64,000 nt of DNA. Source: Siphonodentalium dalli (Eukaryota; Mollusca; Scaphopoda; Gadilida; Siphonodentaliidae). How positions within the stretch are numbered: position 1 is the first letter of the stretch; the number at the start of each line of letters is the position of its first letter. The stretch is taken from positions 189,768,613 to 189,832,612 of the forward strand of contig CP136068.1 of the NCBI GenBank assembly GCA_032622095.1. The letters are read 5' to 3'. The position numbers and the translations under genes were made by a program. The notes under the pieces were generated by a model, which saw only the letters and a program-made list of their open reading frames with translations, did no database searches and was not told where the DNA came from. This document shows positions 1-64,000 of this stretch, one piece after another.

Positions 1-755
1 TGTTTTATATTTAGATGTAAAAAGTTGATGAAACTGAATGCACAGGTGAAGGTAAATGGAGACTCGCATATATAAGAGAATGCATTGGCACAGGGTTTTT
101 GCTGAATTTCAGGAAGCTCCAGTCATGGAAAGGTTAAACCGTAACCCAACATGTCAGCATCCAGGTTGTTACCAACGCATCAGCATAAGTTGGCATCTGA
201 AGTCCGTAAAAATGAAAGTGTCAATGACACTGAAGCTTAACTTGGAGAGGGGCTAATAACAAATGTTACAGTTAATGGAGCGATAAGGAATGAAGATAGT
301 TGGTATGTCTATGTAATACTAAACACCCAATGTAAAATCGTAGATGGCCACTGGCAGCCATGAGTTTTAACAGAATTCAGAAAACAAGAGGCCGATCACG
401 ATCGGCAGATGTTTAGCCCATACCTTAGCAATAGCGATTAGCTATTTTTATAAATCCTTACACCAACCTTTTTCATGAGTGCAAAAGTTTCAACAATTCA
501 CACTTTATATAGTGATCATGTGAAAAATATTTAGTTATCACATTGTGTCAACAGGATTGGTGGAGGATGTTAATATTTTTAAGCAAATAAACCAAATGAC
601 CCGCACTATGCAGGTTAGGGGTGTGTTGTCATAAACTATGCCAAGAACTATAATCAATGGAAATATTTGAGTTATCAAATCGGATAGTATGGGGTTAATC
701 TTACCCAAACTAATGAACTCATAAACACAAAATAGTCTATAACAAGACAGTCAAT
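1..755. other. No gene seen; one dispersed repeat remnant
   Basis: I see no credible coding exon here. Bases ~45-135 carry a dispersed motif (CATATATAAGAGAATGCA followed by a block ending in AGCTCCAGTCATGGAAAGG) that recurs at 23860-23960 (minus), 26930-26970, 30480-30680 and 58500-58600 (minus). Around 208-250 a short stretch (AATGAAAGTGTCAATGACAC) recurs at ~12946 and ~52840. The rest is AT-rich sequence with no recognisable feature. Confidence 0.5.
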
Positions 756-2640
756 GACTGTGGGGTCGCTTACCGGACTGGCTAGAGGGGCTTCATGTAT
801 GTAGATTGGTGAATATCCACCTTGAAATTACCAGTTGTACACTACTGATCACCCCCCTCCTCCAGCTCAACAAGTCCCTTCCCATCGGGCTCCAGACTCC
901 CAAGTCTTAGGTTCGAATTTCACAACCGACATCTCAAACTTTCTCAATTGTTGGAAATTTCCAATCTCACAAGCGCCTTTTTATAAAACCATTTAGACAT
1001 GTTTGAAGCCCAATTATCCATGGACCCAAAACACCATACATGTATGTCAGATTAAACAGTCAGATAGTTCCAAGGTAGATGTTTTAATAAATTTGGTATT
1101 ACAATGATTTTATTAGACACAAAAGTGTTAACTCCCCATAGCCCCGTCATTTCTTAACAGGTTGACCTCATGTTCACAAATCTGAATCTCAGTCACTAAA
1201 ATATCGTCCATACTATATGTAAGCTAAATAGTCCAACCTCTCTTGAGAAGATGTCCCACCCTATTTAACCTGGTGACCCCCATCTGTAGAGCTTCACGAT
1301 ATTGACTCAAGTTATACCGACTACGGTATTGAAAAATATATCGCGATATGACTAAATACCGTGGCAAATATTTATCTGTCAAAATCTTATGAATTATTTC
1401 GCATTTATGACGAACTCATTCGCATCCAACACAAAATTTTACAAGACACTGGCTGCATGGGGCTACGTCGCTTTACTGTTCGCAGTCATGTCGGCAAACA
1501 AAGCAGAGCAACGAGCGTCATAGAGTCAGCGTCAACACGGAAATGGGAAAACTAATGGGTGTGTCGCTTACGTTCATAAATTCATAAATTGCCAGGGCGT
1601 CGCTTATAATTACAAAAAATAACATACTAATATTATTTAAATTTCCTCTTTATTTATATGAACACAACAAACAAAAATAAAATATTAAACAATGATAGTT
1701 ATTACACATAACAATTAGGAGAATGTTTATTACACATAACAATTAGGAGAATGTTTGCCGCTAAGAATGACAACATATTTACTTTTTCTGGTTTCAAACA
1801 TGCACGCTTAGGGCCGCTATTTGACCGGACTTGAAATTCTAGCTGAGTCTAATGAATGCCTAACTTGGCCTACCATATATACATCATTGCGATTATTTCG
1901 CCAATGGCGTATTACGTTTCTCACACTGGCCTGGGTGTAAGTAAACCAAATGTGTCGACACCATGTGTACAAACGTTAGCGCTTGTAAAAACAAACTTCA
2001 ATGAGCTGTGATCAAGAATGAATGCCCTGTGAGGACATTGGATTATGGCTTTGATGTACACGCAATGAAATTGTTTTATTACTTCCGACAACACACTCTA
2101 ATGAATTCAATTATTTATTCACTCAAATCGTCAAATATGACACAATGAGGCGCATGAACGAAGGCGTTGACACTAGTCTATTCAATTACTGATACAACCC
2201 TTTGCAGTAAAACAAAGAAACGCCGGTAGTACTTGATCCAAAACATCTATCTCTTTGTCTCCTTGATCTGTATCTTTGTCTCCTTGCTTATAGGAAGACA
2301 TTTCAACTAAGATTTATACGTTTTTTTAATTTTTTTAAATAAAAAAACCGACTAAATAATTGGAATATCGTCACCCACGATATACTGACTATCCATTTTT
2401 TTCGAAACCGACTACACGATATAAAAAATTATATCGCGATATGACTAAATACCAAAAAACCGTGAAACTCTACCCATCTGAATACATTTGAATCCCAGAC
2501 ACCAAAGAACCCTTCATACTAAATATCAGTATAATAGACATGATGGTCCTTGTGAAGGAAGCATATTAAGAGGGAAACTGTCCTTTTCTTGGCCCCAAAC
2601 AAGAACATTCCATGCTAAATAAGCCAACTAGTTATTGGCT
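756..2640 (+). repeat. Dispersed repeat R1, copy 1 (split by a hAT-like element)
   Basis: The flanks 756-1286 and 2473-2640 together align with 13340-14000: the same CACAACCGACATCTCAAAC, TTTCCAATCTCACAAGCGCC and CTCCCCATAGCCCCGTCATT blocks occur in the same order. The 13.8 kb copy is uninterrupted where this copy holds a 1.19 kb insertion, so it gives an empty site. No coding capacity is visible. The repeat class is not recognised. Confidence 0.8.
1287..2472. mobile_element. Non-autonomous hAT-like DNA transposon
   Basis: Termini are inverted: TAGAGCTTCACG at the left and TAGAGTTTCACGG on the complement of the right end. They are flanked by an identical 8-bp direct repeat, CCCATCTG (1279-1286 and 2473-2480), the duplication length typical of hAT. 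Subterminal blocks repeat TATCGCGATATGACTAAATACC-like motifs at both ends, probable transposase binding sites. The paralogous locus near 13890 lacks the insertion. No transposase ORF is present, so this is a non-autonomous copy. Internally, GAATGTTTATTACACATAAC is tandemly repeated near 1700-1755. Confidence 0.85.
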
Positions 2641-2689
2641 CTTGCAAACATATTTTAAGAATTATTATGTTGTGAAATAGTTATGTCTC

Positions 2690-3267
2690 TGGCTCTGCCC
2701 TTATTTGACTTTGTGATCCCATTTTCACAAATCTGTCACCCAAGGTAATTTCATACCAAATATAATCAAAATAGGCCATTTGATTCTTGCATAGAAGACA
2801 TATCATGAATTACCATGGAGAGAAAGAGTAATGTAGATGGCCTTGCACCTACTTGACCTGGTGACCCTGATTGAACAAATCTGAATCACACATCACCAAA
2901 GGAGCCTCAATATTAAATATGAGCTAAATAGAGCTGGTGGTTCTTTAAAAGAACACTTTTCAAGTTTGCCAAATATGTTCTATTGAAGTGGTGGATGTGG
3001 GAGTGTTAAATGTCCTGTTGAAAGATTTGAACAATACATATGATAGATTATTGTTGTAATTGGGAATTAATGACCTCTAGCAGATCTCCAGGAAATGTTA
3101 ATAAAAATGTCAGATTTCACTTGTAATGTGTAGGCATACCCCGCATACAGTTAGAGCCAAAGTAAATGCTTCTTATTAATGATTCTCTGTCAAGAATTTG
3201 AAGAAATATTATTTTTGTGACCAGGGTGGCAGAAGCAGTGAATTTGAGTAAAGGGCCAGGGCGGGGC

Positions 3268-3312
<45 letters not shown>

Positions 3313-3725
3313 GACCATGGAGTTGAATAAAAAAAAATGTTTTTAAAAATATTTTTTGGAGTTATGTCCCTGGCCCCGCCCACATTTGACCCAGTGACCT
3401 CATTTGAACAAATCTGAACCCCAGTCATCCAAGGATCCTTCATACGAAATATGAACCCATTTGGCCTGATGGTATTTGAGAAGATGTTTAAAAGAATTAC
3501 CATGGAGGGAAAGAGTTATGGCCCTGGCTTCGAAACTATTTGACCCAGTGACCACATTTGAACAAATCTGAATGTGAGTCACCTAGGGAATATCCACACC
3601 AAATATGAACCCATTTGGTCTAATGGTTCCAGAGGAGAAGAAGTTTAAAGAATTGTTGACGGATGGACGGACGGACGACGGACGAGGAGTGATGACTATA
3701 GCTCCACCGGAGACTTCGTCTCAGG
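2690..3725 (+). repeat. Cluster of degenerate ~180 bp repeats with GACG tail
   Basis: Repeated blocks of the type 'TTATGTCCCTGGC...TTTGACC..GTGACC...GAACAAATCTGAA...CCTTCATAC' appear near 2690, 2850, 3360 and 3530, and again at 14220-14470. The cluster ends with a GGACGGACGGACGACGG tract (~3660-3690) followed by a TAGCTCCACCGG...CAGGTGAGCTAAAAA tail, a tail style that recurs with variations elsewhere in the window (13130, 30250, 53580). No open frame persists through the units. The small antisense ORFs here are translations of repeat sequence. Confidence 0.65.
3270..3309. repeat. (AT)n microsatellite
   Basis: About 20 uninterrupted AT dinucleotides inside the degenerate repeat cluster. Confidence 0.95.
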
Positions 3726-3929
3726 TGAGCTAAAAAGCATGTCATTGGATTTAGAAACCCATACAATAAGTCAGTCTCAAAAATACCAGCACCGTTAATA
3801 TTATCCTGGAGCCCATATGCAATTGAGGGAATTTCAAAATAAGACATTTCCTCTAATAATGAATATTCAATTGGTGATTTATTGAAACCCTTACTGAACC
3901 TGGATCAAAGTGAAAGGGAAAATGTTATA

Positions 3930-3931
<2 letters not shown>

Positions 3932-3961
<30 letters not shown>
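3932..3961. repeat. (TA)n microsatellite
   Basis: About 15 TA dinucleotides between the repeat cluster and the large inverted-arm element that begins at 4093. Confidence 0.95.
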
Positions 3962-3963
<2 letters not shown>

Positions 3964-4092
3964 AAACAAGGCCTGCCAGCCACCACTGGTCAGGCTTAGC
4001 ATGTAGTATATAATGCCCATAGCTATAAATAACTCATTTCAATAACACATGGTCTGTGTGATATGTTCTCTTCAAATTGGCAGCAGCAAACA

Positions 4093-4550
4093 CACAGTGT
4101 ATAAACCGTACAAACATTAAATCGGAAGTTGTTTTCGAAAAGACGAAAAATGCTATTTTTATAACGTAAATGTGACAGAAATATCACAACAACACCACAA
4201 CATCCAAGTTTCAGGAGGACACACGGTCGCACCACATCTAATAACGTAATTATAAATTGTACATACACATTTGCCGATCGTAAGCGGGGGCCATTTGAGC
4301 GAAGGACTCTGTTTAATAGATAAAAACGGCCTTTGATCACTTCAGAAAATAATTTTCTCGCAAAAATTCCCTCTTCAAATGTCATTTTAACACATATCCA
4401 GCACCTTTCAGAAATCCCACTATATTGCAACGGAAAGGCCGTTACGTGTGTAACATATATGGACATGCCCTTGGCTCGAGTGTATTCACAATTTGAACGT
4501 AGAGAGTATTGATTTGGACACCCCGCTCTCCGTCTATGTACGCCTAGTTG
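4093..4550 (+). repeat. Left inverted arm of the CACAGTG element
   Basis: Matches the complement of 6886-7344 along its whole length with scattered substitutions and small indels, for example across the TTGTTTTCGAAAAGACG and GATCGTAAGCGGG blocks. Confidence 0.9.
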
Positions 4551-4879
4551 TTTAAGTTGATGATCACTAGTTGCCAAAAATATGTACGCCAAGTTGTGAT
4601 GATGGGATTTATGTGCAAAGACGAACCCATGAATTAGGTTTCCATATTGGAGATACTCGGCCTCCCGATGGTCATTATTAACCTTCAATCACAAGAGAAA
4701 GGCACTGTTTTGCTCCACATCCGTTTTCCGAATCTGGGATAGGGACCCACCCCATCCAAACTGCTTCAAATGACTATTTTACTCAGTTTTCCTGGTCTAT
4801 CTTTTCTTATCAATGTTCCGTATCATGATTATAGAAGCATTCCTACTTTTATATACCAACAGCACTGTAAAGTTTCAAA

Positions 4880-5336
4880 ACAATTCTCCAATAAATGTTG
4901 GCTGTACGGTATGCTGATGGATTGACATTTTAAATCCAAGATGACTTCAGGTGCCCATGTTTGTTTTAAACAAATTTTGCTAAACAATGGAGGCTCCCAT
5001 CTAGAGGTCACGTCGAAGATCCATATGGAGTTGGGTGACAATTGGATGAGAAATGTGACCTGTAAGATGTTCTAAAGTATTTGGTCATACAAAGAGTAAA
5101 ATCCAAGATGGCCAAAATGGCAGCCATTTATTTTACAAAATTTGGGAAAAAATCTAAGGCACCCATCGAGAGGTCACAAAGAAGATCCATATACAGATTG
5201 GTGATGATCGGATGAGGGATAAGCTCTGCATTTTGTGTTAAAGGATTTAGTGATGCAAAGAGTAAAATCCAAGATGGCTGCCAGTGGCCATATTTTTCAT
5301 AAAAAAATCATTCAAATTTGACAGCTCCCATCTATA
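4880..5336 (+). repeat. Degenerate copies of the CAAGATGGC satellite unit
   Basis: Two or three divergent units carry the blocks 'ATGCAAAGAGTAAAATCCAAG', 'AAGATGGCTGCC' and 'CCATATACAGATTGGTGATGATCGGATGAGG'. They resemble the ~160 bp arrays at 20.1-21.1 and 52.9-53.6 kb but have drifted further. No coding signal. Confidence 0.6.
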
Positions 5337-5711
5337 CCCTGCTAGACAAAACAAGTGTCCACTTAACTGCGGTGCGGTTATCGTTGCCACCACGGCCGAA
5401 ATGCAACTACACCACGGTTCCACCGGCTAAATACAGTTGGGCCGCGGTTTAATCGCCATTTGGCATGGTGTAGTTGCCATGGTGTACTTTCATCAAACTG
5501 AAAAAAGACAATACAAATCAAAAATCTAACCACGGTGTACATGCCATTCGGCTGCGAGGGTAGTTGCCTTTCGGCCACAGTGAGTTTGCCGTTTGGCCGC
5601 AGTGTACTTGCCGTTCGGCCGCGGTGTTCAACTGCAGTTACAAACTCTGACACCGCGGCCGAACGGCAAATACACCGCGGTGCCAATGGACACTTGTTTT
5701 GTCCAGCGGGG
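5337..5711. mobile_element. Short inverted-repeat element with internal GCCGCGGTG repeats
   Basis: Ends are inverted: CCCTGCTAGACAAAACAAG at the left and CCCCGCTGGACAAAACAAG on the complement of the right end. TA flanks both sides (5335-5336 and 5712-5713), consistent with a Tc1/mariner-type or other TA-targeting MITE. The interior is unusually GC-rich for this window and repeats TTCGGCCGCGGTGTACTTGCCG-like units in both orientations, so the whole could fold back. It lies nested inside the CACAGTG element. Confidence 0.65.
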
Positions 5712-5779
5712 TAGTTGATCCTCGACCCATATACCGAATAACGTTGAAATCTGTCAAAGTTTGTTTTAACACATTTGTT

Positions 5780-6250
5780 TTATTTTATTACAGTGTTTTA
5801 ATAGTCTATTTTTATTTGAAGAGTTAAAAGTACTCAATCCGAAATGTCGCTCGCAAATCTGCGAAAATTACTATTTCCTTGGCATCGGCGGTAAAATATA
5901 TTTGATTCGAGTCGCGGAACCGACCCATCAAAGCTCAGAGTGATCAGATCTCGATGTTTGAATTCTATTATTTTTATTTTAATTGGCCCAGTAAATAGTC
6001 GATGAGAAGACTTCTCTGAACAAATTGCGGATGAAGATTGATAACTCTAAAAAACAAGTGACTTTTTTGTGTCAGATATTTGACAATAACATGTTTTGGG
6101 GCAATTTTATTAGTTGACTGTGATTAACATTAGTTTTGGGCAATTATTCGATTCTTATAACTGAAGCGGCATTTAAAAACAAATGTTGTTGTTGGAATCT
6201 GATGATATGGGGACCATCGAATCGGCTTGAGTACCTTTACGTGAAGAGTT
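5780..6250 (+). repeat. Dispersed repeat R2, copy 1
   Basis: Matches the reverse complement of ~36350-36870: shared blocks include TACTATTTCCTTGGCATCGG against its complement near 36790, and GGCATTTAAAAACAAATG.../ATATGGGGACCATCGAATC near 36420-36460. A further partial copy is at ~39950-40040. No coding frame persists, and the class is unknown. Confidence 0.6.
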
Positions 6251-6885
6251 TACATTTATTTGAAGAATCTACTATTGTGTTATGCTTTCATTTACACCAG
6301 GTTGAATAAATTATTTTTAATAGAACTATTTACATATGAGCCTTTCCATGCCAATGTGCATTGATAGATCCTTGAGCATTTAGCAAGCTGACATTTTTAT
6401 TACCCCTTGGTGTCATTCCTCATTATTAACTGCTGATGAACTCAAACCCCCTACCAAGGGATAAGTGCATATGTATACATATTACATAATAGAAGCATTC
6501 TTAAAACCTTCTGTCCCATTATTTTGAAGAAAAATGACTCTAGGAACAAAATTACAGGGCCAGGAAAAATGTGTAAGCATGGCTGCAGAACCAACCACCG
6601 CCAGCCTAGTGTTCGGAAAACAATTGCAGACCCCACCCTTGACCTATACACAATTTCATCACAGAATACAACATATTTCCTCAACCCCAAAATACAGTTT
6701 TGTTACATGCGGAGTCGAATAAAAGTAGCTAAATAGTATCGGAATACCTTGTTTGATTCAGGCAGAGTCTATAAGTTCAATGACGTGACATTTCGAAGAC
6801 ATAGTAATGTTTAAGTGGGTCGAAAGGAACATATCATTACTGTACGATTCCTGTATAACATCGCAACTAGTATTGTCGTCATACA

Positions 6886-7344
6886 CAACTAGGCGTACAT
6901 AGACTGACGAGTGGGTTGTCCAAATAAACACACTCTACTTTTAAATTGTGAATACACTCGAGCCAATGGCATGTCCATATATGTTGCACACATAACGGCC
7001 TTTCCGTTGCAATATAGTGGGGTTTTTGACAGATGCTGGCTATGTGTTAACATGACATTTGAAGAGGGAATTTTTGCGAGAATTTTTTTTCTTCTGAAGT
7101 GATCAAAGGCTGCTTTCATCCATTAAACAGAGTCTTTCGCTCAAATGGAGCCCGCTTACGATCGGCAAATGTGTATGTACAAATTAATTACGTTTATAGA
7201 TGTGGTGCGACCGTGTGTCTGTCTGAAACCTGGATTTTGTGGTGTTGTTGTGATATTTCTGTCACATTTACGTTCTAAAAATAGTATTTTTCGTCTTTTC
7301 GAAAACAACTTCCGATTTAATGTTTGTACGGTTTATACACTGTG
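6886..7344 (-). repeat. Right inverted arm of the CACAGTG element
   Basis: Inverted partner of the left arm. It ends in CACTGTG immediately before the AAACA duplication. Confidence 0.9.
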
Positions 7345-7349
7345 AAACA

Positions 7350-8430
7350 GGTAATATGATAATATGCAAGGCATATAAACGACCCCGACATAATAGTAAG
7401 AAGACGGACAATGCATAGGATCGTGCAAATAGTCGTGGAACTATATGCATATAGGCCTATATATTAGGCCTATACGCATGTCAGCGATGCGAATGCTTGA
7501 TTGTTAGTGCAGATCGTTTTGGATGCCAGTGGACTTCGATGAGTACATGATGCCTTAATATAGCCTATCGGCCTTTGATAATAAAAGCCTCTATACTGTA
7601 ATGTATATAGTGAATGCTATAGACTACAATGTACGTCGCTGCGATTAAGCGAAGATGACACAATGCGTCCAGTCATGTCTGGATTCTGGCCCGCAGAGAC
7701 AAATGACGTTTTGACGTCACGACGCCGTAACTGCCTTCATTTAGCTGACAAATGAAACTGATCTAATATTAACCTTTGCATGACATATTCATAACAACTT
7801 ACTGTTTATAAATAAATACTTCAGTTGTCCATTGCCACATATCGGAAGTTGTGAAGTAGTAAATTCGTTTCATTGCTGATTCCGCGATTTTGTGAAACCA
7901 CTGCCGGAAGTCACGTGATTTTTCCACGAAAATGTTGTGTGAATAAAAATTTCTCCTTCACGGTATACTGTAATTTATGTGTGACGTCACAAGTATGCGC
8001 GCCCATCTGTTACCTATACACGACCTGAGCTCGGGCGCGCAAGCGCGCCGAGCTGGGTCTTTAATAATTACTTGAATTATAAAGGACCATAACTCTGTTA
8101 AAATATATCGGATCAAACCCATATTCGAACTCGATCTGTAAATTCATATACCAAATTTGGTGTTGATCAGATGAAAAATGTTTTGAGTCATAGCAGCTTG
8201 GGTGAATTCTAATTAAACATAAGAGTTAAAAGGGTTAATTAAACAATACCAGAAACCATACAGATGAAGAACATGCTAAGAAAAACCTAGGTAAGAAATA
8301 TGAGGCAGATCAAAAGAAATATGTTCAACTTATTGCATAGGATAGCATGTGTGTGGAGGGTTAATTATTTTCTAAACCGATCAACCAATCAATTCCAAAA
8401 ACTATACAGGTGAGGGGTGTGGTATGGGTA
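7350..8430. other. No gene seen; CRE-like octamers and a GC hairpin
   Basis: No exon-like ORF. Perfect CRE-type octamers TGACGTCA occur at ~7713 and ~7982. At ~8026-8058 an inverted repeat AGCTCGG(G)CGCGC / GCGCGCCGAGCT forms a strong stem with a short loop. Whether these belong to a promoter or to the end of a transposable element cannot be decided. Confidence 0.4.
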
Positions 8431-8434
8431 CACA

Positions 8435-8565
8435 TAAAAATGGTAAACTCCCATCTGGAGGTCACCCAGAATATCCATAAAAAGTTTGGTGATGATCGGA
8501 TAAAGGATGTGGCCTATACAGTGAACTGAAGGATTTAGTCATGTAAAGAGTAGAATATATTGGAC
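8435..8565 (+). repeat. Single diverged satellite-type unit
   Basis: Carries the block 'AACTCCCATCTGGAGGTCACC...AAGTTTGGTGATGATCGGAT...GTCATGTAAAGAGTA', related to the units near 5160 and 13040. Confidence 0.55.
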
Positions 8566-10440
8566 ATCCTTTTATGGCCCGACGAAACGGCAATTTCAAC
8601 ATCGAATCGAATCTTGAATCAAATCATGATGTTTCGAAATCGAATCAAATCTCGAATCAAATCTTTGTCAAACACTTTAGTAGATTGACGGTACCGATCA
8701 GTGGGAGGTACGAGAAAAAAAAATGGGGGCAAATGTCCAATGATTTTATAACGTCAGTGACTCGTCTGCGCATGTACGCTTCACCCTGTCGTGCACAGCA
8801 GGCACGCGCAATATCAAAATTGCGCATCGTGACTTAGGAATGGAGCATAAGCAAATGGGATTACAGGAACTATGTATAGTATCCCAACTTGGGCATGTCA
8901 TGAAAGCTCAATGGTCAACCATATTTCATTTCCCAGATAACATATGCTGTATAAAGATGTTGATCGGATTTGGACACGACATGTTGGAGCCCGAACTGTT
9001 TAATATATTTATATCGTGTTAAGTTTTGAAAAATCTCCTTTTCGTGTTTTTCTTTAGGCTCTTACGTTAATTAATCTCACCGCTGTCTGTTCAAATAAGC
9101 ACCCATTTTCGACACAAGGACGCACATTTTGAGTCAATAAATCTATTTTAATTCTTAAATCACATTTAATAACCATTTGTATCAAATTATGAAATTAATA
9201 TCAATAAGGGAATCTCGAAAGTGTACTTTGATGAATAACGACACAAAGTGATCAACAGGCATCTTTTTACACAACGATTGGGAAGAGCAATATCTCTATC
9301 CACCAGGATAATCTCTAGATTGAACTTGTAGTTGTAAATCAAATTACGGTATATGTAGGGGGTAGTTGGTTGGTTTAACACAAGAAGCTACCATGTACAT
9401 ATACAGGGATGTGGTTAGAGGGGGTGGTGGGTGAATCTTAGATAATTCCCGGGACACCTGAGGATTTCCGCAATTAACTTAATAGATATCACACAATTAT
9501 ATTACAAATATGACATTATACTTTTGATTTCAATTGAATATGAACATGCAGATATAGGCTCTATTCAGAATTTGTATTTACATACTATATTGTTGAATTG
9601 CATTTAAAAGTAGAAATTGACTTATGTTGAATCGATACTGTCCACTAGGAAATTGTGGCTTCGAGTTTGGGTATCGATCAAAACAGCCCTGGATATTTCC
9701 TGGGTGGAGTCCCAATGTTGGCAAAATTGTCGAACGTTGGAAATATCTCAAGTAGTCTGACTCGAGATTACTTGAAAATTTCAGACCAAGTATATGTTGA
9801 AATTGTTTGATACCTCACACGACAGGGGATACAGGATTATCTCATTCAAAAACTTCAGAATATTTGAGACAGACTATATATTATGTTAATTAGCTACCAA
9901 TTAATTCAATAATTTGCTAATTAGTATTCAATAACAGTTAACTAAAATATTATGGTAGAAATGTTTCACGATTCTGGTGAAAATTGTTTCCACAATTTGA
10001 ACAAAATAATCATGCCTATATTGTGATATTAACAGTTAATAATAAACATTATTATTTGCTAATTAACCAAATTAGTATGCATAACTCATTAGATAATCAA
10101 GTTTTCGTATATAAATATCAAGCTTATACAATGAAAATCAACTATGTTACGTTTCATTGATCCAACTTCAAAAGTATCCGAATTACAATTAATAATCTGA
10201 ATTTTTAAGGGAAATAGCCTCCAAAAAGTGGTGCCATAATCCAGGTCAAACCACCATTGCCCAATGGCTTGATTTTCACCAAAATGTGGCTATTTTTTGA
10301 CACATTATTGATCATCAGTAATACTTGTTCTTTTGTCAAACTTTTGGTATCAAAATGATCAGATATGTACACTCTCTTCCATGGAATATAATTCAATAAA
10401 CAACATTACTATGACTGAACTCTCTAATTGAAGAAGCTAT
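8566..10440. other. No gene seen
   Basis: AT-rich sequence. An ORF at 8574-8837 is driven by an imperfect AATCGAATC/AATCAAATC reiteration and has no protein-like features. No repeat partner within the window was noticed for 9000-10400. Confidence 0.4.
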
Positions 10441-10510
10441 CTATGCCTGACAGATTCTCTTAGAAATATGCAATAGAAAAGAACTGACATTCTCAATCAA
10501 TTGTTATATG

Positions 10511-10738
10511 GACAATAAAAGTGTAGTTGATGCAGTTCATTTTACGCATCTTGTTGATGACAAATGTTTAAGAATTGAACTGGGTGCATTTAAACAATCA
10601 TTGGAGAGAAAAGAAATTGAAACTGAAATGGTGTCCTGGATGGTGCAGTTTCTCTAACTGTCTCACTAAGACAGGAACTTCGGCAGCTCAATTACTTGCA
10701 GCTTTTCATCGAGGGGAAAGTTGCAATGGATGTGTAGA
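10511..10738 (+). pseudogene. Copia-type pol remnant, RNase H C-terminal part
   Basis: Translation starts with DNKSVVDAVH and continues with LVDDKCLRIELGAFKQSLE. After one frameshift (around the TGGTGTCCTGG block) it goes on as CLTKTGTSAAQLLAAFHRG. The order DNKS...DKRLRI..GA..(K/Q)...LTK.G.S...LL is the usual end of the RNase H domain in Ty1/copia-type polyproteins. The reading is broken and short, so this is a dead copy. It is followed by a purine-rich tract (AAAAAGGAGGGA, ~10859-10870) and then TGTTAG at 10874, as expected for a polypurine tract and the start of a 3' LTR. The LTR end is not resolved. A second copy of the 3' part is at 12505-12875. Confidence 0.65.
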
Positions 10739-10873
10739 TCAAATGTAAATAAAATCAACAATAATTGATTCTCACATATGTACAGACTGTCAATAAGTTC
10801 CATTTGTATGGTTTTAATGAAAAGTGGAAAACAAAAAAATAAAATTTCATTCATAAAGAAAAAGGAGGGACTT

Positions 10874-11010
10874 TGTTAGTGTGATCTAAAATAATCAGGA
10901 TCGACTGTCGAATAAACCCTAGATCATGCGCAGTGAATGAAGTTGGTCGTGATGTAAACAGCAAATATAGCAACACAACATAGATGTTCCTGCTGTGTGT
11001 TGCGAAAAAA
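10874..11010 (+). repeat. Possible start of a Copia-type 3' LTR
   Basis: Begins TGTTAGTGTGATCTA right after the polypurine-like tract. The same junction recurs at ~12755 after the second RNase H remnant. I cannot find the CA end or a second full LTR, so the right border is arbitrary. Confidence 0.35.
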
Positions 11011-11760
11011 TGATTTTACCACTATGAGTTCAGGGAGCGAGTACTCTATATACCTCTGGCTGTGAAATTTAGAATATATTTTATTTGGTGTACATAATAT
11101 ATTGCATGTTGCATTGTGCAACTAATCTAATAGCTTAGGTTGTATTATTATTTTCACATGGAGATGGCTACTATCTTTGCTATTTGAAGGATTAGGAAAG
11201 CCCACCATTCAGGAGAAGGAGACCCTTCTACAGGCACTTTTACAGAGGCGGTGATGCCCCGACTTGGAAGTGGCGAAGGCGCTATTCTCAATGTCCTCCC
11301 TTCTTTGATAGCTATGTGGCCCTGATGCCAGATTCCCCAAAAAGACGCCATGGTCGTGGTTACAGGCGAAATAAAAGCTTTTGTTGTAGCTCCTTAAAAG
11401 AGTTTTGTGGATCCAAGCAAGTTTTAACCCTTTCTTTCCTAAATGGATTCTACCTTCAGTTACAAAGTATACATTGGAATGGTCCGAGTCCTTTTTATTA
11501 GTTCAAGTATTTCCTTAGCATGATACAACGCGTGACTTGTAAACTGAAAATGTAATACTTTAGTCTGTCATGTGCAACATGTAAACCAGCAGTTATGAAC
11601 CAAGATACTGATTGGTGACATGATTTCTAAGTATTTTTTGGACATCCAATCAGATAGACAAACCAATTAGTAATAGCGTGCTAGCATACTCCTACCGTGG
11701 CAAATTCAACCCGCATTATCCGTAAACCCAACAAAAAAGATTTTTAACTTTAAAGAAAAA
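11011..11760. other. No recognisable gene
   Basis: Around 11154-11460 both strands contain fairly long but interrupted frames (for example GEGDPSTGTFTEAVMPRLGSG on plus, with stops after it). They could be an eroded exon or part of the Copia-type element upstream. I do not recognise a domain. Confidence 0.3.
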
Positions 11761-11829
11761 TTTGGATTAATGATATCGATATGGTGTCGCAAGAGGCTTG
11801 AACAGAAAAAAATATTCAAATTGGTTCAT

Positions 11830-12418
11830 ATTTGTTCGAATGATTGCAGAAACCCAAAAAAGGGTAGAAAATGAAACGCAACCTTGACATCTAACATGGC
11901 TTTTGTTGAGTGTTTCGTCAGTCAAGCCCAAACTTCTGCTAAGAAGACACACAACTCCAGGAAAAAAAGCATCCACAAAAAAAAAATCCCAATATTTTCT
12001 AAGTCAAAATAAGTCGAAAATGAAGTGTAATGTTAGGAAAAACAGTCCGAGCCCACCCTGAGCCGCATAATGTAGAGATGGTGTTGTGAGAAGCATGTAT
12101 ACCAAAAATTATTGAAATCGTTTCCTATTTGTTAAAGTTATTAAGTCGGACAGAATTTTCTAAGTCAAAATAAGTCGAAAAGTAAGGCGTAACTTAAAAA
12201 AAGACAGTCGGACCGCACCGCAATTAGCATCATGCGGAGAGGCGGTCCTAAGGAGATTGTATACAAATATTATTGAATTCGGTTCATAGTTGTTCGAGTT
12301 ATGAGGTCGGACGGATGGACGGACGGCTAGACGGCTCGACACACGGAGGGAGAAAGTGTGACGGACAGACGCAATCAATCCAGTATACCCCCCATTTTCC
12401 TCGAAAGTGGGGGTATAA
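11830..12418 (+). repeat. ~162 bp tandem repeat with GGACGG tail and TATACCCCC hairpin
   Basis: Two clear units start with AAGTCAAAATAAGTCGAAAA (~12000 and ~12162), and an older one lies upstream. The block ends GGACGGATGGACGGACGG, then a terminal hairpin formed by TATACCCCCCA and TGGGGGTATA (~12383-12417). The same ending style is seen eroded at ~14600-14650 and ~15110-15140. This looks like a dispersed non-coding element family. Confidence 0.6.
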
Positions 12419-12504
12419 TTAACAGGACGTTTTAAGAGAGCATTAACACAAAAACATTTTCAAAACAATTTTAAGTAACATATTGTTCAAATGCCCAACA
12501 CAGC

Positions 12505-12875
12505 CATTGTGAAACTGAAATGGTGTCCTGGATGGTGCAGTTTCTCTAACTGTCTCACTAAGAGAGGAACTTCAGCAGCTCAATTACTTGCAGCTTTTCA
12601 TCGAGGGGAAAGTTGCAATGGATGTGTAGATCAAATCAACAATAATTGATTCTCAATTATGTACAGAATTTCAATAAGTTCCATTTGTATGGTTTTAATG
12701 AAAAGTGGAAAACAAAAAATAAAATTTCATTCATAAAGAAAAAGAAGCAACTTTGTTAGTGTGATCTAGAACAGTCAGGATGGACTGTTGAGTACACCCT
12801 AGCAGTGTGGACTTCTGGGATGCATGAAGGTGGTCAGCGAATATGGAACACAACTTAGAGTAGCGGCCGACGACC
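12505..12875 (+). pseudogene. Second copy of the Copia-type RNase H 3' end and LTR start
   Basis: Nearly the same sequence as 10628-10990 (AATGGTGTCCTGGATGGTGC, CTTGCAGCTTTTCATCGAGG and the AAAAAGAAGCAACTTTGTTAG junction). The frame is again broken, so neither copy is functional. The two copies lie 1.9 kb apart in direct orientation. Confidence 0.65.
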
Positions 12876-12929
12876 GCATATCAGAAAGTCTCTTATACTA
12901 CTGCTAACATTATTGATAGTGACATTTTC

Positions 12930-13320
12930 TGTCAGTTTATGGAATGAAAGTGTCAATGACACTGTAGCTCAACTTGGAGAGGAGTTAATTTTTTGTTGAG
13001 CAATGAAAAGAAAATTTGTATAGCTCCCATCTATAGGTCAACCTGAAGCTACATATGAAGTTTGGTGAGAATTGAATGAGAGATGCGGCCTGTAGGGCAT
13101 GCCAAAGAAAACTGTTGATGCACACACAGACGCCTGCATGGACGACAGATGCCAACCCATGACACTAGCTCAAACATTACTTTGTAAAGTTGAGATAAAA
13201 ATGACGGAAACAAGACAGTCAAAGACTATGGGATCGAGTCTCACCAGACTGCAAAGACTGATGAGACTGGGACTCTGGACACCACAATAGTCAGAACTTT
13301 TCATAATCACTTTAAAAGAA
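12930..13320. repeat. Mixed repeat fragments
   Basis: Contains the motif AATGAAAGTGTCAATGACAC (also ~208 and ~52840), a satellite-like piece (GTTTGGTGAGAATTGAATGAGAG, ~13060) and the GACACTAGCTCAAAC...AAAGTTGAG tail that also borders the X modules. No coding exon is supported. Confidence 0.45.
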
Positions 13321-13329
13321 GTAGATCTA

Positions 13330-14000
13330 AACACGATATGTGGCTAGAGAGGCTTCTGTAGTGTACAGTGGGTAATTTCAAGGTGAATATCCACCTTGAA
13401 ATTACCCACTGTACACTAGTGATCACCCCCCTCCTCCAGCTCAACAAGTCCCCTCCCGACCGGGCTCCAGACTCCCAAGTCTTGGGTTGGAATTTCACAA
13501 CCGACATCTCAAACTTTCTCAATTTTTGGAAATTTCCAATCTCACAAGCGCCTTTTTATAAAACCATTTAGACATGTTTGAAGCCCAATTATCCATGGAC
13601 CCAAAACACCAAACATGTATGTCAGATTAATCAGTTAGGCAGTTCCAAGGTAGATGTTTTAATGAATTTGGTATTTCAATGATTTTTTAAACACAAAAGT
13701 TTTAACTCCCCATAGCCCCGTCATTTCTTAACAGGTTGACCTGATGTTAACAAATCTGAATATCAGTCACTAAAGGATCCTCCATACTATATGTAAGCTA
13801 AATAGTCCAACCTCTCTTGAGAAGACAATTTAAGAATTACTATAGAGACATACAGTTATGTCCCTGGTCCCACCCTATTTAACCTGGTGACCACATCTGA
13901 ATAAATTTGAATACCAGACACCAAAGAACCCTTCATACTAAATATTAGTAAAATAGACCTGATGGTCCTTTTGTGGTGGAAGCATATTAAAATTTGTGGC
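13330..14000 (+). repeat. Dispersed repeat R1, copy 2 (uninterrupted)
   Basis: Homologous to 756-1286 plus 2473-2640. It supplies the empty target site for the hAT-like element at 1287-2472: GGTGACCACATCTGAATAAA here, against an insertion within CCCATCTG there. Confidence 0.8.
13359..13418. repeat. Perfect 27-bp stem hairpin
   Basis: Bases 13359-13385 (starting TAGTGTACAGTGGGTAATTT) are the exact reverse complement of 13392-13418, separated by 6 nt. The paralogous R1 copy at ~810-840 has only the right arm, so the palindrome arose in, or was inserted into, this copy. Confidence 0.9.
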
Positions 14001-14219
14001 TATTTCGGTCGAACAGTTTAACCCGAAGTAGGAAAATATGGACTGTTACTGGTTGAAAAATCAAATCTACAGCCACATTGCCTCCACCCAGGCAGCTTAG
14101 AAATCAATAGGAATCTATATATTATTATACCAGTATCAAACAGCATACATAGAGGTAGGATGGGTGGTTGAGAGTTAAATCTCTTATCTCTGCCCCTATT
14201 TGAACAAATGTGAATCCCC

Positions 14220-14660
14220 ATCTATATATGAGATCCATTCATCTAGAAATTTCAAATGGTAGATTTTAAGAGTTGAAGAAAACTGATTTTCCTCAAAAGT
14301 TTCCTAAAAATGACCTCACGTGTACAAATCTGAACCCCACTCACCAAAGGACCCTCCATACCAAAAGCTAAATAGGCCTGATGGTTTTTGAAGAATTACT
14401 ATGGAGGGAAAGAGTTATGGCCCTGGCTTCTCACCTATATGACCTGATGAACTCATTTGAACAAATCTGAATGTGAGTCAAAATAAATAAACCCATTCGG
14501 TCTTTAATATGTATGTGGAGAAGAACAAAATTGATGGACAGATGGAGACATCCCAACAGAGGGATGTATGGGAGGACATACTGACAGACAAATTCAATCC
14601 AATATACAACCCCCCCCCCCCCCCCAAGTTTTCTTTGCAAATCAGGGTATAATGAGTACA
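14220..14660 (+). repeat. Degenerate 180 bp-type repeats ending in a C tract
   Basis: Same family as 2690-3725 (ACAAATCTGAACCCCA, AGGGAAAGAGTTATGGCCC). A run of 16 C (14610-14625) interrupts the usual TATACCCCC...GGGTATAATGAG ending. Confidence 0.6.
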
Positions 14661-15625
14661 ACTGGATAGGTGGTGGTTACGAATATATTAGTGGAACAGC
14701 CAAGCCTGAAAATAGTGTCTGACTTTTGCAGAATGAGGTCCCTAAAGGGTGAATTTAGTGCTGCAATCCTGCAAGGTGGGCTAGCATCACCAAATTCACC
14801 GTCTGGGGACCTCATTATGCTTAGGCCTCAACTGCTATGGGAGACATAGGAACATATTGAAGTTCTCCAGTTAATTGGTGATGTGCACCCATTGGGCACT
14901 TCAATTATCAATTTTATCTTCAGCAAATTAGGGGATATAAAACTGAACAGAAGGGAAAAAGTAAGTAGAAATGTCAATTTAAGACCCTGTATACTTCCCT
15001 AAAGATGAGGCCTAAGCAGAATGAGGTCCCTGGATAGGGTATTTGGTGAGACATCCCAACAGAAGAATGGATCGGAGGAGACTGACAGAGAGACAGACAA
15101 ATTCAATCCAATATACTGCCCAAGTTTTCTTTCAGGATATAATGAGTTCAACTGGATAGGTGGTGGTTAAGAATATAATAGTGGAACAGCCAAGTCTGAA
15201 TATAGTGTCTGACTTTTGCAAAATGAGGTCCCTATAGGGTGAATTTAGTGACACAATCCTGCAATATGGGCTAGCATCACCAAATTCACCGTCTGGGGAC
15301 CTCATTCTGCTTAGGCCTCAACTGCTATGGGAGACATGGGAACAGATTGAAGTTGTCCAGTTAATTGGTGATGTGCACCCATTGGGCACCTCAATTATCC
15401 ATTTTATCTTATGCAAATTACGGAATTAGATTAGAAACTGAACAGAAGGGAAAAAGTAAGCAGAATGTCAATTTAAGACCGTGTATACTTCCCTGAAGAT
15501 GAGGACTAAGCAGAATTAGGTCCCTGGAGAGTGTATTTGGTGATGCTAGCCTACTGTGCAGAGTAGCGCATCACTAAATTCACCCTCTGGAGACCTCATT
15601 CTGCAAATGTCAGACATACAGCATT
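14645..15625. repeat. Two tandem ~480 bp units built from fold-back sequences
   Basis: Unit 1 (~14649) and unit 2 (~15135) both start with ATAATGAGTxCAACTGGATAGG and share ~470 bp. Within each, GCAGAATGAGGTCCC-type blocks occur in both orientations (14733, ~14805, ~15017, ~15225, ~15290, ~15510, ~15590). The outer ends TGTCTGACTTTTGCAGAATG and its complement near 15590-15620 could pair. This resembles a MITE that duplicated in tandem. There is no coding potential. Confidence 0.6.
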
Positions 15626-15799
15626 TTGTTTTGATATGATGTTAATGATACACACAGGGCATGAATGTTTACACCTACCTGTCAGCCAGATAACATCTGA
15701 ATTGATTACTGTGTTATTAAATCTTTCTGTCTGGGGCTAATACCATACTCTATGGATGTTACAATGGTGTTAGTTTTTCCAATTAATTTTTTCTTGACT

Positions 15800-15900
15800 G
15801 CAGTGGGTGCAGGGGTGGCGCAGATGGGGGGGGGGGGTGGGTAGTGGGGACAGGTGTGTGGAGGGGAAGGGGTGGAATGGGGTGTTTTGTGTCTAAAAAA
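15800..15900. repeat. G-rich low-complexity tract
   Basis: Runs of G (10 or more near 15827-15836) followed by GGGTAGTGGGGACAGG and GGAGGGGAAGGGGTGG. This arrangement could form a G-quadruplex. The antisense ORF across it is a composition artefact. Confidence 0.7.
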
Positions 15901-15965
15901 ATACAAAAAATCAGGGGTTAAAATGAAAAAAATATTTTTGTATTGTTCATTTTGAATTTTGATTT

Positions 15966-16079
15966 CTATTTTATACGGAATTTATCAACCGAGTTCACTA
16001 AATTCGATTTGAGCCGAGGTTTACCGAGGCTCAAATAGAATTTAGAGGACGAGGTTGATAAATCACGTATAAAATAGGA
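15966..16079. repeat. Fold-back sequence
   Basis: CTATTTTATACGGAATTTATCAACC pairs with its near-complement at the right, and CTAAATTCGATTTGAGCC pairs with GGCTCAAATAGAATTTAG, giving a long imperfect hairpin. It resembles an end or solo fold-back of a MITE. Confidence 0.7.
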
Positions 16080-16321
16080 CGAGTGTGAGATACCTTTTAT
16101 CATATGATCAAATAAACCCGAAGCAACGCGAAATATTCATCAAAAACAACAATCATAAACTACAGCGATCACAAGTTATTTGAAGAACGCCGTGACGTCA
16201 TCGCACGCGCTGATATTAAACGTGTCTATTACCGATAATTATGAAACTGCTTTTATGGCCAAATTACGTGATAAATTATTTTATAACTAATTTTTCCTTA
16301 ATCCTTTGAACCCGACTGACC

Positions 16322-16373
16322 GCAAAAGCGGCCAGCCAGAAAATTTTCATAATACCCCGCTGGCCGCTTTTGC
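16322..16373. repeat. 15-bp perfect inverted repeat
   Basis: GCAAAAGCGGCCAGC (16322-16336) and GCTGGCCGCTTTTGC (16359-16373) are exact reverse complements with a 22-nt AT-rich loop. Confidence 0.85.
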
Positions 16374-17190
16374 ATATGCATTATTATCATGTTTATATAT
16401 GTTATAACCATTGGTATATCAACTAATATTTATAGACAATGATCCCCAGAAACTTCAGTGCCATTGGTGCCATTGGTGCATGTGTTTGATGCCCACTAGT
16501 TGGGGTAGGAAAATATATGCATGCGCAGTGCAGATTTCAACAAACGTACATTATTTGAAGTGATACGCATAACGCTATATATTGCTGCACAGTTCGCAGG
16601 ATTGCATAAGATTTCGATCACTATTCGGGTTTAAATTATCTGTGTATTCATAATCAGTGTTCTGGTCTATGTGAGGAAGGCCCAGCAACTTATTTGAGTC
16701 GATTTGTTCATGCATGCACATAGGATACAATGATAATGTATTGGTTTTTGCATAATGGTACAATCACATCAATGATCCCCAACGTATATATCATTTGCAT
16801 TATACAGCTGCACGTTTCGACAATGCTAGTGATGAGCTGATTGTCAAATAGAGTGCCGATTCCGATTATTGTAATAATTATACCAAAATATGTTATACGT
16901 GTTATATACTACTTAGATTTGGAAGCAACAAAATCAGTAATATACCAGTATACATAAGTATACGTTTGGGTAAGTAAAATGTGCACGCGCCTTATTCAAC
17001 TGTAAGTCAATAGGGGGTCTGAATTCTGGCTACAATCACGGACACAGGTGAGTTTTGACATTTGCCGCGATGACAACTCAGAAGAGTGCATGACCGTTCA
17101 CACCAAAACAAGAACTAAATGTTTAATTACAAATAAAAACAATTAAATAATATTAATAATTGTTACCCCTATCCAATTAATAAAATAAAA
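16374..17190. other. No gene seen
   Basis: AT-rich DNA with no exon-like frame or clear repeat partner in the window. A CRE-type TGACGTCA lies just upstream at ~16194. Confidence 0.4.
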
Positions 17191-17196
17191 GAATTC

Positions 17197-17293
17197 AACA
17201 TGAGACTCGTTCCCATCTTCATGTCATTGTTAACATCCATGACTAATTTCATGATGATCCGACCAAAGCTACGACCTGTAGCCCGTGCCAAAG
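17197..17293 (+). repeat. Fragment of the ~160 bp satellite
   Basis: Reads GACTCGTTCCCATCTTCATG through GACCTGTAGCCCGTGCCAAAG, the consensus order of the arrays at 20.1 and 52.9 kb. It is cut off where the LINE fragment begins at ~17294. Confidence 0.8.
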
Positions 17294-18084
17294 TATTGGA
17301 ATATGCTGCGCCTGAGTGGGACAACTGTGGCATAACATTGAGCGATCGAATTGAAAAGATACAACACGAAGCGGCTAGAATAGTATCAGGAGCGACAAGA
17401 AGTATTAATGCTATTAACAATATAATATCCGATCTTGGCTGGGAGACTTTGGCGGATAGACGAACAAAATTCAAGTTACACCAATTTTACAAAATGTTTC
17501 ATCGATCATCACCCCAGTATCTCCATACCCTTGTTAATCACGAGAACCCAGGAGCAGAACGATACTCTTTCAGAAAAACTTCACTCAGACCCCCTCGCTC
17601 AGATCTCTCCTTATACATGGATACTTTTCTGCCATCAGCGACCAGATTATGGAATGACTTGACCCCTGAACTGAAACAAGTGGAATCCCTCGAAGTATTT
17701 AAATCGTGACTAGATGCAGGTAAACGTCTAAACATGAGAAGAACTCTTCACCTGAACTTGTGTTCTAATCGAAAAGCCCAAATAATCCACACCCAACTAA
17801 GACTCAAATGTAGTAGTCTTAATAAAGACCTCCACGAGAATCACATAAAAGAAAGCAACAGGTGCTCATGTGGCGACATAGAAAGCGCAGATCACTTTCT
17901 TTTAGTCTGCCCTTTATACAACCAAATCAGGGATGAATGCTTTATGCCATTAGAAACAAAATACAGAGACAGTGTAATACTCTTAAATGGCTCAAATTCT
18001 CTTACACTTAGCACCAACCACAAAATCTTTAAAGTAACCCAAACTTTCATTACCAGAAGTGAACGTTTCAGTCCTTTATCATAA
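17294..18084 (+). pseudogene. LINE reverse transcriptase C-terminal fragment
   Basis: The translation opens with LEYAAPEWDNCG and continues IEKIQHEAARIVSGATR. LGWETLADRRTKFKLHQFYK, WNDLTPEL and a Cys-rich tail CSCGDIESADHFLLVCPLY follow. This is the standard order of the thumb and C-terminal region of LINE reverse transcriptases of the CR1/L2/Jockey type, including the CxC...H...C motif. One in-frame TGA (17707-17709) interrupts the frame and nothing upstream of the thumb is present, so the copy is 5'-truncated and dead. The apparent N-terminus of the 169-codon ORF is satellite sequence fused by the insertion. Confidence 0.85.
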
Positions 18085-18626
18085 GATATAGAATCATATC
18101 AGTACTGAATAAAACTTTGGCCAAATACGTCCACTTAATCAATTACAATAGTTGCCCGATTCAGTGAATTTCCGTTAAATTTGCGTTAAGTGTCAATCAT
18201 CATGAAAAACAAAGTTATAAAGATATATAAAGATAGATATATTTGAGAATACTTGTAAACAAGTCATGAAAAACAAAGATAGATATATTTGAGAATACTT
18301 GTAAACACACAGCAGTAGTAACTCACCCTCTGTCCCACTCCTTCCATCTCTTCTGCCTCAACTTAATGTTAGTAACTTGTGATTTTCATTCCCCCCAACC
18401 TGTTCTCTTTAACTCAGCCTCCTGCCATACGCTCCTTCTACATACTATTCTGCATGCTTTTCTTTTCCGAGGAGATAACTTCAAATAAGCGGTGACCCGC
18501 TTGTTGTTAAATCCTCTTCACCCTCCTTTTCTTCTAACATGTCATTTAATTTAACTCATATTGTTCAATGTCTTATTTCATGTATACATGTATTAATTGA
18601 GGGTAGAATAAATATTGTTTACACCA
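18085..18626 (+). other. LINE 3' untranslated region (putative)
   Basis: Follows the reverse transcriptase fragment. It contains a direct duplication of TAGATATATTTGAGAATACTTG (~18233 and ~18280) and a pyrimidine-rich stretch (18330-18560). It ends where the X module resumes with AACTTTACAAGTAAAGTTGAG. The exact 3' end is inferred from that junction. Confidence 0.5.
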
Positions 18627-18627
18627 A

Positions 18628-20103
18628 ACTTTACAAGTAAAGTTGAGCAAAAAACCAGAAGAATACAATTTTTTGCTTATGTATTGGACAATGTCTGCCA
18701 TCACAATCAACAGATGCCAATCAAGTGAAGTATGTTGTCATCTTATAAAATGAACATATAAAGCTCAAAAGAATTGGAAACTCTAAAGATTTCGGAGTCA
18801 GATAGTCACATATTGATAGATTATTTAGGCCGCTCGGATTAATATGACATGAAAATCTCTGTAAGCTCAACAATAATGAAAGGAATAAAGAGTTACATGT
18901 AAGAGTCCCGGATATCACTTGTTGAACATGTTTTCCATTGGTTGTAATAATTCAGCTGGAGAATTTAGAAATGGCACATGTGTATACCGGTATGTCTATT
19001 CTTAAAGATGAATTATCTCCTCCAATAACAAGTTTTAAATAATTTCCTGGGTATAAAATAATAGTTATAAATGGAAGACCCCTGTCCAGAAACGATGCTG
19101 TCCATTACTATTGATTAGAATTTGAATATGTTCTGGTATAAACATGCGTGATCATTTATCTAATGACCAATAACAGAGACCAGAAATTTATTGTGTTGTG
19201 TAATATTGTCAAAATAAATGTTAATTAGACTCATTATAGCTTATGACTATGGAATAAAACAAAACAAAACATCAATCTGGGACATATGACATTCAGATCG
19301 TAGCAAGGGAATAAATCTAATAATCTCTATCACTATCTGATATCGCCTGAATGGTCTGTTCTAAAAATAGTAACCTATGTATGTGCAAGTTGATCATCGC
19401 ATTATAAAGAAAATATTCAACATAAAATCAACACACAAAGATTGTGCAAATTTTCATGAAGCTCCATTCATGGAAGGGTTAAGATGTTCGGTTTGGAGAG
19501 GTTTTACTAAAGCATCAGCAGAGATAGAACAATTAGCCTACATGATTTCCGGGGGAGTCTTCATCTTCAGGATCTCTTGTACCCTTCTCAGATTGCTTTT
19601 CTGTTAAATCAGGTGGTCCAGGTACTCCTGGTGGTCGAGCCATTGATGCATCAATTCCTTGCAGTACCATCTTTCCCTACAGAAAAAATATGTGTAAAGG
19701 GTTAATTCTGGTCAAATCACTTTTCAGTTGTCACACCATGCAGTGTAATAGTTGATAAACTTCCAAAAAACATTTTGACAGTTCATTGGACAGTTTCCAG
19801 CATATGTCGGTATTAATCAGGCGAGACAAAACTGAATATTCAGCTTAAAAAGATCAATTTAGCTTATAATAGTACGTGGAATTCAGCTTAAAATTTACTA
19901 TCAGGAATTGATCAGCGATATGTTCTGCTCATTTCCACATTCGAAGAGGCATAAGTATTGGGATATATTTACATGCCAACTGTTTTGATTTTAATTAATT
20001 TAACAATTAATTTGGTGAGTCACATTTTGACCACTTTCTTGGTGTAATCAGTATATCTGTCAAAACACCACGCTAACAATCTTCAATGAAATAAACATAA
20101 TAA
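18628..20103. repeat. X module, copy A
   Basis: A 1.45 kb unit shared with 21678-23180 (copy B), 30640-30913 plus 50842-52550 (copy D) and 53588-57850 (copy C). It starts TTACAAGTAAAGTTGAGC and includes the block GTCAGATAGTCACATATTG, a collagen-like last exon on the minus strand and the block ATTCAGCTTAAAATTTACTATC. A and B differ by a few percent. Copy A ends early and joins satellite at ~20104. Confidence 0.85.
19533..19676 (-). pseudogene. Collagen-like last exon, copy A
   Basis: On the minus strand a splice acceptor (TTTTTTCTGTAG) is followed by 47 codons and TAA. The product reads GKMVLQGIDAS then ARPPGVPGPPDLTEKQ and ends SPGNHVG. The pattern is a short, eroded Gly-X-Y collagen run followed by an acidic non-collagenous tail. 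Relative to copy D it has lost several glycine triplets (18 bp shorter). It may be a duplicated terminal exon without a gene. The upstream exons of such a gene are not in the window. Confidence 0.5.
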
Positions 20104-21200
20104 AATCCTTGACAAATTTCATCATGATCCGACCAAAGGTACAACCTCTAGCCATGCCAAAGAATTTTGTCATGCAAAGAGTAAAATTCAAGATGGCTGC
20201 CAGCGGCCACGTTTTATGGCTGAATCTGGCTGAATAACCACAAAATGACTCGTTCCCATCTACATGTCAATGTTAATATCCATGACAAATTTCATGATGA
20301 CCCAACCAAAGGTACAAACTCCTCCAGCCCATGCCAAAGGATTTAGTCATGCAAAGATTAAAATCCACGATGGCTGCCTGCAGCCATGTTTTATGGCTGA
20401 ATGACCCCAAAATGACTCGTTCCCATCTGCATGTCAATAATATCATCCACGACAAATTTCATGATGATCAGAAGAACACTCCAGCCTGTAGCCCGTGCTA
20501 ATGGATTGAATTTTGAAATCCAAGATGGCTGCTGGTGGCCATGTTTTTTTGCTGAATGGGCCCAAAATGACTCATTCCCATCTACATGTCAATGTCAACA
20601 ATTTCATAATGATCCAACCAAAGGTACGACTTGTAGCCCGTGCCAAACAATTTAGTCATGCAAAGAGTCAAATCCAAGATGGCTGCCAGCAGCCATGTCT
20701 TATGGCCAAATGACCCCAACATTACTCGTTCCCATCTGCATGTCAATGTTAACATACATGAAAAATTTCATGATGATCCAGCCAAAGGTACGACCTGTAG
20801 CCCTTGCCAAAGGATTTAGTCATGCAAAGAGTAAAATCCAAGATGGCTGCCGGCGGCCATGTTTTTTGGCCGAATGACCCCAAAATGACCTGTTCCCATC
20901 TACTTGTAAAAGTTAACATTCAAGATAAATTTCATACTGATCAGACAAACAGTAAGGCCTGTAGCCCATGCTAATGGAGTGCATTTTATGAAATCCAAAA
21001 TGGCCACCGGCGGCCATGTTTTTTGGCCCAATGACCCCAAAATGACTCGTTCCCATCTACATATCAATGTCAACAGCCATGACAAATTTCATAATGATCC
21101 GACCATAGGTAGGACCTGTAGCCCGTGCTAATGGAAACTGTTGTAGGACATCTCCACACACACACGGATGACGGATACCAGCCATGGCACTAGCTCAAAC
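20104..21200 (+). repeat. ~160 bp satellite array (about six units)
   Basis: Units start with CCCAAAATGACTCGTTCCC at about 20237, 20403, 20561, 20723, 20879 and 21035, giving spacings of 157-166 bp. Each contains GACAAATTTCATGATGATCC, GACCTGTAGCCCGTGC, ATTTAGTCATGCAAAGAG and AATCCAAGATGGCTGCCGG followed by a GGCGGCCATGTTTT block. CAAGATGGC(T/G)GCC is close to a YY1-type core, and the GCCGGCGGCC part is self-complementary. The array ends with a TCCACACACACACGGATGAC...GCACTAGCTCAAAC tail that leads into X module B. Confidence 0.9.
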
Positions 21201-21203
21201 TTT

Positions 21204-21677
21204 CTGTATCTGTAGTTGTTACATCCTAGTGACCAAGGCTGGCTTTTACAGGACGGGATCGAGTAGATCCATAATTTTTCCAGGAAGTTTTTTTGCCGAA
21301 CCCGTGACTTCTTCGCCACGGTAGGGATCTTTAACGTGCGCACATTGTTGCACACGGGACAGCCATTAGCGTCGGCTCCCGATCCGACGGTGTGCCAAGT
21401 GTAGTGTCATCCCTGGTCATGACATTACGAGAGGAGCAGAGGTACGAAGTTAGTCCAGTACGCATTTTTTCAAATTTTGTCTGAGACTCTTTGGCTTCTG
21501 GAATCTTTCTCAGATCACTGATCGTGGCATCGATGATTGATTTGTGATGCCCGTGGTACTGGGGATGCAGATGGCGACACAAAGTCCGACCGATATTTTG
21601 TCGGATTTGAACCCTCGACCGTGTCGAAGGTGTAGCTCAGAGGTCGGCCCACAAACCAACTGAGCTATCCGCTCCTC
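21204..21677 (-). mobile_element. tRNA-derived SINE
   Basis: Read on the minus strand from 21677, the head is tRNA-like: GGAGCGGATAGCTCAGTTGG contains an A box (AGCTCAGTTGG), and GGGTTCAAATCCGAC contains a B box (GGTTCAAATCC). The spacing is normal for a polymerase III promoter. A body of ~380 bp follows, including the block GCGCACGTTAAAGATCCC of the kind seen in conserved SINE cores. The insertion is confirmed by the uninterrupted sequence CTCAAACTTTACAAGTAAAG at 53582-53601, which here is split. The target duplication is very short or unclear. Confidence 0.85.
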
Positions 21678-23180
21678 TTACAAGTAAAGTTGAGCAAAAA
21701 ACCAGAAGAATACAATTTTTTGCTTATGTAGTGGACAATGTCTGCCATCACAATCAACAGATGCCAATCAAGTGAAGTATGTTGTCATCTTATAAAATGA
21801 ACATATAAAGCTCAAAAGAATTGGAAACTCTAAAGATTTCGGAGTCAGATAGTCACATATTGATAGATTATTTAGGCCGCTCGGATTAATATGACATGAA
21901 AATCTCTGTAAGCTCAACAATAATGAAAGGAATAAAGAGTTACATGTAAGAGTCCCGGATATCACTTGTTGAACATGTTTTCCATTGGTTGTAATAATTC
22001 AGCTGGAGAATTTAGAAATGGCACATGTGTATACCGGTATGTCTATTCTTAAAGATGAATTATCTCCTCCAATAACAAGTTTTAAATAATTTCCTGGGTA
22101 TAAAATAATAGTTATTAATGGAAGACCCCTGTCCAGAAACGATGCTGTCCATTACTATTGATTAGAATTTGAATATGTTCTGGTATAAACATGCGTGATC
22201 ATTTATCTAATTACCAATAACAGAGACCAGAAATTTTATTGTGTTGTGTAATATTGTCATATTAAAATAAATGTTAATTAGACTCATTATAGCTAATATA
22301 GCTGTGGAATAAAACAATACAAAACATCAATCTGGGACATGATTTGACATTCAGATCGTAGCAAGGGGAGAAATCTAATAATCTCTATCACTATCTGATA
22401 TCGCCTGAATGGTCTGTTCTAAAAATAGTAACCTATATATATCCCAGTTGATCATCGCATTATAAAGAAAATATTCAACATAAAATCAACCCACAAAGAT
22501 TGTGCAAATTTTCATGAAGCTCCATTCATGGAAGGGTTAAGATGTTCGGTTTGGAGAGGTTTTACTAAAGCATCAGCAGAGATAGAACAATTAGCCTACA
22601 TGATTTCCGGGGGAGTCTTCATCTTCAGGATCTCTTGTACCCTTCTCTGATTGCTTTTCTGTTAGATCAGGTGCTCCGGGTACTCCTGGTGGTCGAGCCA
22701 TTGATGCATCAATTCCTTGCAGTACCATCTTTCCCTACAGAAAAAATATGTGTAAAGGGTTAATTCTGGTCAAATCACTTTTCAGTTGTCACACCATGCA
22801 GTGTAATAGTTCTTTGTTGATAAACTTCCAAAAAACATTTTGACAGTTCATTGGACAGTTTCCAGCATATGTCGGTATTAATCAGGCGAGACAAAACTGA
22901 ATATTCAGCTTAAAAAGATGAATTTAGCTTATAATAGTAAGTGGAATTCAGCTTAAAATTTACTATCAGGAATTGATAAGCGATATGTTCTGCTCATTTC
23001 CACATTCGAAGAGGCATAAGTATTGGGATATATTTACATGCCAACTGTTTTGATTTTAATTAATTCAACAAAAATTTGGCAATACTGTATAGTCACATTT
23101 TGACAACTTTCTTGGTGTAATCGGTATATCTGTCAAAACACTGCGTTAATAATCATGAACAAAGTAAACATAACTTCACT
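21678..23180. repeat. X module, copy B
   Basis: Homologous to copy A at a 3.05 kb offset and to copy C. Unlike A it continues without a break into the 7 kb Y tract. Confidence 0.85.
22591..22734 (-). pseudogene. Collagen-like last exon, copy B
   Basis: Same structure as copy A: acceptor TTTTTTCTGTAG, 47 codons, then stop. It has PPGVPGAPDLTEK in the Gly-X-Y part and the conserved tail DEDSPGNHVG. The first glycine triplets are degraded as in A. The frame is open, so it could still be spliced if upstream exons exist outside the window. Confidence 0.5.
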
Positions 23181-25621
23181 GAATTCTTGGAAAGATGTGA
23201 CAACTCTTTCAAAAAATAATTTAGATGCATTATGCAAAGCAGATGGGTGTTGTTATTGATATAGGAAGATCAGCACAGGAGGTTTTGTTGTACCGGTACC
23301 ATAAATTGTTAATTTTGACTATATGAGTGCGTGGGGATATATTTGGAAAACGTTGTGAACGTTCCATTGATATAGTTTAGGAAACTAAATCTACATTCAC
23401 ATTGGAATTTGCTGCATTTAGGAAGGAAAATATTGACAATTGCATGTGATACTCCACGGTGTCGGAGTAAACCGCAACATGGCAGCTGATGCATGTACGA
23501 TTTTTGGCAGCATCGCAGTTTACTCCAGCCCGCATTCCGTTTTACTTTATCAATGTACCATAATTTTTGGAAAGATGTCTTTATTCAAGTTACTGGATAG
23601 GGATCTGGGTTTTTAATATCATAACACGTCAATGGATGAGGGTCCAATATAGATAGCTCCTTGTTTTCAAACAAATTCTGAAGAAATGTCTGCAGTGAAA
23701 GTTTTGCTGAATGAAACTTAAATTTACCCCGAAATTCCAAATGCGCTCAACCAAGATTTAGTTTTTCTCGAGAACTGATATCTGAAATTATTTTCTCTGA
23801 ACTACTGTCACAGTATAAATAGGCAATGTGATGAATGTAATCAATGTATTACTTAAACCTTCCATGACTGGTGCTTCCTGAAATTTTGCGAAAACACTGT
23901 GCCAATGCATTTTCTTATATATGTGAGATTGAGAGTCTCCCATAGGCAGCCACGCAAAAATAAGAGAATACATTTAGTTATTCAACCCATGTATCTCGCC
24001 GGTACCACATTGGCGGGCAAATTCAGACCGATATCACCAAAGAGGGTAATAAATATGTAGTCCAACTAGGGTTGATAGCAATTTCAATTTGGTAGTTTTA
24101 TTGATATAAATATTTTATGTTATTATATGTAGTTTTATCCTTCCATAGAGGATGCATTTGAAGTTGCAATAAGAGCATGCGCTGCGGAAACGTCAAAATT
24201 ACGGAAACGTCTTCACGTTCAACATAATAGGTCACATTGGTGATTATCAGTGCTTCTGCGTTATTGGTGTCCGCAGTTACACTCTGATCAAAGAAACGGT
24301 GGCAGTTGCGATTGGACTGTACAATGCATGTAGCCGACAACTATGAACAATTCTGCATACAATACTAATAATATTTGCAGATTTCGCCACAACGTTTGGG
24401 TGGGTATATATAGGCCCTATATTTAAACTAATATATGGATATTTGTGACATTCGTTTACAAACAGTGGCACCAACTCAGAAACAGTACTGTATGTGTAAG
24501 TGGGCATTGGAGACCTACATGTATGTATACTATTCTAATCGAAATATCTTCAATAACTGCCAAGCCCTGATATTTGTTATAATAGCCATCAAGGTCGGTA
24601 GCCGTGCTGCATGACTATATTAACCTATATGTATATCGCGATAGCCGGGGCACAAATACAAGGATATGTATCAGTGTTATATAACCATATATATTATATA
24701 GTGTGCCCCAGTATTCAGTACTGATGTTGAGTATAGCATCACAAAGTATCCAGAATGATATGCGTGTATGAATGGCCCACACACTATATATAGATGAATA
24801 GGATAGGCCCGGCCCATCATGCATGATGCACACATAATTATGAATCATTTAATCCCATGCACCGACTGTAAAGTTTGCCCACAAAATATGCATTGGTCCC
24901 AAGTGTGGGGGTTGGGAATTTGGGAATCACTGGCGGTTTCCATGTGATCATGTATATAATTACAATGGACCTAACCGGGGATGATCACTTTCTTTTAGTT
25001 TACACGTCGCAATTTAAATTAATGTAACAAAATTATATCTGATCCATTTATATTTCCCCAACATTGGTTCAAAATATTAATAGTTGTTAATTCCATACCT
25101 GACACAACATTACTTGGATATTTGTAACCTCAATTTGTTCAAATAGTTTCATATATCCATTATAATCATTACTTAAATCATAAATATTGTCGACTGGACT
25201 CGGGTTGCTACGCCATTTGGAAAATTATGGAAATTACGTAATCTTATAACTGAACCATTTTGTTAGTCACATCACAAAAACAACATGACCCATCTCGTAA
25301 ATGTCTAAAATGTTTGTCATATCACTAAATAAACTTTTCTTTAGTTTAGATAATTAGTAAAAGCACATTCACGCTTTGCAGTAAACTGTTAGGTGACGTC
25401 ATATGTTGTACCCAAAGCGACGTCATATTGGCACACGCATTTCCCCGCAAAAGTGATTGATGTTTTGCCAACGACATAGCACACTTAAAGCAAATCGCAA
25501 CATATAGTGGGGATCCGAATGACAGACCGCCAGACCATTTAAATTTTTTTAATAATTAATAGGTTCTATATAAACGTACGTAGTCGTATGGTGTGCCAAT
25601 GAGGCTATAGAAACTATGCGA

Positions 25622-26442
25622 CAGGGACCAGTCTAGACCAGATTTTCAGGGCGAAATGACTTATAAAAATAAGGCGAAGTGGCCGTTCTATAGGGAGAAG
25701 TAAGTCTACAAAATTGACATTGATCAGTACTACGACAGGAGTCGCTATAGAACGAAAATAGGAAGTCTTTATGTTCAATCCGCGACCCTAATAACTATTA
25801 AATAATACCCAAACATAATTGTGAGAGGATAGCAGTATTTTATATCGTAATTGTGGGAGAATGACAGGATTTTATTTCATATTTTTCGGGTTTTAAAAAA
25901 TGCCAACAATATTTATCAAACCGAAACGAAACGAAATCTTGAAAACTTTTACTGCGCTCTATTAGTAATCCCGTTTGAAATTTTAATCTGCTTCACAAAT
26001 GAATTTGTTTTAAAATTTCTTCCACCAAGCTCCATAGAGGGAGTGATGAACTGACACATTGTGAGAGCTGTGAGTTGTATTCTTCATTGTAAGGTGTGGT
26101 AATCACAGTAATCTAAAAATCACAACAACCAGATTAACACTTGAGGCCCGACACCTGACAATGTTTTCACAGCTGCCAGTAATCAGACTCTGTTGTCACC
26201 ATGATTCCAGATTGGAGCAATACAGGTGTTAATTGTTTTATAACACCCTGATAGTGGAGTATTGTGTGCAATCACAGTTGACAGTTGTAAACCATGTAAT
26301 TATCATAAATTATTTGGGGCATTTTACCGATTTTCATCAGTCAACTTTCAGGGCGACTTGAACTTCGCCCGACCTAAAAAATAAGGCGAAGCGGACGGCG
26401 CTAGGGCGACTTCTTCGCCCACGTCGCGCTCTCGGCTGGTCC
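25622..26442. mobile_element. hAT-like non-autonomous element in Y, copy 1
   Basis: Begins CAGGGACCAG and ends CTGGTCC, with the 8-bp sequence CTATGCGA on each side (25614-25621 and 26443-26450). TTCAGGGCGA...AATAAGGCGAAG-type subterminal repeats occur near both ends, again at 26340-26440. There is no ORF of transposase size. The right terminus is slightly degraded (CCT rather than CCCTG). Confidence 0.6.
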
Positions 26443-26938
26443 CTATGCGATTGTGGTAAAAGTTATAACGACCATCCTTGGAAGTCATGAGACAAAAAAA
26501 AAATCGAGCTGCAGATTAGATTATTTATTTTTAAAATATCTCATAAAAATTATCATCCAGAATGGATTTCTCAATGGCCGGGGGTAGAAACCAAATCACG
26601 TATACGCTATAATGTAGCTACCCGCATGCAGTTGTAAATCTAATTTCCAACCCAAATTGTTGGAGGGGCGAACCAATTTTTTCACTTTCACTCATTTGAG
26701 CCCCAATTGGAATTTCCAACCCAAGGGTGGGGTACTTGTAACTCAAGTCGAAAAATCATATACTCATGTATACGTATGGTTATTTAAATCTTGACATTCA
26801 TATAAGTCATCACATAGAGTTCTGGATAGTGCAGGCCGTCGTCCTTTTTACATGGATTTCAATGCCATAATATTTCTTGTTTTGATTAACCTTTTCATGG
26901 CGGGAGCTGTATGGTGCAGCATCAAAGATCCTGTGCCA

Positions 26939-26965
26939 GTGCATTCTCTATGAGAGAATGCACTC
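26939..26965. repeat. Short perfect hairpin in the AGAGAATGCACT repeat
   Basis: AGTGCATTCTC and GAGAATGCACT form an 11-bp stem with a short loop. It belongs to the dispersed AAGAGAATGCACTGGC family also seen at ~75, 23900, 30550 and 58550. Confidence 0.7.
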
Positions 26966-27159
26966 ACTGGCTTACAAACGCAGGAACGTGAACATAAATA
27001 TAATGTTGGACTGAACATTCTAGATAAGTAATATTTGATTTATTGTCAAAATTGTTCTGTGTATTTGACAGTGCTATTTTCGTCCGGTGAAGATGACCCA
27101 AGCACCTTTAACATTTTTCTGTGTGAGCGTAAAATAAACATTACAATTAAGCGCCCCCA

Positions 27160-27325
27160 AAATAACTTGTTCCCATCTACATGTCAATATTAACATCCAT
27201 GACAAATTTCATGAAGATCAGACGAACAGTACGACCTGTAGCCCGTGCTAATGGATTGAATTTTGAAATCAAAGATGGCCACTGGTGGTCATGTTTTTTT
27301 GCCAAATGACCTGGAATGACCCCCA
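27160..27325 (+). repeat. Single satellite unit inside Y
   Basis: One copy of the CAAGATGGC-type unit: GTTCCCATCTACATGTCAAT, GACCTGTAGCCCGTGC, AAAGATGGCCACTGG. It directly precedes the Copia-type fragment. Confidence 0.75.
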
Positions 27326-27330
27326 AAAAA

Positions 27331-27540
27331 GATGGCACTGAAAAGAGTGTAAATTTTCAAGCTGTTGAATGGAAAGTTGACAATGAGTTCAATAAAGTAC
27401 TGATGTTGTTCATACCAAGAGAGAAAATGAATGATCAAGAATGTCTGAAGGCCATAATATTAGAACTTGAATAATTGAAGAACTTCAATATGTATGAGGA
27501 AATTGAAGATTCAGGACAGGTACAGCTATGCTCTCAGTAA
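27331..27540 (+). pseudogene. Copia-type reverse transcriptase fragment
   Basis: The translation reads DGTEKSVNFQAVEWKVDNEF, then CLKAIILELE, a TAA stop, and LKNFNMYEEIEDSGQVQL. The motif 'A...E...L....YEE..D.GQ' is the entry to the reverse transcriptase of Ty1/copia-type polyproteins. It is short, has an in-frame stop and no downstream domain, so it is a relic. An identical copy lies at 61951-62160. Confidence 0.55.
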
Positions 27541-27549
27541 GCGACCTGT

Positions 27550-27790
27550 TTAACGAGGTTATGGGCCGGTACTTACCGCGGTGATACCACCAAACTACCG
27601 CGGTTATCATTCTGTACCGCGACGGAGGGCGGTTGACCCGCGGTATTGGTACGGTATTTTTACCGTTGGTTACCGCATGTCACCGCGTTATTGGTGTTCG
27701 TTACCGCCATACACCGCGTTATTTTTTTCGTAACCGCGTTCAAATTACCGCTAACGACCCTCCACCGCGGAGAGAACACGACTGAAACAA
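27550..27790. repeat. ACCGC-rich cluster
   Basis: About ten ACCGC pentamers, most as TACCGCG or CACCGCG, occur within ~240 bp, in a GC-rich island inside AT-rich DNA. A similar CGCTACCGCGTAGCGG block lies at ~29620 in inverted arrangement with GTCGCTTA/TAAGCGAC ends. These could be the subterminal regions of a ~2.1 kb transposon (27538-29660), but no convincing target duplication was found. Confidence 0.5.
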
Positions 27791-30723
27791 GGCGTCACAC
27801 GGTAGGTAAATGATTATGAATAACCTTTGTATTGAATGAATACCTGTAAGCTGCACGTAATTATGTATACGTAATGAATATAAATGAATAATAATGCAAT
27901 CAGATTACATATGAACATGTCGGGTTTACATGTAACATATTACAAATGTACACGTACATCACGTTTAATCACGTCGGCGGTTTTTGAACTCGGCTATAGT
28001 TGCTTACGGCGCAACTGGATTACGCAAAACACCGTGGAGTAATAGTTTTGTTGTTAGCATCTATCTTACATATCGTCAAATGATTTACGCACCCGATTCC
28101 TATATCGGTTTCCACTCATGCAGAATTTTTTTTTTTTTTTGTGTTTCCGAAATGTAAATTTCTTATAAAATGGGAAAAGTAAATCCTCCATTTAGCTAAA
28201 TTTGGTTGAAAACAGCGGGGGCGGTGCATTAGTAACACTAGGTCCGATTTTAGTCTTTGATGCCAGGACGGCAATCATTGCAGAAATATTCATTTTCGTT
28301 CAAATCTATAGTATTGTTCATATGCCAAACATAATCGGCGCGTAAATACTATATTGTCGCCAAGACGTACGATTGTACGCATGCGTGAAATAGTAAAGCA
28401 ATTTACAAACATTTGCGCCTGAAGATTTATTGTCGGTGGGAATAAAATGTATAACTAAGAAAGCGTGGCACATGTCATGCAGCAAATTAAAGTTGTTATC
28501 ATCACCAATGTGCGCGACAAAAGACACACGCAAAACACCAAACTGACATTGAAATACAGTAGACACAACGTTGTCAAATCAGTCTTTGATTTTGTTACGT
28601 GAACATTGATTGAGCTCACGAGTGCGCCGTCGGGCGGCATCGTTTGATGTGAAATTGCAACTTTTGGCGAGGGCGTGCACTTGTAGTTCTCGGTGCGTCG
28701 CAGTATAAATTATATCACATTTTATAGATCCACTTGTCTGTCTAAAGCCACGTGGCCGTTCGCACATAATATTATTCGCAATACCAAAATAGATCGATAA
28801 ATATCTGAACTACCTTCTACTAGCATTATGTAAGCCAAAACGGACGCATTGGAGTAATGAAAATACAAGTGTCACGTGTGTAATTTTACTAATAGCACCA
28901 TCAACAAATATTTATTTCAACAATTGAGACCAGTTATAAAAAGACATGACGTCATATTGAGTGCCCCGTGTCCTATATTAACAAAGTCTGCCAGTTGCAG
29001 TATGACGTAATGAGTGACACGTGCTTTTGCACAGAATGTATTTGTTTTTCCTGGATATACGGGAGTTCCACGTTGTGTATTGTATTGCTAAGACAATAAT
29101 TCCTGTTAAACGAACAAATGGTGTTTGTGATTTACAGTTAATGAATGTCAAAGAAGTTAACGATATTTATTCTGGCGACTTTCTGGGGACTATTTAAATA
29201 GTATCGTTATCATTCAACTTGGGGATCACGTACATCTTAACGTTTATATAAACTATAGATACAGGATTTATCGAGCTCTCTAAAATAGCCGAAATAATTT
29301 GTTCCCTTCCCGATAACCCACACTGCTCACAAATAGTGTCATTTATGGGAATGTTAGGCAATAAAACGAGACTAGAAATGTTATTATAATATTTTAATAT
29401 TCACATTAATTGAAAACTTACTTTTCAAAGTAACTTATACTTACCTTTACTTAATCTGGAAGCCCGGTATATTTCCCGATACTCGGCTTTCATCTATTTC
29501 AAAAAGTTAATAATACATTTCAAGGTACACAATCATGGACGGAGATCGTGAGAACGGCCGTCCTATTTTGGAAGATTAACGGTCAGACATCGAATCCCGT
29601 CGTTAACCTCGTCTCAAAATCGCTACCGCGTAGCGGTAATGTCACCGCTTAATTTGTCGCTTAATTTGAGCAGTGCTGTAGTTATTTCTACCAGGTAGGT
29701 ATTATTCTACATATACAAAGGCAGTGATATTCGGGCCTGCCTTGTTGCACGCAAATTTTAGGAGGATTTTGACAGGCAAAAAGACTCACCATCAGCATGA
29801 TTTCTCTGAGATTATTTAGTGGATTAGTAGTAACCAGCAATGAAAACCACTGAATATAAAATAAAAGGTCGCCGACCACGTGTCCCCCAAAAATGTGGGA
29901 TTTTAGTAAGGATAGCTTTTTTTAACTCTGTCAAAATTCATCGGACCGTGGTCAAATTCAAACTTGGCCTTTGTCGTCTGAAAATTGAACCACATGCCAA
30001 CTATCAAGAGATTTAGGTATAAATTGGAAGTGTGATGAGCAAACAAATAGTATCCTTTATATAGTGTTGCTATGTAGCCGGTAGCCGGTTTTTAGCTGGT
30101 AGCCAGTTTCATAGGCTGTAGCGGAAAATATTTTTTTCAACCCTGTGTCTGCAAATTTTTTCGAATTGGTGAGGGTCTGTAGGGTGTGTTAATAAAGGAA
30201 ATTGTTGACAGACACATGGACGACTAGATGGATGAATGGACTGACAGACGTCAACCATGGCAATAGCTCAAACTTTACTTTGTCAAGTTGAGCTAAAAAT
30301 GGTGATCACTTGAAGAGCCTCGCCCGGTATAAACCTCCTGTAACATATGTTAACAAAGCTGGTGAAAATCAGAGCCCTTAAAATTGATTCTTGATACAAA
30401 TCAAACACCACTATAAACTTAATAGAAAAGTCAGTCAGATGTTTAACCCTTTCATGAGGGGAGATTCGCTGGTGCAACATTAGATCCTGTGACAGTGAAT
30501 TATCTTATATATACGAGTCTCCCATAAGGAGCCTTGCATATATAAGAGAATGCACTGGCTTACAAGATCAAGGTAATTATTGTTAGGCCAATGCATTCTC
30601 CTATATATGTGAAGTTCCCTGAGACACAAGGTTTGCACAAATTTTCATGAAGCTCCATTCATGGAAGGGTTAAGATGTTCGGTTTGGAGAGGTTTTACTA
30701 AAGTATCAGCAGAGATAGAGCAA

Positions 30724-30885
30724 TTAGCCTACATGATTTCCGGGGGAGTCTTCATCTTTAGGATCTCCTCTTGTACCATTCTCTAATTGGTTTTCTGTTA
30801 GATCAGGTGCTCCGGATACTCCTGGTGGTTCAGCGAGTCCAGGGGCTCCCATTGGTCCATCAATTACTGATGGTCCCATCTTTCC
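30724..30885 (-). CDS. Collagen-like last exon, copy D (best preserved)
   Basis: On the minus strand an acceptor (TTATCTGCAG) leads into 53 codons and a stop. The triplets run GKM GPS VID GPM GAP GLA EPP GVS GAP, mostly Gly-X-Y with two interruptions. They are followed by an acidic hydrophilic tail (GDPKDEDSPGNHVG). This fits the C-terminal exon of a fibril-associated or short-chain collagen-like protein. It is phase 0. Compared with copies A, B and C it keeps 5-6 extra codons and more glycines, so it may be closest to the ancestral exon. The X unit around it is split 29 bp upstream of the acceptor by the LINE. Upstream exons are not identified, so function is uncertain. Confidence 0.55.
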   Translation of the reverse strand, partial: GKMGPSVIDGPMGAPGLAEPPGVSGAPDLTENQLENGTRGDPKDEDSPGNHVG

Positions 30886-30913
30886 CTGCAGATAAAATAT
30901 GTGTAATGAGTTA

Positions 30914-30921
30914 ATGCTAGT
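30914..30921. repeat. Left target-site duplication of the LINE
   Basis: ATGCTAGT, repeated exactly at 50834-50841. In copies B and C the uninterrupted site reads TTAAT(T/G)CTGGTCAAATCAC. Confidence 0.8.
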
Positions 30922-30979
30922 TTTTGCAGAAAACGCCACCTCAGAAATGAAAAATAATCACAAACAAGGTCACAAATAA

Positions 30980-31743
30980 GAAATAATTGAATATATTGAA
31001 GATTACAAACCACATATAATAGCACTTAATGAAACAAAATTAGATCACAAATCAAAAATCCGCTTTCCAGGATTTAACTTAATACGGAAAGACCGCAATT
31101 GCCACGGCGGAGGTGTAGCCTTCCTTATCCAACACAACCTCAAATACAAACTGGTAGAAAATATTGCACCTATTGATAATGATGGAAATGTTATTAATGA
31201 TGAAGTTATTGCTATAAATATCACTATTAACAACAAAAAAGTCACCATTATCTCCCTGTACTACCCTCCACATGATACCTCTTTACCCAATCTAGAAACA
31301 CTAAAATTCTTTACAAAAAGAAATAAACAATGTATATTTCTAGGCGACTTCAACACCAAACATCAATTTTTCAATAGCAAAACAACAAACAAACATGGCG
31401 ACATCCTATTTGACATCAAAGAAGAATTAGAACTTATTCACTTAAATGATTCTGGAGATCCAACCCATTGTGCAACTAATACAAGGGTATGGGATATAAT
31501 AGACCACCCGTTCGCTACGGAGGAAGCTGCCAAACTCAGCATCGAAACCACCATAGGGGCTGATGTTGGAAGCGACCACCTCCCGCTCGAACTAAAAATA
31601 AAAAAAGTTAAATTAAGAAGAAACATAGGCAAAGCCGACTGGCAAATATTCAAGCAAGAAATAATTTCAAATCTGTCAAACTCTGACCTAAATTCACCCA
31701 GAGCTCTAGAATTAGCTGCAATAAATATATCGGAAAGACTTAA
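30980..31743 (+). pseudogene. LINE ORF2 first part: apurinic-type endonuclease
   Basis: A continuous frame without a start codon. It shows IIALNETKLD (the catalytic Glu motif), HGGGVAFLI, SLYYPP, LGDFNTKH (the D.N motif, near 31343), NDSGDPTH and GADVGSDHLPLEL (the SDH motif at 31571-31585). These are the ordered motifs of LINE-encoded APE-like nickases, which cut target DNA to prime reverse transcription. A TAA at 30977 precedes the frame at the 5' truncation. The frame is interrupted at 31740-31743 by the TTAA insertion site and resumes in phase at 47234. Confidence 0.85.
31740..31743. repeat. Left TTAA target duplication of the Kolobok-like element
   Basis: TTAA directly before AGGGGAAGGC. 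The partner is 47232-47235. Confidence 0.9.
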
Positions 31744-31937
31744 AGGGGAAGGCAACCCACGGCCAATTCGGCATTTGTGAAAATGATATTTTATATTGAA
31801 ATGATATCACAAGTTACAGAACTCAAATCATCCGCATATTGACGTACTGACATTTAGAAGTATCGAAATCGGTACATTGTGAACTATCAAACGGAGGCCG
31901 CCATTCGGGCGACAGAATTATCTCCCCTGCAAGATCG

Positions 31938-31961
31938 TGACGTAGTAAGTCCACTTCCGGT
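31938..31961 (+). promoter_or_regulatory. Paired CRE-like and ETS-like sites, left end
   Basis: TGACGTA, a 5-nt spacer, then TCCACTTCCGGT. It lies 194 bp inside the left terminus and ~170 bp before the transposase start codon. The same pair with the same spacing lies at the right end in mirror orientation. CTTCCGGT is the complement of an ETS core (ACCGGAAG), and TGACGTA resembles a CREB/ATF site. Confidence 0.6.
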
Positions 31962-32129
31962 AAATACGCAGATTTTATTAGAGGTGTGTCAAGAAACGAC
32001 TTTCGGAACGCAAAGAAGAGTGAAGCAGAAGAAGTCAATTTCCGGTTAAATCCAGTTCTGTTTTCGTCTGCTCTCATCGGTCAAGCTATGATTTGTTTCT
32101 CTATTTAATCAAGTTTTACATTTATAAGC

Positions 32130-32573
32130 ATGCCTGAATGTCAGGCGATTAATTGTGTTACGAAATGCGGCCAGTCAAAGAGTTTGTTTCGATTTCCAAA
32201 TCCTGAACAAACCGCGGAAAATAAAAAATTATGTAAAATTTGGATAGACAATTTGAAAAATGCAAAATTAAATTTCAAAACATTCTGTTGGAGCCCGAAG
32301 TATGTGGTATGTCAAGACCATTTCGAACCTGAATGTTTTGACATTAATCCGGTCGCTCAGAGTCTTGGTTTCGGCACACAGAGAAAGCGTTTGAAGCCCG
32401 GTGCGGTGCCGACAATCATCGATGCTGCTGTATTCAAATTCAGTGGTACATGTACTGGTACTACTAGTGGTAGTGGTACTGGTACTGGTAGTGGTAATAC
32501 TAGTATAAGTCAGCCACCTAAGTCTAAGAAGCGCAATACAAGTGTATTGTTAAAAAAGTTGAAAGATGCCAGG
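32130..32573 (+). CDS. THAP-DDE transposase, exon 1 (THAP DNA-binding domain)
   Basis: Codes for 148 residues starting at the first ATG (MPECQAINCV). A complete THAP zinc finger occupies residues 4-96: Cys4 and Cys9, Trp38, the C-x2-H pair Cys61/His64 (VVCQDHFEP) and the closing AVPTI signature at 92-96. A Gly/Thr/Ser-rich linker and a basic KKLKDAR coiled-coil start follow. I end the exon at 32573 because AGG|GTGAGA is a strong donor in phase 0. Reading on gives a stop after ten more codons. THAP domains bind DNA sequence-specifically. In transposases of the P and Kolobok groups they recognise the element's ends. This exon starts 386 bp from the left TTAA. Confidence 0.85.
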
Positions 32574-32713
32574 GTGAGAATTATTGATAAAAAAATAAAA
32601 TAAAATGATGAAAAATAAAAATTATAAAAATTGAGAATATAAAATGATGAAAAATTTAATTGAGAATTATAATTAACAAATAAATGAAAGTCATCTTACT
32701 TAGGCTATAACTT

Positions 32714-33535
32714 ATGGGAGGCCCTTTTCACATTAATTATTTACGCTTAAGTGCAAATAACTTATATCATTTGCACTTAAGCGCAAATAAAAATTAATAT
32801 GCATTGATTCCCCCTTGAATTAAATTCAAATGGCACAGGCCTAGGCTAAACACATCACTAAAGTTTATATAGCCCCACCATATGATAGAAACAATCCCTC
32901 AGTAACCCCAAGATGTTTTATGACCATGGAAATGGAATAGATCTGTGAAGGATATGTCTCTTTTACAAAATATATACTATATCTCTGGGATCTCTTGGGG
33001 ACAGGGATGCTGATATTATGAAAATAGGGGTTTTTTCCCTATTTCAACTTCAAGTCAATAAGTACACCATATGAGGGAAGCAAACTCCAGTACCTGGTAA
33101 CCCCTAATTCCCTATTTATGGTCATGGAAATGGTATATATCTGTGCAGGAGATGTCCCTTTAATAAAATATACTTGAGCTCTGGGAGTGAGGCACCAATT
33201 CTTGGGACATGGCAGGGACAGAGATGCTGATATGCATATGGATTTTTTTCTTCAACTTTCCAGTCTGTATGGGCCCATGATAATATAATATGAGATGGAC
33301 TCAATCATTCACATCAGAGGGATGTAAGGGAGTGTTAGGTATTTGCGCTTAAGTGCAAATGATTTGCGCTTAAGTTAAGCTCAAATAAATTGATAGACAC
33401 ATATTTGCGCTTAAGTGCAAATGATTTGCGCTAAAGCGTAAATGATTTGCGCTTAAGAGCAAATGATTTGCACTTAAGTGCAAATGATTTATGCTTAAGT
33501 GCAAATAAATAATAAATGTGAAAAGGGCCTCCCAT
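32714..33535. mobile_element. TIR element with arrayed palindromic subterminal repeats (in intron 1)
   Basis: Termini ATGGGAGGCCCTTTTCACATT are inverted at both ends. Flanks TATAACTT and AATAACTT look like an 8-bp duplication with one mismatch. Next to the right end the palindrome TTTGCGCTTAAGTGCAAATG is repeated about six times (33339-33507), with two related copies near the left end (32750-32790). Such arrays are typical transposase binding sites of hAT-like elements. No ORF of transposase size is present. It lies in intron 1 of the THAP transposase gene. Confidence 0.65.
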
Positions 33536-34320
33536 AATAACTTGTGTTTAAATTTTAATATACTCCTGGTTCTATTTGTGACAGTGACACTTCAATTTAA
33601 AAAAAAAAAAATTTAACAAAATTTTAAATGTTTTTCTTCGGAAGGTTCTAACTTCTATAAGTTCTAAGTTGAGTGGATGTTTCACATTAAGTAATTTAAT
33701 TTGAACAGATTTACACTATAAAAACAGAATCATACTGACTGTTATAATGTTACAGAAATAACCGATATATACCTTACAGAAATAAACCCGGGGGGGGGGG
33801 GGGGTAAATCTATTTTTCTCAGAAGAATTATAATATAAATATATCAGAAATATTGTCAGCTGACACTAGTGACAGCACTGGTAACAACTTGTATTTGCCA
33901 ATTTGGATACTTATAATAAACATAATTTTGTTTTCATTAATGTCCAGAGTAGTTTACATCAATTATATTATTAAATTATTAAATGATTTAATAATAAAAA
34001 ACAAAATCAGGGTGAAGGTGGAGCTCACATGTGACATAATATTTTAGAATTATGGAGAAAATCAGATTCATCACTTGAGTTAAAAGTATAAATGTATTCG
34101 GGAACATCGACTTACAAATTTAATAAAAAAAAAATTAAAAAAATAATAGCACCCTTTGTGCTGGTATCCAAGTTGCAATACTGTGTGTCGACTGGCTGAT
34201 AATATATCAGTATATAATATATATCACAGTAACTAAGGCTAGCGGTTAACATGCGCATGTTGTGACATTGAGTAACCACAAATTTACCCCATGGTTGCAT
34301 GGAGTTGTCCACCACTACCA
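33536..34320. other. Intronic AT-rich sequence
   Basis: No gene seen. A run of 14 G lies at ~33790-33803 and (A)n tracts at 33599 and 34129. Confidence 0.5.
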
Positions 34321-34321
34321 G

Positions 34322-34940
34322 CCCCCTCCCCTCCAATGAATAAGCTTTCACCTACGCCTATGCCACAATGGTGTACATATTAAAGAAACGGGGTGAAAGC
34401 GGGCTCTCTGGGAACCCCTAACAATAAATGGGCTCTTCTACACTACCCCCTCCAACGAATAAGCTTTCACCTACGCCTGCATCACAACTGCATACATATT
34501 AAAGAAACGGGGTGAAAGCGGGCTCTCTGGGTTCCCATCCTTATTTTGAGGATTAGGTACACTGGGATTCCACTCACCCCTAACAATAAATGGACTCTTC
34601 TACCCCACCCCCTCCAACGAATAAGCTTTCACCTACGCCTGCGCCACAAGTGCGTACAGAAACTGGGTGAAAGCGGGCTCTCTGGGATCCCATCCTCATT
34701 TTGACGATTAGGTACACTGGAGTTCCACCCACCCCTAACAATAAATGGGCTCTTTTACCCCACCCCCATCCAACGAATAAGCTTTCACCTATGCCTGCAC
34801 CACAAGTGCATACATATTAAAGAAAAGGGGTGAAAGCGGGCTCTCTGGGATCCCATCCTTATTTTGATGATTAGGTACACTGGAGTTCCACCCACCCCTA
34901 ACAATAAATGGGCTCTTCTACCCCACCCCCATCCAACGAA
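34322..34940 (+). repeat. ~160 bp tandem repeat, about four units
   Basis: Units start CCCTCCAACGAATAAGC at about 34325, 34446, 34609, 34765 and a partial at 34928. Each contains TTTCACCTACGCC, AAACGGGGTGAAAGCGGG and CCTAACAATAAATGGGC. The first period is shortened to ~121 bp by a deletion and the others are 158-163 bp. It lies in intron 1 of the transposase gene. Confidence 0.85.
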
Positions 34941-35038
34941 AAATTAAATGGAGAATTTCTAACAAATCCCACAAGAAATAGCAATATATATTTCAATCAG
35001 AAAATATGGTTATTGAATGTGTAAAAATTTGTTTCCAG

Positions 35039-35170
35039 TTGAGAGAGCGAGTGAAAGACTCTGTGAAGAGATGTGCCTTGAAGCGGAAAACTGCCAATAT
35101 TGAATGCGAGGGAAGTATTGTGGAGAAAATGGCTAAATTGTCTGATACTGAACCAGATTATTTGAATGAG
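35039..35170 (+). CDS. THAP-DDE transposase, exon 2 (coiled-coil linker)
   Basis: 44 codons, LRERVKDSVKRCALKRKTAN to SDTEPDYLNE, between an acceptor (TTTGTTTCCAG) and a donor (GAG|GTGTGTAAG). Both borders are phase 0, matching exon 1 and exon 3, and the sequence continues the basic helix begun by KKLKDAR at the end of exon 1. It is inferred from splice signals, phase and the absence of stops. No transcript evidence is available. Exact borders could shift by a few bases. Confidence 0.6.
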
Positions 35171-35612
35171 GTGTGTAAGATATCCAAGTGTTTTCTCATT
35201 TTAGCTCAATTTGATCCACAATGTCAAGATGAGCTATATTGTCATGGGGTTGTGTCCCTTGGCTCTCAGTGCCTATTAAACATTTTATCTTGCAGCCCAC
35301 ATTTCTCACCTGGTCGTAAAAAACATTTGGTGTGAGGCCACATTAAAATAATTGCTCAATTTTACATCCAGATCCAACGGTATTCAACATCACTTTAAAT
35401 ACTTAAAGCCATACCTGTATATGGACAAAAACATGAGCATGTGATGTACAAGTGGTATATGCAATTACAATTTATTACATGCAGTTCCCACCTCTCAGAG
35501 AATCAACGGTTTGGAATAAGTCACAAAATGCCCCAAAATGGGTTACTCTGTGACAAGTCCCTTCAACCCTACCAGATCAACGAGAGGAGAAACATGCATG
35601 AAGTCAGACACA

Positions 35613-35772
35613 CAGTAATGCTCTAATTAATCAACTTCTTAACCACAGCAGAATTATTCGTAACTTTTCATTGTTGTCATTCATTGGCAACAAGCCATAT
35701 TTCCGACTAAATCCTGAAAAATTACCCATAATTCTGCTGTGATTAAGAAGTCGATTAATTAGAGCATTACTG
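35613..35772. mobile_element. CAGTAATGC fold-back MITE, copy 1
   Basis: Almost the whole 160 bp is an imperfect palindrome: CAGTAATGCTCTAATTAATC pairs with its complement at the right end. TA follows the right end (CA at the left). It belongs to a four-copy family inside the Kolobok-like element. In intron 2. Confidence 0.8.
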
Positions 35773-35774
35773 TA

Positions 35775-36340
35775 CCACCAAACACAAACAGTGAGAAGTA
35801 ACAGTGGATGTACCTCTTAAAATTCCATAATAGAATATCTGACACCAGTACATGTAGGTATTTGGTTAGCTGAACCTACAACAGCTGATGGGTAAGTAAC
35901 AGGATACATGATCCTAATAATGAGAATACATGTAAATTAAATTAATTATTTATTTGAAATATAAACTATAGATAATATATTAACAGACATAAATGTGTAT
36001 GGTTAAGTAATTTTACATGGACATTGGAAATGAGAATAAGATGGAATGATTTGTGAGTTGAATGATCTGATAATGGAAATGATAATTTATCAAAATATGT
36101 CTAATGAAGTGATAAATGAAAGATGAAATTGACTACTTAAAAGCTTATATTATTAAAGTACCAAAATCTACTATTTGTTTAAAGGCCCACTTAATTTTCG
36201 AATGCCCAGATAACATTATACACAATATATTCCATATTATATACCATTTGGAAGAGGAAACAGAAATATATATATTCCACCAGAATTCCAACTAATAGAT
36301 AGAGTTATTCCCCTTCCATTGAGAATTATAGACTTTAGAG
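35775..36340. other. Intronic sequence, nothing recognised
   Basis: AT-rich part of intron 2 without repeats that I could match elsewhere in the window. Confidence 0.4.
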
Positions 36341-36349
36341 CAGTCTGGA

Positions 36350-36870
36350 TCAAAATTAAGCACAGAACACACATCGGTACTAGTAATCGATAATAAAGGT
36401 ACTCAATCAGATTTGATGGTCCCCATATCATCGGATTCCAACAGTTTTTTTTAAATGCCGCTTTCGAATCGATTAATTGCCCAAAAATAATGCTGACCAC
36501 TGTGAACTACATGTATAGTATAAAATTTACCAAAAACGTGATATTTATCAACATTTTGTTCAACAAAATATGGCCGCATTGCAACTTTTCAACAGCCAAA
36601 GCCACTTGATTTTAGAGTTAGCTATCTTCATCTGCAATTTGGTCTGAGACAGTCGCCTTGGCAAATTCTTACCAGTCCACAAAAAAGTACTCATCTCGAG
36701 AAATAACAAATATCAATAATTAATTTCTGTCGGGCCACTCTTGAGATTTGATGGGTGGATTCATCGTCTTGAATCAGAATAATTATTTGCCCCCGAAGCC
36801 AAAGAGGTAGTAATTTGGGAGCGTTACATATAATTCGGATTATGCATCTTTAAATAATGTACATTATTAC
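36350..36870 (-). repeat. Dispersed repeat R2, copy 2
   Basis: Reverse-complement match to 5780-6250 (GATGGTCCCCATATCATCGG, AAAGAGGTAGTAATTTGGGA). The same last block recurs at ~39970-40035. It lies inside intron 2, so it was inserted or carried after the transposon formed. Confidence 0.6.
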
Positions 36871-37557
36871 ACTGTATTTTTCTCGATTTGTTTGGTCCCT
36901 AAAACACACAATCAACAGGGTGGGTGAGCATTTTCTAATTTGAAACTGGAAATATTGCACTCCTGGGTGGTGGGTCCCCAGTCTCAAATATAAAATAAAA
37001 ATATACCCCCCCCCTCCCCCGTTCTATAAGTTCCAATATTTTGTCCACAAATAATTTGTTTATGATATAATACATTCAATATTTACATACCGGTATCATG
37101 TTACATGTACATATTGAAAGATGTATGGGCATTAGTGCTGGGTACCAATTGGAAAAATACACATTGAAAGTGTGCATGTGTTATTTATGAGAATAGCTTC
37201 ATTTATTGACTTCAACAGAAAGGAGAAAATATACACAAAATCTTGAAGCACATACTACTAGAGATCATATAATGTAACTTGAATTTATCTCTGCAGTAAC
37301 AGGATTTTAGCAGGGTTTCGCTGTATCAAAAGCTGCAATAATAGCTAGCAATAGCATACAATTTTGTATTTTACATAATCAATGGCAAAAGTCTACTTAT
37401 TTTCAAAATCATTTCTATTTTTTAAAGTTTTACCACAATGTACATGGGGATAAACTTTCACTCTCGGTATCAATCATGAAATGCCCATATATCTGTAAGT
37501 TCAAACTTCATGTATGAAAGGTGATGATGCTTAAATTATCCCTCCTTATTTCCGCAG

Positions 37558-39426
37558 GAAAGACATTCATCATATGAGAGAGATTCTGCACCCGGAGCGA
37601 AAGATTCATCAGAATGTTTACTCTCCTGTGGTCATGTGTGTAAGCAATGTGAGAAAGAAAATTCAGTATTCATCAGTCGTGAGCACAGTTATTACATGAA
37701 AGAGAAATGTTCTGAGAAAGAGTGTGTCAATGTGTCAATTCCAAATGCCTCCAGTACACCTGTTAAATGTACCACAAGTTCTACTATCCCTACAAATACA
37801 TGTATTTCTGATCCTTCTTCATCTGAAAAAGCGGTTCTGTTGCAAACAGGTTCTGATCAGATTGAGAGCTCTGAATCTGAATGTGATGATAGGTTTTCTG
37901 ATAAGGATTACGTGTGTGAATCTTCGGATTCAAATACAGAATCTGAGTGTGAAAATGAATCTGAAGAATCAAAGCTACATGTAGTGAATGAGAGAAAGTT
38001 CATAATTTTTGAAAGCCGTCTAAATGAAATTATTTCCTTAGTGAAGTGTAGTGAGTGTGGATGTCCCCCTGATATGGATGACACAAAAAAAGAATTGACC
38101 GGAACATCTTTAACAATATCTACTTTTTGTACTGGTGGGCATGCGATTTTAAAGTGGTGTTCTCAGCCTTTCATTGGGAAATTACCGGCAGGCAATCTGC
38201 TTGCTGCTGCATCAACCCTATTCTCGGGACAAACCTATTCCCACATCTCACAATTTGCTGACTTTTTTAATATACAATATATTTCTCGCACAACTCATCA
38301 CAAACTTGAGAGACAAAATGTTATGCCAGTGGTGAAGAAAACATGGGAAGATATGCGCAAAAATAATATAAATGACATTAAGGAATCTGGCAAAAAATTA
38401 AGGCTCGCTGGTGACGGCCGAAGTGATTCCCCGGGATTTAGTGCTAAATATTGTACTTATTCTTATATGGATATAGACACAAACAAACTAATTCACTTCC
38501 AAAATTCCAATGTGAATGAAACTGGAAGCTCACCTAAATTAGAAGCGAAAGCTTTTAAAGAATCCTTCTTGGAACTTAAAAATGAAGGCTTATCAATAGA
38601 TGTAATTGTGACTGACAGACACACAACAATAAGAAAAATTATCAACACTGAGTTCAATCAAACTGATCATCAATTTGACCCATGGCATATGAGTAAAAAC
38701 ATTAAAAAAAGACTTCTGAAAAAAGCTAAATTGAAGGGGAATGATGAGATACATGGGTGGATAAAAGCCATAGTAAACCATTTATGGTATTGCTCCAAAA
38801 ATTGTAATGGCGACAAGGTTCTGTTGGAAGAAAGTTGGCGTAGTATTGCACATCATATTATTAACACACATAAATTTAAAGGAAAGAAATTCAAAAAGTG
38901 TGGTCATAAACCAATTCCACGTGTTGTTGCGAAGAAAAAGAAATGGCTGAAAAAAGATTCAAAGCCACACAAAGCTATCAAGGAAGTTGTAGAAAATAAA
39001 AGACTGTGCAAAGATATCAAAATGCTAAACATGTTCTGCCACACCGGCAGACTGGAAGTTTTTCACAGTTTGCTACTCAAATATGCGCCCAAACGGTTAG
39101 AATTTGATCATGATCAGATGTGGACAAGAATAGCGCTGGCCGCTATAGACCATAACACAAACCTTGGTAGGCCACAAAAGGTTGGTCCTGATGGTGAACT
39201 CAAGTTCAAAAGTGTATACCCCAAAGCATCAGCACAGTGGGTAGTTAAGCCGATGTACGAGCAAAAACAGTACAACTGGGTTAATCAAATGATGATAGAA
39301 GTTGTTAAACAGAAAAGAGAGAAATTTTTGCCAATAGAGCATAGAATGAGAGAAGGGAATATAGCACCATCACCGGCACCACCTAAGAAAGAACTCATTC
39401 AGAAGTATCAAAGTCGTTTTAAGTGA
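37558..39426 (+). CDS. THAP-DDE transposase, exon 3 (Cys-rich region and DDE catalytic core)
   Basis: 622 codons after an acceptor (TTATTTCCGCAG), phase 0, ending TGA. With exons 1 and 2 the product is ~814 residues. A Cys-rich segment (LLSCGHVCKQC...) is followed by an acidic Ser/Glu-rich linker and the core. In combined numbering the candidate catalytic residues are Asp478 in LAGDGRSDSPGF, Asp545 in IVTDRHTTIRK and Glu692 in TGRLEVFHSLLL, with the accompanying FDPWHMSKN motif (His569). This motif order is what I know from THAP-linked Kolobok-type transposases. The core looks uninterrupted, so the protein may be functional. Codon 37636 is GTG inside the frame, not a start. A MITE sits 45 bp after the stop. 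Confidence 0.82.
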   Translation, partial: ERHSSYERDSAPGAKDSSECLLSCGHVCKQCEKENSVFISREHSYYMKEKCSEKECVNVSIPNASSTPVKCTTSSTIPTNTCISDPSSSEKAVLLQTGSDQIESSESECDDRFSDKDYVCESSDSNTESECENESEESKLHVVNERKFIIFESRLNEIISLVKCSECGCPPDMDDTKKELTGTSLTISTFCTGGHAILKWCSQPFIGKLPAGNLLAAASTLFSGQTYSHISQFADFFNIQYISRTTHHKLERQNVMPVVKKTWEDMRKNNINDIKESGKKLRLAGDGRSDSPGFSAKYCTYSYMDIDTNKLIHFQNSNVNETGSSPKLEAKAFKESFLELKNEGLSIDVIVTDRHTTIRKIINTEFNQTDHQFDPWHMSKNIKKRLLKKAKLKGNDEIHGWIKAIVNHLWYCSKNCNGDKVLLEESWRSIAHHIINTHKFKGKKFKKCGHKPIPRVVAKKKKWLKKDSKPHKAIKEVVENKRLCKDIKMLNMFCHTGRLEVFHSLLLKYAPKRLEFDHDQMWTRIALAAIDHNTNLGRPQKVGPDGELKFKSVYPKASAQWVVKPMYEQKQYNWVNQMMIEVVKQKREKFLPIEHRMREGNIAPSPAPPKKELIQKYQSRFK

Positions 39427-39471
39427 AATATGGAAATGAAATTATGATTCACATCTGACTACAGTAATGCC

Positions 39472-39678
39472 CAAAGTAATTGACCACTTAACAACAGCAG
39501 AATTATGGGTAATGTTTCAGGATTTAGTTGGAAATATGGTTTGTTACCATTCATCGGAAAGCTCTCGGGGGGAGGGGGGGGGGGAGAGAACGGCAACAAG
39601 CCATATTTCCAACTAAATCCTGAACAATTACCCATAAATCTGCTGTGGTTAAGTGGTCAATTACTTTGGGCATTACTG
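39472..39678. mobile_element. CAGTAATGC fold-back MITE, copy 2
   Basis: Palindromic element CAGTAATGCCCAAAGTAATT...GGGCATTACTG with TA on both sides. A G-run (GGGGGGAGGGGGGGGG) interrupts its centre. Confidence 0.85.
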
Positions 39679-39949
39679 TATGCGAGTATTCAACTAAAAG
39701 CCATATTCGATTTTGATTTAGGGTGTTTTGATTACTGAAAGTAAAATCTCAATTATTTCAACAAATTTCCTATTCAAATTAGCAATGAGAAATTTGAATA
39801 CTTTCATGATTCAGTTCTAGAATTGTTTAGTTTCAAGTTATGACCCCTTGCTGATACAATGATGCATAAGGTATCAACATACAAGTTACTAGAAGCACTT
39901 TTGATATATTGTGACAAGCTCTTGAGCTCAAAAATACAATTTTCAGGGC

Positions 39950-40045
39950 TGTGAATAAAATATTTTATACCTGCGAAGCCAAAGAAATAGTAATTTGGGA
40001 GCATTACACATGTAATTCCGATCATGCATCTTTAAGCTCTCTATA
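39950..40045 (-). repeat. Dispersed repeat R2, partial copy 3
   Basis: Shares GAAGCCAAAGAAATAGTAAT and AATTCCGATCATGCATCTTT with the R2 copy near 36800. Confidence 0.6.
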
Positions 40046-40537
40046 CATGTAGCTGACATTATATGTGCAAAGATTAATCAGATGAGAATCATTTCTTCAA
40101 TTCAAACCATGTTCAGTCTTAAAGCGACTACTGTAGCAGTGGGTCTGAGGGTCAAAATGTTTTATGTCAAAAACAGAGAAAAAATAATAAAATAAGCATA
40201 CTTTGTTCTTATAAAACTGATAATTTTTATCATCCTAATTACAAGATATTGACAATTTGAGAATACATGTAGGTTAATAGATGTGTATGAACAAACAGTA
40301 CAGCCGCAGTGACAGATACTAGTAAGCAAATCACTGACAACACAATGGTTCTAGAATTGCCAGAATTTGAGATTTGAGGAAATATATGGTACATGTACAT
40401 GTACATAATGAAAACAAGAACAAAGTTTGCTTATATTAAGTTCTCTCTGTGATTTGCTTTTGACAGAAAAGGTTTAAGCCTCAGACTCACTGTGACACCC
40501 ACTAATAGCTTTAACTTGAGTCTAAATTGTACGGCTA

Positions 40538-40750
40538 CAGTAATGCCCTAAGTAATCTACCTCTTAACCAAAGCAGAATTATGGGTAACTTTCCAGGATT
40601 TGGTCAGAAATATGGCTTGTTGTCATTCTTTGGAAAGCTCTCACAGAGAGCTTTCCGATGAATGGCAACAAGCCATATTTTCAATTAAATCCTGAAAAGT
40701 TGCCCATAATTCTCCTTTGGTTAAGAGATCGATTACTTAGGGCATTACTG
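40538..40750. mobile_element. CAGTAATGC fold-back MITE, copy 3
   Basis: CAGTAATGCCCTAAGTAATC...GGGCATTACTG flanked by TA. The central AAAGCTCTCACAGAGAGCTTT is a perfect short palindrome at the loop. Confidence 0.85.
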
Positions 40751-40868
40751 TACATGTACTTTTAAACATAAATGATAAAATGAATAGTCTTTTAGACTCA
40801 ACGAAAAATTAATATGACTTCTGAATTTCTGATGTGAGCTGCTATGACATTATTAGGTGCTTAAGTAA

Positions 40869-41336
40869 GGCCAAAGAAAAAAGATACTATGTTTCCGTAC
40901 ATCGACCGACCCTAAAAATAACCCGCCGACCCTAATCTTTTAAGGTTGGGTGCACTGGCTACCTCTAGACAATGGGATGCTGTTGTCACAATACAAGTAC
41001 GGTATAATGGCGGTATTATGGGTAAAATTCTTATAAAAGTTAGTGACATCAATCTCATACCAAGTTTATAGCCAAATTTATAAAATGTGGTATGTGAAAA
41101 ATAAATAACATCCTTATTAAAGCATGAAGTAAGTTTGATCTTTCATCAATATTAATGTATATTTCCTAGTGCTGTGTTTATCACAAGTTGGCGTTTTATG
41201 TCATTTTCGGTCGAGGTAATTCAATATTTCTGCAGCTGGATAAAAAATATCAAAATTAAAAAAAAAAAAATCCCTACCTACCTACCCTAATTTTTTCACT
41301 TCGTTATCGGAAACATACTATCTTTTTTCTTTGGCC
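40869..41336 (+). mobile_element. PIF/Harbinger-like MITE, complete copy
   Basis: Inverted termini GGCCAAAGAAAAAAGATACT and its complement, flanked by the 3-bp duplication TAA (40866-40868 and 41337-41339), as expected of PIF/Harbinger (TWA). Subterminal GACCGACCCTAAAAATAACCC at the left and CCCTACCTACCTACCCTAATT at the right make the ends distinguishable. No ORF. 468 bp. Confidence 0.85.
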
Positions 41337-41339
41337 TAA

Positions 41340-42160
41340 CTGGTCCGTAGCAGGTGCTATGCAAGGAAAGCTACTGTAGAAGTTGCTCATCAATGTTGTG
41401 CACAAGTTCTATTATTTAAAGACTTCCAAACTTTTAACAGGGCCCCTAAGGTTCAGTATTCAACTATTCAAATAATTGTTTTCATGTTTACCAGCATGTA
41501 AATATTAAAGCCACATGTAGACTTAAAAACTCCCCAATTATCTAATACTAGCTGAGGTACATGCTCGGATAAAGATTAGTAACAAACTTGATTAATTGTC
41601 AGTGTCACTTTAAGTCACATAAAATCCACAACACCTATCTCATGACACTTTACACTTCAAGTGTCAAGTTACCCATGTGCTCATGATGTGGATCAATAAA
41701 TTCAGGCCCCCTCCCCATATACATGTACATGTACCGTATATGGGCATATAAAAAATGATTTATTGGCAAAATTTGGAGATTCACTTTGAGACAGTCCACC
41801 CAGCACCCGCCCCCTCTAAGTAAAACATCATGTGGGAGAATAATGGGAACCACAAAAGAAGGGCTACATGCATAATATGTACACACAGGATGGGGGTTGT
41901 AACATAAACCACTGCACATTTGCTGGTATACATGTACACAGATGGCAGAAGGCCAGTGAAGTGTCTTACAATTTCCTGTGAATATGCTGCAGGTAGTGTG
42001 AGATGGTGTGATTCCGGGCCTCTTGTCTGTCTGATCAGGATTTAAAATGCCAAACTAATGACAAATAGTCAATTAAGAATAATTAATCAGAACAAACAAT
42101 TTGACAAATGATTATACATGTATCAAGTCATTAGAAATGTTACCGTATGTTTTAGTAAGA
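41340..42160. other. Spacer in the Kolobok-like element, nothing recognised
   Basis: AT-rich, with scattered TACATGTA motifs. No exon-like frame or repeat partner noticed. Confidence 0.45.
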
Positions 42161-42165
42161 TACTA

Positions 42166-42282
42166 GTACTAGTCACAGGCACCTAGGGAAAATTACTAAA
42201 ATACCAATATAGACTACCAGTATATACCGGTAGTGCATATTGGTATTTTAGTAATTTTCCCCAGCGACCTGTGGTACTAGTA
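42166..42282. repeat. Fold-back sequence
   Basis: ACTAGTCACAGG...GGGAAAATTACTAAAATACC pairs with GGTATTTTAGTAATTTTCCCC...CCTGTGGTACTAGT around a ~35-nt loop. This is a compact palindromic MITE or hairpin. Confidence 0.85.
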
Positions 42283-42361
42283 TAGGTGTAGTACATGCAG
42301 TAATAGCACATATGACTATTCAACTATTTGTAATTTTATTTTCAGTTTTTAGTGCAATTAA

Positions 42362-43842
42362 GGCCAAAGAAAAAAGATTTGATGTTTCCGCATATCGACC
42401 GACATTAAAAATAACCGCCGACCATTTAGAATATTTTTATTGATATTTTGAAAAAAAGCCGAAAATTTCTATAAAAAAATGTAAAAAAGGGTGTTTTTTT
42501 TAACACCAATGCACATACAAAATGTTCATTAGTGACCATAAAGTGACAGCTGAACCTCAAAAGTTAAACTTAAAACTTCAGATTGATGGGCATGATTTTG
42601 CAATTTTAATTTCATGCGAGTCGATCTCAGACCAGCTTTGACCTTGTTTAGGAACTATCAACAGACATGGTGGGTGTATATTGGTACATGTATATACATG
42701 TACTATATATACATGTAGGGGTTATCACCATACATGGTAGGGGTACAGCTACTGTCTCCAAAAACCAGGCATGCTAGGTTGGATGTACATGTACATGTTC
42801 TTGCTACTTCCAGACAATGGGATTTAGTCATCGCAACGCAATTAGACCAAAGAAAAAAGATTGTATTTTTCCGGTAACGGAGCGGGAAAATTAGGGTAGG
42901 TAGGTAAGAATTTTTTTTTTTTAAGTATTACTTGATCACCACAATGGAAATATACATTAAGATTGATAAAAAATCTAACTTCATGCTCAGGTATGTTTTT
43001 TATTATTCACATACATGTAGAACATTTTCATAAATTTGGCTATAAACTTGGTAAGAAATTGATGTCACTAACTTTTTGTAAGAATTTTACCAATAATATG
43101 TGGTGATAACATCTAAACATGTATATATACAGATAGTGAGATACACACCCACCATGTCTATTGATAGTGTTCCATAGGTCCCAAACAAGACATAAAGCAA
43201 GCAGGAGATACAAGGTAGTCCGAGATACACTCTCAGGAAATTAAAATGCAAAATGTATGCCCATCGATCCACAACCCATCACACACGTGGGGCCTCTGAG
43301 ACAGAGCTGTCAATTCATGGTCATGTTTCACAGGGATATGTTAGAAACCATGTGTTTTGCACACTAAAGGTCATCAATATTTATGAGTATTAATAGTGGT
43401 AAAAACAGTAAAAAAAAAGAAGTTTAGGGTCGGCGGGTTATTTTTAGGGTCGGTCGATGTACGGAAACATACAATGTAGTATCTTTTTTCTTTGGCCTTA
43501 CCGGTGTAATGGCGATATGGGTAAAAATTCTCATAAAACATTAGTGACATCATTTGATGCCAAGTAATATAGCTAAAATTATGAAAATGCAGTATGTGAA
43601 GAACAAATCACACACTTAAGCATAAACCAAGTTTGATCTTTTATTAAATCTTAATGTATATTTCAACTGTTTTTTCAAGTAATACTTTCCCCACAACATA
43701 AGTTGGCATTTTATGTCACTTCGGTCGAGGTAGTTCAATATTTCTGCAGCTGGATAAAGAATTTAAAAATTATATTAAAAAAATCCCTACCTGCCCACCC
43801 TAATTTTTTCACACAGTTAGCGGAAACATACCATCTTTTTTT
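42362..43842 (+). mobile_element. PIF/Harbinger-like MITE, copy interrupted by another copy
   Basis: Left part 42362-42841 starts GGCCAAAGAAAAAAGATTTG (TAA before it) and matches 40869 onward, up to the ACAATGGGAT block. The right part 43501-43842 continues with GTAATGGCG and ends with the GGAAACATACCATC block, lacking only the final bases. The gap is an inverted copy of the same family (42845-43497). The right terminus is eroded. Confidence 0.8.
42845..43497 (-). mobile_element. PIF/Harbinger-like MITE, nested inverted copy
   Basis: Inserted in reverse orientation into another family member, with the 3-bp duplication TTA (42842-42844 and 43498-43500). Ends GACCAAAGAAAAAAGAT and its complement. 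The GGGTAGGTAGG block is now at the left and GGGTCGGCGGG at the right. Confidence 0.85.
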
Positions 43843-44132
43843 TGTATATCTTATGTATATCTAACTAAAACTTATGTTTACACTCTCACACTGAATGGTA
43901 CTAGAAAGGCAGTATCAAGCAAATTTTGTTACACAAAGAAGATGTGCTACATATAAATTTCTCATATCTAACCAAAATTGTATTTAATTATCAGAACATG
44001 GAGTCAGTCAGGGTATCGGAAACAGAGAGGTTTTTTGTTTTGGCCTATAACAATACGTGCCATACATGTACTACCGTACCGTATCTAATGTTATCTTACT
44101 CAAAATGTTTTATGTAAAATTTCAAATGACTG

Positions 44133-44540
44133 CTACTCTTGGGGTCCAAATAAGCATAAGGTACAGAATAAGAGTATTTCCAACATACATGTAGAAGAAA
44201 GACTATCTGAAATGCTATAATATATTTATAAAAATTTGCACTGTTTGTTGTCATAGGAGTTACCAAACAGACTTCCAGCAACATGTTTGGACTATCTGTT
44301 CCCGATCTGAATATTTAAAAGGCTCCAGCAAATATGTTAGGCCTGCAGTGTAAATTTCTTGACAATGCCACTTTTTCAAATAAACATACACTCAGATTCA
44401 TACTGATACTGACTATTTTTTATATGTGGGTATGTAGTTTACTCCAGACTGGTACTGACCCAAATAAGAACCATACAGGGCGGCAACTTTTCCAACAATT
44501 AATAAGCATATGGGTATGCTTATTTGGATCCCAAGAGTAG
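44133..44540. mobile_element. Unclassified short TIR element
   Basis: Inverted ends CTACTCTTGGGGTCCAAATA and CTACTCTTGGGATCCAAATA (complement of the right end). No clear target duplication and no ORF. ~408 bp. Confidence 0.6.
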
Positions 44541-45009
44541 TAGCTAGTTTATCAGTGAATAATTTGGTCTGAATGAAAAACTAAATATTAAAATATCAGT
44601 GTCTTTAAAGTTTAATGCATCTTGTTTTCTGAAATGCCATACAACTGACATGGACGTGATTGGATTTTGGGGCAATATTTATTTCAATATTGTTAAATTC
44701 TTCAAGTGGACATACTACCACTGATGGGGTCACTCTCACCAAAAAAAAGTATTGAAAGGTATGTACATGTACATGTAGCTTTTGAAAATGTGCTGAAGGG
44801 TAGACAGGTTTTCATAAATACCACAGTTACTGGACATAAATTCCCAAAAATAATGGACATAGTCAAATTTATAAATTGGTATAACTACATGTACTAGTAG
44901 TAGTAATATATTGTACAGTACATGTAAGTGCTCAGGTAATGATGGCATTATCAACAAATAACATTTCTCAAATAAACACAATATACGGGGCATACCATAT
45001 ATCATGCTA

Positions 45010-45230
45010 CAGTAATGCCAAAAGTAATTGACCACTTAACCACAACAGAATTATGGGTATTTTTTCAGGATTTATTCGGAAATATGGCTTATTCAGTTAT
45101 TGCCATTCATCGGAAAGCTCACAGCGAAAGCTTTCTGATGAATGGCAACAAGCCATATTTCCGACTAAATCCTGAAAAATTACTCATAATTATGCTTTGG
45201 TTAAGTGGTCAATTACTTTGGGCATTAATG
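45010..45230. mobile_element. CAGTAATGC fold-back MITE, copy 4
   Basis: CAGTAATGCCAAAAGTAATT...GGGCATTAATG with TA flanks. Central AAAGCTCACAGCGAAAGCTTT near-palindrome, as in copy 3. Confidence 0.85.
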
Positions 45231-45232
45231 TA

Positions 45233-46326
45233 GTACGCACAGACCTGTACATGTATATGTTGCATGTTTCCTACATGTATATAAAACTTACTCATCTACA
45301 ACTCTGCAACGATAAATTCATTCCGGTCACCAAATTAGTTCCGAGTGACTCGTACACACAGAACACATGCATTTATTTTTTCAAAACACTGGTGACCTTC
45401 CAAGAATGCCCAAACAAAATGAGAATTTTAGATGGTCATTCAGAACTACTAGTACCGGTACCGGTAATTGCAAAACATGGAGACCATAATGAATTTATCG
45501 CTGCAGAGTTGTATGGTACTGGTAGATGAGTTACCGGTATCTACAGTATAGGAAACAGGTGACATACATGTATGCTCTGTGTTTTGTAGCCAATGCATTT
45601 ATTTGAGATTGTATTTTGGTTGATAAAGCCTGCTTTACTTTCGCTTCGCTCTTTCACTCTTTGTGATGCAATTTACTTCCGAGAGCCTAATACTAGTAGT
45701 ACGGGTCGATATAAATTATAATAGTACAGGGTGGAAAAGCTCTATAATTTTTATAACAGTACAGCCGTACAGGTTGGAATAATATACCAGGCTGCATCAG
45801 TACATGTACTAGTACATCCATATAAAAGTACAACATAGAAGTGCCGCCATCCGCTATATACATGTACTATGGTAGTATGTTAGAGAAACACAGAAAGTAA
45901 CTGGTGAATATAAATGATAAATACATGTACATATACGGACAGGTCCATTAACTGCAGTATATCATGTACTTCTTAAGTTCTATAGTTTTAAAGAGTTCAT
46001 AATCATACTGAAAATAGAATCAAAGAATAGCCTTTCAATAGGCAGGTCCACATATTGGACATGGTGAAATTAACCTGAAAGTACAGGGCCAAATAAGGAT
46101 CAATTGTCTAGGTCTGAATTTCATCAGAAAAACAATAAATGTACCGTACAACAGTAGAAATTTTATTAAATCCTTATTTTCTGGTACCGGTACTTTATTT
46201 CCAGCAACTGTGGTTATACTATAGACTGTTACATGTATATTTTCCGAGGTATTAGTTTGAAATACTGAAATAAGTGCACAATATACATGTACATGTACTT
46301 TTATACCTATATCCATAACAAATGAG
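45233..46326. other. Spacer downstream of the ballast-like gene
   Basis: No gene recognised. Notable are repeated TACATGTAC and GGTACCGGTA palindromes. The 110-codon ORF at 45197-45529 spans a MITE end and has no domain features. Confidence 0.45.
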
Positions 46327-46890
46327 TTAGTTGAACAATTCATCAGCATATTGAAAGCCTGTATATCTTCCTTCTGGATCTGGAAATGTATCGTGAATCT
46401 TCTTGATCACACATGCAGGCAAAGGTATTCTGTTGAAACGCCCCAGTCTCTCACCACGAAATGCCCACACAATAAACTGACGGTAAGCTGACAACCTGTA
46501 TTGCTTGTTTGTCAAAACCTCTGGAGCTCTTCTTCTTTGTTTTTTAAACCACATGATCTGAAGAAATGTCATCAGCAATACATCTGTGTCCAGAATCAAT
46601 TTTTCGAATTGTGCATTGGATGTAACACAGGAACGGCCATCAGGAATGAGTCCCTCACAATAGCTTTGTTCTCTGCAGCAAACACAGAATTCATCTTCGT
46701 CAATAGGGACGCAACACTCACACATACACCAATCTATCCCCAAAGAACGATCTCGGAAGCGGGGATCCACATTACTCCTTAGAATTGAAGATTCAGAATC
46801 AGATTGTTGAGCGTGTGACAACTCTTCCTCGGTAAATTCTGGCTCACAATTGTAGCCGATTGTTCCCATTAATTCGCCCGAGTCCGCCAT
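46327..46890 (-). CDS. P2X7 ballast-like (P2RX7_C-type) protein
   Basis: A 187-residue single-exon ORF. After an acidic N-terminus (1-50) come a Cys-rich block WCMCECC (54-60), CVCC (69-72) and further Cys at 78 and 88. Then come YRLSAYRQF (131-139), RLGRFNRIPLPACV (148-161), IHDTFPDPEGRYTGF (165-179) and a short tail. This is the order of motifs in the cytoplasmic C-terminal 'ballast' of P2X7 receptors, which binds zinc and nucleotide, as also found in stand-alone invertebrate proteins. There are no transmembrane segments and no P2X channel domain, so this is not a receptor. It is read toward the transposase gene and starts 341 bp from the right end of the Kolobok-like element, with a CRE/ETS block ~145 bp upstream. 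Its role in transposition, if any, is unknown. Confidence 0.85.
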   Translation of the reverse strand: MADSGELMGTIGYNCEPEFTEEELSHAQQSDSESSILRSNVDPRFRDRSLGIDWCMCECCVPIDEDEFCVCCREQSYCEGLIPDGRSCVTSNAQFEKLILDTDVLLMTFLQIMWFKKQRRRAPEVLTNKQYRLSAYRQFIVWAFRGERLGRFNRIPLPACVIKKIHDTFPDPEGRYTGFQYADELFN

Positions 46891-47032
46891 ATTTAACTAA
46901 ACATTGTGAAATTGCACTTTTAATAAGAATATCGGCGTTGAATAGATGAAAATTGATTTAATACCGATGTAAACAGCCACAAATTCAACACGGAAGCAAT
47001 AGAAATTAACAATGACGGCGATCACAATTTTA

Positions 47033-47056
47033 ACCGGAAGTGGATCTCATACGTCA
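47033..47056 (-). promoter_or_regulatory. Paired CRE-like and ETS-like sites, right end
   Basis: On the minus strand: TGACGTA, a 5-nt spacer, TCCACTTCCGGT, identical cores and spacing to 31938-31961. It lies 175 bp inside the right terminus and ~145 bp before the ballast-like start codon. Confidence 0.6.
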
Positions 47057-47231
47057 TCAATCGGCCTAAATGGAGTTCCCCAGTGGACAGCGGGTAGTTT
47101 GAAAAATGTGTGATTATTTTCTCCCAAAAGAGAAACACCAAACGTTTTTGTATCTTCTTGTATCTCGTATGGCTATCATTTGTGATAGTGATTATATCAT
47201 GGGCCTATTAATGCCACCATTTATTTCCCCT

Positions 47232-47235
47232 TTAA
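47232..47235. repeat. Right TTAA target duplication of the Kolobok-like element
   Basis: TTAA directly after TTTATTTCCCCT. The partner is 31740-31743. Confidence 0.9.
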
Positions 47236-49132
47236 TAATGCACTAAATTTAGCATGCCCCAAAAAAGAGGTAAAATCTCATACGTGGAGGGTGTCCAGAG
47301 ATACACTGAATCTTATAAGGTTCAAAAGGAAAATACGGAGACTCTCAGCGAAGAACCCCCATGACAATGAATATAAAACACTGTATAATAACCTCAATAG
47401 ACAAGTTAAACAAAAAATCAAAGAAGAAAAAAATGAGTCCTGGAAAAAAATAACAACCAGTCTAAATGACCAAAACATGGATAGAAAATTCTGGCAAACA
47501 TTCAAAACGCTTACGGGCCAAGGGAACAACGCAACATCAGATAACTCTAAATAACTAACTGACCAAAATGGAAAAAAATCTGAAAATGACCAAGAAAAAG
47601 CTCAAATCTTCGCAGAGAGTCTACGCAAAATCCATACCACCCATGAAGGCGATATATTTAACAAACGTTTTAAACGTTATGTCAACGATTACATCGATGA
47701 CAACTCAGAAATCTTCGCACCACTGCTAAAAGACAAAGTCGAACCGGGTGACGACGATCTCCTAATGACCAAAATCGATTTAGAAGAGGTGAGAAGGAAT
47801 CTAAACCGGGGAAAACCTAACAAAGCACCCGGCGACGACGATATCACGTACGGTGTAATTAGACAAGCGCCGAACGAGCTATTTATTCGTCTTACTAACC
47901 TATATAACAAATGCCTGAGACTGGGTTACTTTCCCAAAACATGGAAGACTGCAATCGGGACAATGATTCCTAAACCCGGCAAGGACCATACAATTCCAAC
48001 CAACTATAGGCCCAAAAGTTTATTGAAATGCACTGGTAAACTATTCGAAAGGATCATTAGCACTCGCATAAAGACTCACTTAGAGAGCATTAATTTTTTC
48101 AACAAATATCAACGGGCTTATAGAAGTGGAAAGGAGGGCATAGAACACGTATATCGATTAACAGAAGATATTAGAACGGCAATAAGCAGGCGCTGGGAAA
48201 CTGGGGCCATTTTCCTAGACGTTGAAAAAGCTTTCGATTCTGTATGGCATAATGGGCTCAGATACAAACTCAGAACACGCACAGAACTACCACAAAAAAT
48301 AGTTAGACTTCTATCATCATTCTTAACACACAGAAACATAGCAGTAAGGATAAATGATGAAATTTCAGAAACAGTAAATCTTAAAGCCGGTACCCCCCAG
48401 GGATCAGTCTTAAGTCCTCTCCTTTTTTTAATCTACGTAAACGATATACCTTTAGATTCTACACAAAATGTACAAGCATCACAATTTGCAGACGACTTGG
48501 GCATATGGACACTAGCAAAAGGAAATAAATTAATTGAACTTAGACTGCAAAAACAACTCACAGCACTTGAAAAATGGTGTTCGAAATGGAGAATAAAACT
48601 CAATGCAAATAAAACACAATTGGTAGTATTTGGAAACCTAATTCACAGCTCAAAGCCAAAACTCACGCTATTTAACGAACCAATAAAACAAAACAAAGAA
48701 GCAACTCTACTAGGATTCACATTAGATGAACACTTCACACTCAACAAACATATTAAGAATATTTCAACTAAAGCTTTACAAAGAACTGCACTCCTAACGA
48801 GACTTCGGGGCACAGGGTGGGGGGTCAACCCAACCACCCTAATCAAATTATATAAACAATTCATTCGCCCAGTCATGGAATATGGGGCAATAATTACTTC
48901 AAAATGCAGTCAATCAAACCTACTCAGAATGCAGCGGGCACAAAATGCAGCACTTAAGAAAGCCCTTTTCGAAATAGGCCCAACCCCCATTTCGGCCCTT
49001 CAATCGACTGCAGACATCCCATATATAAAACAAAGGCTACTAGAACTAGGGGACCTAACTTTAACTCGTATCAGTAACTCCAGTCTCATAACCGAATTAA
49101 ATCTGAGGAAGCTACTCCTCTACAAGGACTAA
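47234..49132 (+). pseudogene. LINE ORF2 second part: reverse transcriptase
   Basis: Continues the endonuclease frame after the TTAA site. An in-frame TAA at 47552-47554 breaks it, then the frame is open to TAA at 49132. Motifs in order: FAESLRKIH, RGKPNKAPGDDDI, NYRPKSLLKCTGKLFERII, FLDVEKAFDSVWH (catalytic Asp, near 48217), AGTPQGSVLSPLLFLIYVND and QFADDLGIW (FADD catalytic pair, ~48485-48496). W.RIKLNANKTQ and a C-terminal thumb LIKLYKQFIRPVMEYGAI follow. FADD and the general spacing suit Jockey/I-like LINEs. One nonsense codon and the nested transposon disable it. Otherwise the domain is well preserved. Confidence 0.88.
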
Positions 49133-50833
49133 CCACTTATCGTTATCAAAAATGTGTTTATTGGCTATATGCAGATTATTACATTGACTAACACCAAAAT
49201 CAAAACATAGGCTAGCGGGCGCACGCCCTAGTGGCTCCTTGGGCGCTGATGAATGTCCTCGGGCGGCGCCTATACGCTTGTCGTGCCGTAGTATAAGTTG
49301 TCGAACAATAATTATCTCCTCTAAAACTAACTAACACTCAAATGCATACCAGGCATACTCGCCAAACATTGATATCATGTACACCATTACATTAACTAAC
49401 ACCAAAACTAAAACTCAGGCTAGCGGGCTCACGCCCTAGATGGCTCCTTGGGCGCTGATGAATGTCCTCGGGCGGCGCCTATACGCTTGTCGTGCCGTAG
49501 TATAAGTCGTCGAATAATTATCTCCTCCAAAATCAACTAACATTGTCTAACTGATCATATTTCCTTTACAGAAATTGCATATATATACATACTCTATTTT
49601 TACCCAAACAAAATTAAAAACAACCAAAAAAAAGCATAAAAAACAAAAACAAATCACTGTATATATTCACCCATATTGTCTACCATCGTTCATATTTATT
49701 TCAACCAATAAACTACAACATGCACATGAGTGTGATTTCACTTACGCCCGCGCCCTTGGGAACCCATAACTATCGGAGGATACAATGCATTCATTTCTAT
49801 AACAGGCACAACTCGCCATCTGTATAATATTACAAATTCACTTTCAGAAGCTAGCGCTCATGTCTTACACATTCCACTCACCTGACAACACCTACCGAGC
49901 AGGACCCGGCTTAAAAACCGACCAGCACTAGCTCGGGGTGGGGTGCAGGAACTACAGACCCATAAGTGGTCACAGCTCTCACAGAGTTGGGAGGGGTATA
50001 TACCGACATATGCTCGTCCCGCTTGCCGCTCTGGTCTTTCTTCGGGAGCGGGGATGGCGCACGGCTCAAGAACACACTGCCATGTACTAAATGTATATAT
50101 CATTTTTATTAAAAAAATAAATAAATTATCAAAAATCCACAAAAAAAACAAAAAAAATCTATTGAATGTAAATCATATGTATACATCTCTGTCTAAACCA
50201 TCCAAATATATTGTCAACCATTAAAGACAATCTTGTAAACCATCATTCAGATTTATTTCTATTTTCATATATTAAAACCCAAATAACACTGTATACAAAT
50301 TCGTCAATATATGTTTTCATCTACGCCCGTGCCCATGGAAGGTAGGGCGGGCCATTTAAATGCAACAACCTGATATAGCTTAGAAAAACTCTCACTGTGC
50401 GTTTGGTCTGTATTGGAATCTCTATAGGTTGGCACATTGAATCACACGCTTTGACTTGCAATTGTTTAGCGGCTTGAAAAACTAACAAACTAACAATACA
50501 AACTAACACCATTTTAACATCATAACACGGGCCCCGTTCCTTTTTTCAGCGCACCATTCGACACGCTCAGCAAGCAACAAACAAACATCAAAGGGACACA
50601 CCGGGACTCCCCACATACCCCGTATTAAAGCTCGTGGGCCTTCCCCCTAGCAACCCAATTCAAATCAATCCAATTCAAGATATAACATTTAATTCAATTA
50701 TATTCAACTTTTGCCGTGTTCAGACATGACGATTTTCTGTGTGCTATATCCACAACAACAACAAACCGTGGGGTGAAGGAGAAGATCACTCAATCTTTTC
50801 GACCATCCCGGGCGCGAAATCTACTCACTTCTC
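49133..50833 (+). other. LINE 3' untranslated region
   Basis: 1.7 kb between the reverse transcriptase stop and the right target duplication. It includes two tandem ~217 bp units (49170-49555), two TACGCCCG(C/T)GCCC blocks (49743 and 50323), and A-rich stretches at 49610-49660 and 50100-50160. There is no terminal poly(A). The end next to ATGCTAGT is ...CGAAATCTACTCACTTCTC. Confidence 0.6.
49170..49555 (+). repeat. Two ~217 bp tandem units in the LINE 3' region
   Basis: Both carry ATTACATT(G/A)ACTAACACCAAAA, GGCTAGCGGGC(G/T)CACGCCCTAG and CTCGGGCGGCGCCTATACGC. The CTAGCGGGCGCACGCCCTAG part is self-complementary and could form a stem in the RNA. Confidence 0.85.
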
Positions 50834-50841
50834 ATGCTAGT
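50834..50841. repeat. Right target-site duplication of the LINE
   Basis: ATGCTAGT, followed by CAAAATCAC of the X module, which resumes where it was cut at 30921. Confidence 0.8.
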
Positions 50842-52555
50842 CAAAATCACGTTTTAGATGTGACACCATGCAGTATAATAGTTCTTTGTGGATAAACCTC
50901 CAAAAAACATTTTGACAGTTCATTGGACAGTTTCCAGCATATGTTGGTATTACTCAGGTCGGGCAAAACTGGATATTCAGCTTAAAAAGATGAATTTATC
51001 CTATAATAGTAAGTGGAATTCAGCTTAAAATTTACTATCAGGAATTGATCAGCGATATGTTCTGCTCATTTCCACATTCGAAGAGGCATAAGTATTGGGA
51101 TATATTTGCATGTCAACTGTTTTAATTCTAATTAATTCAACAATTAATTTGGCGATAGTCACATTTTGACCACTTTCTTGGTGTAATCGGTATATCTGTC
51201 AACCAGTGTTCGCGCTGGACCGAAAAATACTTTAGCCAAAAGTTTAGCCAAATGAAAATTTTATTAGCCAAATGAAAAAAACTTTAGCCAAATGTTTTTT
51301 GGCCAAATTAAAAAAAATTTGGCCAAATTAAATCATCGTTTTCTGGTCGGTTCACAATTAATGACTAAACCGTAAAATCTAACAGACACAGGTAAAATAC
51401 ACAATAATTTAAATAATTTTGATGAACTAGAAGTATTTTTATATATATCATTTATTAAAAATGTATTAATCTTTATGTGAAAGAGTGATTTGGGGGGGGG
51501 GGGGGTAACCCGGGATTGTCCTTCTTAATGTCATTATTTTTTTGTTTTATATCAATATCTTTTTTTAAATCATTAAATATTCATCCTTGCGAAAATATCT
51601 AAGTGACATCTGGAAACTAATAACTTAATATTGTTACGCCATTATCAAATTACAATCTGTCATAAAAGCATGCATATTATTTTGACTGTATCGGTATTGA
51701 CGACAAATAGCCACAAAATATCTGTCGTGATTCACATTTGGCTGATTAAGCTATTGTCTTACACTTGGTGCTCATAAACCTCGACCGTCATAAATACAAT
51801 GTCATCATAAACATGCACTGTGCAGGCGCGCCGTGAGTGACCAGACATACAATGGGCTGAATGGGGGATTAGGGGATTAACTGTAAAAATTATTAATGAC
51901 CTTTTGCTGCTTCGTGCAGAGTGACGTAATCTTTCTCCAGATTAAAACAGCCTGTTACGAACAAATTGCTTATATACCAGCGTCAATGCACTTTACAAAA
52001 CATTGCTTTCTTCACATTGTCATAATTCAACCATGGTCGGTTTAATGTCCATGCGTCTTTGAATGTCCGTCTTGTGAAAACTAAAGATGATTGCATATCA
52101 CTTTGTGATCGCTTGGTTGATAGAGTTGTCGATCGGGTTTCCCCTTTGTACGATATTTCATAAGTACGAAAATAATTAAATACTTTCATCACCTAACTTC
52201 GTCTTGAATGTCGATCTATTGAGCGCTTTTATTAATTAGCTTTCTGGCTCCATGCTTACAGTCTCCATTTGGGTTAAAAAAAATTTAGCCAAAAGTTTAG
52301 CCAAATGAAATTTTTATTAGCCAAATTCGAAAAAGATTAGCCATTGGCTAATTTGGCTACCGACAGCGCGAACACTGCTGTCAACACACCGCGTTAATAA
52401 TCATGAACAAAATAAACATAACTTCACTGAAGTCTTGGAAAGATGTGACAACTCATTCAAAAATTAATTTAGATGTGCTATGCAAAGCAGATGGGTGTTG
52501 TTATTGATATCGGAAATTCAGCACAGGAGGTTTTGTTGTACCATAAATTTTAATA
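50842..52555. repeat. X module, copy D, right part
   Basis: Continues the X unit (GTGACACCATGCAGTATAATAG matching 19728 and 22788) after the LINE. It is interrupted by a hAT-like element at 51204-52377 and ends at ~52555, where a different sequence with an ORF begins. Confidence 0.85.
51204..52377. mobile_element. hAT-like non-autonomous element in X copy D
   Basis: Inverted ends CAGTGTTCGCGCTGGACCG and CAGTGTTCGCGCTGTCGG (complement of the right end), with a perfect 8-bp duplication CTGTCAAC (51196-51203 and 52378-52385). Copies A, B and C give the empty site (ATATCTGTCAAAACAC). Both subterminal regions repeat TTAGCCAAATGAAA-type units (51230-51330 and 52285-52360). There is a G-run at 51491-51505. 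No transposase ORF. Confidence 0.9.
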
Positions 52556-52559
52556 CTTC

Positions 52560-52887
52560 GAAAACTGGAAACATTCAATTGCAAAAACATAGGAAACATA
52601 CTGAACACTACCTGATATACGATGAACTCTTTGAACTCAACAAACGCACACCAGATGAAGGGGTGGACAAAGGACATTTCAAAGTACCACATTTAGACAT
52701 GTCCAAGATAAAGGAATATTTGCTTGGTGGAAACCACCAAGAATTTTGTGAAGCTGACCTTCGGAAATACAAGTTATCCAGGAGCTATCAGCATATAAAG
52801 TCTGGGAACATACATTCAGCGAGATTCAATAATGAAAGTGTCCATGACACTGTAGCTCAACTTTGCGAAGAAGTTAAATTTTTCTGA
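52560..52887 (+). pseudogene. Unrecognised coding-like fragment
   Basis: The last ~109 codons of an ORF that is formally open from 52480 (its first part is X-module sequence). It reads KHTEHYLIYDELFELNKRTP, GHFKVPHLDMSKIKEYLLGG and NNESVHDTVAQLCEEVKFF before a stop. Composition is protein-like and there are no stops for 330 bp, but I do not recognise a domain. Eroded copies of the end (N-E-S-V-N-D-T) occur at ~208-240 and ~12946-12990, so it belongs to a dispersed element, possibly part of an LTR or DNA transposon. It is followed at once by satellite units. Confidence 0.4.
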
Positions 52888-52899
52888 TGAGAAATAAAT

Positions 52900-53588
52900 G
52901 GATGAATTGAATTTTGAAATCCAAGATGGCACCTGGCGGTCATGTTTTTTTTGCCGATAGACCCCAAAATGACTCTTTCCCATCTATATGTCAATGTTAA
53001 AATCCATGACAAATTTCATGATGATCCGACAAAGGTATGGCCTGTAGCCCATGCCAAAGGATTTAGTCATGCAAAGAGTAAATTCCAAGATGGCTGTCGG
53101 CAGCCATATTTTATGGCCGAATGACACCAAAATGATTTGTTCCCATCTACATGTCAATGTCAACAGCAATGACAAATTTCATAATAAACAATGGTACGAC
53201 CTGTAGCCCGTGCCAGAGGATTTAGTCATGCAAAGAGTAAAATCCAAGATGGCTGGCAAAGTTCATGTTTTATTGCAGAATGACCCCAAAATGACTCGTT
53301 CTCATTTACATGTAAAAGTTAACATCCATGACAAATTTCATACTGATCAGATAAACAGTACAGCCTCAATTTGGATTGAATTTTGAAATCCAACATGGCC
53401 ACCGCCGGTCATGTTTTTTGGCCGATTGACCCCAAAATGACTCGTTCCCATCTACATGTTAATGTCAACAGCCATGACATAATGATCCGACCAAAGGTAC
53501 GACCTGTAGCCCATGCTAATGGAAACTGTTGAAGGACGTCTCCACACACACACAGATGACAGATACCAGTCATGGCACTAGCTCAAAC
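52900..53588 (+). repeat. ~160 bp satellite array (about four units)
   Basis: Same unit as at 20.1-21.2 kb, with starts at about 52961, 53126, 53283 and 53428. It ends with the ACACACACAGATGACAGATACC...AGCTCAAACTTT tail running straight into X module C, here without the SINE. Confidence 0.9.
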
Positions 53589-54025
53589 TTTACAAGTAAA
53601 GTTGAGCTAAAAACCAGAAGAATACAATTTTTTGGTTATGGAGTGAACAATGTCTGTCATCGCAATCAATAGATGCCAATCAAGTGAAGTATGTTGTCAT
53701 CTTATAAAATGAACAAAAAAGCTCAAAAGAATTGGAAACTCTAAAGATTGCGGAGTCAGATTGTCGCCTATTGATAGATTATTTAGGCCGCTCGGATTAA
53801 TATGACATGAAAATCTCTGTAAGCTCAACAATAATGAAAGGAATAAAGAGTTACATGTAAGAGTCCCGGATATCACTTGTTGAACATGCTTTCCATTGGT
53901 TGTAATAATTCAGCTGGAGAATTTAGAAATGGCACATGTGTATACCGGTATGTATATTCTTAAAGATGCATTATCTCCTCCTGTAACAAGTTTAAAATAA
54001 TTTCCTGGGTATGAAATAATAATTA

Positions 54026-54681
54026 CTAGCAGATTAGCCCGCCACTGGCGGGATTGGTCCCATGGCTTTGGTCGATCCATTAATTTTTGTTTTTCAAGGT
54101 AACCCCGTATGTCGCTGCCACCTCTGATGCACGAAATGTCGCCCAAGGTCATTTGCAGGTACCCGTGTCAAGGTCATGTTGGGTGGACAAAATAACCCGA
54201 CAAAAATATTTCCCGTCCCGAGTTGACCATACATAACAAATTTCACATCGATGTCACCGCTGACTACCGAGATATCGCCCAAGGTCATTTGTGGGTACCC
54301 GTTTCAAGGTCAAGGTCACCTCGGGCGGACAAACTGACCCGACGAAAATCTCCCCCGTCCCTTGGAACCCCTAAGTACGAAATTTCGTCTCGATATCCCC
54401 AGTTTCTGAGACAGTCAAATGCCGTATATTTTCACTAAAGTAGATAAACGCTCTTTAATAGCGACGACTCATATACAAACGCTCATTAATTATCACGCGA
54501 TTAACCCATCAATCCCCATTACGGTGGCACTTGAAAGAGTGAAGGATTGCTCGGACGTTCTCAGAAGCGGTGTGATGACACTTCCCGTGGCTTTTTACCC
54601 TTAAATAGCAAGTTTGGGCTCAATTGGTCGAGCCGTTTTCGAGTCTATAAAGGATATATATATATATACATATATCTCATA
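54026..54681 (-). mobile_element. Helitron-like unit H1 (minus)
   Basis: On the minus strand the 3' end is hairpin CCCGCCAGTGGCGGGC, a short spacer, then CTAG (54026-54029 on plus), next to host A. This is the Helitron rule of a stem-loop ~10 nt before CTRR. Internal repeats CCAAGGTCATTTG(C/T)(A/G)GGTACC occur twice. The 5' end is approximate. Confidence 0.7.
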
Positions 54682-55107
54682 TCTCATATATATTTTGAAG
54701 ACCTCTGTTTGTTTGTTTGTCTGTCTGTCTGTCTGTATGTTTGTCTGTCATTAATACAAATCTACGATTCTCGACCGATCGGGACGAAACTTGGTACGTG
54801 AGTGTAGTTTGACCAGGCGGTCGTCGTTGTCATATTGGCGAGCCCGTGCGGAGCCCGCTTCGCGCATGCGCAGACGAGATATCGGAAACGGGTGGAGCTA
54901 TCGACTTGAAATTTGCTATGTGAATGTATCTTGCCCCGGATGCGAATTTTATCGGGTCGCCGAGCCCGTGCGGCGCCCGCTTCGCGCATGCGCAGACGAG
55001 ATCTCGGAAACGATGTAGCTATCGACTTGAAATTTGGTTTTTGAATAGCTATCGACTTGAAATTTGATTTTTTGAATAGCCCGGACAACGTCGGGCTCAT
55101 CGGCTAG
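54682..55107 (+). mobile_element. Helitron-like unit H2 (plus)
   Basis: 5' TCTCATATATATTTTGAAG, a TCTG/TTTG microsatellite, internal ~118 bp repeats (GCGCATGCGCAGACGAGAT...), then a 3' hairpin GCCCGGACAACGTCGGGC, TCATCGG and CTAG. Confidence 0.75.
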
Positions 55108-55600
55108 TCTCATATATATTTTGAAGACCTCTGTCTGTCTGTCTGTTTGTCTGTCATTAATACAGATATACGATTCTCGACCGATCGGGACGAAACTGGG
55201 TACGTGTGTGTAGTTTGACCAGGCGGTTGTCGTTGTCGTATTGGCGAGCCTGTGCGACGCCCGTGCAGCGCATGCGCAGACGAGATCTCGGAAACGGGTG
55301 GAGCTATCGACTTGAAATTTGGTATGTGAATGTATCTTGCCCCGAGTACGAATTTTATCGGGTCGCCGAGCCCGTGCGACGCCAGCTTCGCGCATGCGCA
55401 GACGAGATCTCGGAAACGGGTGGAGCTATCGATTTGAAATTTGGTGTGTGAATGTATCTTGCCCCGGATACAAATTTTATCCGGTCGCCGAGCCCGTGCG
55501 ACGCAAGCTTCGCGCATGCGCAGACCAGATCTCGGAAACGGGTGGAGCTATCGACTTTTGGTTTTTGAATAGCCCGGACAACGTCGGGCTCATCGGCTAT
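55108..55600 (+). mobile_element. Helitron-like unit H3 (plus)
   Basis: Starts TCTCATATATATTTTGAAG immediately after the CTAG of H2. It has three ~118 bp internal repeats and ends with the same hairpin, the terminus mutated to CTAT. Confidence 0.75.
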
Positions 55601-56344
55601 CTATTATATATTTTGGAAGATCTGTGTGTGTGTGTGTGTGAGGGGGGGTGTGTCTGTGTGTGTGTCTGTCTGTAATCGATGGACTCGAAAACGGCCAAGC
55701 CGATTTCGATGAAACTTGGTACGTGGGGGTATTTTCGGCCGGGGAGTGACATAGGCCTATTAATTTGCCCGTGTGACGTGACCTTGACCTTGAAATCGGG
55801 TCATTTCAAGGTCAAACGCCAGAATATCACGGGATTTCGATGAAACTTGGTACGTGGGGGTACCTTCGGTCAGGGAGTGGCATAGGCCTATTAATTTGCC
55901 CATGTGACGTGACCTTGAAATCGGGTCATTTCAAGGTCAAACGCCCGAATATCACGGGATTTCTATGAAACTTGGTATGTGGGGGTACTTTCGTATGGGG
56001 AGTCTCATAACCATATTCATTTGCCCGTGCGATGTGACCTTGACCTTGAAATCGGGTCAATTCAAGGTCAAATCGCCAATTTTGATGGGATTTTGACGAA
56101 ATTTGATACGTGGGGTTACTTTTGTCCAGTGAGTGTTTTGGACGGGTCGAGTCGTGACCCAGACCTGACCTTGACCTTCAAAATGATCAATTCGAGGTCA
56201 AATCGGGTAAAACCGGATGGATTTCGACGGGTACTTTTGTCCGGGCAGTGTTTTGGACGGGTCAAATTGTTACCCCACCTGACCTTGACCTTCAAAATTG
56301 TCAATTGATGGTCAAAGCCCGGACGAAGTCGGGTCACCTTCTAG
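55600..56344 (+). mobile_element. Helitron-like unit H4 (plus, different internal sequence)
   Basis: Starts TCTATTATATATTTTGG and ends hairpin GCCCGGACGAAGTCGGGTC, ACCTT, CTAG. The internal ~125 bp tandem units read GAAACTTGGTACGTGGGGGT...GACCTTGACCTTGAAATCGG. Confidence 0.75.
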
Positions 56345-56381
56345 TATATATATATACGGAAGTCTCAAAATATATGGCAGA

Positions 56382-56703
56382 CTAGCCGATGAGCCCGACG
56401 TTGTCCGGGCTATTCAAAAACCAAAGTCGATAGCTCTAGACGTTTCCGAGATCTGGTCTGCGAATGCGCGAAGCTGGCGTCGCACGGACTCGGCGACCCG
56501 ATAAAATTTGTATCCGGGGCAAGATACATTCACATACCAAATTTCAAGTCGATAGCTCCACCCGTTTCCGAGATCTCGTCTGCGCATGCGCTGCACGGGC
56601 GTCGCACGGGCTCGCCAATACGACAATGACCACCGCCTGGTCAAACTACACACACGTACCAAGTTTCGTCCCAATCGGTCGAGAATCGTAGATTTGTATT
56701 AAT

Positions 56704-56741
<38 letters not shown>

Positions 56742-56763
56742 GGTCTTCAAAATATATATGAGA
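56382..56763 (-). mobile_element. Helitron-like unit H5 (minus)
   Basis: Inverted relative to H2 and H3: CTAG-hairpin end at 56382-56415 and TC end (complement of ...CATATATATGAGA) at 56763, directly joined to the host TTAATGG. Confidence 0.75.
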
Positions 56764-57232
56764 TTAATGGAAGACCCCTGTCCAGAAACGATGCTGTCCA
56801 TTACTATTGATTAGAATTTGAATATGTTCTGGTATAAACATTCGTGATCATTTATCTAATGACCAATAACACAGACCAGAAATTTATTGTGTTGTGTAAT
56901 ATTGTCATAAATAAATGTTAATTAGACTCATTATAGCTTATAACTATGGAATAAAACAATACAAAACATCAATCTGGGACATGATTTGACATTCAGATCG
57001 TAGCAAGGGGAGAAATCTAATAATCTCTATCACTATCTGATATCGCCTGAATGGTCTTTTCTAAAAATAGTAACCTATATATGTCCCAGTTGATCATCGC
57101 ATTATAAAGAAAATATTCAACATAAAATCAACACACAAAGATTGTGCAAATTTTCATGAAGCTCCATTCATGGAAGGGTTAAGATGTTCGGTTTGGAGAG
57201 GTTTTACTAAAGTATCAGCAGAGATAGAACAA

Positions 57233-57379
57233 TTAGCCTACATGATTTCCGGGGGAGCCTTCATCTTCAGGATCTCCTCTTGTACCCTTCTCTGATTGCT
57301 TTTCTGTTAAATCAGGTGCTCCGTGTACTCCTGGTGGTCGAGCCATTGGTGCATCAATTTCTGGCAGTACCATCTTTCC
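57233..57379 (-). pseudogene. Collagen-like last exon, copy C
   Basis: Minus-strand acceptor TTTCTCTGTAG, 48 codons and a stop. It reads GKMVLPEIDAPMARPPGVHG and then the tail GDPEDEGSPGNHVG. The glycine triplets are eroded as in A and B, but it keeps the extra codon of D (RGDP). The frame is open. Confidence 0.5.
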
Positions 57380-60260
57380 CTACAGAGAAAATATGTGTAA
57401 AGGGTTAATGCTGGTCAAATCACTTTTCAGTTGTCACACCATGCAGTGTAATAGTTCTTTGTTGATAAACTTCCAAAAAACATTTTGACAGTTCATTGGA
57501 CAATTTCCAGCATATGTCGGTATTAATCAGGTGAGACAAAACAGGATATTCAGCTTAAAAAGATGAATTTAGCTTATAATAGTACGTGGAATTCAGCTTA
57601 AAATTTACTATCAGGAATTGATCAGCGATATGTTCTGCTCATTTCCACATTCGAAGAGGCATAAGTATTGGGATATATTTACATGCCAACTGTTTTGATT
57701 TTAATTAATTCAACAAAAATTTGGCGATACTGGATAGTCACATTTTGATAACTTTCTTGGTGAAATCGGTATATCTGTCAAAACACTGCGTTAATAATCA
57801 TGAACAAAGTGAACATAACTTCACTGAATTCTTGGAAAGATGTGACAACTCTTTAAAAAAAAAAATTTAGATGCGTTATGCAAAGCAGATGGGTGTTGTT
57901 ATTGATATAGGAAGATCAGCACAGGAGGTTTTGTTGTACCATAAATTGTTAAATTTGACTATATGAGTGTGTGGGGATATATTTGGAAAACGTTGTGAAC
58001 GTTCCATTGATATAGTTTAGGAAACTAAATCTACATTCACATTGGAATTTGCTGCATTTAGGAAGGAAAATATTGACAATTGCATGTGATACTCCACGGT
58101 GTCGGAGTGAACCGCAACATGGCAGCTGATGCATGTACGATTTTTGCCAGCATCGCAGTTTACTCCAGCCCGCATTCCGTTTTACTTTATCAATGTACCA
58201 TAATTTTTGGAAAGATGTCTTTATTCAAGTTACTGGATAGGGATCTGGGTTTTTAATATCATAACACGTCAATGGATGAGGGTCCAATATAGATAGCTCC
58301 TTGTTTTCAAACAAATTCTGAAAATGTCTGCAGTGAAAGTTTTGCTGAATGAAACTTAAATTTACCCCGAAATTCCAAATGCGCTCAACCAAGATTTAGT
58401 TTTTCTCGAGAACTGATATCTGAAATTATTTTCTCTGAACTACTGTCACAGTATAAATAGGCAATGTGATGAATGTAATCAATGTATTACTTAAACCTTC
58501 CATGACTGGTGCTTCCTGAAATTTTGCGAAAACACTGTGCCAAAGCATTTTCTTATATATGTGAGATTGAGAGTCTCCCATAGGGAGCCACGCAAAAATA
58601 AGAGAACACATTTTAGTTATTCAGCCCATGTATCTCGCCGGTACCAAATTGGCGGGCAAATTCAGACCGATATCACCAAAGAGGGTAATAAATATGTAGT
58701 CCAACTAGGGTTGATAGCAATTTCAATTTGGTAGTTTTATTGATATAAATATTTTATGTTATTATATGTAGTTTTATCCTTCCATAGAGGATGCATTTGA
58801 AGTTGCAATAAGAGCATGCGCTGCGGAAACGTCAAAATTACGGAAACGTCTTCACGTTCAACATAATAGGTCACATTGGTGATTATCAGTGCTTCTGCGT
58901 TATTGGTGTCCGCAGTTACACTCTGATCAAAGAAACGGTGGCAGTTGCGATTGGACTGTACAATGCATGTAGCCGACAACTATGAACAATTCTGCATACA
59001 ATACTAATAATATTTGCAGATTTCGCCACAACGTTTGGGTGGGTATATATAGGCCCTATATTTAAACTAATATATGGATATTTGTGACATTCGTTTACAA
59101 ACAGTGGCACCAACTCAGAAACAGTACTGTATGTGTAAGTGGGCATTGGAGACCTACATGTATGTATACTATTCTAATCGAAATATCTTCAATAACTGCC
59201 AAGCCCTGATATTTGTTATAATAGCCATCAAGGTCGGTAGCCGTGCTGCATGACTATATTAACCTATATGTATATCGCGATAGCCGGGGCACAAATACAA
59301 GGATATGTATCAGTGTTATATAACCATATATATCATATAGTGTGCCCCAGTATTCAGTACTGATGTTGAGTATAGCATCACAAAGTATCCAGAATGATAT
59401 GCGTGTATGAATGGCCCACACACTATATATAGATGAATAGGATAGGCCCGGCCCATCATGCATGATGCACACATAATTATGAATCATTTAATCCCATGCA
59501 CCGACTGTAAAGTTTGCCCACAAAATATGCATTGGTCCCAAGTGTGGGGGTTGGGAATTTGGGAATCACTGGCGGTTTCCATGTGATCATGTATATAATT
59601 ACAATGGACCTAACCGGGGATGATCACTTTCTTTTAGTTTACACGTCGCAATTTAAATTAATGTAACAAAATTATATCTGATCCATTTATATTTCCCCAA
59701 CATTGGTTCAAAATATTAATAGTTGTTAATTCCATACCTGACACAACATTACTTGGATATTTGTAACCTCAATTTGTTCAAATAGTTTCATATATCCATT
59801 ATAATCATTACTTAAATCATAAATATTGTCGACTGGACTCGGGTTGCTACGCCATTTGGAAAATTATGGAAATTACGTAATCTTATAACTGAACCATTTT
59901 GTTAGTCACATCACAAAAACAACATGACCCATCTCGTAAATGTCTAAAATGTTTGTCATATCACTAAATAAACTTTTCTTTAGTTTAGATAATTAGTAAA
60001 AGCACATTCACGCTTTGCAGTAAACTGTTAGGTGACGTCATATGTTGTACCCAAAGCGACGTCATATTGGCACACGCATTTCCCCGCAAAAGTGATTGAT
60101 GTTTTGCCAACGACATAGCACACTTAAAGCAAATCGCAACATATAGTGGGGATCCGAATGACAGACCGCCAGACCATTTAAATTTTTTTAATAATTAATA
60201 GGTTCTATATAAACGTACGTAGTCGTATGGTGTGCCAATGAGGCTATAGAAACTATGCGA

Positions 60261-61079
60261 CAGGGACCAGTCTAGACCAGATTTTCAGGGCGAAATGACT
60301 TATAAAAATAAGGCGAAGTGGCCGTTCTATAGGGAGAAGTAAGTCTACAAAATTGACATTGATCAGTACTACGACAGGAGTCGCTATTGAACGAAAATAG
60401 GAAGTCTTTATGTTCAATCCGCGACCCTAATTACTATTAAATAATACCCAAACATAATTGTGAGAGGATAGCAGTATTTTATATCGTAATTGTGGGAGAA
60501 TGACAGGATTTTATTTCATATTTTTCGGGTTTTAAAAAATGCCAACAATATTTATCAAACCGAAACGAAACGAAATCTTGAAAACTTTTACTGCGCTCTA
60601 TTAGTAATCCCGTTTGAAATTTTAATCTGCTTCACAAATGAATTTGTTTTAAAATTTCTTCCACCAAACTCCATAGAGGGAGTGATGAACTGACACATTG
60701 TGAGAGCTGTGAGTTGTATTCTTCATTGTAAGGTGTGGTAATCACAGTAATCTAAAAATCACAACAACCAGATTAACACTTGAGGCCCGACACCTGACAA
60801 TGTTTTCACAGCTGCCAGTAATCAGACTCTGTTGTCACCATGATTCCAGATTGGAGCAATACAGGTGTTAATTGTTTTATAACACCCTGATAGTGGAGTA
60901 TTGTGTGCAATCACAGTTGACAGTTGTAAACCATGTAATTATCATAAATTATTTGGGGCATTTTACCGATTTTCATCAGTCAACTTTCAGGGCGACTTGA
61001 ACTTCGCCCGACCTAAAAAATAAGGCGAAGCGGACGGCGCTAGGGCGACTTCTTCGCCCACGTCGCCCTCTCGGCTGGT
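60261..61079. mobile_element. hAT-like non-autonomous element in Y, copy 2
   Basis: Same element as 25622-26442. CTATGCGA is kept at the left (60253-60260). The right terminus and right duplication are lost to a 16-bp deletion between two GGT repeats. Confidence 0.6.
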
Positions 61080-61950
61080 AAAAGTTATAACGACCATCCT
61101 TGGAAGTCATGAGACAAAAAAAAATCGAGCTGCAGATTAGATTATTTATTTTTAAAATATCTCATAAAAATTATCATCCAGAATGGATTTCTCAATGGCC
61201 GGGGGTAGAAACCAAATCACGTATACGCTATAATGTAGCTACCCGCATGCAGTTGTAAATCTAATTTCCAACCCAAATTGTTGGAGGGGCGAACCAATTT
61301 TTTCACTTTCACTCATTTGAGCCCCAATTGGAATTTCCAACCCAAGGGTGGGTACTTGTAACTCAAGTCGAAAAATCATATACTCATGTATACGTATGGT
61401 TATTTAAATCTTGACATTCATATAAGTCATCACATAGAGTTCTGGATAGTGCAGGCCGTCGTCCTTTTTACATGGATTTCAATGCCATAATATTTCTTGT
61501 TTTGATTAACCTTTTCATGGCGGGAGCTGTATGGTGCAGCATCAAAGATCCTGTGCCAGTGCATTCTCTATGAGAGAATGCACTCACTGGCTTACAAACG
61601 CAGGAACGTGAACATAAATATAATGTTGGACTGAACATTCTAGATAAGTAATATTTGATTTATTGTCAAAATTGTTCTGTGTATTTGACAGTGCTATTTT
61701 CGTCCGGTGAAGATGACCCAAGCACCTTTAACATTTTTCTGTGTGAGCGTAAAATAAACATTACAATTAAGCGCCCCCAAAATAACTTGTTCCCATCTAC
61801 ATGTCAATATTAACATCCATGACGAATTTCATGAAGATCAGACGAACAGTACGACCTGTAGCCCGTGCTAATGGATTGAATTTTGAAATCAAAGATGGCC
61901 ACTGGTGGTCATGTTTTTTTGCCAAATGACCTGGAATGACCCCCAAAAAA

Positions 61951-62160
61951 GATGGCACTGAAAAGAGTGTAAATTTTCAAGCTGTTGAATGGAAAGTTGA
62001 CAATGAGTTCAATAAAGTACTGATGTTGTTCATACCAAGAGAGAAAATGAATGATCAAGAATGTCTGAAGGCCATAATATTAGAACTTGAATAATTGAAG
62101 AACTTCAATATGTATGAGGAAATTGAAGATTCAGGACAGGTACAGCTATGCTCTCAGTAA
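61951..62160 (+). pseudogene. Copia-type reverse transcriptase fragment, copy 2
   Basis: Duplicate of 27331-27540 with the same in-frame stop. Confidence 0.55.
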
Positions 62161-62175
62161 GCGACCTGTTTAACG

Positions 62176-62396
62176 AGGTTATGGGCCGGTACTTACCGCG
62201 GTGATACCACCAAACTACCGCGGTTATCATTCTGTACCGCGACGGAGGGCGGTTGACCCGCGGTATTGGTACGGTATTTTTACCGTTGGTTACCGCATGT
62301 CACCGCGTTATTGTGTTCGTTACCGCCATACACCGCGTTATTCTTTTCGTAACCGCGTTCAAATTACCGCTAACGACCCTCCACCGCGGAGAGAAC
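62176..62396. repeat. ACCGC-rich cluster, copy 2
   Basis: Duplicate of 27550-27790. The 67-codon plus ORF across it (62201-62404) appears only because of single-base deletions relative to copy 1, so it is not a gene. Confidence 0.6.
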
Positions 62397-64000
62397 ACGA
62401 CTGAAACAAGCCGTCACACGGTAGGTAAATGATTATGAATAACCTTTGTATTGAATGAATACCTGTAAGCTGCACGTAATTATGTATACGTAATGAATAT
62501 AAATGAATAATAATGCAATCGGATTACATATGAACATGTCGGGTTTACATGTAACATATTACAAATGTACACGTACATCACGTTTAATCACGTCGGCGGT
62601 TTTTGAACTCGGCTATAGTTGCTTACGGCGCAACTGGATTACGCAAAACACCGTGGAGTAATAGTTTTGTTGTTAGCATCTATCTTACATATCGTCAAAT
62701 GATTTACGCACCCGATTCCTATATCGGTTTCCACTCATGCAGAATTTTTTTTTTTTTTTGTGTTTCCGAAATGTAAATTTCTTATAAAATGGGAAAAGTA
62801 AATCCTCCATTTAGCTAAATTTGGTTGAAAACAGCGGGGGCGGTGCATTAGTAACACTAGGTCCGATTTTAGTCTTTGATGCCAGGACGGCAATCATTGC
62901 AGAAATATTCATTTTCGTTCAAATCTATAGTATTGTTCATATGCCAAACATAATCGGCGCGTAAATACTATATTGTCGCCAAGACGTACGATTGTACGCA
63001 TGCGTGAAATAGTAAAGCAATTTACAAACATTTGCGCCTGAAGATTTATTGTCGGTGGGAATAAAATGTATAACTAAGAAAGCGTGGCACATGTCATGCA
63101 GCAAATTAAAGTTGTTATCATCACCAATGTGCGCGACAAAAGACACACGCAAAACACCAAACTGACATTGAAATACAGTAGACACAACGTTGTCAAATCA
63201 GTCTTTGATTTTGTTACGTGAACATTGATTGAGCTCACGAGTGCGCCGTCGGGCAGCATCGTTTGATGTGAAATTGCAACTTTTGGCGAGGGTGTGCACT
63301 TGTAGTTCTCGGTGCGTCGCAGTATAAATTATATCACATTTTATAGATCCACTTGTCTGTCTAAAGCCACGTGGCCGTTCGCACATAATATTATTCGCAA
63401 TACCAAAATAGATCGATAAATATCTGAACTACCTTCTACTAGCATTATGTAAGCCAAAACGGACGCATTGGAGTAATGAAAATACAAGTGTCACGTGTGT
63501 AATTTTACTAATAGCACCATCAACAAAACACAAATATTTATTTCAACAATTGAGACCAGTTATAAAAAGACATGACGTCATATTGAGTGCCCCGTGTCCT
63601 ATATTAACAAAGTCTGCCAGTTGCAGTATGACGTAATGAGTGACACGTGCTTTTGCACAGAATGTATTTGTTTTTCCTGGATATACGGGAGTTCCACGTT
63701 GTGTATTGTATTGCTAAGACAATAATTCCTGTTAAACGAACAAATGGTGTTTGTGATTTACAGTTAATGAATGTCAAAGAAGTTAACGATATTTATTCTG
63801 GCGACTTTCTGGGGACTATTTAAATAGTATCGTTATCATTCAACTTGGGGATCACGTACATCTTAACGTTTATATAAACTATAGATACAGGATTTATCGA
63901 GCTCTCTAAAATAGCCGAAATAATTTGTTCCCTTCCCGATAACCCACACTGCTCACAAATAGTGTCATTTATGGGAATGTTAGGCAATAAAACGAGACTA

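Follow-up and report, generated by a model that had tools for sequence, protein, structure and literature searches.

The window, the 64-kb stretch of DNA that was analysed, carries at positions 31744-47231 an element of 15,488 bp which in all probability belongs to the Kol0 type of the Kolobok superfamily and looks autonomous: a cut-and-paste DNA transposon that encodes a THAP-DDE transposase and a native KolX as its two genes, was cleanly inserted at TTAA in a LINE and acquired its left part by recombination from a second subfamily. Dozens of loci in one genome confirm the P2X7 ballast domain as the regular second gene of a Kolobok class, which would explain the multi-copy stand-alone ballast genes without stable neighbours in many animals. 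The central inference, which links KolX, Kolobok and P2X7 and which the initial annotation did not know to have been described, was already published in 2022 by Kojima and Bao (PMC9587614), who named the protein KolX in the Kol0 lineage and equated it with the ballast fold. Among the literature matches listed, theirs is the only work joining KolX or ballast with Kolobok.

Structure and insertion site of the element

The features of the element and its flanks are as follows (strand is given where it applies).

30980-31739, plus strand: interrupted LINE, endonuclease part (PF14529 and PF03372)
31740-31743: left TTAA target-site duplication, exact
31744-31750, plus strand: left terminal inverted repeat AGGGGAA, 7 bp, exact
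31938-31964, plus strand: subterminal inverted repeat, left copy, 27 bp, 22/27 identical, candidate transposase-binding site
32130-32573, plus strand: THAP exon, 148 codons (PF05485), donor GT at 32574
32574-37557, plus strand: predicted transposase intron, GT/AG, phase 0 on both sides
34414-34940: 163-bp tandem array of 3.3 copies in the intron; second-subfamily similarity ends in it or at its end
37558-39426, plus strand: catalytic DDE exon (alignment A3)
39458-39682: palindromic MITE-like unit nested in the element, one of four
Near 35609-35777, 40529-40759 and 45005-45234: the other three palindromic MITE-like units
46327-46890, minus strand: KolX/ballast (P2RX7_C) gene, stop codon included, 187 aa (PF20478, PDB P2X7 matches, alignments A1 and A2)
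47030-47056, minus strand: subterminal inverted repeat, right copy
47225-47231, minus strand: right terminal inverted repeat AGGGGAA, 7 bp, exact
47232-47235: right TTAA target-site duplication, exact
47236-49132, plus strand: interrupted LINE, reverse transcriptase part (PF00078), with one in-frame stop at 47552-47554

The architecture read from the letters in the initial annotation is borne out throughout: the TTAA duplications and AGGGGAA termini are exact at both ends, the distances from the ends to the start codons are 386 and 341 bp, the transposase reading inward from the left end has a PF05485 match, DDE homologues and a joinable frame, and the P2RX7_C-type ORF reading inward from the right end is a 187-aa PF20478 protein convergent with it. 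Two copies of TTAAAGGGGAA are present in the 64-kb window, one at each end of the element, against 0.05 expected from shuffles. Across the genome, the left terminus with its TTAA is matched 16 times (two mismatches or fewer) and the reversed-pattern control not at all, while the right terminus with TTAA is present in six of ten right-end loci, the window being counted among the ten. Of nine further left-end copies that were read, seven have TTAA flanking both ends. The Kolobok superfamily definition includes termini 5'-RR and YY-3' (PMC9587614), which are found here as AG and CT, as is the 4-bp TTAA target-site duplication of the superfamily. The score of the subterminal inverted repeat was reached by 3 of 500 Markov shuffles, so that the support for this feature is modest.

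Clean insertion of the element at TTAA inside the LINE would account for the flanks, the LINE frame staying open when these are joined with a single TTAA. The joined 360-bp flank was scored at 40 places in the genome (of 177 candidates), all spanning the junction. Essentially the whole query is matched in 37 of these, but in 376-386 bases, making them some 20 bases longer than the query at a position that was not read; the other three cover its positions 40-360 in 318-321 bases and show no length difference of this kind at the junction. Judged by sequence, LINE copies elsewhere in the genome are a match to the joined (empty) site.

The THAP-DDE transposase

A Pfam scan of six ORFs identified the THAP domain (PF05485, E 1.3e-15), and the predicted GT/AG intron would link it to the DDE exon in a single frame of 770 aa. 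The DDE ORF (37528-39426) has the catalytic residues D296, D363 and E510, with DPWH at 384-387 and H/C zinc-finger residues at 443, 448, 458 and 460; alignment A3 comprises the window sequence and 21 of 120 listed homologues. In the Kolobok superfamily, the DDE domain is defined by a C/DxxH motif and a zinc finger between the second D and the E (PMC9587614), both of which are present in this transposase. The THAP DNA-binding domain, a usual Kolobok feature (PMC6004289), is likewise present, in frame via the predicted intron. A protein search with the DDE ORF had 6178 candidates, of which 182 reached E<=0.001 (best 1.6e-188). No confirmed relatives were obtained from genome contigs with the DDE alignment or from viral contigs with DDE, KolX and both alignments. 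Rfam at the gathering threshold gave no match. The THAP exon probably binds the element ends, and the DDE domain would cut and join at TTAA.

KolX is encoded beside the transposase, a feature of the Kol0 lineage, to which the element probably belongs. With this lineage (Kolobok-1_XT type, PMC9587614) the element shares TTAA duplications, 5'-RR/YY-3' ends, and a DDD/E transposase together with a KolX similar to the P2X7 ballast. It differs in that the window family resides in a 2.23-Gb genome and is 15.5 kb long with nested repeats, and in that its left end and THAP exon were apparently obtained by exchange from another subfamily. No CCHC finger was read by eye after the first D of the DDE domain, which agrees with a placement of the element outside KolobokP, E, D and 5. 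KolobokP belongs to the same superfamily (PMC9587614) and was rejected, as its long terminal direct repeats (~450 or 660 bp) are absent, the outer 500 bp of the ends sharing only short matches (the best 27 bp, inverted), and as the Pfam scan of six ORFs gave no His-Me finger match. piggyBac, which also uses TTAA, was rejected since these six ORFs gave no piggyBac transposase domain match.

KolX and the origin of the P2X7 tail

The KolX frame is intact and convergent with the transposase gene, matching PF20478 in the Pfam scan (E 6.2e-21) and P2X7 in the PDB (1.5e-11). It shows 32% identity to the rat ballast domain (alignment A1) and keeps all seven zinc cysteines (C55, C57, C60, C71, C72, C88 and C160) in alignments A1 and A2, as invariant columns in A1. 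The seven zinc cysteines and a similar length are shared with the cytoplasmic ballast domain of P2X7 (PF20478), but KolX is without the channel part of the receptor and its GDP contacts are mostly not kept. From the rat GDP-contact residues R546, H547, R574, R578 and K583, only R546 is retained (R132); other invertebrate ballast proteins likewise keep few of them, only R546 and R578 (PMC7016195). The residue corresponding to R578 is H in the window KolX. Of three second-subfamily copies with an open frame, two have R at this position; one of them, C2_115, is missing the first zinc cysteine. KolX alone had no match among 5.8 billion proteins (28 candidates); with a rat P2X7 segment added to the query, 31 P2X7-type and ballast-domain proteins were found at E<=1, and all those named by organism are vertebrate. 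KolX is probably a zinc-stabilised accessory protein which assists or regulates the transposase. Annotators are cautioned that stand-alone ballast ORFs should not be called P2X7 receptors.

Kojima and Bao (PMC9587614) derive the P2X7 tail from KolX, arguing for the transposon as source. Less likely is an origin of ballast as a host gene that an ancient Kolobok captured a single time and has carried ever since, with vertebrate P2X7 drawing on the host line rather than on the transposon. In its favour, the present data fit a capture at any date, and few-copy ZCD genes with linked markers have been described from sponge to sea urchin (Rump 2020, PMC7016195); these linked markers might, however, be transposon genes themselves.

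A probable recombinant left end

A second subfamily in the same genome is ~90% identical to the window copy over the left end and THAP exon (pS 0.057 for the THAP exon against copy C7_27), while its DDE and KolX are synonymously saturated relative to the window copy. Colinear similarity with second-subfamily copies stops at 34.59-34.94 kb. Conversely, two older copies carry KolX pieces 87-94% identical to the window KolX, yet have a different THAP, with identities of 54% (C4:179.71) and 41-60% (C1:66.93). From these comparisons the window copy looks like a recombinant between two transposon lineages, both old, in which recombination probably brought in the left end and THAP exon from the second Kolobok subfamily. 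Such recombination is ordinary in kind.

Strong constraint on the ends and THAP, rather than recent recombination, could underlie the left-end likeness of the two subfamilies, given that recognition between ends and THAP domains is required. This is very improbable, as the similarity extends over ~2 kb of intron and the synonymous THAP sites before stopping at the tandem array, and as the two older copies have another THAP; long conserved ends were rejected in favour of recombination. On balance it seems that Kolobok is modular, the left end and THAP exon forming a cassette swapped between lineages via repeats in the big intron while the remainder, with the catalytic exon, KolX and the right end, is kept as a unit. 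Hybrids in this sense, with old bodies and new end-recognition modules, would be the window copy and at least C8_115 and C1_11.94; by extension, the ballast 'ancestral synteny' from sponge to sea urchin may represent the transposon's own gene pair. The hybrid copy suggests how one end-recognition module can be replaced by another in such an element. No Kolobok appears in a title among the matches listed for hybrid-transposon literature; module exchange may still be published.

KolX as a native gene of the element class

In this genome KolX is native to the element class, as proposed in the initial annotation, where absence of the ballast ORF from other copies was to mark it as a chance passenger; other copies in the host genome carry it in the same place and orientation. 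A ballast ORF lies within 35 kb of 36 of the 52 DDE loci (a third DDE query gave one new locus, C1:200146757, left out of this count), and the nearest is convergent with DDE in all 36 pairs; 1000 uniform random placements gave a mean of 0.18 pairings and a maximum of 4. KolX is found in eight of the ten right-end loci (window counted), and eight of the nine further left-end copies have a ballast ORF inside the element. That the ORF is a host gene trapped by chance in, or merely beside, the transposon might be suggested by the 75 of 112 ballast loci without a DDE detected within 35 kb, but was rejected as extremely improbable on these copy counts and on the position and convergent orientation of KolX, which are alike in most copies examined and also in distant families.

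Five of these nine further copies have no DDE exon between their ends. Only one of these five (C1_139) retains the full KolX frame, and selection on KolX in DDE-less copies is not claimed; in C1_181 no right end was reached within 20 kb, and no DDE or KolX was observed. Relative to copy C7_27, KolX (pS 0.81, pN 0.25) and DDE (pS 0.82, pN 0.275) have values that were counted as evidence of selection on both genes.

Borders and insertion site of the Kolobok element

The initial annotation had described an element with TTAA duplications and AGGGGAA termini that carries both a transposase and a ballast-type (P2RX7_C) open reading frame, and both observations were confirmed, with the borders exact to the base:

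31744-47231: Kolobok element, 15,488 bp, with TTAA at both flanks and each end opening with the heptamer AGGGGAA
31938 and 47030: 27-bp subterminal inverted repeat, candidate THAP binding site (equally good repeats in 3 of 500 shuffles)

Within the window the 11-mer TTAAAGGGGAA has two occurrences, one precisely at each element end (0.05 expected). The insertion splits a LINE, with the endonuclease to the left and the reverse transcriptase to the right, and the LINE frame stays open over the joint once the element and one TTAA are deleted. Judged by match spans, the joined 360-bp empty site matches the host genome at 40 scored places, and every match spans the junction. Thirty-seven of these matches are approximately 20 bases longer than the query, while the other three cover query positions 40-360 in 318-321 bases, so that in those three the joint is not the site of the length difference.

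KolX in other copies of the element

The host genome (2.23 Gb, nine contigs) contains 44 matches to the 557-bp left end and 13 to the 341-bp right end. The ballast-type gene, here termed KolX, is found at the same place and orientation in eight of the ten right-end loci examined (the window's own included), some with frame breaks; these eight are not all independent, as two (L025 and L026) resemble one duplicated segment. The remaining two contain an N-terminal KolX piece (L028) and no KolX (L027). The nine best-scoring left-end copies besides the window were each read over 10-35 kb. In eight of them a THAP exon, complete or partial, lies on the left and a convergent KolX, likewise complete or partial, on the right; no KolX was found within 20 kb in C1_181 (copies are named by contig and Mb). 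The question raised initially, whether other family members carry the ballast gene, is thus answered affirmatively. Both termini with TTAA were located in seven of the nine, with differing flanks and lengths of 5.2-28.0 kb, and the DDE exon is present in three (C7_27, C2_115 and C8_115).

Genome-wide pairing of KolX and the transposase

Two combined searches, window included, gave 112 KolX-type loci (same-strand fragments within 5 kb merged) and 52 DDE loci (within 7 kb merged); one new locus from an additional DDE search is excluded from the latter count. KolX lies within 35 kb of 36 of the 52 DDE loci, the closest being convergent in all 36, against a mean of 0.18 and a maximum of four in 1000 trials of uniform random placement. 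This supports, in this genome, the earlier claim that KolX is a native second gene of the element. All pairs within 35 kb comprise 38 convergent and one divergent, and at a 15-kb limit 33 of the 52 DDE loci retain a KolX. Exons and divergence restrict what can be detected, and some loci resemble segmental duplicates, so that not all are independent.

No KolX was detected within 35 kb of 16 DDE loci (e.g. C4:52053328 and C4:265917872), and no DDE within 35 kb of 75 KolX loci, which counts against a complete link. Some unpaired loci among those read are deleted copies. The KolX-less DDE loci may belong to other Kolobok lineages, while the DDE-less KolX frames possibly represent deleted elements, elements with undetected transposases or host genes. 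Several of the DDE-less KolX frames are open over ~146 aa, with 34-36% identity.

Selection and hybrid build of the window copy

Between the window copy and the 17.7-kb copy C7_27, pS and pN are 0.81 and 0.25 for KolX and 0.82 and 0.275 for DDE. Synonymous differences are saturated while pN is low, indicating that amino-acid change is restrained in both genes. Among three open KolX copies of this second subfamily, pN/pS is 0.30, 0.17 and 1.3, the last on very few changes.

The THAP exon of the same two copies, by comparison, gives a pS of 0.057 and a pN of 0.035. Over its left part, the window copy is ~89-97% identical by block to C7_27, C1_139, C6_102 and C4_58, which carry second-subfamily KolX, and likewise to C1_181, which shows neither DDE nor KolX within 20 kb. 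Colinear similarity breaks off at 34.59-34.94 kb, inside a 163-bp tandem array or where that array ends (earlier, at 34.11 kb, in C1_181), and in C5_158 and C2_115 high similarity is confined to the first 0.7-1.0 kb. Two older copies, C4:179710579 and C1:66928323, have KolX pieces 87-94% identical to those of the window, but THAP exons of only 54% and 41-60% identity, respectively (THAP match alone). From these sequence comparisons, the left end, the THAP exon and ~2 kb of intron (window 31740-34943) look to derive from a different Kolobok subfamily than the rest, which would make the copy a recombinant; the simplest reading would be that a body of type A acquired the left end and THAP exon of a type-B element (labels ours). 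C8_115 matches the window copy at the left (95-98%), across the catalytic exon (97%) and over KolX residues 23-187 (98%), and so shares its hybrid build. C1_11.94 resembles the window copy on either side, without the catalytic exon. As there is a single breakpoint, the joint retention of DDE and KolX through the exchange says little on function.

Relation to prior work

The initial annotation considered the link between ballast genes and these transposons undescribed to its knowledge. It is already published: Kojima and Bao (2022; PMC9587614) make the same inference, and the main idea, ballast as a Kolobok gene and source of the P2X7 tail, is in print there. They report that a DDD/E transposase and KolX are both encoded in Kol0 families, that KolX is clearly similar to human P2X7 residues 476-595 with seven cysteines conserved, that P2X7 originated by fusion with KolX, and that earlier work missed the Kolobok membership of KolX-type proteins. 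For Kolobok transposases, PMC6004289 describes the THAP, DDE and H2CH motifs. PMC7016195 records free-standing ballast proteins in taxa from sponges to fish, a tick reading frame in which a THAP domain (printed 'TAHP') precedes ballast, and a linkage of ballast genes to two markers across invertebrates. Given the present element, the fused tick model would look like transposon genes, and the two markers are perhaps Kolobok genes as well.

Proposed working of the element

The ends, duplications, two genes, their conservation and their convergence are established by sequence. THAP would bind the element ends, DDE would catalyze cut-and-paste transposition, and KolX may assist or regulate DDE. 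That KolX acts directly with the transposase is a tentative proposal, a role in regulation or nuclear entry being together somewhat the more probable.

Other repeats and structures

Palindromic, MITE-like units of ~170-230 bp occur inside the element at 35609-35777, 39458-39682, 40529-40759 and 45005-45234, three of the four with TACAGT at the left end. Five repeats spaced ~1.87 kb apart and matching window 39557-40241 are found in C8_115 (L045-L048, C8:115289750-115324749) and account for part of its 33-kb length, while C2_115 (L043 and L042, C2:115930300-115950299) contains two diverged DDE copies in one 28-kb element. Window 5865-6239 matches the element interior at 36394-36816 with 68-74% identity and is a dispersed repeat.
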